A DNA stretch of 28,912 bases. Origin: a virus. Numbering within the stretch: position 1 is the stretch's first letter; the number at the start of each line of letters is the position of its first letter. The DNA is taken from positions 1-28,912 of the IMG/VR virus record IMGVR_UViG_3300037189_011430; one strand, written 5' to 3'. Under the pieces are notes generated by a model that worked only from the letters and a program-made list of their open reading frames with translations, ran no database searches and was not told the origin of the DNA. This document shows, in pieces, positions 1 through 28,912 of the stretch. The translations under genes and the position numbers were made by a program.

Positions 1-205
1 CCGCATCCACCAGCGTCGGGTAGGGGTGGTTCAGGAAGCCCTTGACGTGGCCCAGGCCAGTGGCGCCGGGGTTCACCGGCCAGCGCGGGTCGAGGATGCT
101 GTCGGCCATGTAGGTCGCCGACGGCCCGGCCTCGGGGTTGCTGCCGCCGGTGCCGGGGGTGTAGCCGATGATGATCGCCGGCCCGGTTTCATGTGTCGCG
201 GTCAT
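1..205 (-). CDS. Hypothetical protein, 3' end cut by window edge
   Basis: The reading frame begins at ATG 205 and stays open to the left window edge, giving 68 visible residues that start MTATHETGPAIIIGYTPGTG. An AAGGAT Shine-Dalgarno sequence lies 7 bases before the ATG, which supports the start. It follows the major capsid gene, with a strong hairpin between them, so it is likely part of the virion or head-completion block. The visible part is rich in Gly, Pro and Asn and has no membrane segment. I do not recognise the family, and the missing C-terminus prevents a better call. Confidence 0.7.
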   Translation of the reverse strand, partial: MTATHETGPAIIIGYTPGTGGSNPEAGPSATYMADSILDPRWPVNPGATGLGHVKGFLNHPYPTLVDA

Positions 206-243
206 GCCGCCGATCCTTCTGCTGCTGCGGGTGGTGGGGGTGC

Positions 244-273
244 GACGCCGGGCACCCTGCGATGCCCGGCGTC
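244..273 (-). terminator. Strong hairpin after the major capsid gene, no U-tract
   Basis: Perfect 11-base arms (GACGCCGGGCA and TGCCCGGCGTC) surround an 8-base loop, just downstream of the capsid stop codon. On the minus strand it is followed by GCACCCCC, not a run of T, so it is not a classical intrinsic terminator. It may protect the 3' end of capsid mRNA or partly reduce read-through into the next gene. Confidence 0.5.
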
Positions 274-279
274 AGCAGG

Positions 280-1179
280 TCACGGCATGTTGCCGTAGAT
301 GCCCCGGAAGTTGCTCCAGCCGAAGCTGTAGCGCTCGGTCGCCTTGACCAGCAGGTTGTCGGTGGTGAAGTCGACGAACATATCGCTCTCGACCGGGTCG
401 CGCTTGAAGTGCCGCAGGCTCTTGGGCACATCGGTGCGGATGAACCACGACTTCGTGTTGGTCAGGAAGTCGTTGATCTTGTAGCCGCCGTTGAGGAAGT
501 TCAGCTTCCGCACCGCGTTGATGTCGTTGTCGGCGGTGCCGACGCGCAGCTCCGTCGACATCAGGCGCGAGGCGACGAACTGAAGCTCCGGCGGGATAAT
601 CATCTTCTCGGCGCGGATCAGCACGCGCAGGCCGGCGGCGTCCTTGTAGCGACGCACCGCGATCAGCGCATCCTGCATGGATGTCTCGTTCAGCTCGGCC
701 TGCACCACCGGCGTGTTGGCGACCACGCCAACGTCGATGGGGTGCGCCACGCTCAGCAGCGGCTGGCCGTCGCCGCCCAGGAAGGAGCTGGACGCGGCGT
801 TGTTCAGCACCGCCGCCGCATAGACCTCCTTGGTCTGCTGGAGGCTATGCCGCAGCGCGGTTGTGTTCGGGTTGAACTGCGACTTGTAGAGGTTGTCGCG
901 GATGGCGAACTTCGTCATCACGTAGCCCAGCGCGATGCCGATGTGCCGGTAGGTGGAGACGTAGCGCTCGCCCATGTCCTCGAAGGTCGTGCCGGCGCCT
1001 TCGGCGCGCTGCGAGGCGAGGCCCAGCAGCTTCATCTCCACGTCGCGCTCGGTCTGCATATCCGAGTCGCTGACCTCGAAGATGTCGGTCCACTCAGCCG
1101 GCAGCGTGTCGTACTGGCTGAAGATGTTGTTGAGGCCCGGCAACAGAAGGTCGCGGACCTGGGAGGTGGTGATAGCCAT
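280..1179 (-). CDS. Major capsid protein
   Basis: This 299-aa protein starts MAITTSQVRDLLLPGLNNIF. Length, position after scaffold-like and small structural genes, and the internal region around residues 125-150 (alanine-rich helix, then GGDGQPL and an AHP motif) resemble HK97-fold major capsid proteins of the Mu gpT type. The family forms the icosahedral head shell. No signal peptide or membrane segment is visible. The ATG at 1179 is preceded by GAGGAGAACC, a good ribosome-binding site suited to high expression. The assignment rests on recognised similarity and gene order rather than a search. Confidence 0.82.
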   Translation of the reverse strand: MAITTSQVRDLLLPGLNNIFSQYDTLPAEWTDIFEVSDSDMQTERDVEMKLLGLASQRAEGAGTTFEDMGERYVSTYRHIGIALGYVMTKFAIRDNLYKSQFNPNTTALRHSLQQTKEVYAAAVLNNAASSSFLGGDGQPLLSVAHPIDVGVVANTPVVQAELNETSMQDALIAVRRYKDAAGLRVLIRAEKMIIPPELQFVASRLMSTELRVGTADNDINAVRKLNFLNGGYKINDFLTNTKSWFIRTDVPKSLRHFKRDPVESDMFVDFTTDNLLVKATERYSFGWSNFRGIYGNMP

Positions 1180-1203
1180 CGAAGGTTCTCCTCAGCTTGC
1201 CGC

Positions 1204-1836
1204 TTAGATGCCGGCGTTGACGCGGAAGTCGTGCAGGGCCGGCGTCACCAGCGCGCGGGCGTAGGCCGAGGCGGTGTCGTTGTCGGGCTTGCTCGACCAG
1301 TCCAGCAGGCGCCAGACGGTGGATGTGCCGTTGCGAACCGAGGTGTCGATGGCCGCGAAGGACACGCCGGTCTGGAAGTTGCCGGGGCTGGTGGTGGCGG
1401 CGGTGGTGCCGATGGTGGTCACCGTGCCGGCCAGCGTGCCCAGGATACCGTTGAAGGTCTGGCCCAGGTCGCCCTTCGCCGGCGCAGAGCCGTCGTTGAA
1501 GCCATACTGGACCTCGAAAATCTCGAACGGGTCGTCGTAGACGTAGATGTCGGCGTCGGCGCCGTTCAGCGTGGTGGTGCCCGAGGCCCAGTAGGCCGCC
1601 GTGGCATCCTTGCCGCTGGTGTCGATCCACTTGATCGCCGCGACCACGCCGCGAATCTGATCGGACACGCCGGCCTTGTCGATGTAGCCGGTGGTCAGGA
1701 ACTTCACCGGATCACCGACGAAGATGTTGCTCGCCGTGCCGGAGGCGAGCCGGTACTTGGTCATCGCGCCATTCGGCATCTGACCGGCAACGCGACCCAC
1801 CGGGCGGAAGCCGAAGGGGGCATTGGTGTTCGCCAT
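1204..1836 (-). CDS. Probable virion structural (decoration-like) protein
   Basis: A 210-aa protein beginning MANTNAPFGFRPVGR, an N-terminal pattern I associate with phage head proteins encoded beside the major capsid gene. The sequence is rich in Gly, Thr, Ala and Asp with alternating hydrophobic residues, consistent with a beta-rich structural protein, and has no membrane segment or catalytic motif. It lies 24 bases upstream of the capsid gene in the same transcript. A GGAG sequence precedes the ATG at 1836. A decoration or head-stabilising role is an inference from position; a minor structural protein is equally possible. Confidence 0.6.
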   Translation of the reverse strand: MANTNAPFGFRPVGRVAGQMPNGAMTKYRLASGTASNIFVGDPVKFLTTGYIDKAGVSDQIRGVVAAIKWIDTSGKDATAAYWASGTTTLNGADADIYVYDDPFEIFEVQYGFNDGSAPAKGDLGQTFNGILGTLAGTVTTIGTTAATTSPGNFQTGVSFAAIDTSVRNGTSTVWRLLDWSSKPDNDTASAYARALVTPALHDFRVNAGI

Positions 1837-1872
1837 GGTGGGTGTCTCCGTTGCTTGGCGAGGAAGGGATCA

Positions 1873-1892
1873 CCGGCGGCCGAGGCCGCCGG
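1873..1892 (-). other. GC-rich hairpin ahead of the decoration-like gene
   Basis: Eight-base perfect arms (CCGGCGGC and GCCGCCGG) with a 4-base loop lie between the stop at 1902 and the ATG at 1836. No T-run follows on the minus strand. It could set relative expression of the capsid block, for example as an mRNA processing or stabilising element. Function is inferred. Confidence 0.4.
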
Positions 1893-1901
1893 CCTGGGCT
1901 G

Positions 1902-2465
1902 CTACTCGGCGAACCGCTGGCGCGACATGCGCTGGCGGCCCTCGGGCGTCGTCTCGGTGACCTCGACGTTGCTGCCGGGGTCGGTGAAGCTGTTCTTGCC
2001 GTCCATCTTCGCGTTGAAGTCGCGCTTGACGGTCTGCAACACGTCGCGGTTGACCTCGGCAAGGCGCTGCCGGTGACGATCCGCCAGCACGCGCGGGCGG
2101 TGCATCAGGATCAGGCCGCCATTGCGGATGAACTCGTCCTGCTCCTTCTCGCCGGGCAGCATCGGCGGCGCCAGCGATGGGAAGTCGGCACTGGTCACCG
2201 GGCGGAAGCGCTCGCGCGCCATGACGCCCTGCATGTTGCCGCGATCCTTCTCGCCCAACGTGCTTTCCCGCACCCAGCGCAGCTCGGTGTCGGGCGGGAT
2301 CAGGTGGGGCGGCACATGCAGGATGCTGTCGTTGTCGCCGCCCTCCTCGAAGTCTTCGCGGAGGTCGAACATGCGGTCGTCCTCCGCGCGGGAGGCGCGG
2401 GCATCACCCTGCGGCGGCGGCGCGGCAGGGACGGTGCTGGACAGGGGCGGGCGGGGGTTGGCCAT
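1902..2465 (-). CDS. Hypothetical protein in the head-assembly block
   Basis: A 187-aa soluble protein starting at ATG 2465 with an AAGG motif 9 bases upstream. The N-terminal 35 residues are Pro/Ala-rich and probably disordered; the middle carries a segment around residues 105-140 (EKEQDEFIRNGGLILMHRP) and the C-terminus is charged. It sits between the scaffold-like gene and the decoration-like gene, so an assembly or minor structural role is plausible. No enzymatic motif is visible and I do not recognise the family. Confidence 0.65.
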   Translation of the reverse strand: MANPRPPLSSTVPAAPPPQGDARASRAEDDRMFDLREDFEEGGDNDSILHVPPHLIPPDTELRWVRESTLGEKDRGNMQGVMARERFRPVTSADFPSLAPPMLPGEKEQDEFIRNGGLILMHRPRVLADRHRQRLAEVNRDVLQTVKRDFNAKMDGKNSFTDPGSNVEVTETTPEGRQRMSRQRFAE

Positions 2466-2469
2466 GTGC

Positions 2470-3378
2470 TTATGCCTTCAGGCTGTCGAGGTTCATCTTG
2501 CCGTCGGCGGCGAGCTTGCGGGCCAAAGCCCAGTATTCCGCCTCCGTCTGGCCGGATGCCTTGGCGAACTCGGACACGCGCGCCCGCATGTTGGCGGGGA
2601 TCGCGTCGACCGTGGTGCGAACACCAGTGCGACCGGGCAGCGCCGCACGACCGACCGGAGCCGGCCCGGCGCGATAGCCGGGGCGGTTCGGTGTCTGCTG
2701 CTGCTGCTGCACGGCCTGCACGTCCTGTTCCTCGGTCTGCTGGCCACCATCGCCACGGTTCACCGTGCCGGGGTAGCGGCGCTCGATCTGCTGCTCGACG
2801 AAGCTGAAGTATTCAGCCGTGTCGGGCTGTATCTCCAGGGCCTGGGCCGCCCGGTGCGCCTTCATCGCCTCACCACCCCAGGCGGGGTCGGTGCGGAAAC
2901 GGGGGTTGCGGTCGATCCACTCCTGGGTTTCAGCGCTGATCGTCGGCTGCGCGACCGTAGCCTGCGGCTGCGGCTGCGATGCCAGAGCTTCCTTGCGGGC
3001 GACCAGCGTCGAGAGCTGGACCTGCGCCGCCGCATGGGCCTTGGCGTCGCCATCGAGAAACGCCTGCTCAAGCTGAGCCTGGGTCGCACCGATGTCGCTG
3101 TCGATGGTCTGCGCTGTTGTGTGACGCACGGCCCTGATGGCGGCATCACGCTGGGTGCGGGTGGCTGCCAACTGATCCCTCAGCTCTGCGCGCTCGCGCA
3201 GCAACTGATCGACCCGCTTCGCCTCTCGCCTCGACTGGCCCTGCCGCTCGAAAGCAGCCTCAGCCCCGTCCGCACCATTGCCGGCTGGTGCGCCACCCTC
3301 ATGTGCCTGGGGCGATCCGGCAGGCGCCAGATCATCCTCGAAAGCACCATCCCCACCTGGGGGAAGCCCGTCTTCCAT
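2470..3378 (-). CDS. Scaffold-like head assembly protein
   Basis: A 302-aa hydrophilic protein. An acidic, Gly/Ala-rich N-terminus is followed by a charged helical region rich in Arg, Glu and Ala (about residues 45-135, coiled-coil-like), a Gln-rich linker (about 215-235) and a compact C-terminal segment ending MNLDSLKA. Composition, length and position between portal and capsid genes fit phage scaffolding proteins, which direct shell assembly and leave the head before packaging. I use ATG 3378; an in-frame TTG at 3402 would add eight residues, and neither start has a strong ribosome-binding site. Assignment is by context and composition. Confidence 0.6.
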   Translation of the reverse strand: MEDGLPPGGDGAFEDDLAPAGSPQAHEGGAPAGNGADGAEAAFERQGQSRREAKRVDQLLRERAELRDQLAATRTQRDAAIRAVRHTTAQTIDSDIGATQAQLEQAFLDGDAKAHAAAQVQLSTLVARKEALASQPQPQATVAQPTISAETQEWIDRNPRFRTDPAWGGEAMKAHRAAQALEIQPDTAEYFSFVEQQIERRYPGTVNRGDGGQQTEEQDVQAVQQQQQTPNRPGYRAGPAPVGRAALPGRTGVRTTVDAIPANMRARVSEFAKASGQTEAEYWALARKLAADGKMNLDSLKA

Positions 3379-3450
3379 TGTTCTACCATAGCGGCTTGAC
3401 AATCCACAAGAGGCAGCCGCGCGCCCCTCATGGGTTCGGCCTAATGCCGG

Positions 3451-3687
3451 TTACGCAAGCTCACGACCCGACAAGACGCGGTCGAGGAAGGCCCGCCCAG
3501 TGAGGGAGACGACGCATCGCCCCTCGACCTGCCGGAGTTGGTCGCGCATCTCGGTCAGGGCCTGGGTGGTCAGGCCGCTGGCCACCACCTCCTGGGCCAG
3601 GGCCTCGATGCTGCCGTCGCGCAGGCCATGGCTCAGCGCGTAGGCATCCCCCAGGAAGTCTTCGAGGGTCTTCGGGGTGGGGGTCAC
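3451..3687 (-). CDS. Small hypothetical protein
   Basis: A 78-aa protein from a GTG start at 3687 that overlaps the stop of the upstream gene as GTGA, indicating translational coupling. The sequence is amphipathic and mainly helical, with no cysteine pairs and no membrane segment. It is the last of a series of small genes before the scaffold-like gene. Not recognised; a minor head or regulatory role cannot be separated. Confidence 0.6.
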   Translation of the reverse strand: MTPTPKTLEDFLGDAYALSHGLRDGSIEALAQEVVASGLTTQALTEMRDQLRQVEGRCVVSLTGRAFLDRVLSGRELA

Positions 3688-4088
3688 GGCAAGGCCACCG
3701 TCTGGCGGCGGATGCTGCGCTTGCGGATCACGCGGGTGGCCGGGCCGGGCAGGGCGTCGATGCGGCCATCGCGCAGGGCGGCGAGCGCGTCGCGGTAGTC
3801 GATGACGAAGAAGCGGCTGAACCGGCAGCGTCGACCATCCCAGCGCAGCGCGTCGGGGCGCTGGGCGCTGACCACATCCCAGATGCGGCGACCGTAGGCG
3901 CGGATGAACTCGGCCTTGGTCATGTCGCCCGAACAGATGCGGAGGTCATCAGCCGTCCGCTTCCGGTGCCAGCCGCGCAGCAACTCGCCCGTGACTGGCC
4001 CCTTGGGGTTCAGCCGCAGGATGCGGGCGCGCACATGCGGGCCGCGCCGGGCCAGCCACGCGGCGGCGGTGGGGTGATCCCAGGTCAT
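3684..4088 (-). CDS. Hypothetical basic protein
   Basis: A 134-aa protein beginning MTWDHPTAAAWLARRGPHVR, with ATGA overlap to the upstream gene. It is rich in Arg and Trp and strongly basic, with a segment around residues 55-75 (DMTKAEFIRAYGRRIWDVV) that looks helical. Basic charge suggests nucleic-acid contact, but no defined DNA-binding fold is evident. The family is not recognised. Confidence 0.62.
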   Translation of the reverse strand: MTWDHPTAAAWLARRGPHVRARILRLNPKGPVTGELLRGWHRKRTADDLRICSGDMTKAEFIRAYGRRIWDVVSAQRPDALRWDGRRCRFSRFFVIDYRDALAALRDGRIDALPGPATRVIRKRSIRRQTVALP

Positions 4089-4453
4089 GCCGCACCCTCC
4101 GGCGACGGCTCGATCAGGTGCATCGGCGCGTCGCCGCTGGCGGCGATGTTGCTGGCCAGTGCGAGCATGCCGGCGCAGCGCCAGTTGTCGGTGTCGCCCC
4201 AGGCCCAGACATCGACCTCGCTCGGCCCCGTCTCCACCACCAGAACCGCCGAGCGCCCCGCGACCCGGCCGGCCTCGATGTCGTCGGCCATGTGGCGAAG
4301 CTGGGCCGGCACGTCGCGCAGGCTGCGCTCATATAGCTGCACCACCCGCAGCGCCGGCTTGCTGGCGGCTTCCCGCTCGGCGCCGCAGTCGCAGGGGCCG
4401 CAGGCAACGCCAGGGCCGCCCTGGGTGGCGCAATCGAGGCTATGCCCGCTCAT
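4085..4453 (-). CDS. Hypothetical protein with Cys-rich N-terminus
   Basis: A 122-aa protein starting MSGHSLDCATQGGPGVACGP. Four cysteines in the first 25 residues (C8, C18, C21, C23) could bind a metal. The rest is a compact alpha/beta-looking segment with VLVVETGPSEVDVWAWG, then an amphipathic helix. ATGA overlaps join it to both neighbours. It resembles small accessory phage proteins with an N-terminal zinc knuckle, but I do not recognise a named family. Confidence 0.62.
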   Translation of the reverse strand: MSGHSLDCATQGGPGVACGPCDCGAEREAASKPALRVVQLYERSLRDVPAQLRHMADDIEAGRVAGRSAVLVVETGPSEVDVWAWGDTDNWRCAGMLALASNIAASGDAPMHLIEPSPEGAA

Positions 4454-4839
4454 GTCAGCGGCGTCCTGCGGCTGCCGGCGAACTTGATGTTGCCGAAGCG
4501 CACCTCATCGCGGTCAATCTCGCAGAACCGGCCATCCGGCAGGTCGCCACGGCAGCCGGCCAGGGTGCGGGTCCAGATCGCCGAGGCGTCCATCATCGGG
4601 TAGGCGTAGGGCTTCAGCGACAGGTCGCTCTTGGCCCGCTCCAGCACCCGCCGGAGCTGCTGCTTGCAGTAGCCCTGCTCGGCCGCATCGCGCTGCGCCT
4701 GCAACTCCTCCGGCGTGGGGCCGAGTTCCTTGGCCGCCTCATCCGCCGGCAAAGGCGCGGCTGGCGGCGCTTCCGGGGTGAGTTCCTTGGGTTGGTCGGC
4801 GGTCAGCCCCGACCCCCAGGCATCGAGGTCTTCAGCCAC
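4450..4839 (-). CDS. Hypothetical protein
   Basis: A 129-aa protein. I place the start at GTG 4839, overlapping the TAG stop of the upstream gene (TAGTG), because GAGGAGGT lies 6 bases before it; a longer frame from GTG 4881 is open but would ignore this site. The N-terminal half is Pro/Ala/Glu-rich and probably flexible; the C-terminal half (about residues 60-125) has three cysteines and a folded look (SLKPYAYPMMDASAIWTRT). The family is not recognised. Confidence 0.62.
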   Translation of the reverse strand: MAEDLDAWGSGLTADQPKELTPEAPPAAPLPADEAAKELGPTPEELQAQRDAAEQGYCKQQLRRVLERAKSDLSLKPYAYPMMDASAIWTRTLAGCRGDLPDGRFCEIDRDEVRFGNIKFAGSRRTPLT

Positions 4840-5228
4840 TACAGCACCTCCTCGCGCAGCTTGCGTTGTACGGCCTGCCACTCCTCATAGCTGGAGCCAT
4901 GCGCGTGCAGCAGGAAGCGCAGCCGCCACGCCGGGGCGTTCTCGGCGCCCGCTGTCAGGTCTTCGACGACGACCCCGTTGGTGCGGATCACCAGCAGGCC
5001 ATGGCGGGTGTCGGGGCCTACCGCGTCCAGCAGCTCGTCGATGGAGCGGGTGACCCAGGCGCTCTTGACCACCAGATCGGCGCGCGGCGCGACGGTGCAG
5101 GAGGTCGAGAACATGCTGTAGGCCCGGCCGCACTCGCTGCGGCCATCATCGCGGCCCATCTGCACCTTGTAGCGGGCGCGCAGGGTGGCGAGGATCAGCG
5201 CCTCGATGGCCTTGGTGTCAGCCGGCAT
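4839..5228 (-). CDS. Hypothetical protein
   Basis: A 129-aa protein starting MPADTKAIEALILATLRARY at ATG 5228. The start is chosen over an upstream in-frame ATG at 5285 because GGGGAGG sits about 7 bases upstream and the longer version would overlap the previous gene by 68 bases with low-complexity residues. A helical N-terminus is followed by alternating strands (HGLLVIRTNGVVVEDLTAG). Soluble, no membrane segment. It lies in the small-gene run between portal and scaffold; the family is not recognised. Confidence 0.62.
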   Translation of the reverse strand: MPADTKAIEALILATLRARYKVQMGRDDGRSECGRAYSMFSTSCTVAPRADLVVKSAWVTRSIDELLDAVGPDTRHGLLVIRTNGVVVEDLTAGAENAPAWRLRFLLHAHGSSYEEWQAVQRKLREEVL

Positions 5229-5472
5229 CCTTGATCCTCCCCTGGAGGATGAGGTTGATGACCAGCCTGCCCTGCTCCGGTTCAAGGAAGCTCTGGATCG
5301 CCGGCTTCATGTCGCGGATGACATCGTCGATGGCAGCCGCAATCTCCGGCTCAATGGCGGCGATGATGCGCTCGCGCAGCTTCGCGCGGATGTTCCGCTC
5401 GATGCCCTCCAGCATGGCCTGCTGGGTTTCCGGGTGGGTCAGGCTCGCCCTGGTGCTATGCTGCATGCTCAT
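5218..5472 (-). CDS. Small helical hypothetical protein
   Basis: An 84-aa protein starting MSMQHSTRASLTHPETQQAM. It is almost entirely predicted helix, with charged and Ile/Ala-rich repeats (RIIAAIEPEIAAAIDDVIRD), so a coiled coil or small oligomer is likely. It overlaps the upstream stop as ATGA and the downstream gene by 11 bases. No family is recognised. Confidence 0.6.
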   Translation of the reverse strand: MSMQHSTRASLTHPETQQAMLEGIERNIRAKLRERIIAAIEPEIAAAIDDVIRDMKPAIQSFLEPEQGRLVINLILQGRIKDAG

Positions 5473-5951
5473 TCGCCGCGCCCCCGCAGCGCCTGCCGAC
5501 GCGCCTGCATGGCCTGAGGCGTGCCACGCACCACGCTGCCACCCTCCGGCATCTGCCGCTTCAGCGCCTTCGCCGTGCGGCCGACGGCGTCTGGCGATGC
5601 CACCGCCTCGGATACCACCGCGCCGGCCCGGTCGCGCGCCTGCACGACGCTGACGCCCGGCACGATGGCGGCGTCCTTCGGCTGCGGGTAGCCCAGCATG
5701 CGGGCCATCTGCGCGTCGTCGACGCCACGCCCAAAGGCGCGGGCCTTCTCGGCGTTGTTGGTCAGCAGGGTGCCATCCTCGGTCTGCACCCGGCGCTCGC
5801 CGCGCGCCCGGCCGGCGGGCAGCGCGTCCTCGTTGCCGGCCGCCACGAAGACGGCGTCCTTCGGGTGCTTCGGGTCGCGCATGGCGCGCACCTGGGCCTC
5901 GATGTCGACGCGCGGCTCCGGCGTCGACGGGGTGACGCGGCGGCGGGTCAT
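5469..5951 (-). CDS. Hypothetical protein
   Basis: A 160-aa protein. The start is ATG 5951, with AAGGAG 6 bases upstream and ATGA overlap with the preceding 45-aa gene; a longer open frame to 6161 runs through coding sequence of that gene in another frame and is rejected. The protein is charged and Ala/Arg-rich, with a segment GTLLTNNAEKARAFGRGVDD and a basic C-terminus ending QARRQALRGRGE. No membrane segment or known motif. The family is not recognised. Confidence 0.62.
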   Translation of the reverse strand: MTRRRVTPSTPEPRVDIEAQVRAMRDPKHPKDAVFVAAGNEDALPAGRARGERRVQTEDGTLLTNNAEKARAFGRGVDDAQMARMLGYPQPKDAAIVPGVSVVQARDRAGAVVSEAVASPDAVGRTAKALKRQMPEGGSVVRGTPQAMQARRQALRGRGE

Positions 5952-6085
5952 GCTGGCTCCTTGTCGGCCAACAACTGCCGCTCGACGGCGTCGGTGTCCC
6001 GCACCACGCGCACCGGCGACCACTCCAGCGTGGTGAACCGAAGGTGGTCGCGCACTGGCATGGGGATCACCAGCAGCTCGGCCAT
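5948..6085 (-). CDS. Small hypothetical protein (45 aa)
   Basis: A short gene encoding 45 residues, MAELLVIPMPVRDHLRFTTL onward, and ending LLADKEPA. The ATG at 6085 overlaps the TAA of the upstream Tad2-like gene (TAATG), and GAGGGAG lies about 9 bases before it. The stop overlaps the next ATG as ATGA. The tight junctions on both sides support it as a real gene despite its size. No family is recognised. Confidence 0.6.
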   Translation of the reverse strand: MAELLVIPMPVRDHLRFTTLEWSPVRVVRDTDAVERQLLADKEPA

Positions 6086-6414
6086 TACAGCGGCTCCCTC
6101 TCGTCGACGGTTTCCCAGTCCCGCGCCAGGATGTCGGTCTGGCTGGCCAACCACGCCACATGGCTGCCGTCGGCGGCGCGCATGATGATCGTCGGCGGCA
6201 AGGCGATGCCGGCCTCGGCGTAGTACGGCACCGTGGCCTCGGCCTGCGCCAGCACCCGCATCGGCTGCGCCAAGCAGAAGCGGAAGGGCGGCGGCTTCAC
6301 CAGCGCCAGCCACATGCCTTTGCCGTTCCACCCGGCGCGGCGCACGCGCATGCCGGCCTCCATGGCGCTGATGGCATGCCCGAAGCGCATGCCTTGATAC
6401 ATGGACGGGTCCAT
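6085..6414 (-). CDS. tad2: Tad2-like (DUF2829) Thoeris anti-defence protein
   Basis: A 109-aa protein with the hallmark blocks of the DUF2829/Tad2 family: MRFGHAISAMEAGMRVRRAG near residues 9-28, GWNGKGMWLAL at 28-38, and ADGSHVAWLASQTDILARDW at 81-100. Tad2 proteins are known to bind the cyclic ADP-ribose-type signal of Thoeris immunity and so block the abortive response. Between the blocks, residues about 40-73 form a longer spacer than in the shortest homologues. Start ATG 6414 overlaps the upstream stop (TGATG); an in-frame ATG at 6390 would match the usual N-terminus but lacks a well-spaced ribosome-binding site. It sits in the late gene block beside a GroES-like gene. Family membership is strong; activity is inferred. 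Confidence 0.85.
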   Translation of the reverse strand: MDPSMYQGMRFGHAISAMEAGMRVRRAGWNGKGMWLALVKPPPFRFCLAQPMRVLAQAEATVPYYAEAGIALPPTIIMRAADGSHVAWLASQTDILARDWETVDEREPL

Positions 6415-6839
6415 CAGCCGCCCACCACCTTGCCCAGGTCCACGTCGGCCGGCACCGTGGCCAGCACCGAGGTGTCGGGGATCAAGGTCAACTGCACGCC
6501 ACCCCACTTGAAGCGCTGCGCGGCGGCGCCGGCCGAGGGCCAGATGATGGCGTCGCCCGGCATGCAGCGCGGCCCGGTCGGGAAGCGCGCGGTGTCGCTC
6601 CAGCAGTTCTGCCCGGTCGCCAGCACCAGCCCGATGCGGCCCTGGTACTCGTCTTCCTTGACCACCATCGTCGGCATGATGATGCCGCCCGACGACTTCT
6701 GGTTCTCGGGGCGCACGTACTGGAGGCAGAGGAGCTGCCAGCCCTCTGGGTCGGGCAGCTCCAGGCCGGCGGCGCGCATCGCCGCCATCAGGTGGGGCGC
6801 GCGGGCCTGCACGTCCTCGGGGATGTCATCGAGCTTCAT
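6414..6839 (-). CDS. GroES-like co-chaperonin (Cpn10 family)
   Basis: A 141-aa protein with a Cpn10-type arrangement: EGWQLLCLQYVRPENQKSSG near residues 32-51, GGIIMPTMV at 51-59 (corresponding to the GGIxLP segment that leads into the mobile loop region), IGLVLATG at 69-76, and a C-terminal CMPGDAIIWP at 92-101 matching the GDxVxF block. Phages such as T4 encode GroES substitutes (Gp31) to fold their capsid protein in host GroEL. Its place between portal and capsid genes fits that role. An ATGA overlap couples it to the upstream gene. It has an N-terminal extension of about 30 residues compared with bacterial GroES. Confidence 0.78.
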   Translation of the reverse strand: MKLDDIPEDVQARAPHLMAAMRAAGLELPDPEGWQLLCLQYVRPENQKSSGGIIMPTMVVKEDEYQGRIGLVLATGQNCWSDTARFPTGPRCMPGDAIIWPSAGAAAQRFKWGGVQLTLIPDTSVLATVPADVDLGKVVGG

Positions 6840-7048
6840 TGGTCACCACCTTGATCGAGGGTCTTCCGCGATTCTGGGTCGATCAGCTCCAGCAGCTCGC
6901 GCTCAGCCTCCACGAAGCCGTCGATGCGGCCTGCGCGGAACTTGTACTCGGCGAAGTCCTTGGCCCCGCCGCGCGCCAGCTCATCCCCCTCCATGCGGCG
7001 CTTTTCGCGCAGCGTGCGGATGACCCGGCGGATCAGATCGGCGCTCAC
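6836..7048 (-). CDS. Small hypothetical protein
   Basis: A 70-aa, highly charged helical protein starting at GTG 7048 and overlapping the upstream stop as GTGA. The core (KDFAEYKFRAGRIDGFVEAE) resembles small phage proteins of unknown role found near the portal gene, but I cannot name a family. No cysteines or membrane segment. Confidence 0.6.
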   Translation of the reverse strand: MSADLIRRVIRTLREKRRMEGDELARGGAKDFAEYKFRAGRIDGFVEAERELLELIDPESRKTLDQGGDQ

Positions 7049-7296
7049 GCGACGTGCTGCTGGCCGATGCTGCGCCAGAAGCCACCCAGGTCGCCCCAGA
7101 CGAAGGGGATCGTCGGCGGCGCCGGCAGCAGCGAGCGCAGGCGGTCGCCGCGCGGGCCGGGCACATAGATGCCGGCCGGCAGGAACAGCGGCTGCGAGAT
7201 GCGACGCACGAAGGCGGCCGACATCTCGGCGACCGGGAACACCGAGCGCGCGACGGTCGACAGCAGCCAGGGCCGCAACTTGGGTTGGTTCAGCAT
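7045..7296 (-). CDS. Hypothetical protein
   Basis: An 83-aa protein starting MLNQPKLRPWLLSTVARSVF. It is moderately hydrophobic, rich in Pro, Arg and aromatic residues (PFVWGDLGGFWRSI near the C-terminus), but lacks a clear membrane segment. The ATG at 7296 overlaps the upstream stop region and AAGGGGGG lies about 11 bases before it. It is probably a minor head or connector-adjacent protein by position only. Confidence 0.58.
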   Translation of the reverse strand: MLNQPKLRPWLLSTVARSVFPVAEMSAAFVRRISQPLFLPAGIYVPGPRGDRLRSLLPAPPTIPFVWGDLGGFWRSIGQQHVA

Positions 7297-7598
7297 GGCA
7301 TCTTGCCCCCCTTGGGCCGGCCGGAGTTGTTCACCCGCACCTCACCGCCCGCCGAGAAGGCGGCCTCGGAAGGGTCGGCGACGGCATCCTGGCCCCCGCC
7401 GGCGGTGCGCGGCTCCAGCGTGTTCGGTGATGCCGCCGCGCCGGTGCGCCGCCGGGTGCTGGTCGGCGGCGGCAGCAGGTTCAGCTTCGGCGTCGGCGGC
7501 GGCGCGCTGGCGGCACGCACCATGGGGCCACGCCCGGCCTTGACCTCGGGCGGGCTGAAGCCGGGGCGCTGGCGGCGGGTGCGCGGTGTGCTGGCCAT
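7290..7598 (-). CDS. Pro/Arg-rich hypothetical protein
   Basis: A 102-aa protein immediately downstream of the portal gene, starting at ATG 7598 that overlaps the portal stop (TGATG). It is dominated by Pro, Arg, Ala, Thr and Gly, with repeated PPP and RRR patches and a C-terminus RVNNSGRPKGGKMPC, so it is probably disordered. No domain is recognised. Codon-position bias is hard to judge because of the composition; the exact overlap with the portal stop is the main support. Confidence 0.52.
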   Translation of the reverse strand: MASTPRTRRQRPGFSPPEVKAGRGPMVRAASAPPPTPKLNLLPPPTSTRRRTGAAASPNTLEPRTAGGGQDAVADPSEAAFSAGGEVRVNNSGRPKGGKMPC

Positions 7599-10309
7599 CA
7601 CTTCTTCCCCTTGGCGGCCGGAGCCTTGGCGGGCTGGGCAGCCTTCTTCGCGGCATGCTTGGCGATGGTGACCTTCAGGCCGTGCTGCTTGGTCGCCTCG
7701 CGGGCAACCTCCAGGCCATGGCCCGACTGGATCGTGGCGAGGTGCGCCTGCTGGGTGTTGTGTGCCGCCACCTGGGCGCTGGCCTGCGCCTGATAGGCGG
7801 TGAGGCCGGCCTGATGCAGCGTGGCCTGGATGCGGTCGGCGTTGATGCCGGCCTTGATATGCTCCAGCAGCACCTTGGCCGTAATCTCGCGCACCTTCAG
7901 CTCGCGGTCGCGCGCATCCTCGGCGGCCTCGGCCTGATCGCGTATCGCCTCCATGGCATCCTGGCGCGACGACGCCTCGGTCTTGCGCTGACCCTCGGCC
8001 ACGTCGGTCGCCATCTTCTCGCGCTTGAAGGCCAGCTCGTCGCGCTTGACCTCCAACTCAGCCATCTTCGTCGGGTCGCCATTGGCCCCGCCGGTGATCG
8101 GCGCGATCTTGGCCAGGATGGCGTCGCTGACGGCGGCCACGGCGGCGCTGACCTGCATCTCGATCTGCGGCGGCAGCGGCTGCCCAGGCACGAACTGGAT
8201 GCCGGTCGCGGCGACGAACTCGGCGGCGTAGAGCATCGCCAGATGCTCGCCGCAATGCGCCATGAGCTGCTGGGTGATCTGCGGCGGCAGGCCCGGTATC
8301 TGGAGCTGGCCGATGTGCGCCATGAGGTGCGCCTGATGGCTCTGCTGGAGGCCAGCAACCACCTTCTGCCCGGTCAGGATGTGGGCGAACTCGGTCACCG
8401 GGTCGGCCGGCTTGATGTCGTCATGCGGCGGCATCAGCCGCTTGATCTCGTTGTCGCTGCACCCCAGCGTGCGGAGCATGTCTTCGAGCGCGGCCTTCAC
8501 GTCCATCAGGCCGTTGCTCTGCATCGCCATCTGCAACTTGCCCTGCGCGCGGGCCAGCCGCTGCACCTGGGTCGGGATGTTGGGGTCGCTGACCGGCACG
8601 ATGTCGTCGGCGTCGGCGAAGTCCTGCGCCATCGCCTGCCCCTTCTGGCCGTTGACCACGTAGGGGTAGGTCGCGCCCTCATCCTCGGCGAACAGCCGCG
8701 ACAGCATCCGCAGCTCCTTGCGCTGCGCGGTGTGGCAGCGCTGGAGGGTGGCGGCCTCGGGGCGCATGGCCTGCTCGATCATGGCGACCGTGGTGCCGAC
8801 GGGAGCGTCCTGGCGACCCTCGCCGACCTGCAACTCGGTGGTGTTGCCGAGCTGCTGGCCCATGCCGACCACGCTCTCGATCAGCGCCGCCCATGAGGTC
8901 GGCACGTCGCGGTAGGGCATCGGCATGACGGCCTCCTGAATGGAGCCGCCGCCGGTGTCTATCTCCTTGAACTGCCCAGGCCCGACGGTGATCGAGCTGT
9001 CCTCGGGCCGCGCGCCCTTCTTCCGCAACCCGCCGGGGAAGCTGAACAGCGTCACGGCGTTGATCGCCTGTCGCCACAACACGCTGGCGGTGTCGGTGGT
9101 GGCCGCCATCATGTGGATCAGGCCCCAGCCATAGAAGCCCTGGCCGGGGTGGAACTTGTAGTGGCTGTAAATCTCGCGCCGGCGGAACAGCGGGTCGCCC
9201 TCGCGCCAGTCGCGCTCCAGCCGCAGCACGCGGCGGGTGCCGACCTCGATGGTGACCAGCCAGGGCAGCGGCAGGCCATCCGGCTCGCCCTGGGCGTCGA
9301 GGTGGGCGAGGTCGGGATGATCGACATCCAGCAGCACCTGGGCCTCGACGATCTCGTAGGATGCGAAGCGCGCGTCGGTGGTCTTCTTGATGCCGGTCGT
9401 GGTGTCCTTGGCGCGGCTGCTGCTGGCCGCCATCGGGTCGCCCAGCTCCAGGCGCCGGTAGTAGCCGCTCCACATGCGGCGCGACATCTCGGCCTGCGCC
9501 ACCTCATCCTCGAAGGTGATGCGCGGCGCGCTCTGGAGGTCGACGGCGTCGTCGCTCACCAGCAGGTTGAACGGGGTCAGGAAGCGGCTGCGCGGCTGGC
9601 CGGTGACAGGGTCGCGGTAGACCTTGCGGAAGATGCTGCCGCAAAGGCCGAGGATCAGGTTCCCCCTGTCGAAGTCGTCGTAGTAGCCCTCATCGACCGC
9701 CGTCAGGTAGAAGTTCAGGAAGTCCTGCTTGCGGCGGGCCTTGGCCTCAATCTCCGGGGTCTTGTCGCCGATCACCTCGCAGCGCGCCGGGCCGGCGGCG
9801 GGCAGCATCTCGGCCCGCGATGTCGAGGTCCAGCGCACGGCGGCGATCAGCAGCATCGGATGCACCGCGCCGCTGCTGCCGTTGAACGGCTTGTCGAGCC
9901 GCTGCACCTTCAGGCCCAGGTACTGCATGCCGGCCGTCAGGGTGGCGCGATGCTCGACCACGCTCTCCTTGTCGACCTCGATGCCATCCAGCACCTCCTC
10001 GGCGATCCATTGCAGCGCGTCCTCATCCAACACCTCGGCGAGGTTGTCGCCATGGGCACCGGGCGAGATGCCCACATCGGTCGGGTCTTCGACCACCAAG
10101 GCCAGCGAGCCATCGGGCTGCTCGACCGCCTGGGCGCCGCCGAGCTGCTGGAGCTGCTGCGGCGTCAACTCGGCAGCCATCTCGGCCGAGGCTGGCGCCT
10201 GCGGCATGCCGCCCTGGGGCGGCTGCGGGGCCTGCTGCTGAGGCTGGGGTTGCTGGGGCGACGGGGCGCCCTGGGCCGCGCCCAGCCCCTGCGGCATGCT
10301 CCCGCTCAT
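7598..10309 (-). CDS. Portal protein
   Basis: A 903-aa protein directly downstream of the terminase block. Residues 1-45 are Pro/Gln-rich and likely disordered. The core has features of large phage portals: an aromatic region (FYLTAVDEGYYDDFDRGNLI) followed by receptor-like strands, a crown/stem region with HYKFHPGQGFYGWGLIHMMA, and the helical stretch GTTVAMIEQAMRPEAATLQR typical of the stem-clip region in podovirus- and siphovirus-type portals. The C-terminal third is Ala/Gln/Lys-rich helix. Portals form the dodecameric ring at one head vertex through which DNA is packaged. The size is at the upper end for the family, similar to P22-like forms with long C-terminal barrels. Confidence 0.85.
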   Translation of the reverse strand: MSGSMPQGLGAAQGAPSPQQPQPQQQAPQPPQGGMPQAPASAEMAAELTPQQLQQLGGAQAVEQPDGSLALVVEDPTDVGISPGAHGDNLAEVLDEDALQWIAEEVLDGIEVDKESVVEHRATLTAGMQYLGLKVQRLDKPFNGSSGAVHPMLLIAAVRWTSTSRAEMLPAAGPARCEVIGDKTPEIEAKARRKQDFLNFYLTAVDEGYYDDFDRGNLILGLCGSIFRKVYRDPVTGQPRSRFLTPFNLLVSDDAVDLQSAPRITFEDEVAQAEMSRRMWSGYYRRLELGDPMAASSSRAKDTTTGIKKTTDARFASYEIVEAQVLLDVDHPDLAHLDAQGEPDGLPLPWLVTIEVGTRRVLRLERDWREGDPLFRRREIYSHYKFHPGQGFYGWGLIHMMAATTDTASVLWRQAINAVTLFSFPGGLRKKGARPEDSSITVGPGQFKEIDTGGGSIQEAVMPMPYRDVPTSWAALIESVVGMGQQLGNTTELQVGEGRQDAPVGTTVAMIEQAMRPEAATLQRCHTAQRKELRMLSRLFAEDEGATYPYVVNGQKGQAMAQDFADADDIVPVSDPNIPTQVQRLARAQGKLQMAMQSNGLMDVKAALEDMLRTLGCSDNEIKRLMPPHDDIKPADPVTEFAHILTGQKVVAGLQQSHQAHLMAHIGQLQIPGLPPQITQQLMAHCGEHLAMLYAAEFVAATGIQFVPGQPLPPQIEMQVSAAVAAVSDAILAKIAPITGGANGDPTKMAELEVKRDELAFKREKMATDVAEGQRKTEASSRQDAMEAIRDQAEAAEDARDRELKVREITAKVLLEHIKAGINADRIQATLHQAGLTAYQAQASAQVAAHNTQQAHLATIQSGHGLEVAREATKQHGLKVTIAKHAAKKAAQPAKAPAAKGKK

Positions 10310-10314
10310 CGGGG

Positions 10315-10542
10315 TTAGCGCAGGCCGCAGACGACGCGGATGTCGGCGATCTGGGCCTCGATGCCGGCCAGCCGCGCCTCCAGGCAGGGCGGCAGCGGCA
10401 CGGGGGCGGTGGCGTCACCCTCGGCCGGCGCGTCGGCCTGTTCCACGGGCGGCTGGTTGGCGCTGGCGGCGGCGATGGCGGCGATCTGCTCGGAGGTCTG
10501 CGCGGCGTCGGCCGGCGCGTCGGTGGTCGATGTCTCGCTCAT
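10315..10542 (-). CDS. Small acidic hypothetical protein
   Basis: A 75-aa protein between terminase and portal, starting MSETSTTDAPADAAQTSEQI with AGGGGA about 7 bases before ATG 10542. The N-terminal two thirds is Ala/Ser/Thr/Asp-rich and likely unfolded; the C-terminal 25 residues (CLEARLAGIEAQIADIRVVC) form a short coiled-coil-like helix with two cysteines. The stop lies six bases before the portal ATG. The family is not recognised. Confidence 0.6.
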   Translation of the reverse strand: MSETSTTDAPADAAQTSEQIAAIAAASANQPPVEQADAPAEGDATAPVPLPPCLEARLAGIEAQIADIRVVCGLR

Positions 10543-10605
10543 GCTGCGTCCCCTAGTGGGCCGTCGGCGTCGCCGGCGACCCAGGTCAATCCGGTAGAGG
10601 GATGG

Positions 10606-10635
10606 CCTATAGCACGGGGAGTTGAGAGCTGGCAG
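10606..10635 (-). promoter_or_regulatory. Possible promoter between terL and portal
   Basis: In the 114-base gap after the terminase stop, the minus strand has CTGCCA (four of six matches to TTGACA), an 18-base spacer and TATAGG (four of six to TATAAT). It would drive the 75-aa and portal genes. A 12-base palindrome GTCGCCGGCGAC lies downstream at 10569-10580. The match is modest and could be chance. Confidence 0.35.
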
Positions 10636-10656
10636 CAGGTATTCTACCGCCGATGC

Positions 10657-12183
10657 TCAGTAGAGCGCGGCCTCCTTGGGGTCGCTGCCGCCCGGCATGA
10701 CCGGCGGCGGATCGTCCTCGACGAACAGCTCGAAGCCCAGCTCGCGCAAGTGCCGTAGGCCATGCGTCACCGAGTCGAGGTAGTCGTCATGCCTGCCACG
10801 CGGGAAGGCGGCGCACTCGTCGATGCACTCCTGCGCCCAGGGCCGGAACACCGGGTCGCTGCCGTGGTCATCCTGGCGGTCGGGGAAGTCGCGGCGCAGC
10901 GCGGTATCCTTGACCCCGCGCGGCTCAAGCTTGGCCACCGCGCAGACGCTGCCATGCTCCATGAAGGTCTGGACGCTGTAGGCGCGGGCGAACTTGTCGG
11001 TCGAGGCCGGCAGCTCGACCACATTCATCTCCGGCTGGCGGCGGCGCAGCTCCTGAATGACGCTCTTGCCGCTGGCCTTGCCCTCGATCACCACCCGCAT
11101 CGGCACGCCGCGCCGGCCGAAGTGGTGCGCGGTGTCCTCCAGCTTCTCCATCAGGCTGGAGAACTCCAGGCGCTCGGCCCAGGCGTAGCGCAGCAGGAAG
11201 CGGGCGCGCATGTCCTCGCCCCTGACCACCCACCAGACCGTGCAGGCGGTGCGGTCGTTCTGCACCTCCTTGGTGTAGGCGGTGTCGAGGCTGATGACGA
11301 TGAACTCCGGCTCGGTCGCCTCCAGCGGCGTCAGCCAGGGCTGCCACCAGTGGCGCTTCACCACCGCGCCATCCTCGCTGTAGGGCCTCTGCTGGTAGAG
11401 TGCGGTCCAGTGGCGATCACTCAGCGCCCGCTTGATCCGGCGAAGATGCTCGATGGGGAAGCGCTCGGGCCACAACGGCTGGCCGTCTGGCGTGATCGCC
11501 GGGAAGTCCACGACTTCCCAGTCCTCATCCTTGTGTTCCCTGGTGACGAAGCCGATCAGGTCATCCTCATGCCAGCGGGTGCCGATCAGCACGATGGCGC
11601 CGTCGGGCGTCAGGCGGGTGTAGGCCACCGACCCCCACCAGTTTTTGACCTTGGTGCGGATGCGCTCGCTGTCGGCCTCCTCATCGCCCTTGATGATGTC
11701 GTCGACGATCAGCACCGAGGCGCCACGGCCGGTGATCGGGCTGTTGCGGCCCGCCGCGAAGTAGCCGCCCTGCTGCGGGGTCTTGAAGCGCCGCGCCGCC
11801 GCGCTGTCCTTCCGCAGCGTGACGCCGGGGAAGACCAGATTGTAGAGCGGGTCGGTGACCTGATTGCGGACCTCGCGCCCCCAGTCGTCGGCCTTGTCCT
11901 GGCTGTAGGTGGCGCAGATCAGCTCGCGGTCTGGGTGCTTGCCCAGATACCACGCCGGGAAGTGCTGCGAGGCCAGCAGCGACTTCCCATGCCGGGGCGG
12001 CATGGTCAGGATCACCCGCTTCTTCTTTCCAGCCGCCACGTCGTTCAGCACATCAGCGATGCGCTGATGGTGCCGGGCGACGCGGAACTTGGGGAAGAAC
12101 AGCGAGGTGTAGAAGGCGAGGTCGCTGCGGCAGAGCGCCTGTATCTCGTCGGGCGTGACCTGCCGGTCGAAGATGCTGGTCAC
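10657..12183 (-). CDS. terL: Terminase large subunit
   Basis: A 508-aa DNA-packaging motor. The N-terminal ATPase has a Walker A-type motif PPRHGKS (residues 62-68), Walker B with catalytic acidic residues VLIVDD (157-162) and the coupling segment LIGTRWHEDDL (199-209). The C-terminal RNase H-like nuclease shows a strand ending VISLDTAY with Asp300, VVIEGKASG with Glu367, and a late Asp pair in GRHDDYLDS. It docks on the portal, pumps DNA into the head and cuts the concatemer. Start is GTG 12183, translationally coupled to tiny upstream ORFs; no better in-frame start is near. Length is normal for the family. Confidence 0.95.
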   Translation of the reverse strand: MTSIFDRQVTPDEIQALCRSDLAFYTSLFFPKFRVARHHQRIADVLNDVAAGKKKRVILTMPPRHGKSLLASQHFPAWYLGKHPDRELICATYSQDKADDWGREVRNQVTDPLYNLVFPGVTLRKDSAAARRFKTPQQGGYFAAGRNSPITGRGASVLIVDDIIKGDEEADSERIRTKVKNWWGSVAYTRLTPDGAIVLIGTRWHEDDLIGFVTREHKDEDWEVVDFPAITPDGQPLWPERFPIEHLRRIKRALSDRHWTALYQQRPYSEDGAVVKRHWWQPWLTPLEATEPEFIVISLDTAYTKEVQNDRTACTVWWVVRGEDMRARFLLRYAWAERLEFSSLMEKLEDTAHHFGRRGVPMRVVIEGKASGKSVIQELRRRQPEMNVVELPASTDKFARAYSVQTFMEHGSVCAVAKLEPRGVKDTALRRDFPDRQDDHGSDPVFRPWAQECIDECAAFPRGRHDDYLDSVTHGLRHLRELGFELFVEDDPPPVMPGGSDPKEAALY

Positions 12184-12193
12184 CGGCCGGCCG

Positions 12194-12262
12194 TCATCCC
12201 ATCGCCCAGATCGTGATGACCGCCGAGGCCCAGCAGACGGCCAACCAGACGATGACGCTCAT
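12194..12262 (-). CDS. Tiny membrane peptide (22 aa) before terL
   Basis: An ORF of 22 residues, MSVIVWLAVCWASAVITIWA plus MG, that is essentially one hydrophobic transmembrane segment. Its ATG at 12262 overlaps the stop of the preceding 27-aa ORF as TGATG. It is one of two such ORFs filling the space between terS and terL. Size makes it uncertain, but the compact packing and the hydrophobic, in-frame content favour a real peptide. In T7-like phages this position holds lysis genes; that comparison is only positional. Confidence 0.42.
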   Translation of the reverse strand: MSVIVWLAVCWASAVITIWAMG

Positions 12263-12345
12263 CAGCAGATCAGCCAGCGCGCGATGGCGCCTGTCGCGCT
12301 GCCGATCACGACGGCCAGAGCTATCTCGATCAGGAAGTCGCGCAT
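12262..12345 (-). CDS. Tiny membrane peptide (27 aa) after terS
   Basis: An ORF of 27 residues starting MRDFLIEIALAVVIGSATGA and ending IARWLIC. A charged N-terminus precedes one hydrophobic segment of about 18 residues. ATG 12345 overlaps the 3' end of terS and has GGAG about 8 bases upstream, so the start is well supported for so small a gene. A single-pass membrane peptide, possibly linked to lysis or membrane signalling, is inferred. Confidence 0.48.
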   Translation of the reverse strand: MRDFLIEIALAVVIGSATGAIARWLIC

Positions 12346-12953
12346 TGAGCCATCTCCGTTGCTGAGCCGTCGATGACCATACCACGACCGAAGCGCGCCT
12401 TGATCGCTTCACGCAACGCCTCCTGCTGCTCGTCGGTCAGTTTTACGCCATCCTCGCGGGCATCACCCTCAGTGCCGTTCATGCCGAAGGCCACCCGCTC
12501 CATCCGCACCAGCCGCTCGCGGCAGCGCACCAGCTTCTCGAACGTCTCGGCGAGGCTGTCGACCTGCAACACGGTGTCGGGCGGGTTGGTCTGCACCGCG
12601 AGCTGGAGGTAGCCCATCAGGCCGTCGCAGAAGGTCGTGTCGCGGGCGATGGTGGCGCGGTGCTGCCGGATCACCTCGACCTGGGCGGCGGCGGCTGTCT
12701 GCACCGCCTGGGTGGCCTGCTCGGGGCGCAGGCCGGTGATCGCCATGACGGTGGGCAGCGGCTCGTCGTCGCGCGTCTCCTGCGCCGCCTTGCGGATCAC
12801 CTGGGTGGCGCCGGCCAGGGCCTTGCTCCAGCCCTCCTTGATCGCCCGTTTGCGGATGCCCTCACCGCTGACGCCATACGCCTTGCCCAGGCTGGCGTTG
12901 CCGGGATAGGCGCCGGCCTCATAGTCGGCGCGGATCGAGGCCCAGTCGATCAT
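12330..12953 (-). CDS. terS: Terminase small subunit-like protein
   Basis: A 207-aa protein directly upstream of terL. Residues 1-45 (MIDWASIRADYEAGAYPGNA, then SLGKAYGVSGEGIRKRAIKE) form a helix-turn-helix of the type used by small terminases to recognise the packaging site. The rest is a long helical region suited to ring oligomerisation, with a C-terminal segment around 170-190 rich in Glu and Lys. Start is ATG 12953, which overlaps the upstream stop as ATGA; the open frame to 12980 is not needed. The assignment rests on the HTH, length and position. Confidence 0.78.
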   Translation of the reverse strand: MIDWASIRADYEAGAYPGNASLGKAYGVSGEGIRKRAIKEGWSKALAGATQVIRKAAQETRDDEPLPTVMAITGLRPEQATQAVQTAAAAQVEVIRQHRATIARDTTFCDGLMGYLQLAVQTNPPDTVLQVDSLAETFEKLVRCRERLVRMERVAFGMNGTEGDAREDGVKLTDEQQEALREAIKARFGRGMVIDGSATEMAQCATS

Positions 12954-13348
12954 GCGCGCCGCTTGTCGAGGAGCGCCCACCGGCGAAGCTGGGCAGCCGT
13001 CGGCTCACCCATGACGTGGCGATGGGTGCGGTAGCGCCGGCCGCCGGAGCGCAGCACGCTGGCGACCGACGGCAGCCGCGCCGTCTCGCGCAGGCGCCGC
13101 GCCTCGAACTCGGTGATCCATGCCACCACCTGGGCGACCGGGTCTTCGGCCGGCCGGCGATTGGCCGTGGCAGCCGCCGCCAGCGCCTGGAGCTGGCGCA
13201 GCTTGCCGAGTATCTGGCCGGAGGGGAGCTTCAGCGCGCAGTCAGCCACCAGCTCGCGGATCAGCGGCGGAAGGTGGCTATGGTGCCCCAGGTCTTCGGA
13301 TCGGTCGCCCTGGACCGCGCCGACGCCGGTTGATGCGTTGCTGGCCAT
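12950..13348 (-). CDS. Hypothetical protein, first gene of the late operon
   Basis: A 132-aa basic protein starting MASNASTGVGAVQGDRSEDL at ATG 13348, with GGAGGTT 5 bases upstream. The frame stays open to 13831, but that upstream part is the structured leader and lacks a convincing start. The protein is helical, Ala/Arg-rich (KLPSGQILGKLRQLQALAAA), ends RRWALLDKRRA, and has no membrane segment. It is the first gene after the candidate late promoter and precedes terS. No family is recognised; DNA binding is possible from its charge. Confidence 0.65.
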   Translation of the reverse strand: MASNASTGVGAVQGDRSEDLGHHSHLPPLIRELVADCALKLPSGQILGKLRQLQALAAAATANRRPAEDPVAQVVAWITEFEARRLRETARLPSVASVLRSGGRRYRTHRHVMGEPTAAQLRRWALLDKRRA

Positions 13349-13370
13349 TCCAACCTCCAGGGTGGGGGCT

Positions 13371-13421
13371 GCCTCGCCCTGGGTGCCAGCGGCCGGGCGA
13401 AGGCCGCCTCCAGGGCGAGGC
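13371..13421 (-). other. Large structured leader hairpin before the late operon
   Basis: Twelve-base perfect arms GCCTCGCCCTGG (13371-13382) and CCAGGGCGAGGC (13410-13421) enclose a second stem, GCGGCC/GGCCGC (13389-13394 and 13402-13407) with a 7-base loop. It lies in the untranslated leader 22 bases before the first late ATG and could stabilise the mRNA or regulate ribosome access. Confidence 0.6.
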
Positions 13422-13441
13422 AGGATCGCAGGAGGTAAAGC

Positions 13442-13461
13442 CCTCGGTCGCCCGACCGAGG
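13442..13461 (-). other. Second leader hairpin, possible attenuator
   Basis: CCTCGGTCG and CGACCGAGG are perfect 9-base arms with only two bases between them, so the folded stem would be about 8 bp with a 4-base loop. On the minus strand GCTTTACC follows. It lies just after the expected start of the late transcript. Too weak a T-tract for a confident terminator. Confidence 0.45.
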
Positions 13462-13480
13462 TGGCCATCCCGCAACCGTG

Positions 13481-13509
13481 AATGTAGTTGGCGGTGGTTG
13501 CAGCGACAA
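13481..13509 (-). promoter_or_regulatory. Candidate late promoter
   Basis: Minus-strand -35 TTGTCG (13504-13509), 17-base spacer, -10 TACATT (13481-13486, four of six to consensus). The start of transcription would be near 13474, giving a leader of about 126 bases with two hairpins before the first late gene. The -35 box lies inside a perfect dyad at 13503-13524. No other promoter was seen between the terminator and the late genes. Confidence 0.55.
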
Positions 13510-13524
13510 CTGCTAAGTTGTCGC
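13503..13524. promoter_or_regulatory. Dyad operator over the late -35 box
   Basis: Perfect inverted repeat: arms GCGACAACT (13503-13511) and AGTTGTCGC (13516-13524) with spacer gcta. Two further copies of the same 9-mer are at 13535-13543 and 13633-13641, and a near copy, CCGACAACC, at 13563-13571. Overlap with the -35 box suggests binding of a phage regulator that blocks or recruits RNA polymerase. Confidence 0.55.
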
Positions 13525-13760
13525 GCGTGAGGCGGCGACAACTCGGCCCGCCAACAGGCTCCCCGACAACCAGCCAACAACAACGCCTTGCCGCCTTGCC
13601 GCCCGATAAGTGCTGGTTGGCGCAGCCACAACGCGACAACTCGCGCCTGCCGCGCCAGCACGCCCCATAATCATGTCGCCCGGCAAGCTGGACCTGGGAT
13701 TGCCGCAGGTCCAGCGACCGGCCTCCGGCCGGGATGCCCTGGGATGCCGCGATGCGGGCA
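13525..13760. other. Non-coding control region with repeated half-sites
   Basis: No gene on either strand is supported here. Besides the two GCGACAACT copies, it has several GTTGGC/GCCAAC elements (for example 13615, 13550, 13573), a direct repeat of GCCTTGCC near 13584, and a perfect 9-base inverted repeat CTGGACCTG/CAGGTCCAG at 13688-13714 followed by CCGGCC/GGCCGG at 13719-13733. With the flanking leader and terminator the gene-free stretch runs from 13349 to 13870. Confidence 0.5.
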
Positions 13761-13792
13761 AAGAAAAGCCCGGCCGCGCGAACGGCCGGGCT
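13761..13792 (-). terminator. Intrinsic terminator closing the early/middle region
   Basis: A 10-bp GC stem (AGCCCGGCCG, 13767-13776, and CGGCCGGGCT, 13783-13792) with a 6-base loop. On the minus strand the stem is followed by TTTTCTTTG, the expected U-tract. It lies about 80 bases after the last early/middle gene and separates it from the late promoter region. Confidence 0.8.
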
Positions 13793-13870
13793 GAGTTTAG
13801 GGAGGAAACGTCCATGCCGGCGACGCCACACCGCCGACCGCGCCAGGATGGCCCTGACCGGGCCGGGGCG

Positions 13871-13972
13871 TCAACCCAGGATTGGGTTGCCCAGGCTCCG
13901 GTAGTAGAGGACCACCTCATGGTAGCCGAGCCGCAGCAGCTTCTCGGCGAAGGTCAGCGGGGGATGGGTCAC
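13871..13972 (-). CDS. Small hypothetical protein (33 aa)
   Basis: An ORF of 33 residues, MTHPPLTFAEKLLRLGYHEV onward, starting at GTG 13972 that overlaps the stop of the alpha-CTD-like gene (GTGA). The tight overlap matches the junction style of the whole genome and it is the last reading frame before the terminator. Amphipathic, two Tyr-rich patches, no known family. Its small size limits confidence. Confidence 0.45.
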   Translation of the reverse strand: MTHPPLTFAEKLLRLGYHEVVLYYRSLGNPILG

Positions 13973-14595
13973 GACAGCGGCGCCTTGAAGGGCTTATCCA
14001 CCAGCTTGATGGCAGCGTCGACCAGGGCCTCCAGCCGCTCGCTCTCCTTCGCCTCCATGTTGTCGCTCTCGGTGCCCTTGGCGCGCTGCATGATCGCGGC
14101 ATCGCCGGCGACATTGCGGGCCTCCACCAGGGCCGCCCTGGCCTCCCGCAACTTCCACTCGGCGAAGCGCCGGCGCTCGACCTCGTAGTTGTTGGCGACC
14201 AGCAGCCCATCAATGCGGTCGTCCTTGGCGCGCATGACCTCATCGGCGCCCAGGGGGCGCGTAGCTGGCGGCCTGATCGCGCGAAGCTCGGCGACCAAGG
14301 CTCGGATAACCTCTTTGGTCTGCTTCATCGCCACAGCCGCCACGCTCCGCTCCAGCGCAGCCCGATCCTCAGCCCCTGGCGGCGCTTTCCCTGCCTCGGC
14401 GTCCCGCACGAAGTCCCGCAGCTCCTTCAGGGAAACGGTGCCGAAGTTCGGGATGCGGCGAAGGTGCTGGTCGCTCAGCTTCAGCACCTCGCCCATGGTC
14501 CTGATGCCATCGTTGTGCAGGCATTGTCGAAGCCGCGTCGACAGACGCTTCTCGTCCATCGGCGCGACATCCCGCCAACTCTTGATGTCGTCCAT
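13969..14595 (-). CDS. RNA polymerase alpha C-terminal-domain-like protein
   Basis: A 208-aa protein. Residues about 17-64 (LSTRLRQCLHNDGIRTMGEV, then LKLSDQHLRRIPNFGTVSLK) match the helix-hairpin-helix core of the bacterial RNA polymerase alpha-subunit C-terminal domain, which binds UP elements and activators. Relative to the E. coli domain, equivalents of Arg265 (R21), Asn294 (N50), Gly296 (G52) and Ser299 (S55) are retained; Asn268 is Gln and Lys298 is Val. The remaining 140 residues are charged helix. The alpha N-terminal assembly domain is absent. Start ATG 14595 has GGAGGA 6 bases upstream. A role in redirecting host polymerase is inferred; a general HhH DNA-binding protein is the alternative. 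Confidence 0.68.
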   Translation of the reverse strand: MDDIKSWRDVAPMDEKRLSTRLRQCLHNDGIRTMGEVLKLSDQHLRRIPNFGTVSLKELRDFVRDAEAGKAPPGAEDRAALERSVAAVAMKQTKEVIRALVAELRAIRPPATRPLGADEVMRAKDDRIDGLLVANNYEVERRRFAEWKLREARAALVEARNVAGDAAIMQRAKGTESDNMEAKESERLEALVDAAIKLVDKPFKAPLS

Positions 14596-15395
14596 CACCA
14601 CTCCTCCTTCTTCAGGCCCTCGCTGAACACCCCGGCGAGGTTGCGGCCATTCAGGACGCCGCTGACCTCCAGCCGCAGCGCCTCCAGGCGCAGCATCAGC
14701 GGGGTTCCCTGCGCCACCTCCTGATAGCGCGCCAGGACATCTCCGGTGTGGCGCAGGCAGTCAGCGAGCGTGGTGTAAGCCACCCGCGCCAGGGTGCGGT
14801 CGGTGGGGCGGCCAGCAGCGGGCTTGCCGGCCTGCTCGACCATCAACGCCTCGATCATGGTCTGCGGCGTCGCGGCGCCGGTGAGGTAGGCAGCGTTCAC
14901 GTCATGCACGCCGCTGACCACCGCCTTGAACCGCTCCTGCGGCGTGCTGCCGGTCGAGCCGTAGCCACCCTCACCACGCTCGGTCTGGCTCAACTCCTCG
15001 GCCAACACGAACTCGGCGCGCACCACCGGGGCGATGACGCCCTGGGCGATCCGCATGCCGCGCGTCACGATGAAGGGCTTATCACCGGAGTTGTAGAGGA
15101 TGACCTGCACCTCGCCCCTGAAGTCGCTGTCGACCGTGCCGGGCGAGTTCACCACCATGAGGCCGGCCTTCAGCGCGTGACCGCTGCGCGGCCGAACCTG
15201 CATCTCATGGCCCGGCGGCACCTCGAAGCAGAAGCCGGTCGGGATCAGGGCGCGCTCGCCGGGCTGGATGGCGCACTGGCCAGTGTGGTTCACGGCAGAC
15301 GACAAATCGAAGCCGGCCGCGCCGGGGGTGGCGTAGGCCGGGAGGTCCAGCCCCTCGCCGTGCGGCAGGCGCCGCAGCTTCACGATCTGGCTCAT
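14595..15395 (-). CDS. dut: dUTPase with C-terminal extension
   Basis: A 266-aa protein whose first 150 residues are a complete trimeric dUTPase: motif I AAGFDLSS (26-33), motif II PRSG (69-72), motif III GTVDSDFRGEVQV (86-98), motif IV RIAQGVIAPV (115-124) and motif V RGEGGYGSTG (140-149). It hydrolyses dUTP to dUMP, keeping uracil out of phage DNA and feeding thymidylate synthesis. Residues 151-266 form an unknown helical extension not found in usual dUTPases of about 150 aa. The start at ATG 15395 overlaps the preceding stop as ATGA. The neighbouring deoxyribosyltransferase-like gene supports a nucleotide-metabolism unit. Confidence 0.92.
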   Translation of the reverse strand: MSQIVKLRRLPHGEGLDLPAYATPGAAGFDLSSAVNHTGQCAIQPGERALIPTGFCFEVPPGHEMQVRPRSGHALKAGLMVVNSPGTVDSDFRGEVQVILYNSGDKPFIVTRGMRIAQGVIAPVVRAEFVLAEELSQTERGEGGYGSTGSTPQERFKAVVSGVHDVNAAYLTGAATPQTMIEALMVEQAGKPAAGRPTDRTLARVAYTTLADCLRHTGDVLARYQEVAQGTPLMLRLEALRLEVSGVLNGRNLAGVFSEGLKKEEW

Positions 15396-15850
15396 GCCGC
15401 ATGCACCTCCGGCAAGCAGTCCAGGGCTTCGATGACCTGCTGCACGGTGGTGTGGATGCCGTCGGCCAGGAGATACATCAGCTCCGGCTCGAAGCCCTTC
15501 TCGTTCAGTAGGATGAAGGTCGGCTTGCCCCGGCCGACCATGTAGCCAGCCTCGATGTGGGCGCTGCGGCCCGAGGGCAGCAGCAGGACGCACGTATCGG
15601 CCCAGTCCATCGCCGCCTTGTCGAGGGCGAAGCCGGCGGCCGGGATGCCGCCGTGGATCAGATTGGCGTACTTCTCGGGCGTCCAGTCCTGCCACGCCGG
15701 GTCCATCTCCCTCCAGGCGAAGCCGGTGTTGCCCGGTGCCGGGTTGCGGAAGTCGTAGCAGAGGTGGCCAGCCTCGCGCAGCGCGGCCAGCACGTCGAAG
15801 TAGATCGGGTTGCGCCAGGAGCTGGCGAGGTAGATGCGGCGGGCGGCCAT
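15392..15850 (-). CDS. Nucleoside 2-deoxyribosyltransferase-like protein
   Basis: A 152-aa protein beginning MAARRIYLASSWRNPIYFDV, with the N-terminal strand and polar loop typical of the nucleoside 2-deoxyribosyltransferase fold, then a Trp-rich middle and CVLLLPSGRSAHIEAGYMVG near residues 87-106, matching the conserved substrate/catalytic Glu segment. The family cleaves or transfers N-glycosidic bonds of deoxynucleosides; some relatives are phage nucleotide-salvage enzymes. Start ATG 15850 follows AAGGAGG by 6-7 bases; an upstream TTG at 15880 is rejected. Exact substrate cannot be inferred. Confidence 0.72.
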   Translation of the reverse strand: MAARRIYLASSWRNPIYFDVLAALREAGHLCYDFRNPAPGNTGFAWREMDPAWQDWTPEKYANLIHGGIPAAGFALDKAAMDWADTCVLLLPSGRSAHIEAGYMVGRGKPTFILLNEKGFEPELMYLLADGIHTTVQQVIEALDCLPEVHAA

Positions 15851-15941
15851 GTCGGCCCTCCTTGGTTTGTTGGTTGGCAAGATGCCCGGCTCCCCGTCTT
15901 CCCGCTGTATGCGCCTGCGAGCCGCAGCCTGCGCGGGTTGA

Positions 15942-15959
15942 CCCCGGCCGAGGCCGGGG
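15942..15959 (-). other. Hairpin between SPFH gene and NDT-like gene
   Basis: A 7-bp stem, CCCCGGC/GCCGGGG, with 4-base loop CTCG lies in the 170-base gap 15851-16020. TCAACCCG follows on the minus strand, so a T-run is missing. It may be a partial terminator or a stabiliser of the SPFH transcript. No promoter of reasonable quality was found in this gap. Confidence 0.4.
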
Positions 15960-16020
15960 CAGAAGGGGTGGATACGCCGCGCCGGGCGGCAGCGTCGGAA
16001 AGGGCAGGCTCCGGCGTCGG

Positions 16021-17028
16021 TTACCGCGAGGCGGTCTGGCCCGGCAGCGTCAGCAGCGGGATCGGGGCGCTGGCGTAGAGGTTCTGCGGCAGCGTGCCAT
16101 TCCAGCGCTCGGCCGTGCGGAGCTGCACCAGCAGCGGGTTGCTGCCCAGCGCCTTGGCCTGCGCTTCGATGGACGCCGCCTCAGCCTCGCCGCGCAACCG
16201 GATCGCGTCGGCCTGGGCCTGCGCCTCCAGCTTCTGGCTATCGGCCCGGCCGCGCGCCGCCTCGATGGCGGCATTGGCCTCACCCTTGGCGCGCTCGACC
16301 GCCGAGACGGCGTCGGCCGTGGTGCGGGCCTGATTCTGCTGGGCCACCGCCGCCAGATCGACCGCCCGGCGATACTCGGGGCTGTAGTCGAAGTTGACGA
16401 GCTGGAGGTCGACCACCTCGACGCCATACAGCGCCATGGCCTGCTCCCGCACATGGCCCAGCAGCGCCGTCACTATGGCGGCCCGCTGGGTCGGGATCGC
16501 CTCGGCGTGGCGCTGGCCGACCTCGATCTTGGCCCGGTCGATCACCATCGACTGGAGCCGCTGGTCGACGTTGCGACCCTGGCGAAACACCCGCTCGACG
16601 CTCTCGGCCGGAACCTGCCACTGGACGGTGATGTCGAGGTCGACGTGCTGCGGCTGGGCACCGCTGGTGAACGTCTCCAGCTTGGTCAGCGTCAGGGTCT
16701 GGAGGCCCAGGCTGACCAGCTCGATGCCGTCGATCCAGGGCGCCTTCAGGTGCAGGCCAGGGCCAGCGACATAGCTGAACCCGCCGTTGCGGGTGACCAC
16801 GGCACGCTCACGCTCATGCACGCTGAACAGGCCGGAGATGACGGTCGCCAAAATGGCCACGCCACCAACGCCGTAGATGATGCGGCGGCCGAGGCGGCGG
16901 GCGGCGGCGCGGCCGGCCTCAGCGGCCTCACGCTCAACCCGGTCGCGGTATTCTTGCGGGCTTTCAGGGCGCCCCGCCGTGGCGTTCATTGCGGGGTTGC
17001 TCATCATGCTGTCGTTGCGCGGGGGCAT
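16021..17028 (-). CDS. SPFH/Band 7 domain membrane protein
   Basis: A 335-aa protein. A charged cytoplasmic N-terminus (1-49) precedes one transmembrane helix (about 50-70, IIYGVGGVAILATVISGLFS), then a Band 7/SPFH domain (72-230) with the ERAVVTRNGGF and GPGLHLKAPWID blocks typical of prohibitin/HflK-type proteins, and an Ala/Glu-rich coiled coil (about 230-290). SPFH proteins form large membrane rings and in bacteria control the FtsH protease. ATG 17028 has GGAGGAGG upstream. Phage copies are uncommon. A role in protecting phage factors from FtsH, or in membrane remodelling, is inferred only. Confidence 0.88.
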   Translation of the reverse strand: MPPRNDSMMSNPAMNATAGRPESPQEYRDRVEREAAEAGRAAARRLGRRIIYGVGGVAILATVISGLFSVHERERAVVTRNGGFSYVAGPGLHLKAPWIDGIELVSLGLQTLTLTKLETFTSGAQPQHVDLDITVQWQVPAESVERVFRQGRNVDQRLQSMVIDRAKIEVGQRHAEAIPTQRAAIVTALLGHVREQAMALYGVEVVDLQLVNFDYSPEYRRAVDLAAVAQQNQARTTADAVSAVERAKGEANAAIEAARGRADSQKLEAQAQADAIRLRGEAEAASIEAQAKALGSNPLLVQLRTAERWNGTLPQNLYASAPIPLLTLPGQTASR

Positions 17029-17209
17029 GTGCCCTCCTCCTGTTGGATGTGGTGGCCGTCTTTCCGGCCTGTCACGCCATGAGCTGCGTTTGCTCTGGGT
17101 TTTTTACGCCCGCGCCGCTTGATCCCAGCAACGACGACGCGGGGTGCCCAGGTCTGGCCCTGGACGCGCCCCTCTTGCCTTTCGGCCCCGGAGGAACGGG
17201 TCTGGACCC
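17029..17209 (-). promoter_or_regulatory. Gap upstream of the SPFH gene; weak promoter candidate
   Basis: The 181-base gap has no gene. Reading the minus strand, TTGCTG and CGTAAA are 17 bases apart near 17103-17131, and a short stem GGCCG/CGGCC (17053-17068) lies between them and the ribosome-binding site, the same order as in the early-gene leaders. The leader ends CCAACAGGAGGAGGGCACATG-like, close to those of other early genes. The promoter boxes are weak. Confidence 0.3.
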
Positions 17210-17821
17210 CTAGAAGGGGATGTCGTCGTCGAGGTCGCCGCCACCCCTGGGGGCATCCCACTGGCCGCCACCACGGCCACCGCCGCCGCGCTGACCATCG
17301 CCGCCGGTGCCGCGACCGCCGCCATAGCTCGCCTGCCCACCACCCTGCGGCCGGCCACCACCGCCGCCCGCCGCGTGGCCACCGCTGGGAGCGGCGCCAT
17401 TCCCGCCGGCCGCAGGCCGCTGCTGCTGCTGCTGGCCTCCCCGGTCATCCTGGCGGGCATCCCCGCCACCCTGCTGCCGGCCGCCGATCAGGGCAATATC
17501 ACCCCGGAACTGCCGCAGCACGACCTCGGTGCTGAACTTGTCGGCGCCGCTGGCGTCCTGCCACTTGCGGGTTTCGATCTGGCCTTCGAGGTAAACCTCG
17601 CTGCCCTTGAACAGGTAGCGCTCGGCAATCTCCCCCAGCTTCTCGTTGAAGATGGCGACCCGATGCCACTCGGTACGCTCTTGCCGGTTGCCATCCTTGT
17701 CCTTCCACGTCTCAGACGTGGCGACCGACAGGTTCACGACCTTGCCGCCGTTCTGGAAGTTGCGGACCTCCGGGTCTTTGCCCAGGCGGCCGACGAGGAT
17801 GACCTTGTTGACTCCAGCCAT
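17210..17821 (-). CDS. ssb: Single-stranded DNA-binding protein
   Basis: A 203-aa SSB. The N-terminal OB-fold (about residues 1-112) starts [20 protein letters not shown] and has the family blocks [15 protein letters not shown] and [14 protein letters not shown] Gly/Gln/Arg-rich disordered linker of about 85 residues follows, ending with the acidic tip DDDIPF that recruits replication and repair partners. It coats single-stranded DNA in phage replication and recombination. ATG 17821 overlaps the upstream stop (TAATG) and has AAAGGAA before it. The length is typical of bacterial SSBs. Confidence 0.97.
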
Positions 17822-18012
17822 TACGGTTCCTTTCCGAACACGTCGTTAAGTCCCGGCGCGAGCGCTTCCCGCACCTGGGTAGTGGTGAGCGTCGGCCCCC
17901 TGCTGGGCCTCCGGCGCTCGAAGACCTCGAAGGCGATGATGAAGCCAGCGAGGCCACATACCCCCGCCAGCTCGATCAGCGCCGCCAGCAACCTCAGCAT
18001 CTCCGGCGTCAT
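17821..18012 (-). CDS. Small membrane protein (63 aa)
   Basis: A 63-aa protein with one clear transmembrane helix at about residues 5-30 ([20 protein letters not shown]) followed by a basic FERRR stop-transfer and a 30-residue cytoplasmic tail. ATG 18012 has AGGAG 6 bases upstream and ATGA overlap with the preceding gene. The tail segment [20 protein letters not shown] resembles the N-terminus of the capsid protein (TTSQVRDLLLPGLNNIFSQY), an odd similarity. Function is unknown. Confidence 0.65.
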
Positions 18013-18212
18013 GCCGGCTCCTGCGGGGTGGCCTTGCCGTCATCACCGATCCGCTCGACGCCGACGACCTGCAAGCTCTTGAAGGCGGGTCTGGTGCCGT
18101 GGATGGCGTAGAGGGCCTTTTCGGCCAAGGCTTGGTTGGGGGCGATGCGGTCATCGCTGAACACCTGGGTGCCACCACCCTGCTGGCGGTAGCGGATGCG
18201 AAAGGTCGGCAT
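18009..18212 (-). CDS. Small hypothetical protein
   Basis: A 67-aa soluble protein starting MPTFRIRYRQQGGGTQVFSD, with a strand-strand-helix-strand look (small alpha/beta sandwich). It follows the 61-aa gene by two bases and overlaps the membrane-protein gene as ATGA. The ribosome-binding site is weak, so coupling to the upstream gene is likely. The family is not recognised. Confidence 0.6.
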   Translation of the reverse strand: MPTFRIRYRQQGGGTQVFSDDRIAPNQALAEKALYAIHGTRPAFKSLQVVGVERIGDDGKATPQEPA

Positions 18213-18214
18213 GG

Positions 18215-18400
18215 TCAGTAGGGCCGGTCGGCAATCGACGGGATCACCTGGGTGGCGACGGCCACCACCGGCGGGGAGGTCAGCTCGCGGCGGTGCAGCA
18301 GCAGCGCGGCATGGGCTTCGCGGGCAGCGGTATTGCCCTGCTTGGCAATGGCCTCGATCAGCACGATGGCCCGGTTGAGGTCGGGGTAGACGGCGGTCAT
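18215..18400 (-). CDS. Small hypothetical protein with conserved leader
   Basis: A 61-aa, mostly helical protein beginning MTAVYPDLNRAIVLIEAIAK. The ATG at 18400 sits in the conserved block GGAGGGTCACATGACC shared with other early genes, and a sigma70-like promoter and GC hairpin lie just upstream. It heads the transcript for SSB and the SPFH gene. The family is not recognised. Confidence 0.63.
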   Translation of the reverse strand: MTAVYPDLNRAIVLIEAIAKQGNTAAREAHAALLLHRRELTSPPVVAVATQVIPSIADRPY

Positions 18401-18421
18401 GTGACCCTCCTGTTGGTGGGG

Positions 18422-18440
18422 CCGGCTCGATGCCGGCCCG
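18422..18440 (-). other. 5' leader hairpin of the 61-aa gene
   Basis: GGCCGGC and GCCGGCC (7-base arms) with loop ATCGA lie between the promoter and the ribosome-binding site, very close to the expected 5' end of the mRNA. Equivalent hairpins occur at the other early promoters. Confidence 0.55.
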
Positions 18441-18443
18441 GTG

Positions 18444-18472
18444 ATGTTGAAGCCCGGCACCCGCCATGTCAA
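18444..18472 (-). promoter_or_regulatory. Sigma70-like early promoter (a)
   Basis: -35 TTGACA (18467-18472) matches consensus, 17-base spacer, -10 CAACAT (18444-18449, three of six). The ten bases before the -35 are CACTCGCTGG, a weaker form of the shared AACTTGnCnG pattern. It would drive the 61-aa gene and onward through ssb. Confidence 0.6.
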
Positions 18473-18496
18473 CCAGCGAGTGCATTGTTCTATGCG

Positions 18497-19003
18497 CTAT
18501 GCACCAGATTGTCGCATCATGGCGCAGCGGCAGCCCCGGTCGCCAGGGCTGCTGCACTCCTCGCTGGGCAGGCACGCCACCCAGGCGGCCGGCGGCGGCT
18601 CGGGGATCGCCACCACCTCAGCCTTGCGCGTCTCCAGGGTCCAGGCTCGGCCAAGGCCATGCTTCCGGCGCCACGCGGCGAACGCCTCGGCCAGCATCTT
18701 CTCCAGATCGGCCTTCTGCTGCGCCGAGGGCGACATCGACAGCTCACCATCCTCATCCTGCCGCTCCTCATTCGCGTCGTGCCATTCCTCCAGCACGTTG
18801 TCGGCGTCGAAGAACTTGTCGGTCAGCACCTCGGGGCGGCCCTCGCAGATCGTGACCTCGCCGTCGATGCCGTCGCGCTTGGCAGCCGTCAGCGCCTCCT
18901 CCAGCGCGGCCTCCCGGCTGTTGCCGCTGATGTAGTAGCGCTCCGGCTCGGAACCCCACCCCCAGACCCAACCCCATTCGGCGTCGCGCGGGTCAGCCGG
19001 CAT
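18497..19003 (-). CDS. Hypothetical protein, Cys-rich C-terminus
   Basis: A 168-aa acidic protein starting MPADPRDAEWGWVWGWGSEP; AAGGAGG stands 6 bases before ATG 19003. Trp-rich N-terminus, then a helical acidic middle (AALEEALTAAKRDGIDGEVT) and a C-terminus with four cysteines (CLPSEECSSPGDRGCRC) that may bind metal. It overlaps the preceding gene by 11 bases. No membrane segment and no recognised family. Confidence 0.65.
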   Translation of the reverse strand: MPADPRDAEWGWVWGWGSEPERYYISGNSREAALEEALTAAKRDGIDGEVTICEGRPEVLTDKFFDADNVLEEWHDANEERQDEDGELSMSPSAQQKADLEKMLAEAFAAWRRKHGLGRAWTLETRKAEVVAIPEPPPAAWVACLPSEECSSPGDRGCRCAMMRQSGA

Positions 19004-19307
19004 CAGGGGCCTCCTTCAGCTTCATCTGCTTGTCGTTGATCTGCCGTCGCACCGTGGCGCCGGCGCGCAGGCCGTTCATCCTGCTGGAGGCCCAGCGCTC
19101 CCCGGTCGGGGTGACGAAGCTGCGGCGGGTCTTCACCACCTCGCCGATGTCGGGCAGCGTGCCGATGGCCAGGATGTGCAGCTCGACCGAGCCGACCTCG
19201 GCATCGCCGTCGTCGCCGAACAGCCAGCCGCCGGTGTCGGGGCAGGAGCGGAACAGGACCGGGCCGGTCCAGACCTGACCCTTGGCCAAAGGGAGCTTAG
19301 AACGCAT
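18993..19307 (-). CDS. Hypothetical beta-rich protein
   Basis: A 104-aa protein with alternating strands (KGQVWTGPVLFRSCPDTGGW and SVELHILAIGTLPDIGEVV) and a C-terminal ARKLKE-like basic helix. GGAGG is about 9 bases before ATG 19307 and the start overlaps the upstream stop. No cysteine cluster or membrane segment. The family is not recognised. Confidence 0.62.
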   Translation of the reverse strand: MRSKLPLAKGQVWTGPVLFRSCPDTGGWLFGDDGDAEVGSVELHILAIGTLPDIGEVVKTRRSFVTPTGERWASSRMNGLRAGATVRRQINDKQMKLKEAPDAG

Positions 19308-19560
19308 GGGGTGGGGCCTCCTTGCGCGGCAACGGCTTCCCAGCCGCGTCGCGGGCCAGCTCCAGCGAGCCAGCGTTCAACGTGCGCTCGACCGGCTTCA
19401 CGCCAGCGCGCCCCACATCAAAGCGGATGTAGTAGCCCCGCTCATTGGCAGGGATCGCCGTCCCGAAGATGCTGATGACCGTGCCGGCCCGGCGGGAGGC
19501 CGCCATGCGGGCAAGGTCGCGGTCGCGCCAGCCAACGGCCTCCACCAAGCGCACCTTCAC
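19297..19560 (-). CDS. Hypothetical protein, overlapped by an HTH frame
   Basis: An 87-aa frame from GTG 19560 with AGAGGGAG about 10 bases upstream. Coding character is good, with a folded-looking middle (RAGTVISIFGTAIPANERGY). It overlaps the end of the upstream HTH gene by about 119 bases in the -1 frame, unusual here where overlaps are mostly 4 bases. It may be a separate gene or the second half of the HTH gene after a frameshift. Family not recognised. Confidence 0.55.
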   Translation of the reverse strand: MKVRLVEAVGWRDRDLARMAASRRAGTVISIFGTAIPANERGYYIRFDVGRAGVKPVERTLNAGSLELARDAAGKPLPRKEAPPHAF

Positions 19561-19744
19561 CCTCGCTGAACTCCCTCTGCGCCTCCTGGGCGCGATCCTG
19601 CGCCACGCGCACCGCCATGCGTTTCAGGCCGCCTACGCTGTAGCCCAGCCGGGCGGCGATCACCGGATGGGTCAGGCCCTCCTGGCGCAGCTTGTCGCGC
19701 CTGCGGATCAGCTCGGCGCGCTGCTCTGGGGTCAGGTTAGCCAC
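19442..19744 (-). CDS. Small HTH protein, possible frameshift at 3' end
   Basis: A 100-aa frame from GTG 19744 with GAGGAGG 7 bases upstream. Residues 1-60 (MANLTPEQRAELIRRRDKLR, then HPVIAARLGYSVGGLKRMAV) are a helix-turn-helix of the kind that recognises DNA. From about residue 63 the sequence turns into Gly/Pro/His/Arg low complexity, because another frame (19297-19560) is the better coding frame there. Either the protein simply ends in junk, or a -1 shift joins both frames into a protein of about 148 aa. Confidence 0.5.
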   Translation of the reverse strand: MANLTPEQRAELIRRRDKLRQEGLTHPVIAARLGYSVGGLKRMAVRVAQDRAQEAQREFSEGEGALGGGRWLARPRPCPHGGLPPGRHGHQHLRDGDPCQ

Positions 19745-20516
19745 CGGGCGCCTCCTCAGCCTTGGCTGCCGGAGCGCGGCGAACCTCCCTCAGCCAGGGC
19801 CACAACTCGTCGGGATCGAACCCGCGCGCCCTGGCGACCACCTCCAGCGCCGTCACCCGGATCGGAAAGTCGACGCCCAGGAACTTCGCTACAGCGTCTC
19901 CGGTGCGGCTATGGCCGCCCTGGAAGCTCGGCGCCATCGTCAGCACAAGGCGCAGGGCCTCGGTGGCCATCGGCGCCGGGTCGGTCGGCGGCGGCGCCTC
20001 CTCCCCGGCCGGGCGGTACGGCACCCGGCTGTCGGCCGGCAGCAGCTTCCGCAGGCCGGCGACGGCCTCCTCGATGTTGGGGTGGCGCCGGCTGTAGCCG
20101 CCCTCGGCGTGGCGCTTGTGAAAGCGCAGCTCCAGGCCCCGCATGCGCGGGCTGATCGAGAGCCGGATGCGCGCCTCATGGCACAACAGCACAAGGAACG
20201 TCAGGCCGCAGCCATCGAAGGTGGCCAGCTCGCCGTGCCGCAGCGGGACCATCAGGTGATCCCATTCAGAGTCGTCGCTCTCGCTGCCCCACTCGATGCT
20301 ATCCCAGGTGATCGGCGCGTTGTAGATGCCGCCCAGAGACATGCCGATGATGTCGAAGACCCTGGCCTGGAAGGTCGTCAGCTTGTCGGGCGCCTGGGTC
20401 CAGCCGACCCGGCAGCCATGGCGGTCGACCTTCGGGCGGCGCTTGCTGGCCAGCGCTTTCGAGGCGCTGATGTTGCGCTGAACCCAGTCAGCGTGATCCA
20501 TGTCGAAGTAGCTCAT
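19737..20516 (-). CDS. Hypothetical protein (259 aa)
   Basis: The largest unknown of the early block, starting MSYFDMDHADWVQRNISASK at ATG 20516 with ATGA overlap. The first 130 residues look alpha/beta (TTFQARVFDIIGMSLGGIYN; LTFLVLLCHEARIRLSISPR), followed by a Pro-rich linker and a C-terminal helical part (ALEVVARARGFDPDELWPWL). No catalytic motif or membrane segment is visible. Not recognised. Confidence 0.65.
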   Translation of the reverse strand: MSYFDMDHADWVQRNISASKALASKRRPKVDRHGCRVGWTQAPDKLTTFQARVFDIIGMSLGGIYNAPITWDSIEWGSESDDSEWDHLMVPLRHGELATFDGCGLTFLVLLCHEARIRLSISPRMRGLELRFHKRHAEGGYSRRHPNIEEAVAGLRKLLPADSRVPYRPAGEEAPPPTDPAPMATEALRLVLTMAPSFQGGHSRTGDAVAKFLGVDFPIRVTALEVVARARGFDPDELWPWLREVRRAPAAKAEEAPGG

Positions 20517-20884
20517 GCCGGGAACATCTCGTCTTGCAGCTCGCGCAGCCGCGCGGCGGTCAGGTGCTTGGGGATGCGAGGGAACTCTCGCATGCGGCGC
20601 TTCAGCTCCTCCCAGACCGAGCTACGCGCCCGATCCTCCTCGAACACCGCGACGCTCGGCCAGACCGTGCCGCGACCATCCTCGACCGCGCGGGTCGCCT
20701 TGTTGATGCGGAGGCCGGCGTGCGGCCATTCCCGCTTCTCGCCCGGCAGGTAGGCGTAAGCCCAGATGCGGCCGACGCGGCCGATCAGGTGCCGCTCGGG
20801 GCCGCGCTCGACTTGGCCGGCGCGGCGGATGTGCCCCCTGTAGAGCTGGATGAAGACTTCATCCCCCGGCTTCAGGATGTCCAT
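20513..20884 (-). CDS. Hypothetical protein (123 aa)
   Basis: A basic 123-aa protein beginning MDILKPGDEVFIQLYRGHIR, suggesting a small beta-barrel N-terminus, with a helical, Arg-rich C-terminus (ELKRRMREFPRIPKHLTAAR). AGAGGGG stands before ATG 20884. It is preceded by a 15-bp leader stem and a sigma70-like promoter, so it begins a transcript. The family is not recognised. Confidence 0.65.
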   Translation of the reverse strand: MDILKPGDEVFIQLYRGHIRRAGQVERGPERHLIGRVGRIWAYAYLPGEKREWPHAGLRINKATRAVEDGRGTVWPSVAVFEEDRARSSVWEELKRRMREFPRIPKHLTAARLRELQDEMFPA

Positions 20885-20898
20885 TCTGACCCCTCTGC

Positions 20899-20941
20899 GA
20901 GGGGCATCGCCCGTTGCGGGATGCGGCGGGCAATGCCCCTC
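20899..20941 (-). other. Leader stem-loop before the 123-aa gene
   Basis: Arms at 20899-20913 and 20927-20941 pair over 15 positions with a 13-base loop. In DNA there is one mismatch, but in minus-strand RNA it becomes a G-U pair, so the stem is complete only as that transcript. It lies between promoter (g) and the ribosome-binding site. Confidence 0.6.
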
Positions 20942-20973
20942 CTTGGTGACGCTGGTCTATGCCCAGCGCTGAT

Positions 20974-21002
20974 GATGTATCGGTTCCTGGCCGCACCGTC
21001 AA
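20974..21002 (-). promoter_or_regulatory. Sigma70-like early promoter (g)
   Basis: -35 TTGACG (20997-21002, five of six), 17-base spacer, -10 TACATC (20974-20979). The expected start is near 20967, upstream of the 15-bp leader stem. It lies in the 169-base gap 20885-21053. The bases before its -35 box do not share the AACTTGnCnG pattern. Confidence 0.5.
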
Positions 21003-21053
21003 CAGGTCGTGATGGCAGTCGCGGTCATCGGCCGCTCGCGCGGTGTTGCGCGG

Positions 21054-21230
21054 TCAGGCTTCGAGAGCGTGCTGCTTGGCGTAGGCCAGGGCCTCTGCCC
21101 TGGTGTCGAAGCAGCCCAGGTAATCGTCAGCCTCCTTGCTGGCGAACATCTCGAAGACCTGCGCCGAGGCATCCCAGACCAGCCAGTATTCTCGGCTGCG
21201 GTGACGGTAGATCAAGGAAAGCTCGGCCAT
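21054..21230 (-). CDS. Small hypothetical protein (58 aa)
   Basis: A 58-aa gene starting MAELSLIYRHRSREYWLVWD at ATG 21230, one base after the stop of the 147-aa gene, with GGGAGG about 8 bases upstream. A beta-hairpin-like N-terminus and an acidic helix (CFDTRAEALAYAKQHALEA) give it a compact fold of the sort seen in small phage regulators. No named family. Confidence 0.65.
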   Translation of the reverse strand: MAELSLIYRHRSREYWLVWDASAQVFEMFASKEADDYLGCFDTRAEALAYAKQHALEA

Positions 21231-21231
21231 C

Positions 21232-21675
21232 TCAGCGGCCTCCCTGGGCGGCCTTCAGGGCGGCCCTCCAGTGGATGCTGTCGTTCAGCCAGAGCGGCCC
21301 GTTGATGCTGTAGGGGTCGTTGAAGGCCGCCTCGACCAGCAGCTTCGCCGCCTCCAGGGCGCTGACCTCGCTGCGCCCCCAGGTGATCCGCGACCGCCCG
21401 CCGGCCAGGGCCAGGAAGCCATGGGTGGCGGGGTCGGCCTTGGCGGTGATGACCACGCCGCGATGCTCGATGAACTCCGGCAGCTCGACCACGTCGAAGG
21501 TGCCGGGGTGCCAGTCGACATCACGGGCGATCAGTGGATGGTCGGCCGGGATACGCTGCCAGTCGCCGCGCAGCTCGGGCAGGATGTCCTGCGGGCTTTG
21601 GCCGGGCCGCATGTCGTGCGGGATCAGGACGAACGGCTCTCGCTTGCTCGGGAGCCAGATGGTGACGGCGGTCAT
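21232..21675 (-). CDS. Hypothetical protein with conserved leader (147 aa)
   Basis: Starts MTAVTIWLPSKREPFVLIPH at ATG 21675, inside the shared GGAGGGTCACATGACC block; an in-frame ATG at 21687 lies inside that ribosome-binding site and is rejected. The C-terminal part has a pattern of small alpha/beta domains (GRSEVSALEAAKLLVEAAFN) followed by SIHWRAALKAAQGGR. It has its own promoter and leader hairpin. No catalytic motif recognised. Confidence 0.65.
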   Translation of the reverse strand: MTAVTIWLPSKREPFVLIPHDMRPGQSPQDILPELRGDWQRIPADHPLIARDVDWHPGTFDVVELPEFIEHRGVVITAKADPATHGFLALAGGRSRITWGRSEVSALEAAKLLVEAAFNDPYSINGPLWLNDSIHWRAALKAAQGGR

Positions 21676-21693
21676 GTGACCCTCCATGGATGA

Positions 21694-21712
21694 GGCCGGC
21701 TCGACGCCGGCC
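21694..21712 (-). other. 5' leader hairpin of the 147-aa gene
   Basis: Arms GGCCGGC and GCCGGCC (7 bases) with loop GTCGA, preceded by a run of G. It is almost the same hairpin as at 18422-18440 and lies at the predicted 5' end of the message. Confidence 0.55.
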
Positions 21713-21719
21713 CCCCCGG

Positions 21720-21748
21720 TTTCTACGCGGCCTCGGTTATCTTGTCAA
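21720..21748 (-). promoter_or_regulatory. Sigma70-like early promoter (b)
   Basis: -35 TTGACA (21743-21748), 17-base spacer, -10 TAGAAA (21720-21725, four of six). The TGA of the upstream DUF6011-like gene lies inside the -35 hexamer. The preceding ten bases are AGCTTGTCGG. CTTGTC and GACAAG form a dyad with a 4-base spacer over the -35. Confidence 0.65.
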
Positions 21749-22374
21749 CCGACAAGCTGCTTGCCCCAGGCCAACCCGTAGTTCTTCGCGCAGGTCTGGC
21801 CGTATCCGGCCTGGAGGCTGCGGGCATCCTTCAGCGGCAGCGAGCAATAGGAGCAATGCCCGGTGGTGCGGCCATGCTCGGCCGAGACGGTGGCCGGGTC
21901 GGCGGCGAAGCGGGCCAGCAGCGCGCCCACCGGGCCGGCGCGGTCGCCGGCGGTGCGGGACAGCTCCCAGCGGCCATCGCGGTGGATGCGGCCCAGCCAC
22001 TCGCGCTCCTCGAAGGCACCGGCGGTGGTGACGTTCAGGCTGCCCGGCACGCGGGCGCGCTCGCCGGCGACGGTGATGCGGATCGCGCCGGCCTCAGCAT
22101 CGCTGAGGGTCACCACCGGCCGAACCAGCTTCGAGCCAGCCTTGTCGAATAGCGCCAGCACGCCGGTCAGGTCGTCGGCGACCCGCACGCTCGCGCGCTC
22201 CTCGGTGCCGCTGGAGCGGGCCGCCAGGACGCCAACCCAGTGCCATTGCTTGTCGCTGGCGCGGTTGTGGCGCACGGCCTGGAGGAGGTCGACCGCGAAC
22301 TTGCGGTCCTTCTCGCTCAGACGGTCGAGGTTGGCGGCGAGGATGCTGGCGGGGTTTGCGGTCATGGCGGTCAT
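21745..22374 (-). CDS. DUF6011-like protein with C-terminal Zn knuckle
   Basis: A 209-aa protein with a helical, charged N-terminal region (LSEKDRKFAVDLLQAVRHNR), a middle strand-rich part and a C-terminal Cys cluster CSYCSLPLKDARSLQAGYGQ followed by TCAKNYGLAW. This CxxC...GxGxxC pattern is that of DUF6011-type zinc modules in phage proteins. Start ATG 22374 follows GGAGGGTCCG; a second ATG at 22365 is possible. Its stop overlaps promoter (b). Function unknown; nucleic-acid binding is plausible. Confidence 0.68.
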   Translation of the reverse strand: MTAMTANPASILAANLDRLSEKDRKFAVDLLQAVRHNRASDKQWHWVGVLAARSSGTEERASVRVADDLTGVLALFDKAGSKLVRPVVTLSDAEAGAIRITVAGERARVPGSLNVTTAGAFEEREWLGRIHRDGRWELSRTAGDRAGPVGALLARFAADPATVSAEHGRTTGHCSYCSLPLKDARSLQAGYGQTCAKNYGLAWGKQLVG

Positions 22375-22391
22375 CGGACCCTCCTGTCGAA

Positions 22392-22409
22392 GCCGGCGGC
22401 GTTGCCGGC
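22392..22409 (-). other. 5' leader hairpin of the DUF6011-like gene
   Basis: Arms GCCGGC and GCCGGC (6 bases) with a 6-base loop, placed between promoter (c) and the ribosome-binding site GGAGGGTCC. Same architecture as the other early leaders. Confidence 0.5.
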
Positions 22410-22415
22410 CCGCTC

Positions 22416-22444
22416 TACTTACGAACCGGCAAGTGCTATGTCAA
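22416..22444 (-). promoter_or_regulatory. Sigma70-like early promoter (c)
   Basis: -35 TTGACA (22439-22444), 17-base spacer, -10 TAAGTA (22416-22421). Its -35 box contains the TGA stop of the upstream 69-aa gene. Preceding ten bases are AACTTGCCAG, giving the dyad AACT-N4-AGTT shared with the late promoter. Confidence 0.6.
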
Positions 22445-22650
22445 CTGGCAAGTTTCGCTGGCCCATCCCAGTCTGGGTAAATCTGCTTCAGGATCGCAGC
22501 GGCGGTGTCGGGCTTCAGCCCGGCCGCCAGCAGCTTCGGGTAGCTGTCATTCGGGTCGCCCGGCGGGGCGTAAGGCTCCAGGCGCCAGCCGGGCGGAACC
22601 TCCCATAGCTGGCGCTGACCGTCAGTGCTGACAAGCCTGGGGCGCTCCAT
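22441..22650 (-). CDS. Small hypothetical protein (69 aa)
   Basis: Starts MERPRLVSTDGQRQLWEVPP at ATG 22650 with GGAGGG upstream. A strand-like N-terminus and a helix near the end (DSYPKLLAAGLKPDTAAAIL) give a small mixed fold. It follows the 174-aa gene by three bases. No family recognised. Confidence 0.6.
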   Translation of the reverse strand: MERPRLVSTDGQRQLWEVPPGWRLEPYAPPGDPNDSYPKLLAAGLKPDTAAAILKQIYPDWDGPAKLAS

Positions 22651-22653
22651 GGC

Positions 22654-23178
22654 CTAGCCCTCCTTCTTCGGCAGCTTGGCCAGCAGGGCGCGAGCGTCCT
22701 GCATGGAACCATCCATCTCGGTGGAGGTGCCGGCGTCCAGCAGCCCCTGGATGACCTCGACCGCCCCGTTCAGCAGGTCCGCCAGGGCGGCCATGTTCCG
22801 CAGCTCGGCGGCGGCCTCGACTGCCCCCTTCTCGCTGCCGTCGCGGTGAACCGCCAGCAGCAGCGGCAGCACGCCAACCCAGGTCGGCGGCAGCATCCTG
22901 ATCGCGGCCACCTGTGGCGCCGGCGCTGCGGCGCGCGGGGTGAGGCCCACGTTCTCGTCGCTGCAATCCACCACCTTCCAGCCGAAGCTGTTCCAGCGGG
23001 CGACCAGCGGAGCGCCGCGATAAGCGCTGGTCAGCGTCACGCGGCGCAGCGGCAGGTCGATGCCCACCCGCTCCATGGCCATCCGGCTTGCCGCGTCGGT
23101 GGGGGCCGCCCCATCACGGCGCAGCATGTCGGCCGGGAACTCGCCCCGGCCCTCGACGGTGTAGGTCACGCTGGCCAT
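22654..23178 (-). CDS. Hypothetical protein (174 aa)
   Basis: Starts MASVTYTVEGRGEFPADMLR at ATG 23178, where GGGAGGG precedes the codon; a longer open frame to 23334 overlaps the upstream gene and is rejected. The N-terminal half is strand-rich (RVTLTSAYRGAPLVARWNSF), the C-terminal half helical and acidic. No membrane segment or catalytic motif. Not recognised. Confidence 0.63.
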   Translation of the reverse strand: MASVTYTVEGRGEFPADMLRRDGAAPTDAASRMAMERVGIDLPLRRVTLTSAYRGAPLVARWNSFGWKVVDCSDENVGLTPRAAAPAPQVAAIRMLPPTWVGVLPLLLAVHRDGSEKGAVEAAAELRNMAALADLLNGAVEVIQGLLDAGTSTEMDGSMQDARALLAKLPKKEG

Positions 23179-23182
23179 CGTC

Positions 23183-23776
23183 TCAGCCCTCCCGCTTGGC
23201 GTTGGCGACGATCTTGGTGACCCGCTCCAGCTCGCCGACCGACAGGCCGCCACGGCTGGGGCTGGTGGCAACCGCCTGGAGCGCGCCCAGCATCTCGGCC
23301 CGCTCGGCCCGCAGCAGCGGCAGCTCCTCGGCATCCAGCTTGGCTATCGCGTCCTCGGTGATCTTGATGACCTCGTCCTGGCCGGCGATGTCATGGTGGA
23401 TCGCCATGTGCAAGGCACGAACCACCACCGTGTCGACCTTCAGCGCCCGCGAGAAGCTGGCGGCGACCACGTTGGCGTCGCTCTCGGAGACGAAAATGCC
23501 GTCCCGCTCCCAGGTGGCCAGCGTGCCGTCGTTGATGGTCTGCCGGCTGATGAAGCCCAGCCGGTAGATCGGGCGACCGCCCTCGGTGCCCTTAACCAGC
23601 ACCATGCGGTTCCGCTGGCCCTGCACGACCAGCAGGTCGGCCTGCGCCTCCGGCAGCCCGGCCAGGAGCGCCTTGCTGGCGTCGCGGGCCTCGATGAACT
23701 TCGCCAGCATGTCGGTGGCGGTGGCGCGGGCCTCGGTGATCTGGGCCAGGGTGCGCGGGGTGGTGGTGGCGGTCAT
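23183..23776 (-). CDS. Hypothetical helical protein with conserved leader (197 aa)
   Basis: Starts MTATTTPRTLAQITEARATA at ATG 23776 in the shared block GGAGGGTCACATGACC. Long charged helices at both ends (QITEARATATDMLAKFIEAR; EDAIAKLDAEELPLLRAERA) surround a strand-rich middle (NRMVLVKGTEGGRPIYRLGF). Possibly a coiled-coil scaffold or DNA-associated protein. It heads a transcript from promoter (d). Family not recognised. Confidence 0.65.
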   Translation of the reverse strand: MTATTTPRTLAQITEARATATDMLAKFIEARDASKALLAGLPEAQADLLVVQGQRNRMVLVKGTEGGRPIYRLGFISRQTINDGTLATWERDGIFVSESDANVVAASFSRALKVDTVVVRALHMAIHHDIAGQDEVIKITEDAIAKLDAEELPLLRAERAEMLGALQAVATSPSRGGLSVGELERVTKIVANAKREG

Positions 23777-23797
23777 GTGACCCTCCGTTGGTGGTGT

Positions 23798-23812
23798 CCA
23801 GCTCAGTGCCGG
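23798..23812 (-). other. 5' leader hairpin of the 197-aa gene
   Basis: Arms CCGGC and GCTGG with loop ACTGA: four Watson-Crick pairs and one G-U pair in minus-strand RNA. Same position between promoter and ribosome-binding site as in promoters (a) to (c), with a related loop. Confidence 0.4.
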
Positions 23813-23818
23813 TGCGCC

Positions 23819-23847
23819 CTTTTCGGCCCTCCGGCACGTCTTGTCAA
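23819..23847 (-). promoter_or_regulatory. Sigma70-like early promoter (d)
   Basis: -35 TTGACA (23842-23847), 17-base spacer, -10 GAAAAG (23819-23824, three of six). Preceding ten bases AACTTGGCGA continue the shared upstream pattern. GTGCCGG/CCGGCAC arms (23806-23837) span the -10 region in DNA. Confidence 0.55.
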
Positions 23848-23866
23848 TCGCCAAGTTGGCGATGCA

Positions 23867-24070
23867 CTACTTTTTCTGGGCGGCAAGTGCCAGCCTCATC
23901 TGGGCCTGGGCGTTGTTCCAGGCTCTGGTGTCGCTCGGCGTGCCGCTGCTGAACAGCAGGATGCCGTGGCCGCGCATGCGGAGGTGGCCCTTCGAGGTTG
24001 TGGAGACGACCAGACCGGCCGCCTCCGCTTCCTTGACCAGATCGCGCAGCTTCGACTGGTCGCGCTTCAT
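23867..24070 (-). CDS. HicA-like small protein (67 aa)
   Basis: Starts MKRDQSKLRDLVKEAEAAGL and contains STTSKGHLRMRGHGILLFSS, the pattern of small dsRBD-fold HicA/YcfA-like proteins common in phages: a helix, then a strand with Lys-Gly-His. In toxin-antitoxin HicA the histidine is the catalytic residue. No HicB partner gene is visible beside it, so a standard toxin-antitoxin pair is not supported and it may be a phage RNA-binding protein. ATG 24070. Confidence 0.6.
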   Translation of the reverse strand: MKRDQSKLRDLVKEAEAAGLVVSTTSKGHLRMRGHGILLFSSGTPSDTRAWNNAQAQMRLALAAQKK

Positions 24071-24255
24071 GCCCGGCCGGCCTGCTGGAGGTCGCGGCGC
24101 AGGTCGCGCATCTCCTCCCGAGACGCCGCCGTGGCGTAGGCCGGCCGCTCCTGCTGCTCCTCCAGCAGCGTCAGCAGCCGGCGCAGCTTCTCCTCCAGAT
24201 CGACGCGCGAGGTGGCCATCCCGTTGGCGACGACCTCCATGATGCGGTAGGCCAT
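24067..24255 (-). CDS. Small helical hypothetical protein (62 aa)
   Basis: Starts MAYRIMEVVANGMATSRVDL at ATG 24255, overlapping the upstream stop. Almost all coiled-coil-like helix (LEEKLRRLLTLLEEQQERPA). It overlaps the HicA-like gene by four bases. No named family. Confidence 0.6.
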   Translation of the reverse strand: MAYRIMEVVANGMATSRVDLEEKLRRLLTLLEEQQERPAYATAASREEMRDLRRDLQQAGRA

Positions 24256-24641
24256 CACGCATGCCCCGCCGGGGTGGAGAACCACGCCTGCATCTTCTGT
24301 TGCAGGTCGTGCTGGCGGATGTGCGCGGCCCGCACGTTGGTCTGGAAAGCATCGCAGGCCATGGCGTGGAGCTGGTCGTGAATGACGCCCAGGTCGACGT
24401 TCGCCGCCACGGCGACGTTGACCATGATCTTCACCGCCTCGAACAGCATGCCATTGGCGATGAAGCTGGGCGGGTGCGCCTCCTCCATCAGGGCCAGAGC
24501 GGCGCCATGCACAGCGAGGCCGGCCGAGTTCGCCGCCGCGATGTAGGCCGGGTCGGTGGTGGCGCCGGCAGCCAGCTTGTTTTGCAGGTCGGCGCCAGCC
24601 TTCATGCCGGCCGCCTTCTGCTCATCGGTCTTGTCGGTCAT
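24255..24641 (-). CDS. Hypothetical protein (128 aa)
   Basis: Starts MTDKTDEQKAAGMKAGADLQ. I choose ATG 24641 because AAGGGG lies at suitable spacing; ATG 24644 is the alternative. Helical, Ala-rich (LAVHGAALALMEEAHPPSFI), ends in a His/Gln-rich segment (HIRQHDLQQKMQAWFSTPAG). No membrane segment. Not recognised. Confidence 0.6.
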   Translation of the reverse strand: MTDKTDEQKAAGMKAGADLQNKLAAGATTDPAYIAAANSAGLAVHGAALALMEEAHPPSFIANGMLFEAVKIMVNVAVAANVDLGVIHDQLHAMACDAFQTNVRAAHIRQHDLQQKMQAWFSTPAGHA

Positions 24642-24747
24642 CATATCCCCTTGGCGCATCTGCGCCGCTTGCGGTGAGGCTCCAGGGTGGGCAGCGCCCG
24701 CCCCCTGGCGTCAATGGGGCCAACCTCACGGCCAGCCCCCGCGCGCT
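24642..24747 (-). other. Gap with leader hairpins upstream of the 128-aa gene
   Basis: Two stem-loops lie in this 106-base gap: CCAGGG/CCCTGG with an inner GGGC/GCCC stem, and GGCGCA/TGCGCC immediately before the AAGGGG ribosome-binding site. A TTGACG-like -35 is present but no -10 stands at normal spacing, so no promoter is called. Confidence 0.4.
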
Positions 24748-25764
24748 TCAGGCCAGCGCGCAGACCTTGCGAACGGCGGTGGCCGCCGCAATCTCGCGCT
24801 CCATCTGGGTGGTCGCGGCGTGATCCTGGCCGGTCTTCCGCATCTGGCCATGGGTGGCGTCATGGGTGATCGCCGAGGCCAGCGCCCAGAGCGAGCTGCC
24901 ACGGTTCTCGGCCTCGACCTTGAACTGCCCCAGAAGCTGCTCCAGGCTGCGCGGCCCGATCTTCAGCCGCTCCAGGCGGGCGCGGGCCTCGGCCTCGGTC
25001 ACGTCGGTGTTGGCCCATTCCTGCGCCATCTCGACATCGACCTTGAACGCCGCGAAGGCGTGCTTGACCACCCGCTCCCAGTCGAAGCCGACGGCGGTCT
25101 TCGAGTGCCGCACCGCGCTGCGGTCGGTGGCCACGAAGCCCATCATGCCGTTGGTGCAGATCAGGTCGATGGTGCCCGAGGCGACGCTGACGGTGCTGGA
25201 GCCGTCGTAGCTGTTGGCGATCTGCACCTTGAAGGCGACGGTGGTGCCGGGGTGCTTGCTGTTGGGGTTCTGGATGATGCGGTCGCCGGTCGGGATGGTG
25301 TACTCGCGGTAGACCCGCGCACCGCCATATGCGACCTTGTCGCGCACCTTGGCGATGTCGACCTTGGCGTCACCCAGGGCGGCGCGCAGGCCCTCCTCGG
25401 CGCCGCTGACCACGTCGCGCATCGGCACGACATGGTAGTCGCGGCCGACAATTCCCAGCATCTGCCGGTTGCCCAGGCCATCGTCACGGGTGGTGGCCAT
25501 GAACTGCGGCAGGCGCGGCAGGATGCCGAGGCCGGAGTTGTTCAGCTCGATCTGGTCGTTGCCGTCCAGCAGGGCGATGGGCTGCTTGGCCACCGCGAAG
25601 AAGATGTTGCTGCCGGTGTTTTTCGCGGCCGGCGTGCCGACCGGACCCAGGGCACTCAGGGTCGGCGCGGCGGCGAGCGAGGCGCGGCCAGCGGCCTCAT
25701 GCTGCGCGGCCTGCTCGGCAATGGCGGCCAGATCGGCGACGATGTTGGTGAACTTCGGGGGCAT
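24748..25764 (-). CDS. DUF932 family protein
   Basis: A 338-aa protein that matches the DUF932 family of phage and plasmid proteins: the block DGLGNRQMLGIVGRDYHVVP (residues 95-114), HPGTTVAFKVQIANSYDGSS, and the NGMMGF motif. Function of the family is unclear; such genes often sit in early phage regions near replication genes. Start ATG 25764. A GATTC (GANTC) site occurs in its leader at 25795-25799, a potential CcrM methylation site relevant to GcrA. Confidence 0.75.
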   Translation of the reverse strand: MPPKFTNIVADLAAIAEQAAQHEAAGRASLAAAPTLSALGPVGTPAAKNTGSNIFFAVAKQPIALLDGNDQIELNNSGLGILPRLPQFMATTRDDGLGNRQMLGIVGRDYHVVPMRDVVSGAEEGLRAALGDAKVDIAKVRDKVAYGGARVYREYTIPTGDRIIQNPNSKHPGTTVAFKVQIANSYDGSSTVSVASGTIDLICTNGMMGFVATDRSAVRHSKTAVGFDWERVVKHAFAAFKVDVEMAQEWANTDVTEAEARARLERLKIGPRSLEQLLGQFKVEAENRGSSLWALASAITHDATHGQMRKTGQDHAATTQMEREIAAATAVRKVCALA

Positions 25765-25814
25765 GGGCCAGGAGCCTCATCTCAGCCGGAGGTTGATTCC
25801 GCCGGCGCCCCACC

Positions 25815-25843
25815 TTCCTATCCTGGCTCTTGCCGGCCCGCAA
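25815..25843 (-). promoter_or_regulatory. Weak promoter candidate before the DUF932 gene
   Basis: -35 TTGCGG (25838-25843) and -10 TAGGAA (25815-25820) are 17 bases apart but each matches consensus at only three positions. An 8-base inverted repeat (GCCCGCAA/TTGCGGGC) overlaps the -35, and GTTGTC occurs just upstream, resembling the operator half-site near 13504. Confidence 0.3.
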
Positions 25844-25866
25844 GAGGTATTTTGCGGGCTGACAAC

Positions 25867-26145
25867 TTATCGACTGAAGCCGGCGATGCGCTGCGGCGGG
25901 CCGGCCACCGTCGCCGCCACCTGTCCGCGCTTGCTGCGCGGCATCTCGGCCCAGAGCGCATCCAGGCGCCAGAGCCACGCCGCCACATCCGGCGGCACCG
26001 GCTTGGCGCCCGAGGTCCAGTCGCGGATCAGCCTGGGCGCGCGGTCCATCATCTCGGCCATCAGGTGGCCAGACCAGTCGAGCCGCAGCAGCAGCTCGCG
26101 GAACTGCCCGTCGGTCATCTGGTCGCGGGTCGCGGGGTTTGGCAT
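25867..26145 (-). CDS. Small HTH protein, probably leaderless
   Basis: A 92-aa protein with a helix-turn-helix in residues about 11-53 (TDGQFRELLLRLDWSGHLMA, then RAPRLIRDWTSGAKPVPPDV), the arrangement of small XRE-like phage regulators. Its ATG at 26145 falls where transcription is expected to start from the promoter at 26152-26180, so the mRNA would have no leader. No dimerisation domain is obvious. It may regulate early promoters; a DNA-binding accessory protein is the alternative. Confidence 0.6.
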   Translation of the reverse strand: MPNPATRDQMTDGQFRELLLRLDWSGHLMAEMMDRAPRLIRDWTSGAKPVPPDVAAWLWRLDALWAEMPRSKRGQVAATVAGPPQRIAGFSR

Positions 26146-26151
26146 GCAATG

Positions 26152-26180
26152 AACCTAAGCACGCGCCCCCGCCCGGTCAA
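26152..26180 (-). promoter_or_regulatory. Promoter of the HTH gene, leaderless arrangement
   Basis: -35 TTGACC (26175-26180, five of six), 17-base spacer, -10 TAGGTT (26152-26157). The start codon lies 7 bases past the -10. The TGA stop of the upstream exported-protein gene is inside the -35. Confidence 0.55.
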
Positions 26181-26356
26181 CGCTGATGCTCGACACGATC
26201 CGGCAGGCAGGTCGAGCGGATGACGGCAGCGGCGCCCTCATGCTGCCGCGCCACCCAGGCCCTGGCCTCCTCGCAAGCCCCTGGCGTGTTGAAGTGCTGG
26301 CTGACTATCTCCAGCTTGCCGCTCCAGAACACCAGCAGCAGCAGGACGGTACTCAC
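26177..26356 (-). CDS. Small exported protein (59 aa)
   Basis: Starts MSTVLLLLVFWSGKLEIVSQ at GTG 26356, overlapping the upstream stop as GTGA. A short hydrophobic N-terminus is followed by a mature part with two cysteines (GACEEARAWVARQHEG; IRSTCLPD) suited to one disulfide bond, typical of small periplasmic phage proteins. The family is not named. Confidence 0.62.
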   Translation of the reverse strand: MSTVLLLLVFWSGKLEIVSQHFNTPGACEEARAWVARQHEGAAAVIRSTCLPDRVEHQR

Positions 26357-27150
26357 GCCGCGCCGCCCTGGCGCTTGGCCTGGAGCTGGCGGCGCATCTC
26401 AGCGGTCTGCGCTGGCGTCAGCGGCTTGACCTTGCCGACCTTCGGCCGACGCGGCGGCGCCGGGTCGGCGGCGCGCTGCATCTCCTCCACCACCCGCCGG
26501 TTGGCCTCGGCCTGCTCCGGCGTCGGCTTCGGCCGGGTCACCGCCGGCTCGGGGCGCGTCGCGGGCCGGGCGCCAGCGGCAACCACCCGCGCCAATCGGC
26601 TGGCCTCGGCCTCCAGCGGCTTCAGCAGGCGGCGCATCGCCACCTCCAGCTTGGCGAACTTCGGCCAGTAGATCAGCTCGGCCGCCAGCACCTTGGCGTT
26701 CGCTTCGGTGAACAGCATCGCCGGCAGGTCGAGGTGGCGGGCCAGCACCTGAACCTCGCGGGCCAGCGCGTCGCCGCCCGGCGCCCGCTCCACCAGCTCT
26801 GCCAGCGTCAGCAGCCAATCCACCATCACCGAGGCTTCCGGCCGCTGGGCCGCCATCGCCTCCAGCGCCGCCAGACGCTCCCGCGCCTCGCCGGCGGCGA
26901 CCGGGGTGACCACCACCACGGCGGCCGGCATCACCAGCACATCGCCATCACCGCCGGCGTAGCGCGTGGGGCCAGCCTCGGCCATCACCGCCAACTGCAT
27001 CGCGCCGGCCAGGGCGGCCGACTGGGGGCGCAGCAGCACCCGCTCGGCGAGAGCGATGGGCATCAGGGGCGCGGGCGGCTTGGCCGCCTCCTGGCGCCGC
27101 GCGGGCACGCCGGAGATGGCCTTGCTCATGGCATCGGTCAGGGTCTTCAT
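26353..27150 (-). CDS. Hypothetical protein (265 aa)
   Basis: Starts MKTLTDAMSKAISGVPARRQ at ATG 27150, overlapping the upstream stop. The middle (about 75-190) is helical and Ala/Leu-rich (EASVMVDWLLTLAELVERAP), the C-terminal 65 residues are basic, with PKPTPEQAEANRRVVEEMQR and a Lys/Arg tail. Its position next to a DUF1376 gene suggests a replication accessory role. Not recognised. Confidence 0.63.
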   Translation of the reverse strand: MKTLTDAMSKAISGVPARRQEAAKPPAPLMPIALAERVLLRPQSAALAGAMQLAVMAEAGPTRYAGGDGDVLVMPAAVVVVTPVAAGEARERLAALEAMAAQRPEASVMVDWLLTLAELVERAPGGDALAREVQVLARHLDLPAMLFTEANAKVLAAELIYWPKFAKLEVAMRRLLKPLEAEASRLARVVAAGARPATRPEPAVTRPKPTPEQAEANRRVVEEMQRAADPAPPRRPKVGKVKPLTPAQTAEMRRQLQAKRQGGAA

Positions 27151-28064
27151 CAGATCGCTCCTTGCGCCCGCAGCCGGGCCTTCATCTCGGTGGCAGTTTC
27201 CGGGGCGGCAAGGGCAGCGGCCTTCGCCGCCTTGCTGGTGCCGGCCCGCTGGTTGAAGAAGCCCCGGATCGCCGCGACGGGGTCGCCGCCATAGCTCGCC
27301 GTGGCGAAGTGCAGCTCCACGTCGCGCAGCGCCTGGATCACCTGGGTGCCGCCGCCCAGAGCCTTGGCACCCTGACCGATCAGCACGCGAACCTTGTCGA
27401 GCGGCAAGGCTGGGGCGAGGCGCGAGATGATGGCGACCCCCTCGGTCCAGAGCTGGCGCTTGATCCGCTCGGCCTCGCTCTCCGGGGCGCCGGTGTCGCC
27501 GCCACCCTGGATCACCCCCAGCGGCGGCAATGCCGCCTGAACCGGCCTCACCTCGGGCTGCGGCTCGGGGTCACGGCGGGGCGCAGCCTCGCCCTCTCCA
27601 GCGTTAGCTGGAGAGGTATCTTCTGGTAACTGGTAACTAGCAGGTGCGACGGCATGTGCCGTGGCAGGTGCGACGGCATCTGCCACGGCAGAGGTGGTTT
27701 GCTTGTTTTTCAGACGCTTACCATCGCCATGGCTGCACTCGGCAGCGGCGGTTTGCCGCGCCCTGTAACTCGTAGTTTCGATGCACGTCTCGCTGGCCCG
27801 GCGGTTCCTGATGAGGCCGCCGGCGACCTCGATCTTACCCTTGTCGATCAGCGAAGCCTTGATGGCCTTCCATTGCCGGCCGACCTTGGTGACCGTCGGC
27901 ATGACGGCGTCGTCGTCGCGCAGGCGGTCATTGGACTTGAAGATGTGGTCGAGGATGCGCCGGTAAGCCAGCTCCTCCATCGCCGTGAGGTCGCTCATGT
28001 CGTCGACCGCAGCAGCCGGCCACCACCTGATCCAGAGCGGGTTCTTGCTGGCCCCCTTGGTCAT
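27150..28064 (-). CDS. DUF1376 replication-associated protein
   Basis: A 304-aa protein starting MTKGASKNPLWIRWWPAAAV. Residues 1-95 match DUF1376: a leading Trp-rich segment with DLTAMEELAYRRILDHIFKS, then MPTVTKVGRQWKAIKASLID, a winged-helix-like fold found in phage replication initiator-type proteins. A disordered Ala/Pro linker and a C-terminal helical domain (ERIKRQLWTEGVAIISRLAP) follow. ATG 28064 overlaps the upstream stop as ATGA; the open frame continues upstream to 28196 in low-quality sequence and is rejected. Likely DNA-binding at replication start; exact role inferred. Confidence 0.7.
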   Translation of the reverse strand: MTKGASKNPLWIRWWPAAAVDDMSDLTAMEELAYRRILDHIFKSNDRLRDDDAVMPTVTKVGRQWKAIKASLIDKGKIEVAGGLIRNRRASETCIETTSYRARQTAAAECSHGDGKRLKNKQTTSAVADAVAPATAHAVAPASYQLPEDTSPANAGEGEAAPRRDPEPQPEVRPVQAALPPLGVIQGGGDTGAPESEAERIKRQLWTEGVAIISRLAPALPLDKVRVLIGQGAKALGGGTQVIQALRDVELHFATASYGGDPVAAIRGFFNQRAGTSKAAKAAALAAPETATEMKARLRAQGAI

Positions 28065-28615
28065 TCGATTGCGTCCTGGGCCTGCCGGCGGCCATAGGCG
28101 ACCGCGCAATGCGGCGTGCAGTAGGGCCTGCCGACCTCGCTCGGCTCCTCGCAGAACCGCCACGGCCGGTCGGCGGTCTTGTCTTCGAGCGGCCACTGGC
28201 AGCCGCGATGCAGCGCGTTGACCCGCCGTGGCGCCGCCGGCCTGCCGACCACCCGATAGAGCGTCGGGTCAGCCACCGGCGCCAGCCTGACCACCAGCGG
28301 CGGCTTCTCCGGCTGCTGCGGCGGCGAGGGGGTGGGCGGGACAACAATGGGCGGGGGTGGGGGCGGCAGGGGCGGCGCCAGCGCGCCCTCGGGCTGAGGG
28401 GTCTTCCGTCGACGGGCGCGACGCCGCGCCAGCAGCTCCTCCTTGGTCGCGCTGGGGCGCGGCGCCTTCTCGGCGATCTGGGTGCCGGCCTTCCGCAGCC
28501 GGAAGCGCTTGCCGGTGACGGTGCCCAGGCTCAGCCCGTAGCGCGCCGCCAGCACATAGCCCGACTCGGTGCCGCGCAGATCGGCCAGCATCTGCTCGGT
28601 CCAGAACACCGCCAT
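28061..28615 (-). CDS. gcrA: GcrA-family transcription regulator
   Basis: A 184-aa protein with GcrA architecture: N-terminal helix-turn-helix (residues 1-43, MAVFWTEQMLADLRGTESGY, then GLSLGTVTGKRFRLRKAG), a long Pro-rich linker and a conserved C-terminal Cys module, GCQWPLED (138-145), FCEEP (154-158) and YCTPHCAVAY (165-174), which in GcrA contacts sigma70. GcrA binds CcrM-methylated GANTC DNA and helps transcription initiation in alphaproteobacteria. ATG 28615 overlaps the upstream stop (TGATG). A phage copy could retarget host polymerase to phage promoters; that is inference. Confidence 0.88.
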   Translation of the reverse strand: MAVFWTEQMLADLRGTESGYVLAARYGLSLGTVTGKRFRLRKAGTQIAEKAPRPSATKEELLARRRARRRKTPQPEGALAPPLPPPPPPIVVPPTPSPPQQPEKPPLVVRLAPVADPTLYRVVGRPAAPRRVNALHRGCQWPLEDKTADRPWRFCEEPSEVGRPYCTPHCAVAYGRRQAQDAIE

Positions 28616-28912
28616 CAGCGCGGCGCCTTCAGCACGGCGCCGCTCGACATCAGCCGGGCGTGCAGCGGGATGCCGTAGCTGGTCAGGATGGCGACCACAT
28701 CCTCGACCGAATAGGCGATGTGCAGCCGGATGTTGGCGGCCCGCATCTCCGGCCAGCGGTCGATCTGCGCCTTGCTCAGCGTGCCGGCCGGCCGCTTTTT
28801 CTTGCGGAACAGGCCGACCGGCAGCTCCTTCCGCTTCATCTCGATGCAGATCACCAGCGTGGTCAGCGACGGCGGCGCCGACGGCACAAAGAACCAGAGG
28901 TCGGCGAGGCCG
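28615..28912 (-). CDS. VRR-NUC-like nuclease, 5' end outside window
   Basis: The frame is open to the right edge; visible residues begin GLADLWFFVPSAPPSLTTLV. The block GLADLW, then VICIEMKRKE and later LSKAQIDRWPEM and IAYSVEDVVAIL, follow the order of VRR-NUC/PD-(D/E)xK nucleases, where an Asp and an ExK pair bind metal. Such nucleases occur in phage recombination and replication modules. The real start and N-terminus lie beyond 28912. Confidence 0.65.
   Translation of the reverse strand, partial: GLADLWFFVPSAPPSLTTLVICIEMKRKELPVGLFRKKKRPAGTLSKAQIDRWPEMRAANIRLHIAYSVEDVVAILTSYGIPLHARLMSSGAVLKAPR

Follow-up and report, generated by a model that had tools for sequence, protein, structure and literature searches.

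What would a phage do with a domain of bacterial RNA polymerase? The question is raised by a gene in a viral stretch of 28,912 nucleotides (positions 1 to 28,912 of IMG/VR record IMGVR_UViG_3300037189_011430; hereafter the window). An initial annotation had proposed that this gene encodes a phage protein whose N-terminus resembles the C-terminal domain of the RNA polymerase alpha subunit (alpha-CTD), fused to a long charged helical region and devoid of the N-terminal assembly domain of alpha. The open reading frame runs on the minus strand from an ATG at 14595 (alternative GTG at 14601) to 13969. It is strongly coding by its codon composition, the GC content at third positions being 0.80-0.92 in this frame as against 0.42-0.78 in the two other frames. 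The presumed phage origin also stands: the record is that of a virus, and a terminase, a portal protein and a Mu gpT-like head protein are encoded in the same window. The ATG and the stop codon of the dUTPase gene overlap by one base (TGATG), which suggests translational coupling. The features of the locus are collected in Table 1.

Table 1. Features of the alpha-CTD locus and of the window around it
Feature	Position	Strand	Basis
Terminase small subunit; first packaging gene after the intergenic region	12330..12980	-	PHROGs
Four exact AGTTGTCGC copies, at 13503, 13516, 13535 and 13633	13503..13641	.	exact repeat search
mmgR/suhB-family small RNA (RF00519)	13753..13828	-	Rfam, full length, 52.3 bits against a cut-off of 41
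Possible 33-aa ORF, GTG overlapping the alpha-CTD gene stop codon (GTGA)	13871..13972	-	read by eye
Alpha-CTD gene, 208 aa (N-terminal alpha-CTD-like domain and long helical C-terminal region)	13969..14595	-	ORF list, PF03118, codon composition, AF2
Predicted helical tail, residues 66-208	13972..14400	-	AF2 helices; no relative in database searches
Alpha-CTD-like domain, residues 15-62	14410..14553	-	PF03118; AF2 pLDDT
dUTPase with C-terminal extension	14595..15401	-	family match; stop overlapping the alpha-CTD gene ATG
Nucleoside deoxyribosyltransferase-like gene, upstream in the same row	15392..15880	-	phrog_12607, E 2.9e-45
Band-7/HflK-HflC-like (FtsH modulator-like) protein, replication/nucleotide row	16021-17028	-	Pfam, PHROGs, NCBIfam
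Single-strand DNA-binding protein (SSB), upstream in the same row	17210..17821	-	Pfam, PHROGs
GcrA-like protein	28061..28615	-	PF07750, 30.1 bits against a cut-off of 26.9

That the first 65 or so residues represent a true relative of alpha-CTD is firmly supported, as sequence, profile and predicted fold agree. Pfam family PF03118 (RNA_pol_A_CTD) matches the protein with 41.8 bits (E 9e-11) against a cut-off of 23.8, which excludes a chance match; the core had been proposed at residues 17-64, within two residues of the boundaries found by Pfam. The remaining Pfam matches up to E=1 are all below their cut-offs and include no helix-hairpin-helix (HhH) family. In a phmmer search of all PDB sequences, 51 out of 51 matches were RNA polymerase alpha chains, and a profile made from the window protein and 21 viral alpha-CTD domains had significant PDB matches to RpoA only, the sole non-RpoA chain being a ski2-type helicase at E 0.37. 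A search of PHROGs with the protein gave no relevant family. In an AlphaFold2 (AF2) model, built with a 22-row alignment, residues 21-60 are predicted at pLDDT 93-97. The first 43 matches of this model in a Foldseek comparison with the PDB are RpoA alpha-CTDs, ahead of any other protein, with a TM-score of 0.91 of target and an rmsd of 1.2 A for 7vpd_S, and an rmsd of 1.1 A for the Caulobacter alpha-CTD on AT-rich DNA (9zum); a model of the domain only gives the same result. The E-values given by Foldseek are weak, which is usual for a fold of only 55 residues, and the fold assignment is based on probability and TM-score. The homology is thus borne out, and a generic HhH domain of the DNA ligase or ComEA type, named earlier as the competing identity, could be rejected.

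The remainder of the protein does not resemble RpoA. NCBIfam RpoA equivalogs do not score higher than 35 bits, where their cut-offs exceed 200, and the alpha N-terminal domain (PF01000) is absent from the ORF, as had been noticed initially. An N-terminal domain hidden elsewhere in the phage was considered as well, but PF01000 was not found in the 36.4 kb of another contig from this virus, which is 99.98% identical to the window across the whole length of the window. For the region behind the domain AF2 predicts, with medium confidence, helices at residues 75-107, 128-173 and 178-200, in support of the long helical region that had been proposed; database searches with these approximately 140 residues (66-208) returned no relative.

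Clues to whether the domain may still bind DNA come from its alignment, free of gaps, with 21 alphaproteobacterial RpoAs, read in E. coli numbering. Five of the seven DNA-contact positions are kept (R265, N294, G296, S299 and E302), in agreement with the earlier remark that several such residues are retained, and two are changed (N268 to Q and K298 to V). Because of K298V and N268Q the protein may bind DNA less tightly than a canonical alpha-CTD. The sigma contact of the E. coli alpha-CTD, E261, is R in the window protein, so that the known contact between alpha-CTD and sigma should suffer, and E286 and E288, contacts for activators (287-determinant), are replaced by D and H, respectively. In total, 11 of the 24 positions that are invariant in RpoA are changed. 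Of 18 other viral alpha-CTDs, all have R265, G296 and E302, 17 have N268 and N294 and 16 have S299, which suggests that constraint acts on the DNA-contact face of the viral proteins; E261 is kept in 14. By this comparison the window protein is one of the more diverged viral alpha-CTDs, and its residue pattern speaks for DNA binding rather than for mimicry of the canonical sigma contact.

All likely genes near the alpha-CTD gene lie on the minus strand, in the order SSB, Band-7 protein, deoxyribosyltransferase, dUTPase, alpha-CTD protein, possible 33-aa ORF and a small RNA (sRNA) of the mmgR family, the 3' stem of which is a terminator-like element downstream of the operon. Past the sRNA there is a 420-base intergenic region (13348-13767), followed by a 131-aa ORF and then by the terminase and portal genes. 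Of the large genes in the replication/nucleotide row, the alpha-CTD gene comes last, in front of the intergenic region and the packaging row. Late regulators of phages are often encoded at this point, between replication and packaging genes, and on the basis of gene order the window protein may occupy such a place. The match of the neighbouring dUTPase stops near residue 151-156 of 268, and its C-terminal extension of about 110 aa has no match in Pfam, PHROGs or NCBIfam.

In the intergenic region a single motif is repeated, AGTTGTCGC, with four copies within 139 bases, two of which form the perfect palindrome GCGACAACT-TAGC-AGTTGTCGC. The motif occurs nowhere else in the window, and no other 420-base stretch of the window contains four copies of any 9-mer. 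The repeats are a possible operator, origin or pac site; a scan for sigma-70 promoters gave nothing exceeding chance.

The GcrA-like gene and the mmgR-family sRNA both point to an alphaproteobacterium, which is probably the host, and more narrowly towards Rhodospirillales/Acetobacterales-like bacteria, of which Roseomonas is an example. The GcrA-like protein, far below the cut-off of the NCBIfam GcrA equivalog, appears to be a phage relative of the sigma70 co-activator of the Alphaproteobacteria. The best matches of the sRNA in plasmid DNA are from Roseomonas, Skermanella and Indioceanicola. Located between phage genes, the RF00519 copy looks like a phage-borne version of a host regulatory sRNA. 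When viral contigs were scanned with the sRNA core CGTTTCCTCCCTARACT, at least 120 stretches matched, and RF00519 scored over the gathering threshold in 17 of 20 loci (18 from the CGTTTCCTCCCTARACT pattern and two phage-isolate regions), Microcystis phage MJing1 included, where viral contigs with RF00519 may include prophages with host flanks.

The exact window protein is found in one virus lineage, represented by the two near-identical records, and a search with alignment A3 found the same virus and one Bradyrhizobium locus only. PF03118 is absent from eight phages that share the portal and mostly the terminase (four of them also the head protein), which rules out a core gene of this phage group. 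The alpha-CTD gene is therefore probably an acquired accessory gene and would not be part of the core late switch of the group. Free alpha-CTDs are also rare among the 115 sampled genomes of Alphaproteobacteria: PF03118 was found in 109, nearly always in RpoA, with some two to four matches in other or partial frames.

The novelty that the initial annotation implied is weaker than supposed, since public databases already name phage proteins with an alpha-CTD (e.g. those of Goe8 and Mazun), and annotation pipelines thus know them. Our scans of viral contigs yielded about 20 distinct non-RpoA ORFs with an alpha-CTD. Each of ten viral records searched has exactly one PF03118 match, and six records lack the alpha N-terminal domain. 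Isolate phages with an alpha-CTD outside RpoA are Bacillus phage Goe8, Microbacterium phage Mazun and Ruegeria phage V16. Further phage alpha-CTD proteins are named in BFVD; Mithril and Finch are known from Foldseek matches only. In some viral ORFs the alpha-CTD is C-terminal and follows helical or uncharacterised regions; an N-terminal alpha-CTD with a tail occurs in the window and in the viral loci L011, L028, L069, L070 and L072. L070 also matches HHH_5, and both L070 and L072 are flanked by VRR-NUC-type nuclease and DNA-polymerase-like genes (read by eye).

In the locus L022 (L022:5605-6267; IMGVR_UViG_3300031760_000073) a Sigma70_r4 domain (58 bits) and an alpha-CTD (65.7 bits) are joined in one protein, and a nearly identical fusion is present in L027 (3300031867_000049). 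These fusions tie the viral alpha-CTDs to promoters and favour a promoter role of the class. The fused protein resembles a miniature -35/UP recognition module. A further locus, L010, encodes a protein whose N-terminal region resembles a sigma factor more weakly (phrog_351, E 0.006).

In a domain tree of low resolution (64 columns) the window protein is weakly grouped with a Bradyrhizobium plasmid protein (92/83) and with V16, and the other viral copies are scattered among the RpoAs. Several separate captures of the alpha-CTD by viruses are likely on this basis, 64 columns being short of proof and a tree of a domain of about 50 residues having too few columns for dating or rooting a capture. 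Two kinds of candidate relatives were discarded. ORF40 of Erythrobacter phage vB_EliS-L02 has been published as an RNA polymerase alpha C-terminal domain protein (PMC9127768), but it (L078:26543-27064) has no PF03118 match and its relatives in other phages are annotated as tRNA-synthetase or hypothetical, and the name is probably a misannotation. Records labelled as phage with high identity to the alpha-CTD of E. coli or Streptomyces were left out, as most of them seem to contain host rpoA through mislabelling or contamination.

What, then, could the protein do? The reading that we prefer, and to which we would give an even chance, is that of a DNA-binding transcription regulator acting on the host polymerase. 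An alpha-CTD would have been captured from a bacterial rpoA and fused to the long helical tail. The domain would grip the minor groove of promoter-upstream DNA, as the CTD of RpoA itself does, and the tail would form an oligomer, or dock on RNA polymerase or another factor. Some of the promoters would in this way attract or retain the host polymerase, and the effect would fall at the switch from the replication genes to the packaging and structural genes.

A free alpha-CTD could also work by competition, soaking up host activators, NusA or UP-element DNA and so damping host transcription, the polymerase not being recruited. A domain without the alpha dimerisation domain would suit such a decoy, as would the general retention of the DNA face and of E261 in viral alpha-CTDs and the two positions of the Goe8 homologue in its record, one of them the genome start. 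We nevertheless consider it unlikely for the window protein, since E261R, E286D and E288H make the canonical partners less likely to bind and a simple decoy leaves the 140-aa tail unexplained. It is likewise improbable that the alpha-CTD fold is reused here as a generic DNA-binding adaptor, i.e. an HhH-like module that binds the minor groove and serves replication or nucleotide metabolism, with no link to RNA polymerase. A use outside transcription is conceivable because of the neighbouring genes for SSB, deoxyribosyltransferase and dUTPase and because V16 gp23 joins the domain to a pyrophosphatase-like domain. These are the best arguments for an adaptor, and the surroundings of L070 and L072 agree with them. 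The best arguments against it are the sigma region 4 fusions, which point to promoters, and the conserved DNA face of the viral alpha-CTDs; in addition, the window sequence is specifically RpoA-like, with no HhH family at cut-off (the relative L070 does match HHH_5), and early or middle genes of phages in general typically have neighbours of this kind.

A decaying fragment of a captured rpoA, or an ORF that has no selected function, is very improbable. The restriction of the exact protein to one lineage and the number of changed RpoA-invariant positions would fit decay, but the strong coding composition, the start coupled to the dUTPase gene, a frame that is intact across 208 codons and the retention of the core fold with R265, G296 and E302 all argue against it. 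The preferred reading of a promoter-directed regulator can be extended to the viral class: tailed phages may repeatedly have captured the alpha-CTD of their hosts' RNA polymerase and may use it as a plug-in part that recognises promoters and redirects the host polymerase, be it by itself, with a helical tail or in fusion with sigma region 4, and the window protein would be a diverged, tailed version at the early-to-late switch. We regard this extension as tentative and rather doubtful.

As far as can be judged from sequence, the alpha-CTD gene may help the virus to steer host transcription. Phages are known to act on the same domain of their host: T4 modifies the alpha-CTD. Rac of the phiKMV-like phages is reported to lead to cleavage of alpha (PMC7552054). 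The literature searched contained no functional study of a phage-borne alpha-CTD, nor any work on a phage with a copy of its own. An alpha-CTD that recurs, apparently after several captures, and is in some cases joined to sigma region 4 would give phages a simple means of rewiring host promoters, and one that can be tested.

The window protein shares with Goe8 gp005 and Mazun gp26 (PF03118, 50.5 bits) the free-standing alpha-CTD in a tailed phage, but in those two proteins an unrelated region comes first and the domain lies nearer the C terminus, whereas in the window it is N-terminal and followed by another tail. Goe8 gp005 (78 bits) is encoded at the very start of the genome, with a second copy in the record; the start of SPO1-like phage genomes holds host-takeover genes. 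Ruegeria phage vB_RpoS-V16 gp23 (40.8 bits) is alpha-CTD-like, comes from an alphaproteobacterial phage and is 40% identical over 50 residues; it differs in the nucleotide pyrophosphatase-like domain (phrog_5658) that follows the alpha-CTD, and in virus family and gene context. The Bradyrhizobium plasmid proteins (e.g. WP_256470647.1) have the free-standing domain and the RLR(N/Q)(A/C)L signature in common with the window protein, but they are plasmid-borne and lack such a helical tail, two of the three examined being ORFs of 84-96 aa and one of 194 aa. With the alpha-CTD of RpoA (e.g. Caulobacter, 9zum) it shares the fold, 30-40% identity over about 50 residues and five of the seven DNA-contact residues, and the 'ND' and 'PNFG' signatures are common to the window protein and alphaproteobacterial RpoA. 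In contrast to RpoA, its domain is N-terminal rather than C-terminal, carries N268Q, K298V and E261R, is followed by the helical tail and is not preceded by an assembly domain. Distinctive for the window protein are thus, besides its absence from the eight related phages, the N-terminal alpha-CTD, the unique helical tail of 140 aa and the SSB–dUTPase–alpha-CTD operon in front of the packaging genes.
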